NCBI GenBank assembly: GCA_003331875.1 | Contig: QOQA01000005.1 | Coordinates: 1-59,011, forward strand | Direction: 5' to 3' | From: Cryomorphaceae bacterium | GTDB taxonomy: Bacteria; Bacteroidota; Bacteroidia; Flavobacteriales; Flavobacteriaceae | Length of the DNA stretch: 59,011 nt | Shown here: piece after piece, positions 1 to 59,011 of the stretch | How the letters are laid out: each line of letters begins with the position of its first letter | Position numbering within the stretch: position 1 is the first letter of the stretch | Notes under the pieces: model-generated | Database searches by the model: none | What the model was told of the DNA's origin: nothing | Seen by the model: only the letters and a program-made list of their open reading frames with translations | Position numbers and translations under genes: made by a program

Positions 1-477
1 AAAACCATGCAAACAATGAAGAATACTGGTATGGTTGTAACACTTGATATTGGTAGTACATTGACAATTCACCCGCCAGAAAAGATATTAATTGGAAAGA
101 GATTAGCTTACTGGGCTTTGGCTAAAGATTATGGATTTGATGGTCTTCCATACTCTGGACCTGTTTTTAAATCACTTACAGTTAAAGGTAATAAAGCTTA
201 CGTAGATTTTGATTATGCAGAGAGTGGAGTTACAAGTTATGGTAAAAAATTGTCTGGATTTGAGATAGCTGGTGAGGATAAAATTTTTTACAAGGCTCAA
301 GCTGATATAGACCCTCATTGGGGAGCAGGTTGGAAGCGAAGTAAATTAGTGTTGACTAGTGAAAATGTAAAAACACCGAAGTATATTAGGTATGGTTGGA
401 CAAATTATATTGAAGGTATGCTTTATAACATACAAGGCTTACCCGCATCATCATTTAGGTCTGAGGAATTGAAATAA
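1..477 (+). CDS. SASA-type carbohydrate esterase (sialate O-acetylesterase family), 3' end only
   Basis: This is the C-terminal part of a gene cut by the window edge; the frame is open from base 1, so the first ATG at 7 is probably internal. The residues GMVVTLDIGS, IHPPEK and GKRLAYWALAKDYG match the C-terminal half of sialate O-acetylesterase/SASA-domain proteins (SGNH-hydrolase fold), where the D-x-x-H pair supplies the catalytic Asp and His (here D..IHP). The nucleophilic Ser block would lie upstream, outside the window. Family members remove acetyl groups from sugars such as sialic acid or xylan in the periplasm or outside the cell. The position beside a xylanase/sulfatase region fits acetyl removal from a plant or algal polysaccharide, but the substrate is inferred only. 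Confidence 0.8.
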   Translation, partial: KTMQTMKNTGMVVTLDIGSTLTIHPPEKILIGKRLAYWALAKDYGFDGLPYSGPVFKSLTVKGNKAYVDFDYAESGVTSYGKKLSGFEIAGEDKIFYKAQADIDPHWGAGWKRSKLVLTSENVKTPKYIRYGWTNYIEGMLYNIQGLPASSFRSEELK

Positions 478-655
478 CAGTCAACTTAAACTTTAATCAT
501 TAAACATTATCAAAAAAACAAATTGATTTCTAATGATTTAATACTTAAAAACAAAAAATTTTAGAAAAATGATAATTATTAAAAATATAATTTGTTTTTC
601 TTGTTCCTCTTCCTCTAAATAAATACATTCAATGAATAACCAAAAAATTTAATTT

Positions 656-1804
656 ATGAAAAATATAATTACTATAATTTTTTGCATGATTATCCTCAAT
701 CTTAATGGCCAACAATGGGTTGATGATTCATGCAACAAAAAAGCTTCAAAAATAGTAAATCAAGGAATTAGCCACTTGGCAAATCTTGAATATGCTATGG
801 CATATGCAATGGCTAATGCAGCTCTGTTAATTGATGATGATTGTCAATGTGCAAAATTAATCAAAGCTGGTGCAACATCGGCTGACGCAGATTGGGGTTC
901 TAGAAAAGAAAAGTTAGATGCTGTAAATTTGGATGAGTTGACTAGTGTAGAAAAGGTATGGTATACAATGCTTAAAGCTACTTTAACTGCAGACTCAGAA
1001 ACTTATCAAAAAACTTTATCAGATGGTCTAATTGCCAACCCTGAAAGTGCTCTTTTGAATTGGTTATCTCGTGATGCATTTAAATTTGAGGACAACAAAG
1101 AATTTGCTGATATGTTTCCACAATTGGCAGCTGGATCGTATAATATGATGGCTTACCAGTCATCAAGAGGAGCCAATGGCGAAGAACCAAATTTAGACAA
1201 AGCATATGAGATGATTGACAAAAGTGCTGAGCTTCACGATGGTCCTAATATTTTTGATACTAAAGCTGAGATTGCAGCAGAAAATGGAGATTACGAAACA
1301 GCTTTATATAGTCAATTAAAGGCACATGATTATTCTTCATTTGGATCACAATACTGGCAAAATGCAGTTAAATATTGGCACAAACTAAATAAAGAAACAG
1401 TTGCAGATAACCTGAAAAAAGCTCAAGTTAATATGCAAAATGCTATCCTTGAAAAAAATGAGGAGGAATTTAAAAAATATATTTCTGATGATGAGACATT
1501 AGTAGTAGGGGATTCTAATTTAGGTGAATTTTACAACTACACTTTAGATAACCTTAATCAAGAGGCCCTAATTGACTGGGATAGTTTTGATATAAGAGAT
1601 ATTGATGTTCATTTTTCATCTGATATGACCATGGCATATCTAACTTTTTATGCTGATGGAGCTTATACTTTTAAAGAATCAGGTCAGACAGTTGATTACA
1701 ACACAAGAGCATCTGCTGTTTGGATAAGAACTTCGGATGGTTGGAAATCAATCCATGCAAATTGGGCTCCTTCTGAGGGTGGAATTGGAATTCCTATGCA
1801 ATAG
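656..1804 (+). CDS. secreted protein, helical repeat region plus NTF2/SnoaL-like C-terminal domain
   Basis: No named gene recognised. The protein of 382 residues begins with a hydrophobic signal peptide (about residues 1-18, ending near NGQ), so it is exported. Residues about 25-240 are helical and Ala/Glu/Asp-rich with a TPR-like rhythm (for example the pattern KAEIAAENGDYETAL). Residues about 250-378 look like a DUF4440/SnoaL-type NTF2 fold: an AILEKNEEEFKKYISDD helix, then strands and a final VWIRTSDGWKSIHANWAP segment typical of that fold. Such domains bind small ligands or mediate association; no catalytic role can be read here. It stands alone with its own terminator after it. 178 bp without a gene precede it (478-655), in which I see no clear promoter. 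Confidence 0.6.
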   Translation: MKNIITIIFCMIILNLNGQQWVDDSCNKKASKIVNQGISHLANLEYAMAYAMANAALLIDDDCQCAKLIKAGATSADADWGSRKEKLDAVNLDELTSVEKVWYTMLKATLTADSETYQKTLSDGLIANPESALLNWLSRDAFKFEDNKEFADMFPQLAAGSYNMMAYQSSRGANGEEPNLDKAYEMIDKSAELHDGPNIFDTKAEIAAENGDYETALYSQLKAHDYSSFGSQYWQNAVKYWHKLNKETVADNLKKAQVNMQNAILEKNEEEFKKYISDDETLVVGDSNLGEFYNYTLDNLNQEALIDWDSFDIRDIDVHFSSDMTMAYLTFYADGAYTFKESGQTVDYNTRASAVWIRTSDGWKSIHANWAPSEGGIGIPMQ

Positions 1805-1820
1805 AGCATAAACTTAACAA

Positions 1821-1850
1821 AAAACTCAGCCTAAGTGCTGAGTTTTTTTT
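1821..1850. terminator. bidirectional intrinsic terminator
   Basis: A perfect 10-bp stem (arms 1821-1830 and 1837-1846, core ACTCAGC/GCTGAGT) with a 6-nt loop is followed by T residues on the plus strand and, because the other arm starts with AAAA, by T residues on the minus strand as well. It lies between two converging genes. The stop codon of the minus-strand gene (1831-1833) sits inside the loop, so the hairpin's right arm is also coding sequence for that gene's last residues. Confidence 0.85.
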
Positions 1851-2688
1851 TACTATTTACTCCCATTAAAAAAAACAACCCTGGAATAGAGCTAACAAGG
1901 GCTGAAAATGTAAAAATTAATCCAACACTGGTAGCAATATCCGGACTAACAGTTGTATTTGTAGCTAGTGTAAAAAACACATATTCTCTAATTCCAATTC
2001 CACCAAAAGAGAAAATTGATAAAACAGATGATATCAAGAAAATATATAAGAAAGTAAAGTAGTTGTCACTAACACCAAGAGAAATTAAAATTAAGATAAT
2101 TGACCCAAACTGAAGAATTTGTATGAGATGTGAAATAAAAAAAGCCTTGTTGTAAACGATTTCATTGTCAAAAATTTTTTGTACTAAAACCTTACCAGCA
2201 ATAAATAAAAAAGTATATAAAGGACCTAAAATAGCACCGAATTTTAATGCAAATTCGAGATCTAAAATGAAACAACTAAAAACTAAAATCAAACACACAA
2301 TTACACCAAAACCAATTAACCTATCTAAGATTAATAGCTTATATATCTTCTTTAAACTCCATTGAAATTTTTTATTCATCAAAACTCCCTTGTATGCATC
2401 ACCACCAACACCACCTGGTATAAAAAAATTATAAAAAATCCCAATCATATATAGTTTGATATTTTCTTTTGAGGAAATTATAAGATTATTAGCTTTTAAA
2501 ATAAACCATAATCTTTCTGATGAAATTATCTGTGATAAAAAATATAATATTGATGCAGATAGAATAAATAATAAATCAGCACTTTTAAGTATTTCTAGAA
2601 TTTTATATATACTAATTTTGGTCAGAGTATAGTAAATGAAGAATACAGTTATAGTGACTTGAAATATTGTTAGCAACTTATTTTTCAT
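1831..2688 (-). CDS. flippase-like / lysylphosphatidylglycerol synthase TM-domain membrane protein
   Basis: This 285-residue integral membrane protein has about seven to eight hydrophobic segments. The segment FYNFFIPGGVGGDAYK (about residues 86-101) and the late FGGIGIREYVF (about 228-238) are hallmarks of the UPF0104/LPG_synthase_TM family (AglD2-like). Members lack the soluble lysyl-transferase domain of MprF and are generally thought to move or help assemble lipid-linked sugars or other lipids across the inner membrane. The exact substrate is not known. It starts 7 bp downstream of the AraC-type regulator gene on the same strand, so the two are probably co-transcribed; whether the regulator controls it cannot be told. 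Confidence 0.75.
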   Translation of the reverse strand: MKNKLLTIFQVTITVFFIYYTLTKISIYKILEILKSADLLFILSASILYFLSQIISSERLWFILKANNLIISSKENIKLYMIGIFYNFFIPGGVGGDAYKGVLMNKKFQWSLKKIYKLLILDRLIGFGVIVCLILVFSCFILDLEFALKFGAILGPLYTFLFIAGKVLVQKIFDNEIVYNKAFFISHLIQILQFGSIILILISLGVSDNYFTFLYIFLISSVLSIFSFGGIGIREYVFFTLATNTTVSPDIATSVGLIFTFSALVSSIPGLFFLMGVNSKKKLST

Positions 2689-2695
2689 TGAAAAA

Positions 2696-3571
2696 TCAAT
2701 TGGAGTTTAAATATTTCTTTGGAGTTGTTCCAAATTTCTTTTTGAATGCGTTTATGAAGTGACTGGCTGTACTATAACCTAGATGTAATGCAACTTCATT
2801 AACATTATAGTTTTTTGAGGAAAGCATATTAGAGGCAACGTTCATTTTATATTCAAATAAAAAACCAAATACAGTATTTCCATAGACTTGTTTAAATCCT
2901 TCTTTAAGATTTTTTAATGAAATATCTACATTTTTTGCTAATTGTTTTAATGTAGGTGGCTCAGCCATTTTTGAAATTATAATTTCTTTGGCTTGTTTTA
3001 TTTTTTTTACGTTTTTATCATCAGCCAAAAATGGACATTGATCAATATTCATTTCTTTGGAAACATTGAAATAGAGGCTTAGTAATTCAAATATTTTCCC
3101 TTTGTGATAAAGTTTTCTTACATTTTTACTGATATTTTCTGACATCATTTGTGTTAATATGGCAGTAATTTTAGGGCTTAACGAATTTTCTTTATAATAT
3201 TTTTTATTAATATGTTCATCGCTCAGAAATGGGATAGTCTCTGCGTCCTCTGAAAACAATCCGTGAAGTTTTTCAATTTTTACATGAACACTAACCAATT
3301 TGGTACCTGCATCTAAGATTGCATTGACAGGTAGATTCATTATTGGGTTGTAAAGTAGTATAGAATTACCTTTTCCAACAGGAAAACTGTATGCACCATT
3401 ATTATATTGAAAACTAACATGTCCATCAATACAAAAGTGAAATTGTATGTAATTATTTTCGGTTTCATAAAATACCTTTTGCTTTGATTTATCCCAATTA
3501 TGAAAGCTGTAATAGATCATTTCAGGATCAATCACCAATTTATTTTCGGAACTTATTTTGATATTTTTCAA
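2696..3571 (-). CDS. AraC-family transcriptional regulator
   Basis: The C-terminal ~95 residues form the double helix-turn-helix of AraC/XylS regulators: LKQLAKNVDIS (first HTH, about 203-213), then NEVALHLGYSTASHFINAFKKKFG and TPKKY, the family signature. The N-terminal ~190 residues contain a beta-rich stretch (QFHFCIDGHVSFQ, then GKGNSILLYNP) resembling a cupin-like ligand-binding domain. It is therefore likely to respond to a small molecule. The start given is TTG at 3571; an in-frame ATG at about 3520 is an alternative. It lies in the carbohydrate-degradation region and heads a short minus-strand unit with the flippase-like gene. The ligand and regulon are unknown. Confidence 0.85.
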   Translation of the reverse strand: MKNIKISSENKLVIDPEMIYYSFHNWDKSKQKVFYETENNYIQFHFCIDGHVSFQYNNGAYSFPVGKGNSILLYNPIMNLPVNAILDAGTKLVSVHVKIEKLHGLFSEDAETIPFLSDEHINKKYYKENSLSPKITAILTQMMSENISKNVRKLYHKGKIFELLSLYFNVSKEMNIDQCPFLADDKNVKKIKQAKEIIISKMAEPPTLKQLAKNVDISLKNLKEGFKQVYGNTVFGFLFEYKMNVASNMLSSKNYNVNEVALHLGYSTASHFINAFKKKFGTTPKKYLNSN

Positions 3572-3649
3572 TTTTTTATTGACTTAGAAAAGAAGTTTTA
3601 ACCAGTACACTAAAGTATATCATTTGAATCAAATAGTGTGCCTGTTTTG

Positions 3650-4882
3650 CTATTTTCTGTCTAGAGCCTCAAGCCTTTTAAGTAGGGGAGGGTGAGAATA
3701 ATGAACAAACACATAAAGTGGATGTGGATATAAATTTGTAAGTGAGTCAGATGAAAGTTTTTTTAAAGCATTTTTTAAACTTTCAGGATTAAAGCTCTCT
3801 TTGGCAAAATTATCAGCCTCATATTCATTTCTTCTACTTAAAACATTCATACCAATTCCAATAATGATACTTATTGGACTAAATAAAAAACTGAAAGCAA
3901 TTAAACCCAAATGAAATGAACTTTCACTTGCTCCAAGCGCATACGATAGGCTAGGCTCGTTAAGACATAGTTGAAGAACATAGCAAATTATTCCAACTTG
4001 TAATACAGATAAAAGTAAGCCTTGTTTTATATGATTTTTTTTATAATGACCAACTTCGTGAGCTAAGACAGCTACAAGCTCATCTTCCTCGTGTTTATCA
4101 ATAAGTGTATCAAAAAGGGCTATTGTTTTTTTTGGGCCTAGGCCAGAGAAGAATGCATTTGCTTTAGAGGATCTCTTTGAACCATCAATCACAAAAATTT
4201 TATCAAGAGAATATCCAATTTTTTTAGAGTATTCTTCAATTTTATTTTTTAAGGATCCCTCTTCAAGGGGACTTAGTTTATTAAAAATTGGCACAATGAG
4301 GGTTGTGTAAAACATATTAGTGAGAATCAGAAAAATAGATAAAAATAGCCATAACCATAACCAAAAATCAGAACCAAATAAACTGTAGATTTGAATACTT
4401 ACAAAAAGTATAAAACCGCCAATTATTAATGACATCAAAAGTCCCTTTATCTTATCTTTTAAAAAGGTAATTTTTGTGGTTTTATTAAAACCATATTTTT
4501 CTTCAATTGTAAAAACTGAATAATAACTAATTGGTAGACTTATCGCTGTGCTTATAATTAAAAAGAAAAGAAAAAAAGATGCTGATTGTAGAAAAAGACT
4601 ATCAAAATAATAAATCGAATAATCACTAATTTTCCCATAAAAACCAGAAACAATAAACATAATTGTGATGGATGTAGATAACAGTGATGATATTAAAGAA
4701 ACTTTATCTCGGTCGATTTTATAGTTCTTTGCTCTTTTATAATCACTTTTTTTATAAAAATCTTTGAGTACGTCTGGAATCGAATCATTCCAGTTTTTGG
4801 AATTTAAATATTCAAGTATACTTGAAAAAACAAAACCAAATAAGATAAAACAAATAAAAATGTATATTATGTATCCAGACAT
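3650..4882 (-). CDS. M48 family metallopeptidase, Ste24/CAAX-protease type
   Basis: A 410-residue inner-membrane zinc protease. The catalytic HEVGH motif is at residues 275-279 and the third zinc ligand is probably E355 in RRNEYEADNFA. The N-terminal half carries several hydrophobic segments and the FTIEEKYGFNKTT motif typical of the M48 N-terminal (CAAX prenyl protease N-terminal five-helix) domain. In yeast the family trims prenylated CAAX proteins; bacterial members more likely act in membrane-protein quality control, and no prenylated substrate is evident here. It is divergent from the LEA-like lipoprotein gene across 59 bp (4883-4941). Confidence 0.9.
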   Translation of the reverse strand: MSGYIIYIFICFILFGFVFSSILEYLNSKNWNDSIPDVLKDFYKKSDYKRAKNYKIDRDKVSLISSLLSTSITIMFIVSGFYGKISDYSIYYFDSLFLQSASFFLFFLIISTAISLPISYYSVFTIEEKYGFNKTTKITFLKDKIKGLLMSLIIGGFILFVSIQIYSLFGSDFWLWLWLFLSIFLILTNMFYTTLIVPIFNKLSPLEEGSLKNKIEEYSKKIGYSLDKIFVIDGSKRSSKANAFFSGLGPKKTIALFDTLIDKHEEDELVAVLAHEVGHYKKNHIKQGLLLSVLQVGIICYVLQLCLNEPSLSYALGASESSFHLGLIAFSFLFSPISIIIGIGMNVLSRRNEYEADNFAKESFNPESLKNALKKLSSDSLTNLYPHPLYVFVHYSHPPLLKRLEALDRK

Positions 4883-4941
4883 ACTGTAAATTTAATTATA
4901 ATTGAGAAATATTTGATTTACTAATTGAATTAAAAGCTTTT

Positions 4942-5394
4942 ATGAAAAATGTAATTTTCTTAATTTTTTTTATCACAATAGGCTGTGGTTCCAACATTAA
5001 ACAAATTGAGGTTAGACAAATATCGGATGTACAGTTTATCGGAGTCGAGAACAACCAAATAATTTTGAAATCGAAGTTGAATTTATTCAATCCCAACAAA
5101 AAAAAATTAAAAGCAAGTGAAGTATATTCTAAAATTTATTTTAATAAAAAATATTTTGGTGAATTTGAAAACATAAATAAGATTATTCTGAAAAAAAATC
5201 AATCCAGTGATGTAGACTGTATAATAAAAATTAATACAGATGTATTTAGTTTATCAATGTTGTACATGAGAAAATTTGATTTGAATTTTGATGGTTTTAT
5301 TAAAATAAGTTTCCCGAGTTCAAAATTTAAATTTAATATAGACTATTCTTTAGATTCGAAATTATTAACAGAAAAGTTTTTAAATAATTTGTAA
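4942..5394 (+). CDS. LEA type 2-like lipoprotein
   Basis: A 150-residue protein with a lipoprotein signal: a hydrophobic run ends in ITIGC, making Cys15 the likely lipidated residue. The mature part alternates short beta strands (ILKSKLNLFNPNKKKLKASEV, VDCIIKI) with the NPN motif seen in LEA14/WHy-type domains, which form a seven-stranded fibronectin-like sandwich. Flavobacteria often carry one such small envelope lipoprotein; its role is not established. It is encoded 42 bp upstream of a sulfatase on the same strand and could be co-transcribed with it. Confidence 0.65.
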   Translation: MKNVIFLIFFITIGCGSNIKQIEVRQISDVQFIGVENNQIILKSKLNLFNPNKKKLKASEVYSKIYFNKKYFGEFENINKIILKKNQSSDVDCIIKINTDVFSLSMLYMRKFDLNFDGFIKISFPSSKFKFNIDYSLDSKLLTEKFLNNL

Positions 5395-5436
5395 AATATT
5401 GAAAGTTCTATTTAAAACAACGTAATTTTAAAAAGT

Positions 5437-6834
5437 ATGTTAGTTAAAATTTTATTCTATTTATTTTCTTTAAACATTGCTTCTTTTTTTATAAGTCATA
5501 CCAACACAGAAATCGCTAAAGAACGTCCAAACTTTATTGTTTATCTGTCCGATGATCAAGACTTTTTAGATTACAATATTTTTGGAAATGAAAATGTCCA
5601 ATCAGTCTCCGTAAATAAATTGGCAATGGAGGGCATAAGATTTACAAACTTTCATACTGCATCTGCAATCTGTACACCAAGTAGATCACAACTTTACACA
5701 GGATTGTATCCAGTTAAGAACGGCAGTTATACAAATCATACACATGTTAAAAAAGAAACGAAAACCATTGTTCAGCATTTATCCAATATTGGATATGAAG
5801 TTGTTTTAGCTGGGAAAAGTCATGTCGGACCATATAGAACATTTAGATGGGATTCTTACATACAAAACAGGTCAAATAAACAATTAGATCTTGAATCTAT
5901 TGAAAAATATTTAAAAGGTGTTAAAAAACCTTTTTGTCTTATACTAGCTAGTGACTTTCCTCATGGACCCTACCCTGAAAAGACAGATTACTCTTATGAG
6001 GATATTAAAATTCACCCCTACAACAACAGAGTATCACCTGAAAAACCAGGATATTATCAAAACATAAAGTATGATGACAATCAACTGGGAGAAATTTTAA
6101 GTATCGTTGAAAGGAATGATTTGAAGAATAATACAGTGTTTATTTACGCGTCTGATCATGGAATCTCAGGAAAATTTACACTTTATCAAAAAGGAATTAA
6201 AATACCAGTAATAATAAGGTGGCCTGGAAAAATTAAAAAAAACATTCAGTCTAATAGATTGTTGGGTATGGTTGATATTTTACCAACAATTATGGATATT
6301 GGAGGTGGTAACACTGATACTTTTGATGGTAAAAGTTTCAGTAGCCTCTTAATTGGAAATGACAAAAAAGTTAATGACTATGTATATGGGGTTTCCACTA
6401 GACAAAATGTTAGAAATGGATTTATTTTTCCCTCGAGGATGATTAGTAATGGGAAATATAAAATGATTAAAAATTTTAATTCAATTGAGGTTTACAAGAA
6501 AAACTTAAATAAAGGAAAGATAATTAATAAATTCATTGAAATAGGTGCAAAAAAAATGTTAGATACACCTTATATTGAATTATATGATTTGGATTCTGAT
6601 CCATATGAGAAAAAAAATATTGCAAACAATAAAAACTCAGTTGAAATAATAAATGAACTAAGTGAAAAGCTTGATGAATGGATGGTTTCTCAAAATGATA
6701 TTGTTTCTTTAGGAAATATACCATTAATTAAACCTACTCAACATCCACTTGATCAGCCATCTAAGTGGATGAATGTCCAACAAAATTTGATTGGTAAAAT
6801 AAAGGAATCAGATTACATGAAAACCCATTATTAA
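5437..6834 (+). CDS. S1-family sulfatase, heparan-N-sulfatase-like
   Basis: A 465-residue exported sulfatase of the formylglycine-dependent S1 family. The signal peptide covers about residues 1-27. The first metal-binding Asp pair is at 39-40 (YLSDDQD), and the CTPSR motif places Cys79 as the residue converted to formylglycine by a maturation enzyme not encoded in this window. GKSHVG (K127, H129) and ASDHG (D240, H241) supply further active-site residues. The DDQDFLDYNIFGN start and the AICTPSRSQLYTG block resemble sulfamidase-type sulfatases. It ends 1 nt before the GH10 xylanase start, so the two are almost certainly one transcript, pointing to a sulfated hemicellulose as substrate (inference). 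Confidence 0.9.
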   Translation: MLVKILFYLFSLNIASFFISHTNTEIAKERPNFIVYLSDDQDFLDYNIFGNENVQSVSVNKLAMEGIRFTNFHTASAICTPSRSQLYTGLYPVKNGSYTNHTHVKKETKTIVQHLSNIGYEVVLAGKSHVGPYRTFRWDSYIQNRSNKQLDLESIEKYLKGVKKPFCLILASDFPHGPYPEKTDYSYEDIKIHPYNNRVSPEKPGYYQNIKYDDNQLGEILSIVERNDLKNNTVFIYASDHGISGKFTLYQKGIKIPVIIRWPGKIKKNIQSNRLLGMVDILPTIMDIGGGNTDTFDGKSFSSLLIGNDKKVNDYVYGVSTRQNVRNGFIFPSRMISNGKYKMIKNFNSIEVYKKNLNKGKIINKFIEIGAKKMLDTPYIELYDLDSDPYEKKNIANNKNSVEIINELSEKLDEWMVSQNDIVSLGNIPLIKPTQHPLDQPSKWMNVQQNLIGKIKESDYMKTHY

Positions 6835-6835
6835 A

Positions 6836-8188
6836 ATGAAATATTTTTGCTACTTGATATTCCCATTATTTCTTATTGCTCAAGATCCAAGCTTTCATGA
6901 ACCATGGAAATTAGAAGGGGCCAGTGAAAGGATTGAAAAATACAGAAAAACCAATACAATTTTAAAATTTAACTTTCCTAATGAGCTTAAAAAAAAGAAT
7001 GGAGAATTAAAAATTAAACTAATTAATCATGATTTTAAATTCGGTGTTGGATTTACTCAGCTAAGAAAGATGCGAGGTAATATGTTTGATTTATACCTTG
7101 AAAGATTTAACGAGGTTTTTAATTATGCCACTGTTGGTATGTATTGGGGACTTACAGATGAAAGAAGTAATAGAGGACAGATAGATAAATATTATAATAA
7201 TATAATTAAATGGTCAATAAAAAATAATGTCCGATTAAAGGGTCACCCATTAATGTGGCATGAAGGTATGCCTGATTGGGTCAGATATTCAAAAGATTTA
7301 GATGAACTTGAAGTTGCAATGAAGACACACATGAGGAGATTAATTGAAACTTACCCAGAAATTAATGACTGGGATGTATATAACGAACCAGTTGGTCCAT
7401 TTAAACCTCATATTCCATACAGTGCTATTCAAGATTGGATTAATTATAAAGGTGGAATATATCCTGCAATGGTAGAAATCTATCGGTTTGTAGACAGTGT
7501 TGATCCATCAAAGAATTATTCAAACAATCACTATCATGCAAAGGATCCAGAGTATTTTAAAATTAATGAATATTACGTTAAGAAAAATTTGAATTTCAGT
7601 TCAATAGGAATGCAAGCTCACATGCAGTCTAATGATAATGTTATGACTGAAAGTCAAGTTTGGAATCAAATTGAGGACTATGCAGTTTTGGGAAAAAATA
7701 TTCAGTTTACGGAAATCACGGTGACAAGTTCAAAAAGATTTAATAATTGGAATGATCACCAAGAGTTTTTAGCTAAGCGAGATGAATCTCTTCGAAATGG
7801 GAAAGAAATGGATTTACCTAGCCTTCCTGAATACGAAGATTTCCAAGCATCTTACTTAAAAGATTTTTATACACTTGTTTTCAGTCATCCGAGTGTTAGC
7901 TCGATTACTTTTTGGAACCTTACAGATAAAAATGCTTGGAGAGGACACGCTGGGGGACTACTCTATAAAGATTTATCTCCAAAAAAATCATTTTTAACTT
8001 TAAAACAGTTAATAAATGAAACATGGACAACCAAAATAAGTGAAAAAATAAACATACGAGATTCCTTTGGATTTAGGGGGTTCCATGGAGATTATGAAGG
8101 AGAAATCCTGGTAGATAAAAAACTGTATAAATTTAGTTTCTCCGTTGATAAAAATTCTGATGGGCCAATTAGTATAATCTTACAGTAA
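6836..8188 (+). CDS. GH10 endo-1,4-beta-xylanase
   Basis: A 450-residue exported glycoside hydrolase family 10 enzyme, which cuts internal beta-1,4 bonds in xylan with retention of configuration. The signal peptide is about residues 1-15. Residues 25-75 form the short beta-rich N-terminal segment common in marine GH10 proteins (ERIEKYRK..). The catalytic barrel shows KGHPLMWHEGMPDWV (135-149), the acid/base Glu184 in DVYNEP, and the nucleophile Glu293 in QFTEITV. The tail FRGFHGDYEG..GPISI is a C-terminal beta domain, not a known carbohydrate-binding module or a type IX sorting tail. It follows the sulfatase with 1 nt between them. Its last 9 nt overlap the stop of the opposite-strand DUF1295 gene. 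Confidence 0.92.
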   Translation: MKYFCYLIFPLFLIAQDPSFHEPWKLEGASERIEKYRKTNTILKFNFPNELKKKNGELKIKLINHDFKFGVGFTQLRKMRGNMFDLYLERFNEVFNYATVGMYWGLTDERSNRGQIDKYYNNIIKWSIKNNVRLKGHPLMWHEGMPDWVRYSKDLDELEVAMKTHMRRLIETYPEINDWDVYNEPVGPFKPHIPYSAIQDWINYKGGIYPAMVEIYRFVDSVDPSKNYSNNHYHAKDPEYFKINEYYVKKNLNFSSIGMQAHMQSNDNVMTESQVWNQIEDYAVLGKNIQFTEITVTSSKRFNNWNDHQEFLAKRDESLRNGKEMDLPSLPEYEDFQASYLKDFYTLVFSHPSVSSITFWNLTDKNAWRGHAGGLLYKDLSPKKSFLTLKQLINETWTTKISEKINIRDSFGFRGFHGDYEGEILVDKKLYKFSFSVDKNSDGPISIILQ

Positions 8189-9019
8189 TTTTGGTGTTTT
8201 TTTAATATAATCTTGGTAATCCTTCAAATGCCCCCATTTTTCTTGACCACTTTTCTCTAAAATACTAACTCCACTTATATATACAAGTAACCAGTAAGTA
8301 AAAAATGGGGAGATAAGAGTGATGTATTGTAAACCTTCAAGATTTGAAAATGACATGACTGAAATCCCCAACCAAAGAATAATTTCTCCGACATAATTTG
8401 GATGCCTTGATTTTGACCATAAACCTGATGATATAAACTTATCTTTATTAGAAGCAACAGATCTAAATTTTGTTTTCTGATAATCTGCGATTATCTCTAT
8501 AGAAAATCCAAATACAAACATAAAAAGGCCAATAAAAAATATTGTATTGAGTTCAATAATATTTTCCGATGCAATTGCTGTCATTGCACATGCTGAGCAT
8601 ATTGTCACCCACATTCCAGATGTTGTCCATGCAACCAAAAATTTTGACCATGACTTTTTATATTCTCTAAATCTTTTGTCCTCACCGGCTTTTTTTATTC
8701 TTAGAAACAAAAATGTACCTAATCTAGCAGACCATATTATTATTGCCAGGGAAATAATAACTTCCCCTAATCCTGACTCAAAACTTTGTGTTTTTGAGTA
8801 TAGTATATAAGAAATTACAGAAATATAAGAGAGACTACCTGAAAGATCATAAAATTTTTCGGTTTTAAAAATATTTGCAGGAATATACAATATCCAGTGG
8901 ATAATAAAAACCAAAATGATACCATTAATTACAATTTTATTTTGGGTTACAAATCCTAAAGCCATAGATAATGAAAAAACTACAGCAATATTTAGTAAGT
9001 TTTTTAAATGACCTTTCAT
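8180..9019 (-). CDS. DUF1295 / isoprenylcysteine carboxyl methyltransferase-like membrane protein
   Basis: A multi-pass membrane protein (about 279 residues) of the DUF1295 family, related to steroid 5-alpha reductases and isoprenylcysteine methyltransferases. The C-terminal core SRHPNYVGEIILWLGISV is the signature of this superfamily, where the RHPNY block contributes to cofactor binding. Reaction and substrate of bacterial DUF1295 proteins are mostly unknown. I chose the ATG at 9019, 2 bp after the upstream esterase's stop; an upstream ATG at 9046 would give 288 residues with a 25-nt overlap. It is probably co-transcribed with that esterase. Confidence 0.8.
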   Translation of the reverse strand: MKGHLKNLLNIAVVFSLSMALGFVTQNKIVINGIILVFIIHWILYIPANIFKTEKFYDLSGSLSYISVISYILYSKTQSFESGLGEVIISLAIIIWSARLGTFLFLRIKKAGEDKRFREYKKSWSKFLVAWTTSGMWVTICSACAMTAIASENIIELNTIFFIGLFMFVFGFSIEIIADYQKTKFRSVASNKDKFISSGLWSKSRHPNYVGEIILWLGISVMSFSNLEGLQYITLISPFFTYWLLVYISGVSILEKSGQEKWGHLKDYQDYIKKTPKLL

Positions 9020-9021
9020 AA

Positions 9022-9882
9022 CTAAAATCTTTGAAAAAAGTTCCAAATTTCATTGACTAAAAAAGGAGAATTTAAAACACCATGATCTCCATTTTCAATT
9101 CTTAAATACCTAATCTCTTTGCCATCATCACAGTTTTTAAATTCATACAATTTGTCTTCCCCAACCATTCTGATTTGAGGTTCAAAGCAGTTAAATTTAT
9201 TTGCCCATAATTCAGCACTTATTAAGGCATCTAAAAATATATGTGTTCCAGGCCCGGGGCCACCATTGATTGGAATAAATGGGTCTAAAGCCCCATTGAC
9301 TTGAAAAACTGAGATGGGTTGTGTTGATAATTTTAGTGGCATGCTTTCCATTAATTGACTTACAATTGGAGCTATTGCTTTAAAATGATTGGTTTCTACT
9401 CCCAACTTATTAGCCATTCCAGAGCCATTTGAATTTCCAATGACATATACCTTGTTCATATTAAGATTTTGATAGTTTTTCAATTCTTCAATAATCAAAT
9501 TAATAAATTGAACATCATCAGCTCGCGAGGCCTCTGAGCCTAAATTCCATGATCTTTGAATCCCTTGAGGATAAATACCTACAAATTCACCATCGTCAGT
9601 AAACCTTTTAAGTCTATTTAAAAAACCTGTATTTGTTCCACCATTTCCATGTAATCCAAAAACAACAGGGTATAGTTTATTAGTGTTAATATTTAACTCG
9701 GTTTGGATAATAACAGGTCTTTGCTCCAATACACCACTCACGTTTTGTTGAATAAATATAGTCTCTGTTTTTAGCTCTTTGATTGAGTTAAAATCACTAC
9801 TATAATCATTATCTTCACATGAGAGAAAAAGTAATATCAAAATTATTTTAGAGATGTTAAAAATGTATCTGTTAGTGATCAT
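9022..9882 (-). CDS. lipoprotein esterase, LpqC/PHB-depolymerase-like (CE1-type)
   Basis: An alpha/beta hydrolase of the LpqC/poly(3-hydroxybutyrate) depolymerase family, which includes feruloyl and acetyl-xylan esterases. Taking the ATG at 9882 gives 286 residues with a clear lipoprotein signal (FLSC, Cys22); an ORF extension to 9969 adds 29 residues that push the signal inside the protein and is unlikely. The catalytic triad is visible: Ser151 in IGNSNGSG, Asp200 in VNGALDP and His267 in ENGDHG. FGLHGNGG supplies the oxyanion loop. A close paralogue is encoded at 13244-14122. In a locus with GH10 and sulfatases, release of ester-linked groups from xylan is the best guess. Confidence 0.85.
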   Translation of the reverse strand: MITNRYIFNISKIILILLFLSCEDNDYSSDFNSIKELKTETIFIQQNVSGVLEQRPVIIQTELNINTNKLYPVVFGLHGNGGTNTGFLNRLKRFTDDGEFVGIYPQGIQRSWNLGSEASRADDVQFINLIIEELKNYQNLNMNKVYVIGNSNGSGMANKLGVETNHFKAIAPIVSQLMESMPLKLSTQPISVFQVNGALDPFIPINGGPGPGTHIFLDALISAELWANKFNCFEPQIRMVGEDKLYEFKNCDDGKEIRYLRIENGDHGVLNSPFLVNEIWNFFQRF

Positions 9883-9898
9883 AAATTTTTTTAAAATT

Positions 9899-11107
9899 AT
9901 GACATTTAAATTAAAATTAAGCTTGATATTAATCATTTTGATGTCATGCTCCAATGATGTTGATAGCATTTCTAGTTGTGAGTCAATTAATTATGAGAAC
10001 AAACCCTCTGTAGACTGGTTTCAATCTTATGGAGGAAGTGGTGAAGAATCTCATGGACATTATATTCTCTCCACTAGTGACGGAGGTTTTATTCAAATAG
10101 GTGAAACAGGTTCTTTACCAAATAATGCTAAAATGCTTGTGGTTAAGGTTGACCGAAATGGTCAATTAATTTGGAAAAAAGAATATACTGATGAAGGTCA
10201 TAATTTTGGAAATTCAATACTTGAAATTGAAGATGGTTATTTATTGTGTGGGGTAAAAAATGATGATAGTTTTTTAGTTAAGGTAAAAAAAGAAAATGGA
10301 GATATTTTGTTCTCTAAAACTTTTGAAAATGGTGGAAGTGATGCTTTTGAGCACTTACTTTTGGTAAATAATCAAATTTTTGCAGTTGGTTACACCAATT
10401 CTGAAGATAAATACAATAACTTTTATTCAGAGGGTGAATCAAGCTTACACATATTAGATTTAGATGGAACTATTATTAAAAATATTGATATCAAGAGTTA
10501 CATGTCACATGCTTACAGAATCAAGTCTATTAATAATGATATTTATATTTCAGGCCTTACAAATGGTGCTGAAGATTATGCTCTAATTAAAATGAATCCG
10601 TCAGGTGAGGTAATCTGGTCCAATGTTTATGGTGGATCAGATTCTGATCATTGCTTTGCAATGGATGTAAATGATAAGAATGAAGTTTTTTTAAGTGGTC
10701 ATACGACATCACAAACTGCCAACTGGGACACTTATACAATGAAGATTGATAACAATGGCAATAAGTTATGGGAAGTAAAAAAAGGCAACCCCAGAGGTTT
10801 CGATGAAAATTTCATTCACGATGAGGTTTGGGGAGTCGCACACACTGATGACGGTGGCTGTATAATTACTGCTGGAACTGGAGATGAATATGATGAATAT
10901 TCTGCATCATGTGATAATTCATCTGAATTCTCTAACCAGTGGAAAGTATACTCTATTAAGTTTTCATCTGATGGTTCTATTGAATGGGAAGGAGTTTATG
11001 GGTTAGATAATGAAGATTGGGCAGGGGAGGATATCGATTTGTCTTTAGGTGGTAAACCTATTATTGCAGTAGATAATGGTGAATTTGGATTTCTAAAATT
11101 AAAATAA
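9899..11107 (+). CDS. lipoprotein with beta-propeller-like repeats, function unknown
   Basis: A predicted 402-residue lipoprotein: the start at 9899 gives a short signal ending LMSC (Cys17). The rest is made of repeated segments of about 45-50 residues with the pattern D-G-G-(F/C/Y)-I..G-x-T followed by K-(V/I/M)-D-x-x-G-x-(L/I)-x-W (for example STSDGGFIQIGETGS and KMNPSGEVIWSNVYGGS). These resemble Delta-60/SBBP-type repeats that fold as beta-propellers, often found in surface proteins of Bacteroidota. No catalytic motif is seen. Its start is only 16 bp from the start of the divergent esterase gene. An in-frame ATG at 9854 exists but would overlap that gene. Confidence 0.65.
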   Translation: MTFKLKLSLILIILMSCSNDVDSISSCESINYENKPSVDWFQSYGGSGEESHGHYILSTSDGGFIQIGETGSLPNNAKMLVVKVDRNGQLIWKKEYTDEGHNFGNSILEIEDGYLLCGVKNDDSFLVKVKKENGDILFSKTFENGGSDAFEHLLLVNNQIFAVGYTNSEDKYNNFYSEGESSLHILDLDGTIIKNIDIKSYMSHAYRIKSINNDIYISGLTNGAEDYALIKMNPSGEVIWSNVYGGSDSDHCFAMDVNDKNEVFLSGHTTSQTANWDTYTMKIDNNGNKLWEVKKGNPRGFDENFIHDEVWGVAHTDDGGCIITAGTGDEYDEYSASCDNSSEFSNQWKVYSIKFSSDGSIEWEGVYGLDNEDWAGEDIDLSLGGKPIIAVDNGEFGFLKLK

Positions 11108-11132
11108 AAAAAGCCCTAAAAAGGGCTTTTTC
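11106..11132. terminator. bidirectional intrinsic terminator
   Basis: A GC-core stem (AGCCCT/AGGGCT, arms about 11108-11117 and 11122-11131) with a 4-nt A loop is flanked by A residues on the left and T residues on the right, so it can end transcripts from both directions. It sits between the convergent beta-propeller lipoprotein gene and the secreted unknown gene. Confidence 0.85.
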
Positions 11133-11150
11133 ATATAGTAATTTTAATCT

Positions 11151-11837
11151 CTAGAAGTCAGCCAACCTTACCATCATGTAAGAGTTTACAACTTTTCTAA
11201 CGCCACTGACTTTTTTAGAGTATTCTGCAAATTCTGGACTGTTATACATATCTTTTGTTCTTTTTAATGCTGATTCTAAATCAGGTGCACCAACCCACAC
11301 AAAATGAGAAAAACCACCATTTTTTCCACTAATTGGATATCCAAGACCGTATGAGTTTTCTTCATACCCTTGAGTTACAGCCATTTCCTGAGAAAAAGAA
11401 GCAAATTCTTTCGCATACTTGCTTGGGTCTGAAACTTCCATTTCCCAAATCATAAATACTTGATCAGGTGTCCAGTCATTTTTAAACCATGCAGGTGTAT
11501 TTAAAGCAGTCTTAACAGGTGTAATATACTTGTTAAGTTTTTCTCCAAAAACTTGAGCTACTGGAGATCCAAACCAGGATAATGACCAATTCGCAAAAGA
11601 TGCTTCATCAGGAAAACAAAATTGAACTACATGAGTTGCTTCCGTATTTCCGTTGAATTGATAAGCAAACAAGGATTTTGTTCCATTGATATTTTTTGCC
11701 CATTCAGTTTCCATCATACCTTTTAGTGATGAAACAACCATTTCTGGCTCATCAGTTTTAAAATCAAAAAAAGCACAATATTGAGAAAATGAAAAAGACG
11801 AAAAAAAGATTGTAAAAAGTAAAATTATTTTTTTCAT
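11151..11837 (-). CDS. secreted protein of unknown function
   Basis: I do not recognise this 228-residue protein. It has a signal peptide of about 18 residues (ending SFSQ), and the mature part starts YCAFFDFKTDEPEMVVSSLKG. It seems to contain two related halves: each has an opening strand, a long helix, an aromatic-rich strand (HVVQFCFPDEASFANW in the first half; HFVWVGAPDLESALKRTKDMY in the second). That layout resembles tandem dimeric alpha/beta-barrel (ABM/ferredoxin-like) domains, which is a guess from pattern only. It lies between the carbohydrate-degradation genes and is divergent from the second sulfatase. Confidence 0.55.
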   Translation of the reverse strand: MKKIILLFTIFFSSFSFSQYCAFFDFKTDEPEMVVSSLKGMMETEWAKNINGTKSLFAYQFNGNTEATHVVQFCFPDEASFANWSLSWFGSPVAQVFGEKLNKYITPVKTALNTPAWFKNDWTPDQVFMIWEMEVSDPSKYAKEFASFSQEMAVTQGYEENSYGLGYPISGKNGGFSHFVWVGAPDLESALKRTKDMYNSPEFAEYSKKVSGVRKVVNSYMMVRLADF

Positions 11838-11913
11838 ATTTTTAAAATTAAGATGTTAAATTTAAGAATATTTGCCATTTAACCAACCTATGTTTTTAAT
11901 TTAAATGATAAAG

Positions 11914-13257
11914 ATGAATACAATAATAAAACCCTTTATAATCTTTTTGATTTTTATTTGTATTGGTTGTAAGCAAATTCATAACGAAATAAGAAAACCG
12001 AATGTAATATTGATCATGGCAGATGATATTGGTTATGAAGGATTAGGAATTAATGGGAGTTTGTCTCACAGTACCCCGAACCTAGATGCATTGGCCTCAA
12101 ATGGTGTAAATTTTACTAATGCAATTGCAAATCCACTTTGCACCCCATCAAGAGTCAAAATAATGACTGGAAAATATAACTACAAAAACTATGATTATTT
12201 CACGCATCTTAATTCTAGTGAAAAAACATTTGGAAATTTATTTAAAGAGAATGGTTATGAAACCGCAATTGTTGGAAAATGGCAATTAAATGGATTAAAA
12301 ATTAGTGAAATAGATCAAAGGATAAAAGAAGATAATACTAGACCTTACAAATTTGGTTTTGATGAATATTGTTTATGGCAATTAACAAAAACAAAAGATT
12401 TTGGAGAAAGATTTGCAAATCCATTAATTGAACAAAATGGAAAATTTCTAGATCGTAATAAAGATTTGTATGGCCCAGACATTGTATCAGATTACGCAAT
12501 AGACTTTATACAAAGAAATAAAGAAAAACCTTTTTTTCTCTATTACCCAATGCTCCTTGTTCATGACCCATTTGTTCCTACACCAGATTCAAAACAATGG
12601 AGTAATCCAAATTTAAGATATAAAAAGAATAATCTTTTTTTTAAAGATATGGTCGAGTATATGGACAAAATAGTTGGTAAAATAGTCCAAGAAATAAAGG
12701 CTCAGGGAATAGAGGATAATACATTAATAATGTTTGTAGGAGATAATGGAACAAACAGAAACTTAGTAACCAAAACTGTAAATGGTGATGTTCGAGGGGG
12801 GAAGGGAAATACCATAACCCATGGTGTGCATGTTCCGATGATCGCTAGTTGGCCTACTAAAATTAAGAAACCAGTCATTTATGATAGTGTTGTTGATTTG
12901 ACGGATTTCTATGCTACATTCTCTGATATATTAAATGTAGCAAATGACTCAGATGGGGAAAGCTTGGTGGGTATTTTCTCTGGTAATAAAAAAAATATAA
13001 GTGAAACAGTAACCATTTACTATGATCCCAAGTGGTCAATTAATGTTTCCAAGTACAGAAATATTTTCACCCAAAATAAAAGGTATAAAATGTATAAAAA
13101 TGGAGAATTTTATGATATGCAAAGTGATATCTTAGAGGAAAATCCATTAAAAGAAAAAGATCTCTCTGAAAATGAAAAATTAATCAAAGAAAAGTTGTTA
13201 AAAGAACTTTCTAAATTCCCATCTTTAACCCAGCAGAATCTTAATGAATCAGAATAA
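11914..13257 (+). CDS. S1-family sulfatase (arylsulfatase-like lipoprotein)
   Basis: A 447-residue sulfatase. The start at 11914 gives a lipoprotein signal ending FICIGC (Cys19), so it is probably anchored to the outer membrane. ADD (36-38) is the first metal site; CTPSR at 76-80 makes Cys76 the formylglycine precursor. GDNG with GGKG downstream completes the sulfate and calcium site. Oddly, the usual GKWHLG is here GKWQLN (K122, then Q), so the customary active-site His is missing. An upstream ATG at 11905 would add three residues. The final 14 nt overlap the start of the second CE1-type esterase, so the two are translated from one message. The substrate is probably a sulfated glycan. Confidence 0.87.
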   Translation: MNTIIKPFIIFLIFICIGCKQIHNEIRKPNVILIMADDIGYEGLGINGSLSHSTPNLDALASNGVNFTNAIANPLCTPSRVKIMTGKYNYKNYDYFTHLNSSEKTFGNLFKENGYETAIVGKWQLNGLKISEIDQRIKEDNTRPYKFGFDEYCLWQLTKTKDFGERFANPLIEQNGKFLDRNKDLYGPDIVSDYAIDFIQRNKEKPFFLYYPMLLVHDPFVPTPDSKQWSNPNLRYKKNNLFFKDMVEYMDKIVGKIVQEIKAQGIEDNTLIMFVGDNGTNRNLVTKTVNGDVRGGKGNTITHGVHVPMIASWPTKIKKPVIYDSVVDLTDFYATFSDILNVANDSDGESLVGIFSGNKKNISETVTIYYDPKWSINVSKYRNIFTQNKRYKMYKNGEFYDMQSDILEENPLKEKDLSENEKLIKEKLLKELSKFPSLTQQNLNESE

Positions 13258-14122
13258 AATTATAACAACAATTATATTATGGGTATGTTTATCATGTTCA
13301 AGCAGTTCTTATGATCAAACCCAAAATGAACAAGATGATGAACTAGTTCCTTTACTTAATTTGTCAGATACAAGTTTTTTTATTGAGCAGGTGATTGATG
13401 GTGATTTGGTTTCTAGAGAAGTTTTAATTGAAGTACCAAATAATATTGATACAGCTGTTGACTATCCAATTGTAATTGCTTTTCATGGTAGGAACGTTTT
13501 AAATGACATTTGGATTAACAAATTAAATCACCTTACATCTGTAGGTGAATTTGTTGGTGTTTATCCTCAGGGTCACAATAGAATGTGGAATTCAGGAGGT
13601 AATGAGAACTCAAATGCAGATGACATTTCATTTATCGATTCTATAATTGTCCAACTAAAAAACTATAAAAATTTAGACCATGACAAAAGATATGCTATTG
13701 GAACCTCAAATGGTTCAAGTTTTACAAATAAATTGGTCATTGAAACTTCCTATTTTAATGCAGCATCCACAATTGTAGGTCAATTACCCAAACAATATTC
13801 CCCAACAAATCAAACAAAATCAACTTCAATATTTCAAGTTAATGGGGCAGCTGATACTACTTGTCCAATTGATGGTGGTCCTAAATTGGGATACGTATTT
13901 TTAGAGGCATTAGAAAGTGCGCAAACATGGGCAAATGCTTTTCAATGTGATAGTTATCAACTTGAAAATATTGGTGATGATAAGTTGTATATTTTTAAAA
14001 ACTGTAAGGATGGAAAAGAAGTTCGTTATTTACGAATTGAGGACGGTCAACATAATTTACACTGGGGAGCTGGTGCTAACCAGTTGCTTTCAGATATTTG
14101 GGAATTTTTAAAAAGATTTTAG
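13244..14122 (+). CDS. lipoprotein esterase, LpqC/PHB-depolymerase-like (CE1-type), paralogue
   Basis: A 292-residue alpha/beta hydrolase lipoprotein (signal ends CLSC, Cys18). The triad is Ser155 in IGTSNGSS, Asp204 in VNGAADT and His270 in EDGQHN. It is clearly a paralogue of the protein encoded at 9022-9882: both share GEFVG(V/I)YPQG, (E/D)DKLY.FKNC.DGKE(V/I)RYLRIE and the final (N/E)(F)(F/L).RF, but differ around the catalytic His (GQHNLHWGAG here, GDHGVLNSP there), which suggests different substrates. It overlaps the upstream sulfatase gene by 14 nt. Feruloyl or acetyl ester removal from xylan is likely but unproven. Confidence 0.85.
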   Translation: MNQNKIITTIILWVCLSCSSSSYDQTQNEQDDELVPLLNLSDTSFFIEQVIDGDLVSREVLIEVPNNIDTAVDYPIVIAFHGRNVLNDIWINKLNHLTSVGEFVGVYPQGHNRMWNSGGNENSNADDISFIDSIIVQLKNYKNLDHDKRYAIGTSNGSSFTNKLVIETSYFNAASTIVGQLPKQYSPTNQTKSTSIFQVNGAADTTCPIDGGPKLGYVFLEALESAQTWANAFQCDSYQLENIGDDKLYIFKNCKDGKEVRYLRIEDGQHNLHWGAGANQLLSDIWEFLKRF

Positions 14123-14151
14123 TTTTTTGTTAAAAATTTGCTAAAATAAAA

Positions 14152-14547
14152 TGGTGGAGCCGGAGGGATTCGAACCCTCGTCCAAACGACTGAAACATCA
14201 GCTTTCTACAAACTTAGTTTTCATTTAATTTTCGATGATGATCTTGCTGAAAACTACACAATCATCACTTAGCTCCTAAAGTTTCAAACAATCATTGAAG
14301 CATTGATTATTCTATGTTAACAGTATGGTGCCTCATATAAAGTTATTGCTAACAAAAACAACTTTGAGACATCTTGCTTTCCTGCCTGGCAGGACTAAGG
14401 CTTAGACTTACTATAATTCAGTCTTTAAGCAGCAAGAGCGTATTTATTTTCGCCATTTAAAGTTTTTAGCTGATATTAACGAGCTATAACTAATCGCTCG
14501 GTTTGCTTACTAACACTACTAGATCGCTGTCAAATCCAGTCGGCCCC
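14152..14547 (-). ncRNA. ssrA: transfer-messenger RNA (tmRNA)
   Basis: About 396 nt on the minus strand. The 5' end GGGGCCGACTGG (from 14547) and 3' end GGCTCCACCA (to 14152) form a 7-bp acceptor stem with one G-U pair and an encoded CCA; the TTCGAAT T-loop is at about 14164-14178. The tag reading frame at 14425-14454 reads GGC GAA AAT AAA TAC GCT CTT GCT GCT then TAA, giving the degradation tag GENKYALAA. tmRNA rescues stalled ribosomes together with SmpB and tags the incomplete protein for proteolysis; lon in this window is one possible downstream protease. A possible minus-strand promoter element TATTTTTG lies at 14575-14582. Confidence 0.97.
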
Positions 14548-14592
14548 ATAATTTCAATGATCAAAATTGGAGAGCAAAAATATAAAAACTTA

Positions 14593-15393
14593 TTAAATAG
14601 AAGATTTTATTTTTACAAGTTTGGAAATAAGATTGTCCAACTCTTCTATTGGTAACATATTTTTTCCATCACTTTTTGCAGATTTAGGGTCATAGTGTGT
14701 CTCAATAAAAATACCATCAGCCCCAGTTACAATCCCTCCTTTTGCAATGGTTTCAATAAGTTCAGGCTGTCCATCTGTCACACCAGAATCTTGATTTGGC
14801 TTTTGTAATGAGTGAGTAACATCCAAAATAACAGGAGCATAAACTTTCATTTTAGGAATATTCCTAAAATCAACAACTAAATCTTGATATCCGAACATAG
14901 TTCCTCTTTCAGTTATAAAGACACTATCATTTCCGGATTGTAGAACTTTGTCAACTGCATAGCTCATGCTCTTAGAATCCATAAATTGCCCCTTCTTGAT
15001 ATTCACAATTTTTCCGCTTTTTGCAGCTGCAACTAGCAAGTCAGTTTGTCTAGCTAAAAAAGCAGGAATTTGAATAATGTCCACATGTTTTTTGGCCATT
15101 TCAATATCACTAACTTCATGAACATCCGTTGTTACTGGGATTTTCAAATCATTTCTAATTTTGGAAAGAATTTCTAAAGCTTTTACATTTCCTATTCCTG
15201 TGAAACTATCTATTTTGCTTCTATTTGCTTTTTTGAAACTTCCTTTGAAAACGTATTGTATATTATGTTTTTTTGCTACTTCATAACATTTTTCAGCAAT
15301 TTTGAATGCCATTTCTTCACCTTCAATTGCGCATGGACCAGCAATTAGCAAAAACGGGCTTTCTTTTTGAAGTAATTCTTTTAATGATTTCAC
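14593..15393 (-). CDS. kdsA: 3-deoxy-8-phosphooctulonate synthase
   Basis: A 266-residue KdsA: it joins arabinose 5-phosphate and phosphoenolpyruvate to form KDO 8-phosphate, the first committed step toward the KDO sugar of lipopolysaccharide, in the cytoplasm. Recognisable blocks are IAGPCAIEGEE (substrate loop, about 18-28), FKGSFKKANRS (PEP/phosphate binding, about 49-59), DVHE (95-98), PAFLARQTDL and DVTHSLQKPN (about 192-201). Length fits the family. The start appears to be GTG (15391-15393), 14 bp after the FtsE-like gene's stop, so the two are likely co-transcribed. Confidence 0.95.
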   Translation of the reverse strand: MKSLKELLQKESPFLLIAGPCAIEGEEMAFKIAEKCYEVAKKHNIQYVFKGSFKKANRSKIDSFTGIGNVKALEILSKIRNDLKIPVTTDVHEVSDIEMAKKHVDIIQIPAFLARQTDLLVAAAKSGKIVNIKKGQFMDSKSMSYAVDKVLQSGNDSVFITERGTMFGYQDLVVDFRNIPKMKVYAPVILDVTHSLQKPNQDSGVTDGQPELIETIAKGGIVTGADGIFIETHYDPKSAKSDGKNMLPIEELDNLISKLVKIKSSI

Positions 15394-15407
15394 TTTTGCA
15401 AATGTAA

Positions 15408-16094
15408 TTAAATAATGGACTTGCTTTTAAGTTGAAATAATCTATTGTTTTCAATTCTCAGTGTTGTTTTTGGAAACTTATTAATAGTATTATAATCGTG
15501 TGTTGCCATAAAAATTGCGCTACCTTCCTTGTGGATATCATTTAATAAGTTCATTATTTCGGTACTAGTTTGTGGATCAAGGTTTCCGGTTGGCTCATCG
15601 GCTAAAATTAATTTAGGTTTGTTTAGTAATGCTCTTGCTATTGCTATTCTTTGTTGTTCCCCCCCCGAGAGTTGGTGGGGCATTCTATTTATACAATCTG
15701 ACATGCCAACTCTATTCAGTACCTCATTTATCCTATCCTTGATCAATGCTTTTTTCTTCCAATCCGTTGCCCTTAGTACAAATTCTAGATTTTTTGCCAC
15801 AGACCTATCGGGAAGCAACTTGAAGTCTTGAAAAATCATTCCAATTTTTCTTCTGAGTAGTGGTATTTTTTTACTTTTTATTTTAACTAGGTTCTCATCT
15901 AGAACCATACATTTCCCTAACTTTAATTTCATATCAGAGTAAACGGTTCTCAATATGCTACTTTTACCACTTCCAGTCTTTCCAATTAAGTAGATAAAAT
16001 CATCCTGTGAGATTTCAAAACTTAAATTTTCTAGTGTTTTAGTTTCGTTAATTTCAATAAAAGCATTTTCAAAAACAACTAATTTTTTTTTCAT
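15408..16094 (-). CDS. ftsE: FtsE-like ABC transporter ATP-binding protein
   Basis: A 228-residue ABC ATPase with Walker A GKTGSGKSS (about 38-46), Q-loop MIFQDFKLLPDRS, signature LSGGEQQR (about 142-149), Walker B LILADEP and H-loop MATHD. Size and the DFKLLPDRSVAKN stretch match FtsE, which with the membrane protein FtsX acts at the division septum to control peptidoglycan hydrolases. FtsX is not encoded next to it, so the partner is elsewhere and a different transporter role cannot be excluded. The signature motif is encoded by a run of eight G on the coding strand (15659-15666), unusual in so AT-rich a genome. Confidence 0.82.
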   Translation of the reverse strand: MKKKLVVFENAFIEINETKTLENLSFEISQDDFIYLIGKTGSGKSSILRTVYSDMKLKLGKCMVLDENLVKIKSKKIPLLRRKIGMIFQDFKLLPDRSVAKNLEFVLRATDWKKKALIKDRINEVLNRVGMSDCINRMPHQLSGGEQQRIAIARALLNKPKLILADEPTGNLDPQTSTEIMNLLNDIHKEGSAIFMATHDYNTINKFPKTTLRIENNRLFQLKSKSII

Positions 16095-16201
16095 TATACT
16101 CTGTAAAGTTATTAAATCATTGATGCTTTAAAAATACTAATTAGTCACAATTAATTGATTTTATTCAAATTTATTAATCATCTTTGCCAAAAAAATTTAA
16201 A

Positions 16202-17866
16202 ATGTGTGGGATTGTCTGTGCTTTAGATATCAATGAGAACCCCGAGATTCTAAGACCTCAACTTTTGGAAATGTCTAAAAAATTAAGACACCGTGGTCCT
16301 GATTGGAGTGGTATATTTAGTGATGAAAATGCTGTTTTAGCCCATGAAAGGCTAGCGATTGTAGATCCGAAGTCTGGCCAACAGCCACTTTACAGTAATG
16401 ATGGCAGGTATGTATTGGCAGCTAACGGTGAAATTTATAATCACTTAGAATTAAGAGAAAAATATGCTAAAAATCACGATTTCTTGACAGACTCTGATTG
16501 TGAAATTATAATTGCTCTTTACAATCTCAAAGGCAAAGATTTTTTGAATGATTTAAATGGAATTTTCGGTTTTGTCCTTTATGATTCATTTGAAAATAAA
16601 TTTTTGGTTGCAAGAGATCATGTAGGTATTATTCCACTTTACGTAGGATGGGATAAAAATGACACTATGTATGTTTCTTCTGAGCTAAAAGCCCTTGAAG
16701 GAAAATGTCAAAAAATTGAAATTTTTCCACCAGGAAGTTTTTACCACAGTGATGATAAAGATTATGTCAAATGGTACAATAAATCTTGGATGAATTTTGA
16801 GACGGTTAAAAATAATGAAACAAAAATTGAGCATTTAAAGGAATCATTAGAGAATGCTGTTCATAGACAACTAATGAGTGATGTTCCTTATGGTGTATTG
16901 TTATCTGGTGGATTAGATTCATCAATTACATCGGCACTGGCAAAAAAGTTTTCTGCTAAGAGAATTGAATCTGATGACAAAGACGAAGCTTGGTATCCAC
17001 AATTGCACTCATTTTCTGTTGGTTTAGTTGGATCACCTGATTTAAAAGCTGCTAAAATTGTTGCTCAACACATAGGTTCTATTCATCATGAAATTAATTT
17101 TACCATACAAGAAGGTCTAGATGCCTTAAGGGATGTTATATATCATATTGAAACCTATGATGTTACAACTGTTCGAGCATCCACTCCAATGTATTTGATG
17201 GCTAGAGTTATAAAGTCAATGGGAATAAAAATGGTTCTTTCTGGTGAAGGTGCTGATGAAATTTTTGGTGGTTATTTGTACTTTCATAAGGCTCCTAATT
17301 CACAAGAATTTCATGATGAAACTGTTAGAAAAATTGAAAAACTTTACCAATATGATTGTTTAAGGGCAAACAAATCACTAGCTGCCTGGGGGATAGAAGG
17401 AAGAGTTCCTTTTTTAGACAAAGAGTTTATGGATGTTGCAATGAATATCAATCCCAAAGATAAAATGATCAACAAAGAAAGAATGGAAAAGTGGGTTTTA
17501 AGGAAAGCTTTTGAAAATTATTTACCTAAAGAAGTAGCCTGGAGACAAAAAGAACAATTCAGCGATGGTGTTGGTTATTCATGGATTGATAGTTTAAAAG
17601 AGTTGGTTGAAAATGAAGTTTCAGATTATGATTTTCAAAAAGCTAATAATAGATTTCCTTTTCAAACACCCATGAGTAAAGAAGAATATTACTATAGATC
17701 AATTTTTGAAGATCACTTTCCATCTCAAGCTGCAGCTCAAACAGTTCCCTCAGTTCCCTCAGTTGCATGCAGTAGTCCAATAGCTTTAAAGTGGGATAAA
17801 TCATTCCAAAAACTAAATGATCCGTCCGGCCGTGCGGTACAAAATATTCACAAGGATTCTTATTAA
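16202..17866 (+). CDS. asnB: asparagine synthase B (glutamine-hydrolysing)
   Basis: A 554-residue enzyme making asparagine from aspartate, glutamine and ATP. The start at 16202 is chosen because the catalytic Cys2 must follow the initiator Met (MCGIV); the longer frame from a TTG at 16184 would bury it. The N-terminal glutaminase domain shows RHRGPD (29-34) and ANGEIYNH (75-82); the synthetase domain has the pyrophosphate loop LLSGGLDSS (233-241) and GEGADEIFGGY. The length is the same as E. coli AsnB. The C-terminal tail TVPSVPSVACSS is a short tandem repeat in both DNA and protein. It stands alone between divergent ftsE and gyrB. Confidence 0.96.
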   Translation: MCGIVCALDINENPEILRPQLLEMSKKLRHRGPDWSGIFSDENAVLAHERLAIVDPKSGQQPLYSNDGRYVLAANGEIYNHLELREKYAKNHDFLTDSDCEIIIALYNLKGKDFLNDLNGIFGFVLYDSFENKFLVARDHVGIIPLYVGWDKNDTMYVSSELKALEGKCQKIEIFPPGSFYHSDDKDYVKWYNKSWMNFETVKNNETKIEHLKESLENAVHRQLMSDVPYGVLLSGGLDSSITSALAKKFSAKRIESDDKDEAWYPQLHSFSVGLVGSPDLKAAKIVAQHIGSIHHEINFTIQEGLDALRDVIYHIETYDVTTVRASTPMYLMARVIKSMGIKMVLSGEGADEIFGGYLYFHKAPNSQEFHDETVRKIEKLYQYDCLRANKSLAAWGIEGRVPFLDKEFMDVAMNINPKDKMINKERMEKWVLRKAFENYLPKEVAWRQKEQFSDGVGYSWIDSLKELVENEVSDYDFQKANNRFPFQTPMSKEEYYYRSIFEDHFPSQAAAQTVPSVPSVACSSPIALKWDKSFQKLNDPSGRAVQNIHKDSY

Positions 17867-17939
17867 AAATATTATTTTTTTGTTAATAACTTATATCATT
17901 TCCTTCCTGTTAGAGAGGGGTTTTGTAGCATAATATTGA

Positions 17940-19907
<1,968 letters not shown>

Positions 19908-19910
19908 AAA

Positions 19911-20843
19911 ATGAAAGTAAGTGTAATTGGTGCTGGAAATGTTGGTGCAACTGCTGCAGATGTGATGGCCTCGAGATCGATTTGTAGTGAAATTGTTTTG
20001 CTTGATATTAAAGAAGGATTTGCGGAAGGAAAAGCATTGGATATAATGCAAACTTCAACTACAAGAGGTTTTGATACAATTGTTGAGGGGACAACAGACG
20101 ATTATTCAAAAACAAAAAACAGTGATGTTGTAGTCATTACATCTGGAATACCTAGAAAACCAGGCATGAGTAGATCTGAATTAATTGGTATTAATGCCAA
20201 AATAGTCAAGACTGTAACATCAAATGTTTTGGAATACTCTAAAAACCCAGTAATTGTTGTTGTATCTAATCCGATGGATACAATGACCTATTTAACAATT
20301 AAAACTAGTGGTTTAGATAAAAGCCGGATCATTGGAATGGGAGGTGCCCTTGATAGCTCAAGATTTAAGACCTACATTTCAAAGGCTTTGAATAAACCTG
20401 CAAATGATATTCATGGAATGGTTATAGGTGGGCATGGAGATAAAACTATGATTCCATTAAGTAGGTTTGCGAGTTATAATGGTTTACCAGTCACTAATTT
20501 CTTAAATGCTAATGAGATAGATAGTGCTGTGTCTTCAACCATGGTTGGTGGGGCTACCCTTACAAAACTTTTGGGGACCTCAGCTTGGTATGCACCTGGT
20601 GCAGCAATTTCATATCTTGTTGAATCTGTTTTAAATGACTCAAAAAGGATTATACCATGTTCTGTATACTTGGAAGGTGAATATGGTCAATCAGACTTGT
20701 GTATTGGTGTTCCTTGTACTATAGGTAAAAATGGTATTGAAGAAATTTTAGATTTGAAATTGGATGATGATGAAAAATTAAAATTTAAAAATAGTGCTGA
20801 TTCTGTTAGGGCAATGAACGAAAGTCTTGAAGAAAACCTTTAA
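19911..20843 (+). CDS. mdh: malate dehydrogenase
   Basis: A 310-residue LDH/MDH-superfamily enzyme interconverting malate and oxaloacetate with NAD in the TCA cycle. The N-terminal Rossmann motif is GAGNVGATAAD (7-17), Asp34 in LLDIKEG selects NAD over NADP, ITSGIPRKPGMSR (about 78-90) is the active-site loop with substrate-binding arginines, VVSNPMD carries a cofactor-site Asn, and GGHGDK holds the catalytic His. It is the LDH-like type of malate dehydrogenase typical for this phylum. Only 3 nt separate it from gyrB, so it is almost certainly in the gyrB transcript; secDF follows with its own probable promoter. Confidence 0.95.
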   Translation: MKVSVIGAGNVGATAADVMASRSICSEIVLLDIKEGFAEGKALDIMQTSTTRGFDTIVEGTTDDYSKTKNSDVVVITSGIPRKPGMSRSELIGINAKIVKTVTSNVLEYSKNPVIVVVSNPMDTMTYLTIKTSGLDKSRIIGMGGALDSSRFKTYISKALNKPANDIHGMVIGGHGDKTMIPLSRFASYNGLPVTNFLNANEIDSAVSSTMVGGATLTKLLGTSAWYAPGAAISYLVESVLNDSKRIIPCSVYLEGEYGQSDLCIGVPCTIGKNGIEEILDLKLDDDEKLKFKNSADSVRAMNESLEENL

Positions 20844-20864
20844 ATAATTTATCATACATCAAAT

Positions 20865-20896
20865 TTTGTTTTCTGATTTACTAAATCATATATTTG
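20865..20896 (+). promoter_or_regulatory. probable Bacteroidota-type promoter of secDF
   Basis: TTTG at 20865-20868 and TATATTTG at 20889-20896 are separated by 20 nt, a good match to the Bacteroidota -33/-7 pair (TTTG ... TAnnTTTG). Transcription would start near 20902, leaving a 5' leader of about 15 nt before the secDF ATG at 20917. Confidence 0.6.
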
Positions 20897-20916
20897 GTGC
20901 CGCTAATTAAAAAATT

Positions 20917-23868
20917 ATGCACAATAACGGATTAGTAAAATTCATTGCCTTTTTTTTCACATTTGTTTGTGTAATTCAGTTGTCAAATACATTTTTTACC
21001 AATAAAATTGAAAACGAAGCCGACCTTTTTTCTGAATCAACTGTCAATAAGGACCAAGATGATTATGTGATCAAAAAACAGATTTCAAAAAAATTATATT
21101 TAGATTCTATATCTAATACTGATCAACTTACCTTTTTACCAAAAATATTAAGACCAACTTATTCCTCTTTCAAATCAAAAGAACTAAAAAGAGGTTTGGA
21201 CCTACAGGGCGGAATTAATGTTATTTTACAAATTTCTGTCAAGGACATACTTAAAGGTTTGGCTGAAAATACATCTGACCCCGATTTCAATAGAGCTTTA
21301 ACTGAGGCAGATATTATTCAAAAAAGTTCCAATGATAATTATATCGAATCATTTTTTTCCGCATTTGAGTCGATTTCTCCAAATAAAAATTTAGCATCAC
21401 CTGATATATTTGCAAATAGAACCCTCAGTGATGATATAAATTTTGAGATGTCGAACAATGATGTCAAGCCAATTTTAAGAATTAAAATTGACGAATCTAT
21501 TGTTTCAGCCTTTGAGGTATTACGTAAAAGAATTGATCAGTTTGGCGTAACAAGTCCAAATATTCAAAGACTCGGTAATTCTGGAAGAATATTAGTTGAA
21601 CTCCCGGGCGCTAAAGATATTGACAGAGTTAAAAAACTACTTCAAAGCACAGCCCAGTTAGAATTTTGGACATCAGAGAAGAATCAAGATTATTTTAGAT
21701 TCCTTTCAGATGCTAACCAAGTTTTGAAAGAAATATACAAGGATGAAGAAACTGATGATGTTAAGGAAAAGTCAGAAATTGATGACCTGCTTGCTGATGT
21801 TGAGGTAAATGATTCTATTAACGTTGAGAAAAATCCTTTATTAGACCTAATTGTTGGTACAGGTTTTCAAGGCGGGCCTGTATTAGCTCAGTTTAATCAA
21901 AAAGATAAGGAACTTGTAAATGAATATTTATCAAATTCCAAGGTTAGACAATTATTACCTCCAAGTAAAAGGTATACTAAATTTTTATGGGGTCTTCCTA
22001 ATTCAGAATCTAATATTATTGATTTGTATGTGTTAAAGTCTAACAGAAGAGATTTACCACCGTTAAGTGGTAGCGTAGTTGTAGATGCATCTCAGTCTTA
22101 TGATCAATTTGGAAATGCGGCTGTTGTGATGCAAATGAATGTAACTGGAGCGAGAGTTTGGGAAGATTTAACTGGTCAAGCATATGCAGATGAAACTAAT
22201 ATTGCTATTGTTCTTGATGAAATGGTTTATTCTGCTCCTGGTGTAAGTACTGGAGCTATCTCTGGTGGAAGATCCGAAATAACAGGGAATTTTACTTTGG
22301 ATGAGGCACTAGATTTAGCAAATGTTTTAAGAGCAGGTAAATTACCAGCCTCTGCAGACATTATTCAATCTGAAGTAATTGGCCCAACACTCGGTCAAGA
22401 ATCTATTCAAAAGGGTACTTATTCATTTATAATTGCTCTTATTTTAGTATTAATTTGGATGTACTTTTATTATGGTAGAGCTGGACTCTACGCAGATGTT
22501 GCTTTATCTTTAAATATCTTACTCATTTTCGGTTTATTATCAGGTTTAGGAGCTGTTCTTACATTACCTGGAATCGCAGGTATAGTATTAACAATTGGTA
22601 TGTCGGTTGATGCAAATGTTTTAATTTTTGAAAGGGTACGTGAGGAAATATATAGAGAAAAAGGATTAAAACAAGCGATTGCTGATGGTTTTAGCAATGC
22701 ATTATCATCCATTTTAGACGCAAATGCTACCACTGGAGTTACTGCCCTAGTTTTATTTATTTTTGGTACAGGACCAATTAAGGGGTTTGCGACTACTCTA
22801 TTAATAGGTATTTTGACTTCATTATTTACCGCGATTTTTATTACAAGAATGCTGGTTGAATGGTATATTTCATCGGGAAAAAAATTAGATTTTTCTACAC
22901 CATTAACAAAAAACTTATTTAGAAACCTATCCATATCTTTTCTCAATAAAAGAAACATTTCATATGTCATATCTGCGTCATTTATTTTCATAGCTATTTT
23001 TTCCTTATTTATTAATAATTTGAATCAGGGAGTTGATTTTGTTGGAGGAAGATCCTATGTTGTGAGATTTGAAAACCCTGTCAATCAACTTCAGATCCAG
23101 CAAAAACTTATTGAATCTTTGGGTAATGCTGAGGTAAAAACTTTTGGTGCAGAAAACCAGTTAAAAATAACAACAAACTACAAAGTTGATGTAGATGACT
23201 CAAGTGTTGATGATGAGATAAACCGTATTTTATTTTCTGATTTAAATTTCATAATCGGGAATAATGTTGATTACAATTCATTTGTTAATGGTGATGAAAA
23301 TAAAACTGTTGGAATTATGTCATCTATTAAGGTTGGTCCAACTATTGCTGATGATATTAAAACCAATTCATTTATTGCTGTAATTGGATCTCTAATTTTT
23401 GTTTTTCTTTATATTTTAATCAGATTTAAGGATTGGCAGTTTTCACTTGGTGCAGTTTCTGCTGTTTTTCATGATGTAATGGTTGTTTTGGGCATATTTT
23501 CACTAGCCTATAAGATCATGCCGTTCAATATGGAAATTAATCAAGCATTTATTGCTGCTGTTCTAACGGTAATTGGATACTCATTAAATGATACAGTTGT
23601 TGTTTTTGATAGGATTAGAGAATATCGGAATATAAATACTTCTTGGGAGATTACGAGAGTGGTTAATACGGCTTTGAACAGTACTTTGAGTAGAACACTA
23701 AACACATCGTTTACCACATTACTAGTGCTACTAACAATTTTTATTTTCGGTGGAGAATCAATTAGAGGTTTTATGTTTGCTCTAATTATTGGAGTAATTA
23801 TTGGAACATACTCATCCGTTTTTGTAGCAACACCAATTATGTTTGATACTTTAAAAAAGGTTAAGTAG
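20917..23868 (+). CDS. secDF: protein translocase subunit SecDF (fused)
   Basis: A 983-residue fusion of SecD and SecF, the proton-driven accessory pump of the Sec translocon that pulls exported proteins through the inner membrane. One N-terminal membrane helix (about 8-26) precedes a large periplasmic domain containing RGLDLQGGINV (about 91-101), the conserved D1 region, and RIDQFGVTSPNIQRLG. Two sets of membrane helices follow: the SecD set around 505-670 with MSVDANVLIFERVREE, and the SecF set around 690-980 with GGRSYVVRFE and SLNDTVVVFDRIRE. Fused SecDF is normal in Bacteroidota. The 3' end overlaps murQ on the opposite strand by 8 nt. Confidence 0.96.
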   Translation: MHNNGLVKFIAFFFTFVCVIQLSNTFFTNKIENEADLFSESTVNKDQDDYVIKKQISKKLYLDSISNTDQLTFLPKILRPTYSSFKSKELKRGLDLQGGINVILQISVKDILKGLAENTSDPDFNRALTEADIIQKSSNDNYIESFFSAFESISPNKNLASPDIFANRTLSDDINFEMSNNDVKPILRIKIDESIVSAFEVLRKRIDQFGVTSPNIQRLGNSGRILVELPGAKDIDRVKKLLQSTAQLEFWTSEKNQDYFRFLSDANQVLKEIYKDEETDDVKEKSEIDDLLADVEVNDSINVEKNPLLDLIVGTGFQGGPVLAQFNQKDKELVNEYLSNSKVRQLLPPSKRYTKFLWGLPNSESNIIDLYVLKSNRRDLPPLSGSVVVDASQSYDQFGNAAVVMQMNVTGARVWEDLTGQAYADETNIAIVLDEMVYSAPGVSTGAISGGRSEITGNFTLDEALDLANVLRAGKLPASADIIQSEVIGPTLGQESIQKGTYSFIIALILVLIWMYFYYGRAGLYADVALSLNILLIFGLLSGLGAVLTLPGIAGIVLTIGMSVDANVLIFERVREEIYREKGLKQAIADGFSNALSSILDANATTGVTALVLFIFGTGPIKGFATTLLIGILTSLFTAIFITRMLVEWYISSGKKLDFSTPLTKNLFRNLSISFLNKRNISYVISASFIFIAIFSLFINNLNQGVDFVGGRSYVVRFENPVNQLQIQQKLIESLGNAEVKTFGAENQLKITTNYKVDVDDSSVDDEINRILFSDLNFIIGNNVDYNSFVNGDENKTVGIMSSIKVGPTIADDIKTNSFIAVIGSLIFVFLYILIRFKDWQFSLGAVSAVFHDVMVVLGIFSLAYKIMPFNMEINQAFIAAVLTVIGYSLNDTVVVFDRIREYRNINTSWEITRVVNTALNSTLSRTLNTSFTTLLVLLTIFIFGGESIRGFMFALIIGVIIGTYSSVFVATPIMFDTLKKVK

Positions 23869-24676
23869 GTTTATTTTTTTCTAGTGATTTTCTGACACTT
23901 CCTGTAGAGTCTAGTAGCTTACTTGCCTGAGAATGACTGATTTTTAATTCATCAATTAAAATATTTTCTGCCCTATCGATTAGTTTGTTATTAGTTAGTT
24001 GCATATCAATCATTTTATTCCCTTTGATTTTACCCATTTTAATCATTAGTGTGGTTGATATGATATTAAGAATCAATTTCTGAGCTGTACCAGCTTTCAT
24101 TCTGGTACTTCCAGTGATAACTTCTGGACCAACAACAACTTCTATTGGAAATTTTGCGTTTTTAGCTAAGGGTGTTTTTTTATTACAAGTAATACAGGCA
24201 GTTAGAATATTTTCTTCATTACATTTTTTTATTGCTCCGACTACATAAGGTGTATATCCAGAAGCTGCAATACCTATAACAGAATCTTTACTATTGATTT
24301 TATATTTTTTTAGATCTTCCCAGCCTAAATCAAAACTATCCTCTGCAAATTCTTTAGATTTTCTTATTGCTTTATCACCACCTGCAATTAATCCAATTAC
24401 TATATTATCGCTAACTCCAAATGTTGGTGGACACTCTGATGCATCAACTATTCCTAATCGACCACTTGTTCCAGCACCAATGTAAAAAAGTCTACCTCCC
24501 TTTAATAAGTTTTTTAATATTTCATTTATAAGTCGGTCAATTTTGGGTAATACTTTTTCAACTGCGTAAGCAACTGACTTATCCTCTTTATTAATAATTT
24601 CAATGATTTGCTTAGTTGATTTCTTCTCTAAATCATTATAATTTGAATCACTTTCTGTGATTTTTTTAAAATTCAT
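23861..24676 (-). CDS. murQ: N-acetylmuramic acid 6-phosphate etherase
   Basis: A 271-residue SIS-domain enzyme that cleaves the lactyl ether of MurNAc 6-phosphate to give GlcNAc 6-phosphate and lactate, allowing recovery of cell-wall sugars. Typical blocks are GRLFYIGAGTSGRLGIVDASE (its central GAGTSGR is the phosphosugar site, about 68-74), ECPPTFG, GVIG-like IGIAASGYTPYV, and TGSTRMKAGTAQK. The length is slightly short of the usual ~300 but all motifs are present. It is the last gene after a TonB receptor and a DUF4249 lipoprotein (9 bp gap), apparently in one operon; no MurP or anhydro-MurNAc kinase is adjacent. Confidence 0.93.
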   Translation of the reverse strand: MNFKKITESDSNYNDLEKKSTKQIIEIINKEDKSVAYAVEKVLPKIDRLINEILKNLLKGGRLFYIGAGTSGRLGIVDASECPPTFGVSDNIVIGLIAGGDKAIRKSKEFAEDSFDLGWEDLKKYKINSKDSVIGIAASGYTPYVVGAIKKCNEENILTACITCNKKTPLAKNAKFPIEVVVGPEVITGSTRMKAGTAQKLILNIISTTLMIKMGKIKGNKMIDMQLTNNKLIDRAENILIDELKISHSQASKLLDSTGSVRKSLEKNKPT

Positions 24677-24685
24677 ACTCTAAAA

Positions 24686-25504
24686 TTATTCAATGAAAAT
24701 GTTTTTTAAAATAAATTCGTCATATTCACAAACCTTAAAGTATCCAAAAACTGTTGAATTATTGTTTTTAGAATTTATAATATTTCCTAAAATTGGTGCA
24801 GGTGGGGTCGAAAATGGACCATTTTGAGTATTTGTTTGAATAACAACCTGAATCATATACTTGAAATAATCATAATCAGTTCCTTCCATCCTAACAATCA
24901 ATTCTCTATTTTCAGGAATATTATTTTTATCAATAAAGTATGAGAAAGTAAATGAATTACCATTTATATAAAGATCTCTTGCAGGTTGAAGATTACCTTT
25001 TTTTCCGTATTCGAATAAATAATAATTATCTAGTTCTGGTTTGTCTGTGAAAGTAGTTATGACCTCTATTAAGTCATCGCTTAATGTGTTTCTTTGGCCT
25101 TGAACTACATTATCAATTAAACTGGATTTTGTTAATTTTTCACTGGATATAAATTGGTTATTCCCATGATTTATCACCAATTCATATTCACTTTCTGGTA
25201 CAATATCAAAACTATTAATAGAATAAAAACCTTCATCAAAATGATTTAGGAAATATTCATTGCCAGTATGTTTTTCAATTATCTTAACATTAGCATCATT
25301 AACATATTCAATTAAATCGCTAAAGTAGGGCCTAGATTTGCTTATTCTAACTTCAGAAAATGCTTTATCAGAGTTAACGTGTTTATTTATTTTAGCATCA
25401 ATTACATACTTCTCCTCATTAAAATTTAAGTCAATTTCAATAATTTTTTCACATCCAAAATTGAAAATCACTAAAAATAACAAGAGGAAATATTTTTTCA
25501 TCAA
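24686..25504 (-). CDS. DUF4249 family lipoprotein
   Basis: A 272-residue lipoprotein (signal ends FNFGCEK, Cys18) of the DUF4249 family, found in Bacteroidota almost always right after a TonB-dependent receptor, as here: its ATG overlaps the receptor's stop codon (ATGA). The N-terminal block EKIIEIDLNFNEEKYVIDA and the following VRISKSRPYF..V.DANVKI form an immunoglobulin-like start, after which YLLNHFDEGFYS-type strands continue. It probably sits at the outer membrane and helps the receptor bind or hand over its substrate, but this is inferred from gene pairing; no biochemical role is known to me. Confidence 0.85.
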   Translation of the reverse strand: MMKKYFLLLFLVIFNFGCEKIIEIDLNFNEEKYVIDAKINKHVNSDKAFSEVRISKSRPYFSDLIEYVNDANVKIIEKHTGNEYFLNHFDEGFYSINSFDIVPESEYELVINHGNNQFISSEKLTKSSLIDNVVQGQRNTLSDDLIEVITTFTDKPELDNYYLFEYGKKGNLQPARDLYINGNSFTFSYFIDKNNIPENRELIVRMEGTDYDYFKYMIQVVIQTNTQNGPFSTPPAPILGNIINSKNNNSTVFGYFKVCEYDEFILKNIFIE

Positions 25505-27855
25505 AATTTAAAATTATAAGTAACAGATGGAACAATACCAAAAATTGAAATCTGAACAGCTTCATTTTTCAATGTTTCATTGTTCCTTCTGAAAATGATT
25601 GAAGCTGCATTATCTCTGTTGTAAAGGTTGTAAACTCCAAAAACCCATGTACTTTCGACTTTTCCTTTATTTTTTTTTGGTTGTAATGTTAAATTAATAT
25701 CTAGTCTGTGATAATTTGGAAGTCTAGATGAATTACGCTCTCCGTAGTTTGGTATATTCAAATTCATATAACTGTATTGAGAATTTGGGTAATTTGTTGG
25801 TTGTCCTGTTTGGTAAATAAAATTTCCCACTAATTTTAGTTTATCATTAATTTTATATTCAGAATTTATACTCAAATCGTGTGTTTTGTCATATGGTGTG
25901 TTATACCAATTTGAGGAATTGATCCCAGTTTCAGCTCCATTTCTACCCAATGTTTTTTGTTCTGATTTAGACAGAGTATAAGCAATCCAATATTTATGTC
26001 TACCCTTAACCTTTTTTAATAAAAATTCAATACCGTAGGCTCTGGCATCACCTGAAATAACAACTGTTTCTATGTTGTCGTTGCCAACTAAATCGGCACC
26101 ATCAACATAATCTAGTCTGTTATTAATTTTTTTATAAAATATTTCTGATTCAAACTTTATGGATTGTGATGTTTTATAGAATCCAAATGCAAATTGATCT
26201 AGTTTTTGAGGTTTTAAATAGGGACCACTGGGAACCCATATATCTAAGGGAGTAGGAGAGCTGGTATTTGATATCAAATGTAAATACTGGTTTAGCCGAT
26301 TATAACTTAATTTTAAACTTTGATTCCCTAAAGAGTAAGAAATATTTATTCTTGGCTCGATATTATTGTACGTTTTAAAAACAGATGAATTATTATCAAA
26401 ACTATTGATTAATGGATTTGCTGGATTGTATATTCTTAAGTTTTCATCATAATCTAGCGGATTATCATTTATATAAGATTGTAAACCTTGTTGTCTAAGT
26501 CTCAAAAATTGATTAAAACGAAAACCGTATCTAATTGAAAGATTTGAGTTAATTTTATTTATAACATCAAAATATAACGAGCTTTCAATGGCATACTTTG
26601 CATTTAGTTTCGAATAATTTATTCCAGAATCTTCCGTTAGAGGACTAATTTCACCTGGATTAAAATCAAAATATAGTAGATTAAATCCATAATTGAATTG
26701 GAATTTACTCGAAAAATAGTTTTTGATATCAAACTTAAGGTTTAAATTTTTTATGCTCGACTCCCAATCAAAACCACCAAAATCTAGCTCTAAACCATAA
26801 TAATAATTACTATAAATTAATGATGTGTTACTAAATGTTTTTTCATTAATTAAATTGTTCCATCTTATATTTAATGTATTATTTCCATATGTATTTGAAA
26901 ATGTATCTTGTAATTTAAATACGTCTCTTCCAAAATACCCTGAAATATAAATTTTATTCTTATCGTTCAAAACAAAATTTGATTTTGTATTTAGGTCATA
27001 GAAATATGCAACATTATCAATATCAGTCAACTTTAAAAATAAATGAGCATATGAGCCTCTCGAGGCAAATAGAAACGAACTCTTATTTTTTTGAATAGGC
27101 CCTTCTATTAAAAATCTACTAGAAATTGAACCAATCCCACCATTGGCTTCAAACTTTTGATTATTACCGTCTTTTTGGTAAACATCTAAGACAGATGATA
27201 CTCTTCCACCATAAGATGAGGGTATCCCACCCTTGTATAATTTTACCTCCTTAATTGCATCTGAGTTGAATACTGAAAATAATCCAAATAAGTGTGATGA
27301 GTTATAAATAATTGCTTCATCAAATAAAATTAAATTTTGATCTGCTGCTCCGCCACGAACATTAAACCCAGATGCCCCCTCGCCAGCACTTGATACACCA
27401 GGCAGTAGTTGAATAGTTTTCAAAAGATCAGATTCACCAAAAACAACTGGTGTTTGTCTAATTGTTTTACCTGATAAAATATTCATACTCAAAATAGGCA
27501 ACTTTATATCGACATCCTCAATATTTTTACTTAAAATAACCTCATCAAGCGAATCCACATATTCATCAAGAAAAATATTTAATGAAATATTTTTATCAAG
27601 GATCAAATTCAATGATTTGTTTTCAAAACCAAGATTTTGAAAAATTAAATTATACTTTCCCTCATCCAAGGTTAATGAAAAAAAACCATAACTATTAGTT
27701 ACAGTACCAATTTTGAGTTCTTGAACAACTACACTTGCACCAATTATAAGCTCATTACTATTACTGTCTTGAACATATCCACTAATCGTAAATGATTGTT
27801 GGGTAAAAATTAAATTATAGTTTAAAATAAGTAAAAGAAAAATTACTTTCCTCAC
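25501..27855 (-). CDS. TonB-dependent receptor with N-terminal carboxypeptidase-like domain
   Basis: A 784-residue outer-membrane receptor that would import a substrate using TonB energy. A signal peptide (about 1-18) is followed by a CarboxypepD_reg-like domain (about 20-105: ISGYVQDSNSNELIIGASVVV..GTVTNSYGFFSL), a plug domain (about 125-230; GFNVRGGAADQNLILFDEA, GGIPSSYGGRVSSVLDV) and a 22-strand barrel to the C-terminal FGIVPSVTYNFKF. The start is GTG (27853-27855) and shares one base with the icd stop codon, so it is translationally coupled to icd. Paired with a DUF4249 lipoprotein instead of SusD. The substrate is unknown; linkage to murQ hints at, but does not show, a cell-wall sugar. 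Confidence 0.92.
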   Translation of the reverse strand: MRKVIFLLLILNYNLIFTQQSFTISGYVQDSNSNELIIGASVVVQELKIGTVTNSYGFFSLTLDEGKYNLIFQNLGFENKSLNLILDKNISLNIFLDEYVDSLDEVILSKNIEDVDIKLPILSMNILSGKTIRQTPVVFGESDLLKTIQLLPGVSSAGEGASGFNVRGGAADQNLILFDEAIIYNSSHLFGLFSVFNSDAIKEVKLYKGGIPSSYGGRVSSVLDVYQKDGNNQKFEANGGIGSISSRFLIEGPIQKNKSSFLFASRGSYAHLFLKLTDIDNVAYFYDLNTKSNFVLNDKNKIYISGYFGRDVFKLQDTFSNTYGNNTLNIRWNNLINEKTFSNTSLIYSNYYYGLELDFGGFDWESSIKNLNLKFDIKNYFSSKFQFNYGFNLLYFDFNPGEISPLTEDSGINYSKLNAKYAIESSLYFDVINKINSNLSIRYGFRFNQFLRLRQQGLQSYINDNPLDYDENLRIYNPANPLINSFDNNSSVFKTYNNIEPRINISYSLGNQSLKLSYNRLNQYLHLISNTSSPTPLDIWVPSGPYLKPQKLDQFAFGFYKTSQSIKFESEIFYKKINNRLDYVDGADLVGNDNIETVVISGDARAYGIEFLLKKVKGRHKYWIAYTLSKSEQKTLGRNGAETGINSSNWYNTPYDKTHDLSINSEYKINDKLKLVGNFIYQTGQPTNYPNSQYSYMNLNIPNYGERNSSRLPNYHRLDINLTLQPKKNKGKVESTWVFGVYNLYNRDNAASIIFRRNNETLKNEAVQISIFGIVPSVTYNFKF

Positions 27856-29084
27856 TATTGTGACATCTTAGAGTCTAGATTTGATTTTATCTCATCAAGA
27901 AATTCCTGGGTGTTTAGAAAATGCTGTCTTTTTAGATTGCTTTTATGAATCAAAATTGCCAAATCTTTAGTCATTTTACCAGATTCAACAGTTTCGATAC
28001 AAACATTTTCAAGTAAATTACAGAAAATGAGTAGTTTATCATTGCCATCAAGTTCAGCTCTGTGAATCAAACCACGTGTCCAAGCAAAAATTGATGCAAT
28101 TGGATTTGTTGATGTTTCTTTTCCTTTCTGGTGTAGTCTGAAATGCCTAGTTACTGTACCATGAGCAGCCTCAGCTTCCATTGTTTTACCATCAGGAGTA
28201 ACTAAAGTTGACGTCATCAAACCTAAAGAACCAAAACCTTGGGCAACAGTATCAGATTGAACATCACCATCATAATTTTTACAGGCCCATACAAAACCAC
28301 CTTCCCATTTCATTGCAGCTGCAACCATATCATCAATTAATCTGTGTTCATATGTGATGCCAATTTCTTTGAACTTATCTTTAAATTCATTTTCGTAAAC
28401 TTCATGAAAAATATCTTTAAATCTTCCATCATATGCTTTTAGAATAGTATTTTTTGTAGATAGGTATAGTGGCCATCCTTTCGAAATAGCTCTGTTCATA
28501 CATGACCTTGCAAAACCGTATATAGATGATTCAATATTATACATACCCATAGCAATTCCATCTTCTTGAAAATTATATATTTCCCAAGTCTTAGGTTTAT
28601 CTCCATTTTCAGGTGTAAAAGTCATTGTTAGTTTACCTTTTCCGTGAGTTAGGATATCAGTTGCTTTGTACTGATCACCAAATGCATGCCTTCCAATACA
28701 TATTGGCTTTACCCATCCCTGTACATAACGAGGTATATTCTTCATTATAATGGGCTCTCTAAAAACTGTACCTCCAATTATATTTCTAATTGTTCCGTTC
28801 GGTGATTTCCACATCTTTTTTAGCGTATACTCCTTTACACGTTGTTCATCAGGTGTTATTGTGGCACATTTGACGCCTACATTGTACTTTTTTATTGCCT
28901 CAGCTGCGTCGACAGTGACTTGATCATCAGTGAAATCCCTATTTTTGATTCCAAGATCGAAATATTTAATATCTAAATCAAGGTATGGTAGGATGAGTTT
29001 CTTTTTGATAAAATCCCAGATAACCCTTGTCATTTCATCACCGTCGAGCTCAACAATGGGATTATCTACTTTAATTTTATTCAT
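27855..29084 (-). CDS. icd: NADP-dependent isocitrate dehydrogenase (eukaryotic-type)
   Basis: A 409-residue enzyme converting isocitrate to 2-oxoglutarate with NADP, in the TCA cycle. It belongs to the homodimeric subfamily II close to mitochondrial/cytosolic IDH: N-terminal [17 protein letters not shown], substrate motif [47 protein letters not shown] with the metal-binding Asp residues, and LTHGKGKLT. Length is typical. It starts 4 nt after the rplS stop and ends on the base that begins the TonB receptor gene, so it lies in the middle of an apparent rplS-icd-receptor-DUF4249-murQ transcript, an unusual mixture. Confidence 0.95.
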
Positions 29085-29088
29085 TTTA

Positions 29089-29439
29089 TTAAGTTTTGAC
29101 TTCTTTCAGTCTGGCTTTTTTACCTCTCAGGTTTTTAAAGTAATAAATTCTAGATCTTCTCACTTTACCTTTCTTGTTTACTTCAATTTTTTTAATTGAG
29201 GGTAGATTGATTGGAAATATTCTTTCAATTCCAAATGTTCCTGACATTTTTCTGATTGTAAAGGTTTTTGTTTTACCCTTTCCTTTAATTTGAATCACAA
29301 CTCCCTTAAAAAATTGTGTTCTAGATTTTTCTCCTTCTTTTATTTCATAATATACTGTAATTGTATCTCCAGCCTTGAATTCAGGAAAACTTTTCTGCTC
29401 AATATATTCATCTTGAATATATTTAATAAGAGATTGCAT
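29089..29439 (-). CDS. rplS: 50S ribosomal protein L19
   Basis: A 116-residue ribosomal protein located at the 30S-50S interface. Diagnostic segments are [52 protein letters not shown] and the basic C-terminal [20 protein letters not shown]. Length matches the family. It leads the minus-strand series and is preceded by an untranslated region that contains a stable hairpin (29460-29496) and a candidate promoter element (29502-29509), suggesting control at the leader. trmD lies just upstream on the same strand, the usual bacterial partner of rplS, but with 94 bp in between. Confidence 0.97.
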
Positions 29440-29459
29440 AATTTGTAGTTTAAGTTATT

Positions 29460-29496
29460 CTACTCAACATTCAAAACTATTTCAGAGGTTGAATAG
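29460..29496 (-). promoter_or_regulatory. 5' leader hairpin of rplS, possible L19 autoregulatory element
   Basis: On the minus strand the arms CTATTCAAC (29496-29488) and GTTGAGTAG (29468-29460) pair over 9 bp with one G-U, enclosing a 19-nt loop. The hairpin ends 20 nt before the rplS ATG and, if the -7 element at 29502-29509 is used, would sit at the very 5' end of the message. Ribosomal-protein leaders that bind their own product are known in several phyla, and I recall an L19 leader motif reported for Flavobacteria, but I could not compare this sequence with it. Confidence 0.45.
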
Positions 29497-29501
29497 GGGC
29501 A

Positions 29502-29509
29502 CAAACATA
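29502..29509 (-). promoter_or_regulatory. candidate -7 promoter element for rplS
   Basis: Read on the minus strand this is TATGTTTG, a full match to TAnnTTTG, 62 nt before the rplS start codon. No TTTG is seen at the expected -33 position, so support is partial. Confidence 0.4.
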
Positions 29510-29533
29510 AACAATTTGATTTTAAAAATAAAA

Positions 29534-30214
29534 TTATTCATTAAGCATTTCAGGCCTTAATTTGTTTGTTTTCTCAATCGATTTTTTTTCCCTCCAATCT
29601 TCAATTCTAGTTTTATCTCCAGACAAGAGAAGCTCAGGTACCCTCATGTTCTTGTAGTTGGAGGGCCTTGTGTAAACTGGAGGAGCCAAAAGGTTATCTT
29701 GAAATGAATCTGTGAGTGCACTGGTTTCATTATTTAAAACACCTGGAATTAATCGGATTATTGAGTCACAAAGTACTGCTGCAGGTAATTCTCCACCTGA
29801 TAAGACATAGTTGCCGATTGACAACTCCATAGTAATTAGATTATCTCTAACCCTTTGATCAATACCCTTGTAATGCCCACATACTATAATAATATTTTTT
29901 AGTGTGGATAATCTATTTGAAATTTTCTGATCTAATAACATTGCATCCGGTGTCATTAGTATGATTTCATCATAATTATTAAATTTTTTTAATTCTCTTA
30001 TGCAATTATCAATAGGTTCAATCATTAAAACCATTCCAGAGCCTCCCCCAAATTGATAATCATCAATTTTTTGATGTTTATCATTGCTGTAGTTCCTAAG
30101 ATTATGAAAATGGATTTGAACAATTTCTTTATCAATTGCTCTTTTAAGAATTGAACCAGAAAATGGACTTTCTAATAATTTTGGTGTTGCACTTAAAATA
30201 TCAATTCTCATCAT
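29534..30214 (-). CDS. trmD: tRNA (guanine-N1-)-methyltransferase
   Basis: A 226-residue SPOUT-family enzyme that methylates G37 of tRNAs with SAM, which prevents frameshifting. The N-terminal MRIDILSATPKLLESPFSGSIL, YNDxxHxx-like DDYQFGGGSGMV(about 52-62), the knot segment NYVLSGGELPAA with PGV following, and the late SNYKNMRVPELLLSGD are all family hallmarks. Either of two adjacent ATG codons (30214 or 30211) could start it; family members usually begin MRID. It follows the DegP-like gene by 6 bp on the minus strand, so the two may be co-transcribed, and precedes rplS. Confidence 0.96.
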   Translation of the reverse strand: MMRIDILSATPKLLESPFSGSILKRAIDKEIVQIHFHNLRNYSNDKHQKIDDYQFGGGSGMVLMIEPIDNCIRELKKFNNYDEIILMTPDAMLLDQKISNRLSTLKNIIIVCGHYKGIDQRVRDNLITMELSIGNYVLSGGELPAAVLCDSIIRLIPGVLNNETSALTDSFQDNLLAPPVYTRPSNYKNMRVPELLLSGDKTRIEDWREKKSIEKTNKLRPEMLNE

Positions 30215-30220
30215 TTTAGG

Positions 30221-31609
30221 CTAATCAAAAATCAAACTCTCTTTGTTTCCGTTTAAGTCTATGAAGGAAATTTGATAAATATTTTCTTTTTCAAAAGATC
30301 TTAACTCGGTCGTTGAACCAACAATTTTATCATTGATTTCAGTTAATATGTAACCAGGTCTGACACCCATCCTGTATAAGGTTGAATTTCTATTAACCAC
30401 TACTGTTAAACCATTTTCAACATTAAGATCTTCTAAATATTTTTTATTTGAATTTTTTAATTGCATCCCATAAAACTGTACGTATGTGTTTACTTTTAGA
30501 GAAACATTTAAATCCATTATTTTACCATCTCTATCAATAATAACACTCAAATTATCACCTGGTCTTTTTGAGTTCAGATAACCTGACAGATCTGAAAACT
30601 TAGTTATTTGAACATCGTCAATTTGTAAAATAATGTCTCCGTTTCTCATCCCTGCAAGATGTGCTCCCATTTCAGGATCAGTTTCATTCACATAAAACCC
30701 TTCAGTTTTAGTAATTCCCAGCTCTTTAGCATTTTCTGAATTTAAGCTCTGACCAGTAACTCCCAACAGTCCTCTTTGTACATCTCCAAATTCAAGGATA
30801 TCCTCAAAAATTTTTCTTGCAATGTTACTTGGTACAGCAAAAGAATAACCAATAAATCCAGCATTATTACTCTGAATAGCAGTATTAATACCAATTAAGT
30901 CACCATTAATATTTACTAGTGCTCCTCCACTGTTTCCGCTATTCACAGCTGCATCAGTCTGAATAAATGATTGATTCTTTGAATCAAAATCACTTAAGTC
31001 TCTAGATTTTGCGCTTATAATACCTGCAGTTACTGTTGAGGTGAGGTTAAATGGATTTCCAACGGCCAAAACCCATTCTCCAATTTTAGTTTGGTCAGAA
31101 TCAGCAAAAATTATGTAAGGAAACCTTAAATTATTATCAATCTTCAAAATTGCAATATCACTGTTTTCATCGTATCCAATTAACTCAGCACTAAATGATT
31201 TATTATCATTAGTTGTTACCTCAATTGAGTTAGCATTATCGATAACGTGGTAGTTTGTGATTATATAACCATCACTTGAAACAATAACTCCTGAGCCTGT
31301 ACCGATTGTTCTTTTTTGTTGTGAATTACCATAAAAAAGGTCCCATAAAGAATTAGAGCTGTTTTTCAATGCAGTATTTTTGACATGAACTACAGAATTG
31401 ATTGTTTTTTCAGCAGCAATTGTAAAATCAGGATTTTGAAATTTTTTTAAGTCCTGAAATTGATTTACATTATTATTTGCAGATGTATTGATTATTTCTG
31501 AATCTACGTAGGAGTTAGTTTTTTGTTTTGACCTATCAACTGTAATGTTGAATATCAATGAAACAACAATTACAAGTGCTGTTATATAAAGTATTTTTAG
31601 AAATTTCAT
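30221..31609 (-). CDS. degP: Do-like periplasmic serine protease (DegP/HtrA family)
   Basis: A 462-residue envelope protease/chaperone that removes misfolded periplasmic and outer-membrane proteins. A single N-terminal hydrophobic segment (about 5-23) exports or anchors it. The trypsin-like domain shows His in TNYHVID, Asp in ENSDIAILKI and Ser in NSGNSGGALV (catalytic triad); then two PDZ domains, the first around LLGVTGQSLN..NGDIILQIDD and a second, shorter one ending near residue 460 with MGVRPGYILTEIND. The second PDZ is compact but present. A TATTTTTG element 13 nt upstream of the start suggests a very short leader. Confidence 0.93.
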   Translation of the reverse strand: MKFLKILYITALVIVVSLIFNITVDRSKQKTNSYVDSEIINTSANNNVNQFQDLKKFQNPDFTIAAEKTINSVVHVKNTALKNSSNSLWDLFYGNSQQKRTIGTGSGVIVSSDGYIITNYHVIDNANSIEVTTNDNKSFSAELIGYDENSDIAILKIDNNLRFPYIIFADSDQTKIGEWVLAVGNPFNLTSTVTAGIISAKSRDLSDFDSKNQSFIQTDAAVNSGNSGGALVNINGDLIGINTAIQSNNAGFIGYSFAVPSNIARKIFEDILEFGDVQRGLLGVTGQSLNSENAKELGITKTEGFYVNETDPEMGAHLAGMRNGDIILQIDDVQITKFSDLSGYLNSKRPGDNLSVIIDRDGKIMDLNVSLKVNTYVQFYGMQLKNSNKKYLEDLNVENGLTVVVNRNSTLYRMGVRPGYILTEINDKIVGSTTELRSFEKENIYQISFIDLNGNKESLIFD

Positions 31610-31622
31610 TCTTATTTTTTTT

Positions 31623-31630
31623 CAAAAATA
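31623..31630 (-). promoter_or_regulatory. candidate -7 promoter element for degP
   Basis: On the minus strand TATTTTTG fits TAnnTTTG and ends 13 nt before the ATG of the DegP-like gene, which would give a leader of only a few bases. No good -33 TTTG is seen, and chance matches are frequent in such AT-rich DNA. Confidence 0.3.
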
Positions 31631-31702
31631 AATTATTTACAATTTTAAATTTAACATTTAACTTCTTTTTAACATTATCTCAATATTTTTATATTGCGTT
31701 AT

Positions 31703-32482
31703 ATGAAACTTAGTTTTAGTAAATATCAAGGCAATGGCAATGATTTCATTATTATTGACGGAATTAATAACAGTTTAACTGGGATAAATCACGAAAAAAT
31801 TCAAACCTTATGTGATAGAAGAAAAGGAATAGGGGCTGATGGATTCATTATTATAAAATCAAATTTGGATAGCGATTTTGAGATGGTTTATTATAACTCT
31901 GATGGTAAAATTGGATCCTTCTGTGGTAATGGTGCTCGATGTGCTTATGATTTTTCAATTAAAAGTGGTATATCTCGAAATATTTCAAAGTTCAAAGCTT
32001 ATGATGGTTTTCACACTGCTAGTTTCAAAGGTGAGAAAATTTCGATATCAATTAATAAAGTAAATAATTTTAAAAAAATTGGTTTGAATTATTTTGTTAA
32101 TACTGGATCCCCACATTTAGTAAAGTTTGATCAGGATTTGGAAAAATTAAAAATTGAGGATGAATTTATTAAAAGCCAATCTATTAAACTTTTTAAAGAT
32201 GATGGCGTCAATGTTAATTTTGTATCAAAAAAAAATAATAATACATTTTTAGCTAGAACTTTTGAGAGGGGTGTTAATGCTGAGACACTTTCCTGTGGCA
32301 CAGGAGCTGTAGCAATCGCAATTTCTGCCAAATTAAGATATAATTTTCAAGATAAATGGGTGAATGTCGTAACAAAAGGTGGAGATTTGTCAGTAACTTT
32401 CAAAAAAGATAACGAAATGTTTAATGATATTTTTCTTGTGGGTGATGCTAAACATGTATTTGATGGAAAATTTAGTTTATGA
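31703..32482 (+). CDS. dapF: diaminopimelate epimerase
   Basis: A 259-residue cofactor-free epimerase that turns LL- into meso-diaminopimelate for lysine and peptidoglycan. The two catalytic cysteines are in FCGNGARCAYD (the Cys that follows F) and in SCGTGAVA; SKYQGNGNDFI at the N-terminus and GSPHLV are further family blocks. I prefer the ATG at 31703 because MKLSFSKYQG is the usual beginning; a TTG at 31694 would add three residues. The stop codon overlaps the mltG start (ATGA). dapA, earlier in the same pathway, is also in this window at 41050. Confidence 0.95.
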   Translation: MKLSFSKYQGNGNDFIIIDGINNSLTGINHEKIQTLCDRRKGIGADGFIIIKSNLDSDFEMVYYNSDGKIGSFCGNGARCAYDFSIKSGISRNISKFKAYDGFHTASFKGEKISISINKVNNFKKIGLNYFVNTGSPHLVKFDQDLEKLKIEDEFIKSQSIKLFKDDGVNVNFVSKKNNNTFLARTFERGVNAETLSCGTGAVAIAISAKLRYNFQDKWVNVVTKGGDLSVTFKKDNEMFNDIFLVGDAKHVFDGKFSL

Positions 32483-33513
32483 AGATAATCTCTAAAATTT
32501 TTTTTATTGTTTCTTTTGCTATAATTGTATTCATATCATTATTAGGGTTTAAAATATTTTTTAAGTCTAATACATCATTCGAAGATAATTTTGTGTATTT
32601 ATATATTGAGTCAGGCTCCAGCTCTGAAGATTTAATAAGTTCTATCTCTAACTACATTATTGATATTGATACATTTAGAAAAGCAGCTAAGACAAAAAAA
32701 TATCTTGAAAATATTAAAGCAGGTCGATTTAAATTAAATAAAGGAGATAATAATAACAATATTATTAATTCTTTAAGATCAAAAAACATCCCTGTCAAAG
32801 TGACCTTTAATAATATTCAGACAATTCATGAGCTTAGTGCCTACATCTCAAATAAAATTGAGGCCGATAGCGTGAGCTTATTAAATTCTTTTACTGATAC
32901 AGATTTTTTGAAAAACTTAAATCTGACAAGTGATTCAGTTTTGTCATTATTTTTACCTAATACCTATGAGTTTTTTTGGAATACAAGTGCGGATGATTTT
33001 CGTGAAAAAATGGTTAAAGAGTTTAATATTTATTGGAATGAAAATAGAATTAAAAAAGCTTCAAAAATCAACTTAAACCCTATTGAGGTTTCAATATTAG
33101 CATCAATTGTTCAAAAGGAAACGCCCAAAGTTGACGAAAGACCAACAATCGCAGGTGTTTATTTGAATAGACTTAGCAAGGGAATGAAATTACAAGCAGA
33201 TCCTACAATTGTTTATGTAATTAAGCTACAAAAAGGTTTTGATAAAACAATTAAAAGGGTTTTGTATAAAGACTTGAGGATAAGGTCTGATTATAACACC
33301 TACTTGAATAAAGGTTTACCACCCGGCCCAATTGTTACACCTGATTTTTCAGCAATTGAAGCAGTATTAAATCCAGCAACTCACAACTTTATATTTTTTG
33401 TTGCTGATGTTTCTAATCCTGGTTATCACTTATTTTCAAGAACCCTGTTAGAGCATAACAGAAAAAAAAGACAATATACAAGATGGTTAAAGGAGAGAAA
33501 TATAAAAAGATAA
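32479..33513 (+). CDS. mltG: endolytic murein transglycosylase MltG
   Basis: A 344-residue inner-membrane enzyme that cuts nascent glycan strands and is proposed to end peptidoglycan polymerisation. One N-terminal membrane helix (about 5-28), a LysM-like region (about 40-110: VYLYIESGSSSEDLIS, FNNIQTIHEL), then the YceG catalytic domain with the active Glu in IVQKETPKVDERPTIAGVYLNRL and the late KGLPPGPIVTP. Length matches. The start codon overlaps the dapF stop by 4 nt, so cell-wall precursor synthesis and strand termination are co-transcribed here. Confidence 0.94.
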   Translation: MKIISKIFFIVSFAIIVFISLLGFKIFFKSNTSFEDNFVYLYIESGSSSEDLISSISNYIIDIDTFRKAAKTKKYLENIKAGRFKLNKGDNNNNIINSLRSKNIPVKVTFNNIQTIHELSAYISNKIEADSVSLLNSFTDTDFLKNLNLTSDSVLSLFLPNTYEFFWNTSADDFREKMVKEFNIYWNENRIKKASKINLNPIEVSILASIVQKETPKVDERPTIAGVYLNRLSKGMKLQADPTIVYVIKLQKGFDKTIKRVLYKDLRIRSDYNTYLNKGLPPGPIVTPDFSAIEAVLNPATHNFIFFVADVSNPGYHLFSRTLLEHNRKKRQYTRWLKERNIKR

Positions 33514-33545
33514 AATACTGATAATTAGATAATTAAAAAAAAGCT

Positions 33546-33576
33546 TATGTTTGCAACGCTGTAAAAATATTTTTAC
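33546..33576 (+). promoter_or_regulatory. candidate promoter element and palindrome before lysozyme-like gene
   Basis: TATGTTTG (33546-33553) fits the TAnnTTTG -7 element. It is followed by a perfect 16-bp palindrome (GTAAAAATATTTTTAC, 33561-33576) that ends 2 nt before the ATG at 33579. The palindrome could be an operator or form a hairpin hiding the start. No -33 element is evident. Confidence 0.3.
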
Positions 33577-33578
33577 AA

Positions 33579-34211
33579 ATGAATAATTTTGTTTTTATCA
33601 AATTTATAAGCAACAGATATTTGTTTTTATACTCAATCGTTTTACTGCTAGTAACTGATCTTTCAGAAAACCTAGATAAATCATCTGTATTTTATTTAGT
33701 AAAAGAAAAACCAGATTTATTTTCAAAATCACATACTGTTCCCTTTATAGAAAAGGATTTTATTGGTTTCAGAGAGTTCCTAGGTTTTTTTGAGTCAGGG
33801 TCTGATTACAAAAAAATTAACCGTTTCGGATACTTAGGTAAGTATCAATTTGGCAGGGGGACGCTTGATATATATGGTGTTAGTGACTTAAATGATTTTA
33901 TTTATAATCCTGAGTTGCAAGAAAAAGTTTTTCTAATGAATATAAAAAGAAACAAATGGATTTTGAGAAGAGAAATTAAAAATTGTTCAAATAAATTTTT
34001 AGAAGACTTATTCATTACAGAGTCTGGTATTTTAGCTGCTGCTCACTTGTCAGGTCCGGGAAATGTCAAAAAATTTTTAAGAAATAAAGCATCAACAGAA
34101 TTTAATAAAAAAGATGCAAATGGAACATCAATAAGTGATTACATAAGAATCTTCAAGAATTATAATTTAATCAATATTAAACAAGAAAGAAGGCCTAAAA
34201 TTAGTCTGTAA
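33579..34211 (+). CDS. lysozyme-like domain protein, membrane-anchored or exported
   Basis: A 210-residue protein with a hydrophobic segment at about 14-26. The core FREFLGFFESGSDYKKINRFGYLGKYQFGRGTL (about 63-95) resembles the catalytic start of lysozyme-like/SLT transglycosylase folds, with Glu70 in place of the catalytic Glu (F-E-S-G) followed by the G-x-(Y/L)-G-x-Y-Q-F motif; AAHLSGPGNVKKFL is a further family-like block. It therefore probably cuts or binds peptidoglycan. Similar genes lie near mltG/dnaA in Flavobacteriaceae as I recall. Its 3' end overlaps the dnaA stop by 11 nt. Confidence 0.65.
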   Translation: MNNFVFIKFISNRYLFLYSIVLLLVTDLSENLDKSSVFYLVKEKPDLFSKSHTVPFIEKDFIGFREFLGFFESGSDYKKINRFGYLGKYQFGRGTLDIYGVSDLNDFIYNPELQEKVFLMNIKRNKWILRREIKNCSNKFLEDLFITESGILAAAHLSGPGNVKKFLRNKASTEFNKKDANGTSISDYIRIFKNYNLINIKQERRPKISL

Positions 34212-35622
34212 ATCTTTTATCTAAATCATCAACATATTTCCTGAACTGTTTATCCGTAAAGGCTAGATTATCAACTGTTTTGCATGCATGAAGAACAGTT
34301 GCATGATCCCTATGTCCAATTTTGGTTCCAATACTTGCCAGGGATGCTTTTGTAAACTTTTTTGAAAAAAACATTGCTAATTGTCTTGCTTGAACAATAT
34401 GCCTTTTTCTAGTTTTTGATTGTAATGTATTAACGTCCATCTGAAAATAATCAGAAACAACTTTTTGAATTTGATCAATTGAAATTTCTTTTTTAGTATT
34501 TTTTACAAACTTTTCAACTATAACTTTAGCCAAGTCTATTGTAATTTGTTTTTTATTGAATGATGACTGAGCCATCAGGGATATTATAGCTCCCTCCAGT
34601 TCTCTAATATTAGTTTTTATGTGTTTTGCGACATAATAAATAATATCGTCTTCCATCTCAACACCATCTCTTGCTAACTTATTTTTAATAATTGAAATTC
34701 TTGTTTCATAATCAGGTGTTTGTAGCTCAGCAGAAAGTCCCCACTTAAATCTTGATAACAATCTTTGTTCAATTTCTTGCATGTCAACTGGTGCTTTATC
34801 AGATGTTAATACAACTTGTTTTCCATTTTGATGCAAGTGATTAAATATGTGAAAGAAAACATCCTGTGTTCCAGACTTACCAGAAAAGAATTGGACATCG
34901 TCAATAATTAAAACATCAATAAGCTGATAAAAATGAATAAAATCATTTCTATTATTTTTCTTTACAGAGTCGACATATTGTTGTGTAAATTTTTCAGCGG
35001 AAATATATAAAACGGTTTTTTCAGGAAATGCTTGTTTAACATTTATTCCTATTGCGTTAGCAAGGTGTGTTTTTCCAAGACCCACACCCCCGAAGATAAG
35101 TAACGGATTAAAAGAAGTTCCTCCAGGTCTTTTGGAAACAGCGTAACTAGCTGATCTCGCTAACCTGTTAGAATCACCCTCTAGAAAATTTTCAAAATTG
35201 TAATTGAGGTTTAGTTGTGAATCAATTTTTAAATTTTTAATTCCCGGTATTATAAAGGGATTTGTCAAATTTACTTTTGAGAAATTTGAAGATGCATCTA
35301 AATTTTGAGATTTAATTTTTGGTTTATATTCACTGGGAATTTTTTCGGTAAAACTAGAATCACTTCCAAATTTGTTCTCCATTCTTATAATGTAAACAAG
35401 TTTGGCATCTTTCCCTAATTCTTTGGTTAAAGCAACTTTTAAAAGTTTTACGTAATGTTCTTCAAGCCATTCATAAAAAAATTTGCTTGGTACTTGTACA
35501 CTTAAAATATTGTCTTGTAACTTAATCGGAATAATTGGTTCGAACCAGGTTTTGTATGCCTGCAATTGAATATTATCTTTCACAAATGAGAGACAATTAT
35601 TCCAAACAGTTACTGCAGTCAT
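34201..35622 (-). CDS. dnaA: chromosomal replication initiator protein DnaA
   Basis: A 473-residue AAA+ initiator that opens the replication origin. Domain I (about 1-85) has the TWFEPI motif, domain II is a short linker (90-130), domain III holds Walker A GGVGLGKT (178-185), Walker B LIIDDVQFF and sensor motifs, and domain IV ends with the DNA-binding signature GHRDHATVLHACKTV (about 440-454). The gene is not flanked by dnaN or recF, as is usual in Bacteroidota. I see no cluster of DnaA boxes in the 109 bp before its start or nearby. Confidence 0.97.
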   Translation of the reverse strand: MTAVTVWNNCLSFVKDNIQLQAYKTWFEPIIPIKLQDNILSVQVPSKFFYEWLEEHYVKLLKVALTKELGKDAKLVYIIRMENKFGSDSSFTEKIPSEYKPKIKSQNLDASSNFSKVNLTNPFIIPGIKNLKIDSQLNLNYNFENFLEGDSNRLARSASYAVSKRPGGTSFNPLLIFGGVGLGKTHLANAIGINVKQAFPEKTVLYISAEKFTQQYVDSVKKNNRNDFIHFYQLIDVLIIDDVQFFSGKSGTQDVFFHIFNHLHQNGKQVVLTSDKAPVDMQEIEQRLLSRFKWGLSAELQTPDYETRISIIKNKLARDGVEMEDDIIYYVAKHIKTNIRELEGAIISLMAQSSFNKKQITIDLAKVIVEKFVKNTKKEISIDQIQKVVSDYFQMDVNTLQSKTRKRHIVQARQLAMFFSKKFTKASLASIGTKIGHRDHATVLHACKTVDNLAFTDKQFRKYVDDLDKRFTD

Positions 35623-35791
35623 ATAAACAAAAATTATTTTGGTTTCAAAAAAAAATTTAAAAATCTGAGAATGATTTTTAAACTTCTTATGCTAACAAAT
35701 ATGTACATTTTTTTTTTAAAAAAAAATCATTTTGCTATTGAATTTTAAAAATCTTTTTTCGATATTATGTAATAAGAAAATACAGCAGTAT

Positions 35792-36199
35792 TTGCATAAA
35801 AAAAAATCATTTTACACATCACTAATAGTGAGATATTCTGAGACAGATGCAATGTCTTATTCACACCATAGTAATTATTTAAAATACTATGAAGTTGGCA
35901 GATTAGATTGGCTCAAAAAAATTGGTTTCTCATATTTTGAAATGGAAAAAAATAACATAATACTCCCTGTTGTAGAAACAAAAACTGTATTTAGAAAGCC
36001 AGCATTCTTTGAAGACAAACTTAAAATAAAAACTACTCTCTTAAATCCTCCATCTTATTCATTAGAGTTTCAATATGAAATATTTAAAAATAAAATCTTA
36101 ATCAATGAAGGATACACAAAATTAATTTTTTTAAACAAAAAAAATAATAAACCAATTAGGTGCCCAAAAAACATATTAGATGCTATTGGTAATTTTTAA
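35792..36199 (+). CDS. acyl-CoA thioesterase, 4HBT/YbgC-like hotdog fold
   Basis: A hotdog-fold thioesterase that hydrolyses acyl-CoA or acyl-ACP. The core VRYSETDAMSYSHHSNYLKYYEVGRLDWL contains the catalytic Asp and the H-x-N-Y-x-x-Y-x-E pattern of the YbgC/4-hydroxybenzoyl-CoA thioesterase family. There is no in-frame ATG near the start: TTG codons at 35732 and 35738 or at 35792 are possible; 35792 gives about 135 residues, the usual family length, so I use it. Divergent from dnaA. Its last 17 nt overlap the ribD 3' end on the other strand. Confidence 0.83.
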   Translation: MHKKKSFYTSLIVRYSETDAMSYSHHSNYLKYYEVGRLDWLKKIGFSYFEMEKNNIILPVVETKTVFRKPAFFEDKLKIKTTLLNPPSYSLEFQYEIFKNKILINEGYTKLIFLNKKNNKPIRCPKNILDAIGNF

Positions 36200-37151
36200 A
36201 ATGGTATAAAGTGTCTTTGTCAATTTGAGTTTTTTCATTATAATTTAAATTTAATTTTGGAGAGCTCGTTCCATCATAAATTTTTGTGTTACTTTTAAAA
36301 ACTCGAGCCTCATCCCAAATGTTGCTCTCAATAAATTTATTTAATGTAAATAATCCTCCTTCAATTATAATAGATTGTATTTTTTTATTGAATAAATTTT
36401 TAGATAAATCATTAGCGGATAATATTTTTCCATTAGTTTCTATTATTTCAAATCCTTCCAGATCCTCTAAATCACGCCCCACAACAAATTTTCTGTTATT
36501 TATGTTATTCCAATTCCTTACATCTAAAAAAGCATTATCATTTTTTTTTGTCTTGTGGCCAATCATTATGGCATGTTCCTGACTCCTCCATTTATGAACA
36601 ATCTGTTTGGATAATTCATTTGATATCCAATATGGTCTTTTATTATTTTTGATCTTGGGAGCTATAAAACCATCAAATGATTCTGCCCATTTTAATATTA
36701 TGTAAGGTCTTTTTTTTTCAAAATATACAATTAGTCTTTTGTGTAAATCTTTACAGAGATCCTCTAATATTCCATATGTAACATTTACACCATGATCCTT
36801 TAGATACTTTATTCCTTTAAATTTTACAATTGGATTAGGGTCCTCACATCCAATTACTACATTTTTTATCCCACTCTTAACAATCTCATTTGTACATGGT
36901 GGTGTTTTACCAAAGTGACAACAAGGTTCTAGAGTTACAAAAAGTGTTGAGTTTTTAAATAGTGACTGATCTTTAACATTTTTTATTGTATTTATTTCTG
37001 AGTGATTACCACCAGCCTTACTAGTGAATCCCTCAGAAATAATTTTTCCATCACAAAAAAGTAATGATCCTACATTAGGATTTGGATATGTCATTCCTAG
37101 AACAGACTTTCCAATTTCGATACATCTTTTCATTAATTTTTCCTCATTCAT
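36183..37151 (-). CDS. ribD: bifunctional riboflavin deaminase/reductase RibD
   Basis: A 322-residue protein carrying two steps of riboflavin synthesis. The N-terminal cytidine-deaminase-like domain (about 1-145) has the zinc ligands in HSEINTI (His, with the proton-shuttle Glu) and PCCHFGKTPPC (two Cys). The C-terminal reductase domain (about 148-320) shows RPYIILKWAESFDGFIA, the ARS-like NADPH site and IIIEGG. HSE replaces the more frequent HAE. It stands alone, divergent from the GNAT gene (44 bp apart) and convergent with the thioesterase gene. Confidence 0.95.
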   Translation of the reverse strand: MNEEKLMKRCIEIGKSVLGMTYPNPNVGSLLFCDGKIISEGFTSKAGGNHSEINTIKNVKDQSLFKNSTLFVTLEPCCHFGKTPPCTNEIVKSGIKNVVIGCEDPNPIVKFKGIKYLKDHGVNVTYGILEDLCKDLHKRLIVYFEKKRPYIILKWAESFDGFIAPKIKNNKRPYWISNELSKQIVHKWRSQEHAIMIGHKTKKNDNAFLDVRNWNNINNRKFVVGRDLEDLEGFEIIETNGKILSANDLSKNLFNKKIQSIIIEGGLFTLNKFIESNIWDEARVFKSNTKIYDGTSSPKLNLNYNEKTQIDKDTLYHFKNYQ

Positions 37152-37195
37152 AGGGCTTATAAATCATTATATTTATAGAACACTAATTTACAAAA

Positions 37196-37674
37196 ATGAA
37201 ATTTGAAATCAGAAAGATTATTAATAAGGATAACCCTAGGGTTAAAGAGGTATTAATTAGTGTAATGAAAGAATTTGATGTTCCAGAAAATGGTACTGCC
37301 CTGAGTGATCCAGAATTAAATGATATGTTTGGATCATATAAGCATAATAAAAGCATTTACTTAGTTGTAGTTGTTGATAAAGAAATATTTGGAGGCGCTG
37401 GAATAAGTATGTTAAATGGTCAAAAAAAAAATATTTGTGAGCTTCAAAAAATGTATTTTTTACCAAAAATTAGAAAGCATGGTATAGGAAAAATATTAAT
37501 TGAAAAATGCATAAAATTTGCCAAAAATGCTGGATATGAATTTTGTTATATTGAGACCATGCATAACATGAAAGCAGCACAAAATTTATACAAAAATTAT
37601 AACTTTAAAAATATCCATAAACCTTTGGGAATGACAGGTCATACATCTTGCCCTGTTTGGATGCTAAAAAAATT

Positions 37675-37678
<4 letters not shown>
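37196..37678 (+). CDS. GNAT family N-acetyltransferase
   Basis: A 160-residue acetyltransferase of the GNAT fold. The acetyl-CoA-binding loop is in KIRKHGIGKILIEKCIKFA (about 93-111; R-x-x-G-I-G), and the following CYIETMHNMKAAQNLYKNYNF matches the conserved motif B. The substrate (small molecule, peptide or protein) cannot be inferred. Its stop codon overlaps the prmC start (ATGA), so the two genes are translationally coupled; whether it acts on ribosomes or release factors like its neighbour is an open possibility only. Confidence 0.85.
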
Positions 37679-40504
<2,826 letters not shown>

Positions 40505-40514
40505 ATAATAATAT

Positions 40515-41033
40515 TTGAAAAAGTTATTACAAAAAATAAAAAATAAGTTTTTGCAAAATAAAATTGATAATTCAATTGTCTTACTGTCTTCAAAGATTCG
40601 AGAATTTACAAAGCCCGTTAGAAAAGTTGGATTTATAGTAGACTCAGAGCTTGAAATTGATTATTTAGATATAGTTCGCTTAACCGAAAATATAGGATTG
40701 AAAGAAAAAGATTTAAAAGTAGTTAGTTATTCAAAAACTGTTTTTAACGATCCTTTTTATAAAATGAGAGTTTCAGATGAATCTATAAACTTTTTTGGCA
40801 ATATCAGATCTGCAGATGCTAATGAATTTATCTCTTATGATTATGATCTACTAATAAATTATTTCGGAAAAAATAAAATATTATCATTAATTTCTTCAAA
40901 AAGTAATGCAAAATTCAGGGTTGGTTTTGAAAAATCAAATCCAAAACTAAATGATATTATATTTAAAAATATTTATAATAATTTTGGAAAGTTCAGCAAT
41001 CAGTTGGTAAAATATTTAAAGATTCTTAAATAA
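40515..41033 (+). CDS. DUF6913 family protein
   Basis: A 172-residue cytoplasmic protein without signal peptide or membrane segment. It lies between ligA and dapA, the position occupied by the DUF6913 family in Flavobacteriaceae, and shows the family-like pattern V.FIVD(S)E..D, F(F)GN.RSAD..EF, YDLLINYF and FRVGF. The start is TTG (40515-40517), since no in-frame ATG occurs nearby. Function unknown. Confidence 0.7.
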   Translation: MKKLLQKIKNKFLQNKIDNSIVLLSSKIREFTKPVRKVGFIVDSELEIDYLDIVRLTENIGLKEKDLKVVSYSKTVFNDPFYKMRVSDESINFFGNIRSADANEFISYDYDLLINYFGKNKILSLISSKSNAKFRVGFEKSNPKLNDIIFKNIYNNFGKFSNQLVKYLKILK

Positions 41034-41049
41034 ATAAAAGTTAAAATGA

Positions 41050-42006
41050 ATGTCAAACTATAGAATTAACCCTTTCATCTTCGAAAAAAATAAATCTATT
41101 TTAGCGGGTGTTGGAGTAGCATCAGTCACACCATTTGATGTTAATGGCAATATTGATTTAGATGCAATCGACAGACTTTGTGAATATTTTTTTTTAGGTG
41201 GAGTTTCATACGTAGTTGTTCAGGGCACTACTGGGGAGTCATCAACATTAAATGATAAAGAAAAAGAAATTGTAAATAAAAGGTTTGTTAATTCATTGAA
41301 AAATAAGTTACCTCTTATTTTAGGTATCAGTTCAAACAGTACTAGGGAATTATGTGATTTAATTAATAAAACTGATACCACTGGTTTTGAGGCAATTATG
41401 TCAGTTTGTCCATACTATAATAAGCCTTCCCAAAATGGTATTTTCCAGCATTTTAAAAGTGCAGTTGATATTTCTCCTTTACCAATATTACTTTACAATG
41501 TTCCAGGAAGAACATCATCAGACATGACTGATGAAACAATTATAAGATTAAGTTCATACTCAAAAAAAATTATCGGAGTCAAGGAAGCATCAGGAAATGT
41601 AAACAGAATAGTTAACCTGAGGAAAAATACACATGATGATTTTTTGATTATCTCTGGTGATGATTTTTCAATGATTGATGCTGTAAGATCTGGGGCCGAT
41701 GGTATAATTTCAGTCGCAGCAAATGCTTACCCAAACTTAATGAATTCATCCTATATTACATTATTATGGGAGGGTGATGATTCAAAACCAAAAAATATTT
41801 CAGACTCTAAGCTTGAATCATCTAAATTTCTTTTAAATGGTTTTTTTGAACTAATTTTTAATGAGGGTAGTCCAAGTGGAATAAAGTTTGCATTAAGTAA
41901 ATTGGGTTTGTGTAAAGAAAAAGTTAGGTTACCTTTGACTGAAATTTCAAGTCCATTGAGAAATAAAATTTTAAAATTTTTAACAAATCACCCTGATAAT
42001 GATTAA
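41050..42006 (+). CDS. dapA: 4-hydroxy-tetrahydrodipicolinate synthase
   Basis: A 318-residue aldolase-type enzyme condensing pyruvate with aspartate semialdehyde, the first committed step of lysine and diaminopimelate synthesis. Motifs: VASVTPFD, GTTGESSTL (about 63-71), CPYYNKPSQNG with the catalytic Tyr, YNVPGRT, and the Schiff-base Lys in IIGVKEASG. The N-terminus is about 20 residues longer than most DapA; the ATG at 41050 is the only plausible start here. The 3' end overlaps the bamD start by 8 nt. Confidence 0.96.
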   Translation: MSNYRINPFIFEKNKSILAGVGVASVTPFDVNGNIDLDAIDRLCEYFFLGGVSYVVVQGTTGESSTLNDKEKEIVNKRFVNSLKNKLPLILGISSNSTRELCDLINKTDTTGFEAIMSVCPYYNKPSQNGIFQHFKSAVDISPLPILLYNVPGRTSSDMTDETIIRLSSYSKKIIGVKEASGNVNRIVNLRKNTHDDFLIISGDDFSMIDAVRSGADGIISVAANAYPNLMNSSYITLLWEGDDSKPKNISDSKLESSKFLLNGFFELIFNEGSPSGIKFALSKLGLCKEKVRLPLTEISSPLRNKILKFLTNHPDND

Positions 42007-42802
42007 GAAGTTATTTTATATTATGTTTGTTTTTCTATTCATTACATCCTGTAATGAGTACCAAAAACTTCTGAGAAGTGAAGATATTAAAATCAAATAC
42101 CAGAAGGCCGAGAATTATTTTGAAAATGAGGAATTTAGAAGAGCAAGTGGATTATTTGAACAAATATTACCTAAATATAGAGGAAAACCACAAGCTGAGA
42201 GAATAACATTCTTTTATGCAAAATCACTTTTGGAAATTAACAATTATGTTCTCGCTGCTTATCAGTTTGAAAGTTTTGTTAAGGCCTACCCAATTAGTCA
42301 AAAAGTTGAAGAAGCTGCTTATTTAGAAGCATATTGTTTTTATAAACAATCACCAAAATTCAGTCTTGATCAAGAAGAAACTGTTGAAGCCATTGATAAG
42401 TTGCAAAATTTTATAAATTTTTACCCATATTCAGAAAACTTGGATATCGCTAATGAACATGTTCAGGAGCTGAGATTAAAACTTGAAGAAAAAGCATTTG
42501 AAATAGCTAAACAATACAATACTATTAGAGATTATAGTTCTGCTATTACAGTGCTAAACAGTTTCATAATTGATTATCCTGGCACTCCATTTCGAGAAGA
42601 TGCTCTATTCTATTTATTTGACTCATCTTACAATATTGCTGTTAACAGTATACCATCAAAAAAACTTGAACGATTAAATGATGCTAAAAAAGTTTACGAG
42701 GAATTAATTGATGAATACCCAGATTCTCAATTTTTTAATAAAACCGAATCTATGATTTCTGACATAGACAAAGAAATTGCTATATTTGCGCCCAATCAAT
42801 AG
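41999..42802 (+). CDS. bamD: outer-membrane assembly lipoprotein BamD
   Basis: A 267-residue lipoprotein (signal ends FITSC, Cys18) with TPR repeats, part of the BAM complex that inserts beta-barrels into the outer membrane. The pattern YQKAENYFENEEFRRASGLFEQILPKYRG, YFxAxxLLE-like FYAKSLLEINNY, QFESFVKAYPIS and YFLFDSSY-like repeats match the Bacteroidota BamD family, and the position after dapA is usual. No partner BAM genes are adjacent. Overlaps dapA by 8 nt and is followed by rpoZ after 6 nt. Confidence 0.92.
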   Translation: MIKKLFYIMFVFLFITSCNEYQKLLRSEDIKIKYQKAENYFENEEFRRASGLFEQILPKYRGKPQAERITFFYAKSLLEINNYVLAAYQFESFVKAYPISQKVEEAAYLEAYCFYKQSPKFSLDQEETVEAIDKLQNFINFYPYSENLDIANEHVQELRLKLEEKAFEIAKQYNTIRDYSSAITVLNSFIIDYPGTPFREDALFYLFDSSYNIAVNSIPSKKLERLNDAKKVYEELIDEYPDSQFFNKTESMISDIDKEIAIFAPNQ

Positions 42803-42808
42803 AAATTT

Positions 42809-43129
42809 ATGGATTTTAAAAAAATCAAAGCCCCAACATCTACAGTAACTTATAACCGAGAAGTTATTGAAAACAAAACTGATAATATTTATAAGGCAAT
42901 TTCAATAATTGCGAAAAGGACTGTTCAAATAAATGAGGATATAAAAAAAGAACTTATAAGTAAATTGGAAGAATTTGCAACCCCAAGTGAAAGTTTGGAA
43001 GAAATATTTGAAAACAAAGAACAGATCGAGGTTTCAAAATTCTATGAAAAGCTTCCTAAAGCTCATGCCATAGCAATTGAAAATTGGTTAAACGAAAAAA
43101 TTTATCATAGGAAACCCGAAAAAAGTTAA
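42809..43129 (+). CDS. rpoZ: RNA polymerase omega subunit
   Basis: A 106-residue protein of the Bacteroidota RpoZ family: DFKKIKAPTSTVTYNREVI, IYKAISIIAKRTVQIN (the conserved omega core in which IxKRAxQI-type helix contacts beta-prime) and a C-terminal helix rich in Glu. Omega helps assemble the RNA polymerase core. It lies between bamD and coaBC (5 nt to the latter), an order conserved across Flavobacteria and similar to the rpoZ-coaBC link in other bacteria. Confidence 0.9.
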   Translation: MDFKKIKAPTSTVTYNREVIENKTDNIYKAISIIAKRTVQINEDIKKELISKLEEFATPSESLEEIFENKEQIEVSKFYEKLPKAHAIAIENWLNEKIYHRKPEKS

Positions 43130-43134
43130 CTTTT

Positions 43135-44337
43135 ATGTCTGTCCTTAAAGGAAAAAATGTTCTTTTGGGGGTAACAGGAAGTATTGCTGCATACAAGTCA
43201 ATCATTCTGCTAAGATTGTTAAAGATAGAGGGAGCTGACGTTCAAGTTATTTTTTCTGATAGTGCAAATAATTTTGTTACCCAACTAACTTTTTCAACAC
43301 TTTCTGAGAAAAAAGTATTAACCGATTTTTTTGAAGATGATAAGAAAGTCGATTGGGTAAATCATGTGGAACTTGCAGAGTGGGCTGATTACATGATAAT
43401 TGCTCCAATTACATCATCAACATTATCCAAATTAGTTTCTGGTAACGCTGATAATTTATTAGTTGCTACATATATGTCAACCAAGTGTGATGTTTTTTTT
43501 GCACCTGCAATGGATCTTGAGATGTATAATTCTAAGTCTACAAAGGAAAATATTAAAAATTTGGTTGACCGAGGTAACATATTTGTCAAACCTGCTAAAG
43601 GTTTTTTAGCTAGTGGGCTTGACGGATGGGGAAGACTCGAAGAACCAAAAAATATTTTAAATATTTTAATTAATCATATTTCTGAAAAACTTATATATCA
43701 TAAAAAAAAGTTCCTAATAACTGCTGGTCCTACTCAAGAGATGATTGATCCTGTGAGATTCATTAGTAATTATTCATCGGGAAAGATGGGGCACGAGCTA
43801 GCTAAAGAAGCGGCCAATTTAGGGGCCCACGTTATATTAATTACTGGTCCAACTAAAATTAACACCATAAACAGTAATATTAGAGTGATAAAAATCACTT
43901 CAGCAGATGAAATGTATGACAAATGTATTACAGAATTAAAAAAATCCGATTATGTTGTAATGGCAGCTGCTGTTGCTGATTATAAACCTATTACAATATC
44001 AAAAACAAAAATTAAAAAGAATAGAAAAAAAACATTTAACTTAGAATTAGTTAAAAATATTGATATTATTTCTGAGTTAAGTAAGCTGAAAAAAAGCAAT
44101 CAAAAAATGATTGGTTTTGCACTAGAAACTGAAAATGAAATTGTAAATGCCAAAATTAAACTTGAGAAAAAAAAGCTTGATGCAATAGTTCTCAATTCAA
44201 TGTCTAATGAAAATACTTGTTTCAACTCTGAAAAAAATAAAATTCATTTTATAACTAAAAGTAAAACCAAAGAGTTCAAATTAAAAAATAAAAATGAAGT
44301 TGCTAAGGATATTTTACATGAAATTTATAAATTATAG
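43135..44337 (+). CDS. coaBC: bifunctional phosphopantothenoylcysteine decarboxylase/phosphopantothenate-cysteine ligase
   Basis: A 400-residue fusion for two coenzyme A steps. The CoaC flavoprotein half (about 1-180) shows LGVTGSIAAYKS (FMN binding), the active His in WVNHVEL and PAMDLEM, the Bacteroidota form of PAMN. The CoaB half (about 190-400) shows ITAGPTQEMIDPVRFISNYSSGKMG, GFALETE and the KKKLDAIVLNS block. coaE, the last step of the pathway, is 3.4 kb downstream on the same strand. A start codon of the following DUF4835 gene overlaps its 3' end. Confidence 0.95.
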   Translation: MSVLKGKNVLLGVTGSIAAYKSIILLRLLKIEGADVQVIFSDSANNFVTQLTFSTLSEKKVLTDFFEDDKKVDWVNHVELAEWADYMIIAPITSSTLSKLVSGNADNLLVATYMSTKCDVFFAPAMDLEMYNSKSTKENIKNLVDRGNIFVKPAKGFLASGLDGWGRLEEPKNILNILINHISEKLIYHKKKFLITAGPTQEMIDPVRFISNYSSGKMGHELAKEAANLGAHVILITGPTKINTINSNIRVIKITSADEMYDKCITELKKSDYVVMAAAVADYKPITISKTKIKKNRKKTFNLELVKNIDIISELSKLKKSNQKMIGFALETENEIVNAKIKLEKKKLDAIVLNSMSNENTCFNSEKNKIHFITKSKTKEFKLKNKNEVAKDILHEIYKL

Positions 44338-45211
44338 CTTCTTATTTTTTTTCTTTCTGAAATCTTACAGCCAACAGCTAAACTGTGAAGTGATTGTTAA
44401 TGGCAGTCTTATAAATCAAACTGAAAAACAAATTTTCACAAACCTTGAAAGGAATATAGAAAGTTATTTAAATACAAATAACTGGGATGATCAGTCTCTT
44501 CAAAATTTTGAGAAAATTGATTGTACGTTAATCATAACTGTACTGAACTATTCTGACAACTTCTTCAACTGCAATTTCGAAATTAAATCTTTTAGACCAG
44601 TATTTAATACTAACTACTCTACAAATATTCTTCTTTTTAAGGATAATGGAGTTAGTTTTAATTATGAATCAAATCAATATATTTTAAGATCAGAAAATAG
44701 ATTCGAATCTGATTTGGCATCAATACTAGAATTTTATGCTAACCTTGTTATAGGTCTTGATAAAGATAGTTTTGCTCTCGATTCAGGTAAATCAAATTTT
44801 TTGAACTCTAAAAAAATTCTTGATTTTGCATCTAGTAATTCCCAATCAAATATGTGGAGTCAGAATTACAATAATGGAAGAATTAATAAATATTGGTTGG
44901 TTGAAAACTTGATTTCTCCAAATTACTCGACCATAAAAGAAATTTATTATGAATACCATAGAAAAGGATTGGATATTATAATTGAGGACAAGGAGATGGC
45001 TTTAGAAAATATTTCTGAAACTATTGCAAAATTTAATGTGATAAATAGGTTAAGACCTAACTCAATTATGCAACAAATGTTTTTCCAGTCAAAAAATGAT
45101 GAAATTTTTAACTTATATAGTAATAATAGTAAAGCCTATATAAACAATCTTAAAAATAACTTAAACAGGGTATCACCTTTTTTCTCGGAAAAGTGGAATA
45201 GTCTGAAATAA
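44318..45211 (+). CDS. DUF4835 family exported protein
   Basis: A 297-residue secreted or periplasmic protein. The ATG at 44318 gives a good signal peptide (KFINYSFLFFFFLKSYSQ); an ATG at 44294 would add eight residues. The mature start QQLNCEVIVNGSLINQTEKQIFTNLERNI and the NIENRFESDLASILEFYANLVIGLD-like segment match the DUF4835 family, always found between coaBC and recN in Flavobacteria. It overlaps coaBC by 20 nt. Role unknown; an envelope function seems likely from its export. Confidence 0.85.
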   Translation: MKFINYSFLFFFFLKSYSQQLNCEVIVNGSLINQTEKQIFTNLERNIESYLNTNNWDDQSLQNFEKIDCTLIITVLNYSDNFFNCNFEIKSFRPVFNTNYSTNILLFKDNGVSFNYESNQYILRSENRFESDLASILEFYANLVIGLDKDSFALDSGKSNFLNSKKILDFASSNSQSNMWSQNYNNGRINKYWLVENLISPNYSTIKEIYYEYHRKGLDIIIEDKEMALENISETIAKFNVINRLRPNSIMQQMFFQSKNDEIFNLYSNNSKAYINNLKNNLNRVSPFFSEKWNSLK

Positions 45212-45222
45212 AACCATGGAAC

Positions 45223-46872
45223 TTGTTAAAAACGATTGAAATAAAAAATTATTTATTAATTGAAAGTATTAAAGTTGATTTCGATGATAATTTTAATATT
45301 ATGACTGGAGAAACAGGATCTGGAAAGTCAATTATTATTGGTGCATTAAATTTGTTGGCAGGATCTAGAGTTGATCACAAAGTTGTAGGTCCTAGTAATA
45401 AAAAATGCGTCATAGAAGCAATTTTTTTGATTGCTGAAAATTTAAAGGATAAATTTTTAAGTCTTGATATCGATTTTGATACAGAGTCATACTTTAGGAG
45501 GGAAATTTTATCGAATGGAAAATCCAGAGCTTTTATTAATGATACACCTGTCAAATTAGAGATTTTAAAAAATGTAACACTTGATTTGATAAATGTACAG
45601 TCACAAAATCAAAATTTGGTTTTAAATGAAAAAAGTTTTTACTACAAGCTAATTGATAGTGATTTAGAAATTAATTTATTAAGAAAAAAGTTTTTAATTA
45701 ATTATAATCAATACTTGTCAAAACAAAAAACATATGAAAGTTTAAATAATCAATTTATTAATATTAAATCTAATTTTGATTACAACAAGTTTTTATATAA
45801 TGAAATTGATGAGCTCAATTTACAAAACAATGAAGAGGAAAGTCTAGAGCAAGAATTTATAAACCTTAAAAATTATGATAAGTTAAAAAATGAGTTAAAT
45901 AATTATCATCAGATTGTTTCTAGTGAACACGATAGTCTTATTTCATTAATGAATAATTTATCATCAATTTTAAATAAAACATCCTCAATTTCAAATGATT
46001 TTAAGACATTGAAAAACAGGTATGATCAACTAAAAATTGAATTTGATGATATAATTAATTCGATTAATAGAAAGTCTGAAAATTTAGTTTATGATCCAAG
46101 AAGATTTGAATATGTTCAAAATAGAATCTTTAAAATTAAAGATTTATTTCTCAAGCATAATGCTAAAACCTCCAATGATCTGATTCAGGTCAAGCAAAAT
46201 CTATTTTTGCAATTTTCAAGTTCAAAAGATTTACAAAGTGATGTTGAATCTTTGGAAAATGAAATTCAAGAATTAGAAAATAAATGTCAAATTCAAGCAA
46301 ATACAATTTTTCTTAAGAGAAAACACAGGGTCAAGGATTTAAAGAAAGATATTGAATTAATCTTTAATAATTTATCTATGAAAGAATCTAGAATAAAATT
46401 TGATTTAGAAAAGTCTGATAAACTTAATAAATATGGTATTGATAATCTAAACGTTTTATATTCTGCAGATAAGGGAAACAATTTCAATAAATTAATTAAA
46501 ATTGCCTCTGGTGGGGAAAAATCAAGAATTTTATTAGCAATCAATGTTCTATTTTCTGAAAAAATGAGTTTACCAACATTAATTTTTGATGAGATTGATT
46601 CTGGAACCTCAGGTAAAGTAGCTAACGTCATTGCTGATTTGCTGAAAAGAATAGGGAATAAATCACAAATTATCGCAATCTCACATCTTCCTCAAGTGGC
46701 TGCAAAAGCTTCAAATCATTATAAAGTTTATAAGATTTTAGATCAAAACAAACCAAAAACACTAATGAAAAAACTAAATCATGATGAAAGAATCAAAGAA
46801 ATTGCAGCCATGATTTCAGCTGATAATATTACAAATCCTGCACTAGACCAGGCACTAGAGTTGCTCAAATAG
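45223..46872 (+). CDS. recN: DNA repair protein RecN
   Basis: A 549-residue SMC-like ATPase that acts in double-strand break repair. The N-terminal Walker A is TGETGSGKSIIIGAL (about 28-42), the middle (about 150-370) is a long coiled coil rich in Lys/Glu/Asn, and the C-terminal half has ASGGEKSRILLAINVLF (signature) and Walker B TLIFDEIDSGTSG with HLPQVAAKA. The start is TTG (45223-45225): an ATG at 45216 is out of frame. Follows DUF4835 by 11 nt and precedes fabI. Confidence 0.95.
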   Translation: MLKTIEIKNYLLIESIKVDFDDNFNIMTGETGSGKSIIIGALNLLAGSRVDHKVVGPSNKKCVIEAIFLIAENLKDKFLSLDIDFDTESYFRREILSNGKSRAFINDTPVKLEILKNVTLDLINVQSQNQNLVLNEKSFYYKLIDSDLEINLLRKKFLINYNQYLSKQKTYESLNNQFINIKSNFDYNKFLYNEIDELNLQNNEEESLEQEFINLKNYDKLKNELNNYHQIVSSEHDSLISLMNNLSSILNKTSSISNDFKTLKNRYDQLKIEFDDIINSINRKSENLVYDPRRFEYVQNRIFKIKDLFLKHNAKTSNDLIQVKQNLFLQFSSSKDLQSDVESLENEIQELENKCQIQANTIFLKRKHRVKDLKKDIELIFNNLSMKESRIKFDLEKSDKLNKYGIDNLNVLYSADKGNNFNKLIKIASGGEKSRILLAINVLFSEKMSLPTLIFDEIDSGTSGKVANVIADLLKRIGNKSQIIAISHLPQVAAKASNHYKVYKILDQNKPKTLMKKLNHDERIKEIAAMISADNITNPALDQALELLK

Positions 46873-46891
46873 TATTATATTTAAAACAAAA

Positions 46892-47707
46892 ATGCCAAAC
46901 GAATTATTAAAAAATAAAAAAGGGATTATTTTTGGTGCTCTTGATGAGAGCTCTATTGCTTGGAAAACAGCTGAGAAAGTTTTTGAGCAGGGTGGTAGGT
47001 TTGTTCTAACAAACTCACCAGTAGCTGTAAGAATGGGGTCAATAGATTTACTTGCAAAAAAAACAAACTCAATTGTAATTCCTGCAGATGCTACATCCAA
47101 TACCGATTTAGAAAAATTAATAGAGGAGTCTACTAAACATTTTAATGATAAAATTGATTTTGTTTTACATTCAATAGGAATGTCAATAAATGTGAGGAAA
47201 GGTAAACACTATACCAATCTAAATCACGACTGGTTAACAAAGGGGTGGAATATTTCTGCAGCCTCTTTTCATAGATTAATGCAGTGTCTTTATAACAAAA
47301 ATGCAATGAATGAATGGGGAAGTATTGTAGCATTATCATATATGGCTGCCCAAAGAGTTTTTCCCGACTACAACGATATGGCAGATAACAAAGCATATCT
47401 TGAATCTGTAGCTAGAAGTTTTGGTTATTTTTTTGGAAAAGAGAAAAAAGTAAGGGTAAATACAATTAGTCAATCACCTACACCAACAACTGCTGGAAAA
47501 GGTGTAAAAGGATTTGATGGTTTTATGGAATACGCAGAAAAAATGTCTCCACTTGGAAATGCGACAGCAGATGAGTGCGCCAATTATACAGTTTCTTTAT
47601 TTTCTGACCTGACAAAAAAAGTTACATTACAAAATTTATTTCATGATGGTGGTTTTAGCAATGTAGGTGTAAGTCAAGAAATTATTGATTCTATTCCAAA
47701 AAAATAA
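46892..47707 (+). CDS. fabI: enoyl-[acyl-carrier-protein] reductase (NADH)
   Basis: A 271-residue short-chain dehydrogenase-like enzyme that carries out the final reduction of each fatty-acid elongation cycle. The N-terminal KKGIIFGALDESSIAWKTA is the FabI form of the cofactor loop, FVLHSIGMS is typical, and the catalytic pair is Tyr and Lys in DYNDMADNKAY (Y-x6-K; usually YNxMGxAK, so MADNK is a normal variant for this phylum). Length is usual. 19 nt after recN and 5 nt before coaE, in the same plus-strand series. It is the target class of triclosan-type inhibitors. Confidence 0.95.
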   Translation: MPNELLKNKKGIIFGALDESSIAWKTAEKVFEQGGRFVLTNSPVAVRMGSIDLLAKKTNSIVIPADATSNTDLEKLIEESTKHFNDKIDFVLHSIGMSINVRKGKHYTNLNHDWLTKGWNISAASFHRLMQCLYNKNAMNEWGSIVALSYMAAQRVFPDYNDMADNKAYLESVARSFGYFFGKEKKVRVNTISQSPTPTTAGKGVKGFDGFMEYAEKMSPLGNATADECANYTVSLFSDLTKKVTLQNLFHDGGFSNVGVSQEIIDSIPKK

Positions 47708-47712
47708 TCTTG

Positions 47713-48306
47713 ATGCTAAAAGTTGGATTAACAGGCGGAATTGGTTCAGGTAAAACCACAGTTTCTCGCATTTTTGCCAACAAACATTTTAAAATATTTA
47801 ATTCTGACGACATAGCAAAAAATATTATAAAAACTGACATAGAGTTAAAGAAATCTATTATAAATTTTTTTGGATCAAAATCATTTAATGGTGGTGATTT
47901 CAACTCAATATATATTTCAGAAATTGTTTTTAATGATCGTAAAAAGTTAGACCTTTTAAATAGTATAGTTCACCCAAAAGTGTTTGAGAAATTTGAAAAA
48001 TTTGTAAAAAAAAATTTAAAATCAAAAATATTAGTTGAGTCAGCAATACTTTTTGAAAGTAACTTTTACAAGTTAATGGATTATAATATACTTTTAAAAT
48101 CGCCTAAAAATGCGAAAATTAATAGAATTATTGAGAGAGATAATTTTAATAGAAAAACCATTGAAAAAATCATGAAAATTCAGTGGAGTGATAAAAAAAA
48201 AAAAAAATTAGCAACTTTTGTTATTGATAATATTAACATTTCAAAAACAAAAACAGAAATCTTAAGTTTAATAAATAAAATTGAATCACTAAATGAAAAA
48301 AAATAG
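47713..48306 (+). CDS. coaE: dephospho-CoA kinase
   Basis: A 197-residue kinase for the last step of coenzyme A synthesis. The P-loop is GLTGGIGSGKTTVS (about 6-19), followed by FNSDDIAKNII and IVHPKVFEKFEKF, typical of CoaE. The start at 47713 (ATG) is preferred to the TTG directly before it. Near the C-terminus, five Lys codons form an unbroken run of 15 A (48193-48207), a site where polymerase slippage or sequencing error could shift the frame; the reading frame stays open and the family-like tail continues, so it appears intact. Overlaps the histidine kinase start by 14 nt. Confidence 0.93.
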   Translation: MLKVGLTGGIGSGKTTVSRIFANKHFKIFNSDDIAKNIIKTDIELKKSIINFFGSKSFNGGDFNSIYISEIVFNDRKKLDLLNSIVHPKVFEKFEKFVKKNLKSKILVESAILFESNFYKLMDYNILLKSPKNAKINRIIERDNFNRKTIEKIMKIQWSDKKKKKLATFVIDNINISKTKTEILSLINKIESLNEKK

Positions 48307-49879
48307 AATCATTATTTTAATTTCATTCATGTCAATTTCCCTGATTGGTATAATATTTTTACAGTTTTATTGGATAAAAAATTCACTAGATATCTATGAT
48401 AATCAATTCTCTCAGAGCACTAACAGCGCATTAGTTACTGTGGCAAAAGCTATTTCAGACAGAGAAATGAGAGATTACTTATCAGTTTATCAAAAACTAA
48501 AAGATAGCATCGGAGATCCTGTCGAATCCCAGCTTGTTGATGTTTTTCAGTATATAGACAAGAATAGAGATGATGAAAATATTTACTTGTATTATTCTGC
48601 CATTTTGGAGGAGGATTATAACATTAATTCAAACTTATTTGACTCAAGAATATCAGATAGTATTTCAATAAAAGACTACACAAGTTTAAAATCAACAATA
48701 ATTTTTGATGATGCATTTGGAAAAGAAATGAATAATATGAGTTCAATGGAAAAGTTGCAGATGATGGAAAAAATTTCACTAATTGATGAAGCTAAATATA
48801 AGTCAATTTTTATTGATATAGCTAACCTAAAACCCATAGCTAATCGAGTGTCAAATATCGAAGTCCAACTACTTTTACAAAAAGAGTTTAAAGAAAGAGG
48901 GTTACCTAATGATTATGATTTCAAGATTTTAAATAATAAAATGGAAACTAAATTAGGAACAAGTAAGTATGAAAATTTTAATGAACTCTCACAACACAGC
49001 GTCCCTTTATTTACAAACCAAATTGGAGAAACGGACTATGTATTAGTTGTTGGGTTTCCTATGAACATTACTTTTATTAATTCAAATGTTATTTACCTCA
49101 TTCTACTTTTAGTATTTTTTACATTTATCATAATTTTTTCATTTTATTCAACGATCGTTATTTCAATAAAACAAAAAAATATATCTGAGATGAAATCAGA
49201 CTTCATTAACAATATGACACACGAATTTAAAACTCCCATAGCTACTATAAATCTAGCAATTGATGCTATAAAGAAAAAGTTGATTGGAAAAGTAGATACT
49301 AAGTCCATGGGTTATTTAAATATCATAAAAGATGAAAATAATAGAATGAATAATCAGGTTGAAAATGTCTTGATGATTTCACAATTAGATAAAGAAAAAA
49401 TAGAGATTGACATGAAGATGATGGATTTAAATAAACTGGTTCAGTTGGCCATTGATAGGGTAGAACTACTTTCAGTAAGTATGGGGGCAAGGATAACAAA
49501 GAAGTTTGATAAAAAAGAAAATATTATGATGTTAGCTAAAGAAGAAATGATAAATGTTTTTGTAAATATTCTTGAAAATTCCCTTAAATATTCAAAATCA
49601 AATCCCGTAATTCAAATAATCGTAAAAAATGAAAAATCAAATACGATTGTATTTTTTGCAGACAATGGAATTGGAATGACAAAAAAAGTTAAAACTAAAA
49701 TTTTTGAAAAATTTTACAGAGAGTCGAGCGGAAATATTCATAATATAAAAGGTCATGGTTTAGGTCTTGCTTTTGTCAAAAAAATTATTGACCTGCACGC
49801 TGGTATAATATCTGTTCAAAGCCAAATTGGTAAGGGATCAACATTTAAAATAACTTTTAATAATGTCAATAAAACGTAA
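48293..49879 (+). CDS. sensor histidine kinase
   Basis: A 528-residue inner-membrane sensor. TM1 is about 6-27, a periplasmic domain of about 225 residues follows, TM2 is about 257-283, then the DHp domain with the phosphorylated His310 in NNMTHEFKTPIA and the catalytic ATPase domain with N-box NVFVNILENSLKYS, G1 FFADNGIGM and G2 KGHGLGLAFVKKI. The sensing domain has no recognisable type. It overlaps both coaE and its partner response regulator, so the three are co-translated. The usual flavobacterial order coaE-kinase-regulator is kept; the signal is not known. Confidence 0.92.
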   Translation: MKKNRIIILISFMSISLIGIIFLQFYWIKNSLDIYDNQFSQSTNSALVTVAKAISDREMRDYLSVYQKLKDSIGDPVESQLVDVFQYIDKNRDDENIYLYYSAILEEDYNINSNLFDSRISDSISIKDYTSLKSTIIFDDAFGKEMNNMSSMEKLQMMEKISLIDEAKYKSIFIDIANLKPIANRVSNIEVQLLLQKEFKERGLPNDYDFKILNNKMETKLGTSKYENFNELSQHSVPLFTNQIGETDYVLVVGFPMNITFINSNVIYLILLLVFFTFIIIFSFYSTIVISIKQKNISEMKSDFINNMTHEFKTPIATINLAIDAIKKKLIGKVDTKSMGYLNIIKDENNRMNNQVENVLMISQLDKEKIEIDMKMMDLNKLVQLAIDRVELLSVSMGARITKKFDKKENIMMLAKEEMINVFVNILENSLKYSKSNPVIQIIVKNEKSNTIVFFADNGIGMTKKVKTKIFEKFYRESSGNIHNIKGHGLGLAFVKKIIDLHAGIISVQSQIGKGSTFKITFNNVNKT

Positions 49880-50561
49880 AAAAATATTAATTGTTGAGGA
49901 TGATCCAAATTTTGGATCAATATTAGTTGACTTTCTCAGATTACACTCTTTTAATGTTACACTTTCAAAAAATGGTGTTGACGGCTTAAAAAAATTTAAA
50001 TCTCAAAATTTTGATATGTGTATTTTGGATATTATGATGCCTTTCAAGGACGGATTCACTCTTGCAAAAGAAATTAGAAACTTAAATTATAATGTTCCTA
50101 TTATTTTTTTGACTGCAAAATCTTTAAAGGACGATATTGTAAAAGGTTTTAAAATTGGTGCTGATGACTATATTATAAAACCATTTGATTCTGATATACT
50201 TTTATTAAAAATTAAATCACATTTTAAAAGGAATTTTAGATCAAAATTGACGGAAAATAAAAAAACTGCTTATAAGTTTTCTAAGTTTACCTTCGATTCT
50301 AAACTACGACAATTAATTTTTAATAATGAAAATCCTGTTATATTATCCCCTAAAGAGTCTGATTTATTGCAATTACTAATTGAAAATATAAATGATTTAA
50401 CATCAAGAGAAGAAGCATTAATCAAGATATGGAAGGATGATAATTATTTTACTTCAAGATCAATGGATGTTTACATAACAAAGATTAGAAAATATCTATC
50501 CAAGGATCCCTTAATAAGGATTGACAATATTCATGGTAAAGGATTTAAATTGTCAATCTAA
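49863..50561 (+). CDS. OmpR/PhoB-family response regulator
   Basis: A 232-residue DNA-binding regulator. The receiver domain (about 5-120) has the acidic pair ED (12-13), the phosphorylated Asp56 in CILDIMMP, Thr in FLTAKS and Lys in IIKPFD. The C-terminal winged helix (about 130-230) shows LSPKESDLLQLLIEN, SREEALIKIW, RSMDVYITKIRKYL and IHGKGFKL. It is encoded with a 17-nt overlap by the preceding kinase gene, its cognate partner. Convergent with xerD, overlapping it by 4 nt. Confidence 0.94.
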   Translation: MSIKRKKILIVEDDPNFGSILVDFLRLHSFNVTLSKNGVDGLKKFKSQNFDMCILDIMMPFKDGFTLAKEIRNLNYNVPIIFLTAKSLKDDIVKGFKIGADDYIIKPFDSDILLLKIKSHFKRNFRSKLTENKKTAYKFSKFTFDSKLRQLIFNNENPVILSPKESDLLQLLIENINDLTSREEALIKIWKDDNYFTSRSMDVYITKIRKYLSKDPLIRIDNIHGKGFKLSI

Positions 50562-51454
50562 ATTGATTTTCTAGGGTGATACTTAATCATAGTTTCAACT
50601 AAGTGTTTTTTATTTACGTTTAAATATTTTTCAGTTGTAATAATATTCTCATGTCCCATCATTTTTTGAATACTAATGATATCAGCTCCATTTTCAATTA
50701 GATGTGTTGCAAATGAATGTCTCAATGTGTGTGGACTAATTTTATAGTTAATTTTTGCTGCTAAAGCGGCATCATTTATAATATTATATAGCATTATCCT
50801 ACTCAATTTACTCCCTCTGTTGTTTAAAAATACAATATCAACGGATTGTTTATTAATCTTTGATTCGTCTCTTTCACAATCGATATAGTTATAAAGTAAT
50901 TTTTTTGCGATACTACTTAATGGTACAAACCTTTCTTTTTTGCCTTTACCTAAAACCTTAATTAAAGACTCATCAAAAAATATATTGGATATTTTCATTT
51001 CTATTACCTCACTTACACGAAGACCACAACTATACATTACTTCAATAATTGTTTGATTTCGTATACCAAATTTTGTAAGCGAAGCCTGTGTTATTATTTT
51101 ATCAATTTCATTAGTGGACAGAACAAAAGGAACTTTAGAATCAGTTTTTGGATAATTAATATCTTCAATTGGATTGTTTTCCAATATTTTTTCTAAAACT
51201 AAAAAATTATAAAATGATTTTAGCGTTGAAATAATTCTTCCTTGTGTTTTACCACTTACTTTTTTTGATTCTTCATATAAAAACTCACGAATAATTTCAG
51301 GATTTATAAAATTCAATTCTTTAATATTACTTTTTAATAAAAAAACTTTAAATTTTATTAAATCTGAACTATAACTTTTGATTGTATTCTCTGATAAGTT
51401 TCTTTCTAATTTTAAAAAATTTTCAAAATCTTTAAAATAAGTTGTTAGATTCAA
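50558..51454 (-). CDS. xerD: site-specific tyrosine recombinase XerD-like
   Basis: A 298-residue tyrosine recombinase that resolves chromosome dimers at dif with its partner recombinase. An N-terminal SAM-like core-binding domain (about 1-90) precedes the catalytic domain with Arg146 in CGLRVSEV, His242 and Arg245 in HTLRHSFATH, His268 in MMGHEN and the nucleophile Tyr277. The start is TTG (51452-51454). The lack of neighbouring mobile-element genes and its full chromosomal-type layout argue for a housekeeping Xer over a phage integrase. Divergent from aroQ. Confidence 0.9.
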   Translation of the reverse strand: MNLTTYFKDFENFLKLERNLSENTIKSYSSDLIKFKVFLLKSNIKELNFINPEIIREFLYEESKKVSGKTQGRIISTLKSFYNFLVLEKILENNPIEDINYPKTDSKVPFVLSTNEIDKIITQASLTKFGIRNQTIIEVMYSCGLRVSEVIEMKISNIFFDESLIKVLGKGKKERFVPLSSIAKKLLYNYIDCERDESKINKQSVDIVFLNNRGSKLSRIMLYNIINDAALAAKINYKISPHTLRHSFATHLIENGADIISIQKMMGHENIITTEKYLNVNKKHLVETMIKYHPRKSI

Positions 51455-51487
51455 ATCTTTTAATTTTAAATTTATAAATTGAAAAAT

Positions 51488-51919
51488 ATGAAGTTACAAA
51501 TTATAAATGGTCCCAACTTAAACCTCATTGGTCAAAGAGAAAAAAGTATATATGGAGTTATGAGTTTTGATGATTATTTACATTATTTATTAAAAAAATA
51601 CTCTGCATTATCTATTGATTATTTTCAATCTAATATTGAGGGTGAAATTATAGACAAGATACAGGAAGTTGGATACTCATCTGATGGAATTATTCTTAAT
51701 GCTGCAGCCTACACACATACATCTGTTGGTATAGCTGATGCTGTGAGAGCGATTGAAACACCTGTGATTGAAGTTCACATCTCAAATACTAAATCTAGAG
51801 AGGATTATAGGCATAAATCATTTATAAGCCCTCACGTTAAAGGCATTATCCAAGGTTTTGGCTTGTTGAGTTATGAGTTAGCTATTATTAGTTTTTTAGA
51901 CAGAATTAAAGATGAATAA
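51488..51919 (+). CDS. aroQ: 3-dehydroquinate dehydratase, type II
   Basis: A 143-residue dodecameric dehydratase, the third step of the shikimate pathway. The N-terminal IINGPNLNLIGQREKSIYG holds the catalytic Arg and Tyr, FQSNIEGEIIDKI the Glu of the mid-motif, LNAAAYTHTSVGIADA the substrate Asn, and EVHISN the catalytic His. The ATG at 51488 is preferred; a TTG at 51479 would add three residues. The end overlaps lpdA on the opposite strand by 14 nt. Confidence 0.96.
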   Translation: MKLQIINGPNLNLIGQREKSIYGVMSFDDYLHYLLKKYSALSIDYFQSNIEGEIIDKIQEVGYSSDGIILNAAAYTHTSVGIADAVRAIETPVIEVHISNTKSREDYRHKSFISPHVKGIIQGFGLLSYELAIISFLDRIKDE

Positions 51920-53294
51920 CTTCATCATATGCATCAGCAACTGCCTCCATTACTGCCTCACTCATTGTAGGATGTGGATGTACAGATTTTAAAATTTCGT
52001 GCCCTGTAGTTTCCAGTTTTTTTCCGACAACCGCCTCTGAAATCATTTCAGTAACATTGCTGCCAATCATATGACATCCTAACCATTCGCCGTATTTAGA
52101 ATCAAAAATAACTTTTACGAAACCATCAGTGTGACCAGAAGCTTGAGCTTTTCCAGATGCAGAGAAGGGAAATTTACCAACTTTTATTTCATAACCATTT
52201 TCTAAAGCTTTTTTTTCAGTGAAACCAACAGATGCGATCTCAGGTTTACTGTAAGTGCAGCCCGGGATATTATTGTAATCAATAGGATGTGGGTTTAAGC
52301 CTTTTATGTATTCAATACATGTTATACCTTCGGCTGATGCAACGTGAGCTAAAGACTGTCCAGAGACAATATCACCAATGGCATAAATACCTTCAACATT
52401 TGTCATGTAATATTCATTTACTAATACTTTATCAGATTCAACTTTAACACCAATTTGCTCTAATCCAATATCTTCAATATTTGACTTAATACCAACAGCA
52501 CTTAAAACAACATCACTGATAAGTTCGAGATTTTTGTCTTTACTCTCAATTTCTACCATTACTTTGTCTTCAGAAATTTCAGAAGAAACAACTTTTGAGC
52601 CGGTAAGGATATTAATATTTTTTTTCTTTAAAATTTTTTCTAATTCTTTTGATACCTCGTGATCTTCATTTGGAGCTATTCTATCTTGAAATTCAACAAC
52701 TGTTACCTCTGTTCCCAAGGAATTATAAAAATATGCAAACTCAATCCCAATAGCACCAGATCCAACAATGATCATACTGCTTGGTTGTTTATTTAATGTC
52801 ATAGCATCTCGGTAACCCAGAATTTTTTCCCCATCCTTTTTTAATGATTCTATATCTCTAGATCTAGCTCCTGTAGCGATAATTATATTTTTGGCAGAAA
52901 TATCAAATGACTCTTCATCATTGGTTACCTCTAATATTTTACCTTCTTTTATTCTTCCAAATCCTGCATAAACTTTTATTTTATTTTTTTTCATTAAGAA
53001 GTTAACCCCTTTACTCATTTTATCTGCAACATTTCTGCTTCGATCAATAATTTTGTTAAAGTTTTGGGTGTAATTTTCAACAGTAATTCCATAATCATTT
53101 ATGTTGTTTAAATAATCAAATACTTCAGCAGATTTAAGTAAGGCTTTAGTTGGTATACATCCCCAATTTAGACAAATACCACCTAAACTCTCCTTTTCAA
53201 TTATGGCTGTTTTAAAACCTAATTGGGAAGCTCTGATAGCACTTACGTAACCACCTGGACCACTTCCTAGTACAACAATATCATAATTTTCCAT
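51906..53294 (-). CDS. lpdA: dihydrolipoyl dehydrogenase
   Basis: A 462-residue flavoprotein, the E3 of the pyruvate and 2-oxoglutarate dehydrogenase complexes, which reoxidises lipoamide with NAD. FAD-binding GSGPGGYVSAIRA (about 10-22), the redox disulphide in GGICLNWGCIPTKALL (two Cys five residues apart), the NAD site GSGAIGIEFAYF and the C-terminal catalytic HPHPTMSEA are all present. It follows the two msrB genes with 1 bp between, so a redox-repair and redox-metabolism transcript is formed. The E1/E2 genes are not in view. Confidence 0.96.
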   Translation of the reverse strand: MENYDIVVLGSGPGGYVSAIRASQLGFKTAIIEKESLGGICLNWGCIPTKALLKSAEVFDYLNNINDYGITVENYTQNFNKIIDRSRNVADKMSKGVNFLMKKNKIKVYAGFGRIKEGKILEVTNDEESFDISAKNIIIATGARSRDIESLKKDGEKILGYRDAMTLNKQPSSMIIVGSGAIGIEFAYFYNSLGTEVTVVEFQDRIAPNEDHEVSKELEKILKKKNINILTGSKVVSSEISEDKVMVEIESKDKNLELISDVVLSAVGIKSNIEDIGLEQIGVKVESDKVLVNEYYMTNVEGIYAIGDIVSGQSLAHVASAEGITCIEYIKGLNPHPIDYNNIPGCTYSKPEIASVGFTEKKALENGYEIKVGKFPFSASGKAQASGHTDGFVKVIFDSKYGEWLGCHMIGSNVTEMISEAVVGKKLETTGHEILKSVHPHPTMSEAVMEAVADAYDEVIHL

Positions 53295-53295
53295 A

Positions 53296-53679
53296 CTATT
53301 TATTTTTAAAATTTATACTTGCAGAATTAACACAATATCTTATGCCCGTTTCAGTTGGACCATCATTAAAAACATGACCAATATGGCCATTACAGTTTGA
53401 ACATAATATTTCTGTTCGAATTCTCATCAACGACCTATCTTCTTTGTAGGTTATACTTCCTTTTTTTGCTTTATCAAAACTTGGCCAACCACATCCACTA
53501 TCAAATTTTGAATCGCTTTCAAATAAAACTGTATCACATCCTTTACAGCTATAGTTCCCATTTTTGAAATGTAGATTGTATTTTCCAGAAAATGGAATTT
53601 CAGTTGCTGCTTCCCTCAAAACCTTATAGCTTAATCCATCTAATTTAGATTTCCAATACTTATTGTCTTTCTTTTTCAT
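53296..53679 (-). CDS. msrB: peptide-methionine (R)-S-oxide reductase, cytoplasmic
   Basis: A 127-residue enzyme reducing the R form of methionine sulfoxide in proteins. Zinc ligands are in CKGCD and CSNC; the catalytic Cys is in RYCVNSASI near the C-terminus. FSGKYNLHFKNGNYSC and GCGWPSFDKA are other hallmarks. It has no signal peptide, unlike the upstream paralogue, so this copy works in the cytoplasm. Its ATG overlaps the upstream msrB stop (ATGA). No msrA is present here. Confidence 0.95.
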   Translation of the reverse strand: MKKKDNKYWKSKLDGLSYKVLREAATEIPFSGKYNLHFKNGNYSCKGCDTVLFESDSKFDSGCGWPSFDKAKKGSITYKEDRSLMRIRTEILCSNCNGHIGHVFNDGPTETGIRYCVNSASINFKNK

Positions 53680-54140
53680 GATTTTTTAAAAATTAATGCA
53701 GCAGAGTTTACACAATGTCGAATGCCCGTAGTTTCTTTTGGCCCGTCGTTAAATACATGACCTAAGTGACCGCCACATTTCTTACATTTTATTTCTGTTC
53801 TGGGATAACCCAATTTATAATCGACATCATAAACTAGTTTATTATCAATTTCTTTATCAAAACTTGGCCAACCACAAAAGGAGTTATATTTGTTATTCGA
53901 CTTATAAAGTGGCTCATTACAACCAGCACAGTGGTAGGTACCTTTTTCATAAAAGTCATCATATTTTCCGGTGTAAGGTCTTTCAGTGTAAGCTTTCCTT
54001 AAAACCAGATATGACATTTGATCAAGTTGCTTTCTCCACTCATTATCACTTTTGATCACGTCGTAACTAATTTCATTAGTTTGCGATTTACAAGCAGTTA
54101 AGAAGAATAAAGATAGAAAGAGAAAATTTATATACTTCAT
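53676..54140 (-). CDS. msrB: peptide-methionine (R)-S-oxide reductase, lipoprotein form
   Basis: A 154-residue MsrB with an N-terminal lipoprotein signal (FLTAC, Cys17), so it repairs oxidised methionine in the envelope. Zinc ligands CAGCN and CKKC and the catalytic Cys in IRHCVNSAAL are present; FCGWPSFDK keeps the family core. It pairs with the cytoplasmic MsrB directly downstream, giving one enzyme for each side of the inner membrane. A TATTTTTG element (54153-54160, minus) lies 12 nt before its start. Confidence 0.94.
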   Translation of the reverse strand: MKYINFLFLSLFFLTACKSQTNEISYDVIKSDNEWRKQLDQMSYLVLRKAYTERPYTGKYDDFYEKGTYHCAGCNEPLYKSNNKYNSFCGWPSFDKEIDNKLVYDVDYKLGYPRTEIKCKKCGGHLGHVFNDGPKETTGIRHCVNSAALIFKKS

Positions 54141-54152
54141 TTAAAGTTTGTT

Positions 54153-54160
54153 CAAAAATA
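54153..54160 (-). promoter_or_regulatory. candidate -7 promoter element for the msrB-msrB-lpdA unit
   Basis: On the minus strand TATTTTTG fits TAnnTTTG, with 12 nt to the ATG; the same octamer at nearly the same distance precedes the DegP-like gene. No matching -33 element is seen. Confidence 0.3.
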
Positions 54161-54188
54161 ATTTATATTTTCAACATAATCAGCAACT

Positions 54189-55499
54189 ATGCCAAAAACT
54201 GAATATAAAAAGGGGGATAAAACATTATTGAGGGCTTGGGCTTTTTATGATTGGGCTAACTCTGTTTATGCTCTGGTCATATCAACTGCAATATTTCCTC
54301 TCTATTTTGGAGCTTTGTTTGAGGAAAGTCTTTATGTAGAGGTTTTTGGAATTAATTATAAAAATACTGCACTAATTCAACATTTAACCAGTCTAGTTTT
54401 TATTTGCCTTGCATTTATGATTCCAATACTTTCTGGAATTGCAGACTATTTAAAAAATAAGGTATCATTTTTAAAATTTTTCTGTTTTCTGGGAAGTTTA
54501 TCATGTATTGGATTATATTTTTTTACAATTGAAAATATATATTTAGGATTATTTTTTTATTTTTTTGCATTATTTAGTTTTTGGGCTAGTCTAGTTTTTT
54601 ATAACTCTTATTTACCGGAAATTGCTTTTCCTCACCAGCAAGATAAGGTTAGTGCTCAAGGATTTTCTTATGGATACATTGGAAGTGTTTTACTTTTATT
54701 GATTAACCTTTTAATGGTTTTATATCCATCGACTTTTGGTTTTCAGGATACAATCGAACCAATGAGAATTTCTTTTGTCATGGTCGGTTTGTGGTGGGCT
54801 GGTTTTAGTCAGTATACTTTTTACTATTTACCAAAAAATCAAATACAATTGACAAATAAAAATATTTTAAAAAAATCAGTATTATTTGGTGGTTTTACGG
54901 AGTTAAATAATGTTTGGAAAATAATAAAAAAACAAAAATCAATAAAAAAATTTCTTATTGCTTTTTTTGTTTTTAGCTGTGCTTTACAAACAATCATTTT
55001 AATTGCAAGCTATTTTGGAGAGCAAGAAATTATATGGAGAGAGGGTGAGAAGCAAATTGGATTAATAACTAGCATGCTTCTAATACAGTTAATTGCCATA
55101 ATTGGAGCTATGCTAACTGCAAAATTTTCAGAGAAGTTTGGTAACATACAAACCTTAATTTTTCTCAATATATTTTGGTTTTTCCTTTGTGTGGGAGGTT
55201 ATTTCATTAAGTTTTCTTATGAGTTCTACGTTGTTGCAGCACTCGTTGGATTAGTAATGGGTGGAATTCAAGCGTTATCCAGATCTACATATTCGAAATT
55301 AATACCAGAAACTAAAAACACTTGTTCATACTTTAGTTTTTATCAAATGTGTATGATAATAAGTATTTCATTGGGAACATTCATGTCTGGAATCATTGAT
55401 CAATTAACAGGAAGTTTAAGAAATTCAATTATTGTTTTTGCTATTATTTTTATTTTTGGCGCATTACTTTTAAAAGGTATAAAAATGAAAAAGCTGTAA
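54189..55499 (+). CDS. UMF1-family MFS transporter
   Basis: A 436-residue integral membrane protein with about 12 hydrophobic segments. The N-terminal LLRAWAFYDWANSVYALVISTAIFPLYF is the signature of the UMF1 (Atg22-like vacuole effluxer) branch of the major facilitator superfamily, and GGIQALSRSTYSKLIP is the matching late motif. Yeast Atg22 exports amino acids from the vacuole; the substrate in bacteria is not established. Divergent from msrB by 48 bp. Confidence 0.9.
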   Translation: MPKTEYKKGDKTLLRAWAFYDWANSVYALVISTAIFPLYFGALFEESLYVEVFGINYKNTALIQHLTSLVFICLAFMIPILSGIADYLKNKVSFLKFFCFLGSLSCIGLYFFTIENIYLGLFFYFFALFSFWASLVFYNSYLPEIAFPHQQDKVSAQGFSYGYIGSVLLLLINLLMVLYPSTFGFQDTIEPMRISFVMVGLWWAGFSQYTFYYLPKNQIQLTNKNILKKSVLFGGFTELNNVWKIIKKQKSIKKFLIAFFVFSCALQTIILIASYFGEQEIIWREGEKQIGLITSMLLIQLIAIIGAMLTAKFSEKFGNIQTLIFLNIFWFFLCVGGYFIKFSYEFYVVAALVGLVMGGIQALSRSTYSKLIPETKNTCSYFSFYQMCMIISISLGTFMSGIIDQLTGSLRNSIIVFAIIFIFGALLLKGIKMKKL

Positions 55500-55519
55500 C
55501 CTTGTCAATTGTTGCATAC

Positions 55520-55535
55520 TGGCATGATACTTGAA
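55520..55535 (+). promoter_or_regulatory. possible sigma-54-like promoter of lon
   Basis: TGGCATGATACTTGAA matches the sigma-54 (RpoN) -24/-12 consensus TGGCAYR-N4-TTGCW at all defined positions but one (A for the C in TTGC). It lies 48 nt upstream of the lon ATG in an 84-bp intergenic region. No activator site is visible. Confidence 0.4.
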
Positions 55536-55583
55536 AATATAAAAAAAACAACAATACTTAATTAAAATCATTTTTTCATAGAA

Positions 55584-58007
55584 ATGGAAAACCTCTTTGA
55601 TTTAAACACGTTCTCGGGAAAAATAATTGATGAAGAATCAGACCTTATCCCACTTATGACATCTGATGATGAAGAAGCTATTAACAAAGAAAAATTACCA
55701 AAGTCACTTTCAATTCTTCCCCTAAAAAACACCGTGCTTTTTCCTGGTGTTGTTATTCCAATAACTGCTACAAGAAACAAATCAGTCAAGTTAATTAAGG
55801 CCTGCAACAAAGGTAGCAAGCTAATTGGCGTTGTGTCACAAATCAACAATAAGGTTTCTGATCCTAAAATACAGGACATTAATAATATAGGAACAGTTGC
55901 CAAAATTCTAAGGGTTTTACAAATGCCAGATGGCAATTTAACAATCATAATACAAGGAAAAAAGAGGTTTAAAATAGAAAAAATTATATCTGAGAAGCCA
56001 TTTATAAAAGCTGATATTAGTGAAATAAAAGAAATAAAACCTCAGAAAAATGATAAAAAATATAATGCAACTATAGATTCAATAAAAGACCTAGCCTTAA
56101 AAATTATTGATGAAAACCCAAACATTCCATCTGAAGCTTCAATAGCAATTAAAAACATCCACAGCAATGCATTTTTAGTAAATTTTGTATCATCAAATAT
56201 GAATATTAGTGTTTCAGATAAATACAAAATTTTAGAAACCGATAGTCACCAAAATAGGGCAATTGAATGTTTAAAGTACATGAATATTGAATTCCAGAAA
56301 TTATCATTAAAAAATGATATACAATCAAAAGTTAGAAATGATCTTGATCAACAACAACGTGAATATTATTTAAATCAACAACTTAAGACTATTCAAGAGG
56401 AGCTGGGTAGTTCATCAAACCATAAAGATATTGAAGATATAAGATCAAAAGCAAGCATAAAAAAATGGACCAACGATGTTAAAAATCACTTTGAAAAAGA
56501 GTTGGTTAAACTCCAAAGAATTAATACCCAAATGGCTGAGTATTCGATTCAGAGAAACTATATTGACCTTCTTTTAGATTTACCATGGAATGAATTTTCT
56601 AAAGATAATTATAAACTTGATCATGCATTGAGAATTCTAAACAAAGATCATTTTGGCTTAAAAACAGTTAAAGAGAGAATAATTGAGCAAATTGCTGTTT
56701 TAAAATTGAAGGGTGATATGAGTGCACCAATTTTATGTTTTTACGGCCCACCTGGTGTTGGAAAAACATCATTAGGCAAATCTATTGCAAAAGCATTGGG
56801 TAGAGAATATATTAGAATATCTCTAGGGGGATTAAGGGATGAATCTGAAATTAGAGGGCACAGGAAAACTTATATTGGCGCAATGCCAGGAAGAATAATA
56901 CAGAATTTAAAAAAGGTAAAGACTTCAAACCCTGTTTTTGTTTTAGATGAAATTGATAAAATGAGTATAGGAAATCAAGGAGACCCTTCATCTGCAATGC
57001 TAGAGGTCTTGGACCCTGAGCAAAATATATCATTTTATGATAATTTTTTAGAATTAGGGTTTGATTTATCAAAAGTTTTATTCATTGCCACAGCAAATAA
57101 TATTAATAATATTCAACCTGCATTACTAGATAGGATGGAAATAATTAATATTTCAGGATATAGTCTTGATGAAAAAGTACAAATTGCAAAAAAATATTTG
57201 ATAAAAAAACAAAAAGACAACCATGGTCTTGGTAATGATACTTTTGACTTAGGTAATGATGTAATAGCAGCAATAATTAAGGGATATACAAGAGAGTCAG
57301 GTGTAAGACTTCTTGATAAAAAAATTTCAAAAATATCGCGATGGGTTGCAAAATCAATAGTAAAGAAAGAAAATTACGAAAATAAATTAAAGATCCATCA
57401 TCTTAAACATATTCTTGGAATTGGATTAGACCAGACAATTTCAGAAATTAATGACATCACTGGAATTGTTAATGGACTTGCTTGGACTCAATATGGTGGT
57501 GAAATACTTTTTATTGAATCCACAATGTCAAAAGGAAAAGGTAACCTATCTATCACAGGAAATTTAGGTAAGGTTATGAAAGAATCTGCCACCATTGCTC
57601 TTGAATATTTAAAATCAAACTCCAAACTATTGGGGATCGAAAATCAAGACTTTTTAGAAAATAATTTTCACATTCATGTCCCCGAGGGAGCAACTCCTAA
57701 AGATGGTCCAAGTGCCGGTATAACTATTTTAACTTCATTGGTTTCTTTGGTCAAGAATAAGAAAGTAAAATCAAGCCTAGCAATGAGTGGAGAGATTACG
57801 TTAAGAGGAAAAGTTCTTCCTGTGGGTGGAATTAAAGAAAAAATTTTAGCAGCAAAAAGAGCAAATATCAAACAACTTGTTTTACCTATTGCAAATAAAA
57901 AACATGTGGAAGAAATTGAAAAAAAATATATTAAGGGTTTAAAATTTAGATATGTAGAAAGAATGATTGAAGTAATTAACTTTTCACTTGAAAAAAATAA
58001 ATTATAA
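55584..58007 (+). CDS. lon: ATP-dependent protease Lon
   Basis: An 807-residue cytoplasmic AAA+ protease that degrades misfolded and regulatory proteins. The N-terminal LAN substrate-binding domain is about 35-235 (LSILPLKNTVLFPGVVIPI), Walker A is GPPGVGKT (388-395), Walker B FVLDEIDKM, and the C-terminal protease domain has the catalytic dyad Ser710 (PKDGPSAGI) and Lys753 (GGIKEK). About 25 residues longer than E. coli Lon, as is common in Bacteroidota. cmk follows after 3 nt. A possible stress-type promoter lies upstream. Confidence 0.97.
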   Translation: MENLFDLNTFSGKIIDEESDLIPLMTSDDEEAINKEKLPKSLSILPLKNTVLFPGVVIPITATRNKSVKLIKACNKGSKLIGVVSQINNKVSDPKIQDINNIGTVAKILRVLQMPDGNLTIIIQGKKRFKIEKIISEKPFIKADISEIKEIKPQKNDKKYNATIDSIKDLALKIIDENPNIPSEASIAIKNIHSNAFLVNFVSSNMNISVSDKYKILETDSHQNRAIECLKYMNIEFQKLSLKNDIQSKVRNDLDQQQREYYLNQQLKTIQEELGSSSNHKDIEDIRSKASIKKWTNDVKNHFEKELVKLQRINTQMAEYSIQRNYIDLLLDLPWNEFSKDNYKLDHALRILNKDHFGLKTVKERIIEQIAVLKLKGDMSAPILCFYGPPGVGKTSLGKSIAKALGREYIRISLGGLRDESEIRGHRKTYIGAMPGRIIQNLKKVKTSNPVFVLDEIDKMSIGNQGDPSSAMLEVLDPEQNISFYDNFLELGFDLSKVLFIATANNINNIQPALLDRMEIINISGYSLDEKVQIAKKYLIKKQKDNHGLGNDTFDLGNDVIAAIIKGYTRESGVRLLDKKISKISRWVAKSIVKKENYENKLKIHHLKHILGIGLDQTISEINDITGIVNGLAWTQYGGEILFIESTMSKGKGNLSITGNLGKVMKESATIALEYLKSNSKLLGIENQDFLENNFHIHVPEGATPKDGPSAGITILTSLVSLVKNKKVKSSLAMSGEITLRGKVLPVGGIKEKILAAKRANIKQLVLPIANKKHVEEIEKKYIKGLKFRYVERMIEVINFSLEKNKL

Positions 58008-58010
58008 ATA

Positions 58011-58703
58011 TTGAATTTTATAGTTACAATTGACGGCCCATCCTCCTCGGGAAAAAGTACATTAGCAAAGAGACTTGCAAAAAAACTGTCAATTTTGCAT
58101 ATAGATTCTGGATCTATCTATAGAGCAGTGACATTATATGCACTACAAAATAATTTATTGTTAAATGGTAAATTTTTAATGAAAAAATTAATTAATATTC
58201 TATCAATGTCTAGTATTTCATTAAAAGAAAACAGTAATGGAATTTTTAAAATGCATATTAACAACTTAGATGTGGAAAATAAAATTAGAGGATCAAAAGT
58301 CTCAAAGCATGTAAGTGAGATTGCTAAGCATAAAAAAATCAGAGATTTTGTTCTTAAAATTCAGAGAGATATTTCTAAAAATAAATCTATTGTTATGGAT
58401 GGTAGGGATATTGGTTCATTTGTTTTTCCTGATGCGGATGTCAAGTTTTATATTGATTCCTCAATTAAAACTCGCTCAATTAGACGCTTTAATCAACTAA
58501 AACAATTCGAAAAAAAATTATCTATAGATGAGGTTAAGTATGATCTTTTGAGTAGAGATAAAATTGATAAAAATAGAAAAAACTCACCTCTAATTATTCC
58601 TGAAAATTCTCTGTTTATTAATAATGATAACAGATCAATTGATGATGTTTTAAACATTATGTTGGATCACGTAAAAAGTATCATTAATAAAAAAGTGTCT
58701 TAA
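58011..58703 (+). CDS. cmk: cytidylate kinase
   Basis: A 230-residue kinase phosphorylating CMP and dCMP with ATP. P-loop GPSSSGKST (residues 9-17), the CMP-binding IDSGSIYRAVTLYAL, MDGRDIGSFVFPDADVKFYIDSS and the terminal IDDVLNIMLDHV segment are typical. The start is TTG (58011-58013), 3 nt after the lon stop; no ATG is near in frame. In most bacteria the next gene is rpsA, which bears on the reading of the partial gene that follows. Confidence 0.95.
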   Translation: MNFIVTIDGPSSSGKSTLAKRLAKKLSILHIDSGSIYRAVTLYALQNNLLLNGKFLMKKLINILSMSSISLKENSNGIFKMHINNLDVENKIRGSKVSKHVSEIAKHKKIRDFVLKIQRDISKNKSIVMDGRDIGSFVFPDADVKFYIDSSIKTRSIRRFNQLKQFEKKLSIDEVKYDLLSRDKIDKNRKNSPLIIPENSLFINNDNRSIDDVLNIMLDHVKSIINKKVS

Positions 58704-58790
58704 CATTTGCTAAAAATAATTATTGATATTAAATTCGCTTGCCTTTTAAGGGTTTTTGGACAAATAAAAGGTATTAATTAAAATAACTTC

Positions 58791-58825
58791 TTCTACAATT
58801 TCCCTAAGTCCATATAATTGTAGAA
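58791..58825 (+). promoter_or_regulatory. leader hairpin before the repeat-coding gene
   Basis: A perfect 10-bp inverted repeat (TTCTACAATT at 58791-58800 and AATTGTAGAA at 58816-58825) encloses a 15-nt loop and ends 14 nt before the ATG at 58840. It is not followed by a T run, so it is more likely a leader structure or operator than a terminator. The rest of 58704-58839 shows no clear TAnnTTTG element. Confidence 0.4.
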
Positions 58826-58839
58826 TACAATTTATAATT

Positions 58840-59011
58840 ATGAGTCCTGAAAAAAAAGATGATGAATCCAAATCATCAAAAACAACAAAAAAATTAGCAA
58901 CAAAAAAATTAGCAACAAAAAAAACAACAGCTGCGAAGAAAACAACAGCTGCGAAGAAAACAACAGCTGCGAAGAAAACAACAGCTGCGAAGAAAACAAC
59001 AGCTGCGAAGA
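58840..59011 (+). CDS. N-terminus of a Lys/Thr/Ala-repeat protein, cut by window end (possible S1 extension or histone H1-like protein)
   Basis: The frame opens at ATG 58840 and stays open to the window end (57 codons). After MSPEKKDDESKSSKTTKK come two KKLAT units and then five units of KTTAAK. The sequence is highly basic, of low complexity, and like the tails of histone H1-type bacterial proteins, suggesting binding to nucleic acid. The gene directly follows cmk, whose neighbour is normally rpsA, so the best guess is ribosomal protein S1 with a repetitive N-terminal extension; a stand-alone histone-like protein is the alternative. It cannot be decided from this fragment. Confidence 0.6.
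   Translation, partial: MSPEKKDDESKSSKTTKKLATKKLATKKTTAAKKTTAAKKTTAAKKTTAAKKTTAAK
58888..58917 (+). repeat. 15-bp direct repeat, two perfect copies (KKLAT)
   Basis: Two identical copies of AAAAAATTAGCAACA (58888-58902 and 58903-58917), in frame and directly before the 18-bp array, coding KKLAT twice. Confidence 0.9.
58921..59010 (+). repeat. 18-bp tandem repeat, at least five perfect copies (KTTAAK)
   Basis: Five exact copies of AAAACAACAGCTGCGAAG run from 58921 to 59010 and the array continues past the window. Each copy codes KTTAAK with the same codons, including GCG, which implies recent unit duplication and not selection on the protein alone. Confidence 0.95.

Follow-up and report, generated by a model that had tools for sequence, protein, structure and literature searches.

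A lysine-rich repeat tail on ribosomal protein bS1 and a structured leader RNA upstream of rpsA in Flavobacteriales

The stretch of DNA analysed here (the window; 59011 bases) is the entire contig C23 of genome G000, which is 1.08 Mb in size and 75% complete. Its right-hand end appears to fall inside an rpsA gene with two distinctive features. The encoded ribosomal protein, bS1, opens with a lysine-rich tail built from short tandem repeats, and the interval between cmk and rpsA encodes a leader RNA. Comparison of sequences strongly supports the view that this leader is a conserved two-hairpin RNA with compensatory changes and loop–loop pairing. The combined explanation that we favour, with confidence somewhat above even, is an rpsA gene whose product carries a basic tether tail and whose leader RNA acts as an autogenous operator.

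The repeat array and the gene it opens

The right-hand end of the window contains the following features:

58011 to 58703, plus strand: cmk, encoding (d)CMP kinase, the next gene upstream of rpsA (TIGR00017, PF02224)
58840 to 59011, plus strand: start of the probable rpsA gene, coding for the lysine-rich tail at the N-terminus of bS1 and truncated where the contig ends (open reading frame, homology)
58883 to 58923, plus strand: 15-bp tandem repeat, KKLAT units, 2.7 copies (Tandem Repeats Finder)
58921 to 59011, plus strand: perfect 18-bp tandem repeat, KTTAAK units, at least 5 copies (Tandem Repeats Finder)

The cmk product scores 202.6 bits against TIGR00017 (cut-off 135.55) and also matches PF02224. 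The rpsA frame begins with an ATG at 58840, located 136 nt past the cmk stop and 14 nt past hairpin P2 of the leader, and remains open through the window end; the portion inside the window amounts to the final 172 bases, and the translation starts MSPEKKDDESKSSKTTKKLATKKLATKKTTAAK. The initial annotation had described perfect, coding 18-bp tandem repeats after cmk, with five or more KTTAAK copies preceded by KKLAT units, and this description holds in both respects. Tandem Repeats Finder reports an array of period 18 at 58921–59011 with 5.06 copies, a 100% match and a score of 182, the 15-bp repeat upstream of it also matches at 100% over its 2.7 copies, and cmk is identified by TIGR00017. Five perfect 18-bp copies are far more than chance would produce. 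Because the window end is also the contig end, the copy number of at least five is only a lower bound.

When the last 512 bases of the window were compared with their own genome, the array was found elsewhere only at the start of contig C9 (88 bp, 100% identity). A third, weak match, to contig C2 (76%, E 2.5e-4), spans only the start of the tail ahead of the 18-bp array, and a search with 60 residues of the tail found no second copy in its own genome at E values up to 10. Contig C9 begins with the perfect array (C9:1–91), which is followed by a decayed copy (KITVAK), a lysine-rich stretch and S1 domains, all in a frame of 632 codons without a stop; the stop codon ends at 1899 (G000:C9:1–1899, locus L004). 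The frame matches the NCBIfam model for 30S ribosomal protein S1 (NF004953) with 878.5 bits, against a cut-off of 720. Pfam identifies five S1 domains (PF00575) in it, and an AlphaFold2 model contains a sixth set of strands at residues 529–591. Counted together, the five Pfam domains and the modelled set make the C9 product, as judged from homology and prediction, a six-domain bS1. Since the array at the start of C9 runs in frame into this protein, the repeats very probably open rpsA.

The ends of C23 and C9 carry the identical array in a matching frame, and joining them gives the same neighbour order as in 13 siblings. On this basis we infer that C23 and C9 are joined as one rpsA gene, and the contig break most likely lies where it does because the array exceeds what the assembler could bridge. 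The proposal that the gene in the rpsA position is an S1 with a basic N-terminal extension is borne out by the NF004953 match of the frame beyond the array, and the S1 repeats anticipated past the array are present on C9 (five PF00575 domains plus the sixth modelled set), given the inferred link. The alternative candidate, a stand-alone histone-like protein ended by an early stop and followed by a separate rpsA, is ruled out by the C9 frame, which stays open and continues into S1, provided that the link between the contigs is right.

In the genus as a whole (23 genomes, including the present one), a full S1 match was found in 19 genomes; G003, G008, G018 and G019, all four of them incomplete, gave weak S1 matches only. 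Both cmk and S1 were found in 18 genomes of the genus, 13 of which have the two genes adjacent on a single contig. In the remaining five (G000, G001, G007, G010 and G020), cmk and S1 lie on separate contigs, both of which end within the tail, and the rpsA contig of G017, a genome with no cmk match, also starts inside the tail. Breaks within the tail thus affect six of the 19 rpsA genes in the genus, as expected of a long repeat. That both C23 and C9 terminate in the array could also point to an artefact of assembly concealing a short-tailed gene. We consider this highly improbable, however: sibling arrays of 7 to 10 KTT..K units, diverged copies included, were assembled right through, and the six breaks fit arrays that exceed the assembler's word rather than arrays that the assembler invented.

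The basic tail among relatives

The extension was thought at the outset to be unusual, a view that makes it rarer than it is: it is usual in the genus and recurs in other Flavobacteriaceae with small genomes. All 13 complete tails from the genus are lysine-rich (27–35% K), 71–130 aa in length, and carry a net charge of +6 to +34. In a set of 80 named Flavobacteriaceae-like loci, from which 79 tails were obtained (L084 had no anchor), 75 tails are net negative and most are 14–50 aa long. The four net-positive tails are those of L012 (+1), L073 (+3), L077 (+4) and L026 (+31, 150 aa), the last of which is the same tail as in G227.

The expectation that copy number would vary between relatives was correct. 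In the clade of the window, four sibling species (G005, G009, G012 and G021) carry KTT..K arrays of between 7 and 10 units. A second clade of the genus has KTATKTAAK units, four in G002 and five in G013, and G014 has seven copies of a KPAVKKxxxK unit. The sequences show that the repeat unit changes by clade within the genus while the basic character of the tail stays.

Genomes beyond the genus also have strongly basic tails, namely G026, G110, G325, G112, G140, G227 and G319, as well as G293 and G334, where the tail is cut by a contig end; weaker basic tails occur in G231 (+6) and G100 (+5). All of the basic-tailed genomes listed are 2.1 Mb or smaller, by rounded sizes and with some genomes partly incomplete, in a family survey that deliberately sought out small genomes and long frames and was therefore non-random. 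Many small-genome relatives retain acidic tails, and a small genome alone is therefore insufficient for a basic tail. Three genomes from more distant families (G043, G056 and G058) have a mixed tail, with a lysine-rich stretch first and an acidic one after it. The S1 of L223 (genome G049) starts with a 106-aa tail of net charge −37 that contains EEPAAEEA-like repeats, so that expansion of the S1 tail is not always basic. A different kind of S1 extension within the same family is seen in L193 (genome G103, 1495–3825, minus strand), which has an N-terminal DUF2853 domain (PF11015, 119.6 bits against a cut-off of 25).

A quick tree of the S1 core was made from 122 of the 176 extracted S1 rows. 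Thirty of the 122 rows are labelled basic, and the genus forms one clade of 19 rows. Six of the basic labels belong to cut members of the genus and were assigned by hand: L091 and L102 from a basic remnant, and L096, L105, L106 and L108 where the cmk-side start of the tail is lysine-rich or the tail is cut too short to measure. The basic label changes at least nine times on this tree if the undetermined row L212 is left out, and 10 times if L212 is counted as other; well-supported branches alone force five changes. These counts allow for losses as well as gains of the basic tail.

The GC content of the tails is 0.30–0.40. It equals or exceeds the GC of the locus in 10 of 12 arrays, with slightly lower values in L102 and L204, and relatives of comparable GC carry acidic tails; on these two grounds, AT drift as the sole source of the lysines was rejected. 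Silent versus amino-acid-changing differences between units were set aside as a test of selection, since the unit pattern had fixed the lysines beforehand. In the AlphaFold2 model of the C9 frame (mean pLDDT 73.8, pTM 0.40, alignment of 26 rows), the tail part at residues 1–62 has pLDDT values below 50 and no secondary structure. Low pLDDT from a 26-row alignment suggests that the tail is disordered.

The leader RNA between cmk and rpsA

Across the genus, the interval between cmk and rpsA contains hairpins whose two sides co-vary. In the window, the leader RNA spans 58741–58830, and its parts and the probable promoter are as follows:

58706 to 58737, plus strand: probable Bacteroidota-type promoter, TTTG at 58706–58709 and TAAATTCG at 58730–58737 (sequence reading)
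58741 to 58748, plus strand: leader helix P1, 5′ strand, GCCTTTTA (comparative pairing, folding)
58749 to 58752, plus strand: loop-1 segment A (AGGG), partner A′ at 58802–58805 (loop–loop test)
58757 to 58761, plus strand: loop-1 segment B (TGGAC), partner B′ at 58808–58812 (loop–loop test)
58765 to 58772, plus strand: leader helix P1, 3′ strand, TAAAAGGT (comparative pairing, folding)
58791 to 58800, plus strand: leader helix P2, 5′ strand, TTCTACAATT (comparative pairing, folding)
58802 to 58805, plus strand: loop-2 segment A′ (CCCT) (loop–loop test)
58808 to 58812, plus strand: loop-2 segment B′ (GTCCA) (loop–loop test)
58816 to 58825, plus strand: leader helix P2, 3′ strand, AATTGTAGAA (comparative pairing, folding)
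58826 to 58830, plus strand: TACAA directly 3′ of P2, at this spot in nearly all parsed leaders (leader finder)

The promoter call at 58706–58737, just before the leader RNA, is based on what we take to be the Bacteroidota promoter consensus. A TAnnT[TC]G box is found just upstream of P1 in 125 of the 142 parsed leaders, and in 82 a TTG lies 16–26 nt further up; the box pattern misses the TTCG form present in the window.

The plan of the leader in Flavobacteriales consists of P1 (CCTTTT...AAAAGG), a linker, P2 (TTCTnnn...nnnAGAA), TACAA and the start codon, and it was parsed in 142 of 145 cases. Of 149 loci, nine with a contig-cut S1 gave no leader, and the remaining 140 were supplemented by five more (the window and four cmk-side contigs); the three failures are L047, L186 and L209. 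The leader finder was anchored on TACAA and was blind to loop–loop pairing. The invariance of TACAA among parsed leaders is therefore by construction; TACAA is also present in all 23 leaders that were added by a covariance model. The distance from TACAA to the ATG has a median of 14 nt over 135 leaders and is 31–90 nt in 17. In the leaders with 31–90 bases at this position (L032, L033, L048, L051, L070, L083, L113 and others), an apparent further inverted repeat was noted by eye.

Pairing in the two hairpins, which have 15 base pairs between them, was assessed in an alignment of 67 sequences. Of the cells for these pairs, 89.2% are paired, compared with 74.9% after shuffling of the 3′ letters and no more than 57.1% after sliding of the partners. 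Doubly changed cells number 170 versus 56.8 in shuffles, with none of 500 shuffles as high, and 13 pairs have a double change versus 10.3 in shuffles (12 of 500 as high). Because P1 and P2 were picked from sequences that were also used for the pair count, these counts favour P1 and P2; the sliding control and the loop test are free of this selection bias. RNA folding predicts both hairpins in the leader of the window (−18 kcal/mol, z −2.1).

Before the loop test, 13 leaders with a P1 that was mis-assigned as judged by eye were dropped (L012, L018, L061, L068, L071, L073, L089, L098, L103, L183, L188, L195 and L200), leaving 129. Same-order pairing, A with A′ and B with B′, scored on the two best complementary segments, has a mean of 25.34 in these leaders, compared with 16.41 (sd 0.45) when loops are exchanged between leaders, and the highest of 40 such shuffles reached 17.60. 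By segment, the values over the 129 leaders are 10.72 versus 8.05 (sd 0.24) for A and 14.62 versus 8.52 (sd 0.26) for B. A loop–loop sum of at least 20 is found in 124 of the 129 leaders and in 24% of shuffled pairs, and the strands are diverse, with 85 different A and 96 different B sequences. Shuffles between near relatives retain complementarity, so the test leans conservative. The 23 leaders outside the alignment of the covariance model, which were recruited by that model and come in some cases from genera represented in its alignment, give a mean of 24.57, compared with 16.32 (sd 0.92) over 300 shuffles, of which the highest reached 18.81. The signal is absent in three of these leaders: L228 and L235 give scores typical of shuffles, and L229 lacks the two helices. 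In G044 (L288), the A helix is 8 bp and the B helix 7 bp; in the window, the loop helices are short but in place (AGGG with CCCT, TGGAC with GTCCA).

Pairing in the reverse (coaxial) order was also tried and rejected, being far weaker than same-order pairing: 16.49 versus 15.19 (sd 0.41) in the 129 leaders, and 16.46 versus 15.53 (sd 0.92) in the 23 outside leaders. The order A, B and then A′, B′ implies a knotted topology if both helices form simultaneously. It is possible that the A/A′ and B/B′ helices are instead alternatives and act as a switch.

The covariance model, R1, was built from P1 and P2. Within the order, it matched 29 of 40 genomes at E values up to 0.5, two of them with a second weak match (E 0.14 and 0.32), and the 11 unmatched genomes include the three very small ones of f16. 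A scan of the class under strict filters matched 15 of 295 genomes, with one match per genome; this number is a lower bound, since the filters also missed members of the order that had been matched at E up to 0.5. In addition to the window itself, all 14 of the class-scan matches that were checked lie just upstream of rpsA. With an alignment that excluded the 13 leaders rejected by eye, the model recovered 11 of them (L183 and L200 were missed) and two of the three finder failures (not L186), and it missed L206, one of the 129.

At the rpsA genes of G231, G110, G325 and G080 (L186, L206, L183 and L200), the model gave no match; the first three of these are tailed. In L186 (G231), which encodes a lysine-rich-tailed S1, the start codon comes directly after a TTTTTGCGCTCT stretch and no leader was parsed; this mRNA may be leaderless, or its start codon may be mis-assigned. 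The tailed S1 genes L183 and L206 (G325 and G110, of the same genus) are preceded by a P2-like hairpin and TACAA, with a different P1. In family f42, which belongs to another order (L227, L236, L237 and L238), P1, P2 and TACAA are kept and the loops, examined by eye, are short and without loop–loop segments. The f42 leaders are possibly a simpler form of the RNA, in which case the pseudoknot may be a Flavobacteriales addition. Outside Flavobacteriales, 22 regions upstream of rpsA were inspected by eye, and several of them seem to contain a hairpin with ATACAA after it.

Rfam 15, applied to the window at gathering scores, has no match at the leader; its only matches lie elsewhere, to a tmRNA (14152–14547, minus strand, 156 bits) and to an L19-Flavobacteria leader (29465–29491, minus strand, 31.6 against a gathering score of 31.5). 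When 17 other loci were searched with the threshold relaxed to E 5, the result was 11 matches under gathering scores, none of them at the leader. No rpsA leader in Bacteroidota was among the literature matches listed, from a scope that left out most subscription papers and all bioRxiv preprints; as far as searched, the leader RNA is unreported. Among the papers listed there was likewise no title or abstract on a basic S1 tail of this sort, and nothing was found on how the level of S1 is set in Bacteroidota. Elsewhere in the window, two adjacent, overlapping genes of similar sequence on the minus strand (53296–53679 and 53676–54140) presumably encode proteins resembling methionine sulfoxide reductase B; the second of them has a signal like that of lipoproteins.

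Possible roles of the tail and the leader

The gene resembles bS1 genes in general (rpsA; NF004953) in its six S1/OB domains and its adjacency to cmk, and differs from them by the basic, repeat-built N-terminal tail, a region that is acidic in most named relatives. Among PDB chains the nearest is 9zcd, in which the conserved part is preceded by about 15 residues and a lysine-rich tail is absent; its start is that of the S1 of L229, which makes it apparently flavobacterial. Low complexity, a lysine content of 27–35% and predicted disorder are shared with HC2-type, H1-like tails and other lysine-rich tails of nucleic-acid-binding proteins, but the tail of the window is on S1, is N-terminal and has no family match above cut-off. 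In a survey of low-complexity regions in ribosomal proteins, most such regions are reported to be C-terminal, and 34 of 45 in L21 are lysine-rich (PMC6821194).

In Bacteroidota, translation is described as proceeding without Shine-Dalgarno pairing, and S1 has been proposed as a substitute that recognises A-rich leaders instead (PMC6847099). From superposition of E. coli structures, the same source reports that bS1 domain 1 binds uS2 and that domain 4 could contact the mRNA between −12 and −15 (PMC6847099). With domain 1 anchored on uS2, a tail that is basic and disordered would, at this end of the protein, adjoin the 30S platform. In this position the tail could serve as an electrostatic tether that makes S1 bind more tightly to the 30S subunit and to mRNA in bacteria whose translation is initiated without Shine-Dalgarno pairing. 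Selection would then act on the charge and length of the tail rather than on its sequence, and slippage between identical repeats would supply the variation. In a study of Flavobacterium johnsoniae, added bS1 barely affected initiation at rpsU mRNA and gave a 2-fold higher amplitude on an mRNA without a Shine-Dalgarno sequence (PMC9976891). The basic tail must be dispensable for S1 function as such, since many Flavobacteriaceae, including some with small genomes, carry short acidic S1 tails. Anchoring at the uS2 end and Shine-Dalgarno-free translation together lead us to favour an electrostatic RNA tether over near-neutral expansion and over DNA binding or condensate formation, with about an even chance of being right.

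Near-neutral expansion would mean that AT-rich genomes, where selection is weak, tolerate a slippage-prone K/A/T array at the free N-terminus. The perfect DNA copies, which indicate recent expansion, would be accounted for in this way, as would the differences in unit and copy number from sibling to sibling, the size of the tailed genomes found (all 2.1 Mb or smaller, by rounded sizes of partly incomplete genomes) and the long acidic repeat tail of G049 (L223, net −37). We nevertheless regard such expansion as rather unlikely, given that all 13 complete tails of the genus, although their units differ by clade, are strongly lysine-rich with a positive net charge, that acidic tails are kept in many small, AT-rich relatives and that tail GC is mostly not under locus GC. 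The tail could also bind DNA in the manner of histone H1 or form condensates, and in this way link S1 or polysomes to the nucleoid or to RNA droplets. Its composition is like that of H1-type tails, the sibling tail of G014 (L104) matches Pfam HC2 (E 1.1e-8), and lysine-rich low-complexity regions have been linked to nucleic-acid binding (PMC6821194). However, the tail of the window has no Pfam or NCBIfam match at E up to 0.001, HC2 included; HC2 was matched by one of three further tailed proteins, at 35.8 bits and thus under the cut-off of 40. The tail is also carried by a ribosomal RNA-binding protein, and we judge a role in DNA binding or condensates to be unlikely.

Leaders of ribosomal-protein genes are mostly autoregulatory, and the present leader lies in the putative 5′ UTR of one ribosomal-protein gene, rpsA, in much of Flavobacteriales. 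The footprint of the 30S subunit is expected to reach 14 nt before the start codon, which is where P2 ends. With the end of P2 inside this expected footprint, the folded leader should hinder accommodation unless it is opened. From these considerations, the leader is probably an S1 autoregulatory element, that is, an operator for autogenous control of rpsA. Ribosome-bound S1 would help to open P2 and the loop–loop helices, allowing rpsA to be translated, and excess free S1 would bind the leader and keep 30S subunits off the start codon 14 nt downstream of P2. Free S1 in excess could do so by holding the leader fold or by occupying AU-rich stretches.

Precedents exist for both arms of this relationship. 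Pseudoknots are described as high-affinity targets of bS1, which is an autogenous repressor in gamma-proteobacteria (PMC10931766), and E. coli S1 on the 30S subunit is reported to melt an mRNA pseudoknot (PMC3858243). The gamma-proteobacterial rpsA translation initiation region is likewise a structured leader of rpsA (PMC10931766); the Flavobacteriales leader, with two hairpins and two loop–loop helices, is likened to that operator by gene. The ribosomal-protein leaders known from Flavobacteria (L19, S4, S15 and S16) share with it the kind of element, the lineage and the place in the 5′ UTR, but they belong to other genes and have other structures, and none of the 20 rows of Table 1 in PMC7247131, the part of that source used here, is S1.

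The conserved RNA could instead be something other than an S1 autoregulator. Its regulator could be another protein or a ligand, or the RNA might serve only to protect or position the mRNA, in which case the TACAA segment and the promoter-proximal P1 could act in stability or in start selection. This is a less probable though still appreciable alternative, and the location of the RNA at rpsA in 14 of 14 checked class-scan matches argues against it. The leader is far more widespread than the basic tail, and the two therefore need not cooperate.

With more reserve, and at odds below even, we suggest that Flavobacteriales may possess an undescribed class of rpsA regulatory RNA, knotted and composed of two hairpins and two loop–loop helices, that senses the level of bS1 in Shine-Dalgarno-independent translation, and that in streamlined lineages S1 may in addition have acquired, more than once, a polycationic tail of rapidly evolving repeats by which its affinity for RNA is tuned. 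A leader that is conserved in much of the order and shows clear covariation makes the control of S1 directly testable in F. johnsoniae, and the tails offer a natural series of S1 variants that differ in charge and length between close relatives. If this proposal is true, the strength of Shine-Dalgarno-independent initiation could shift by slippage of a coding repeat.
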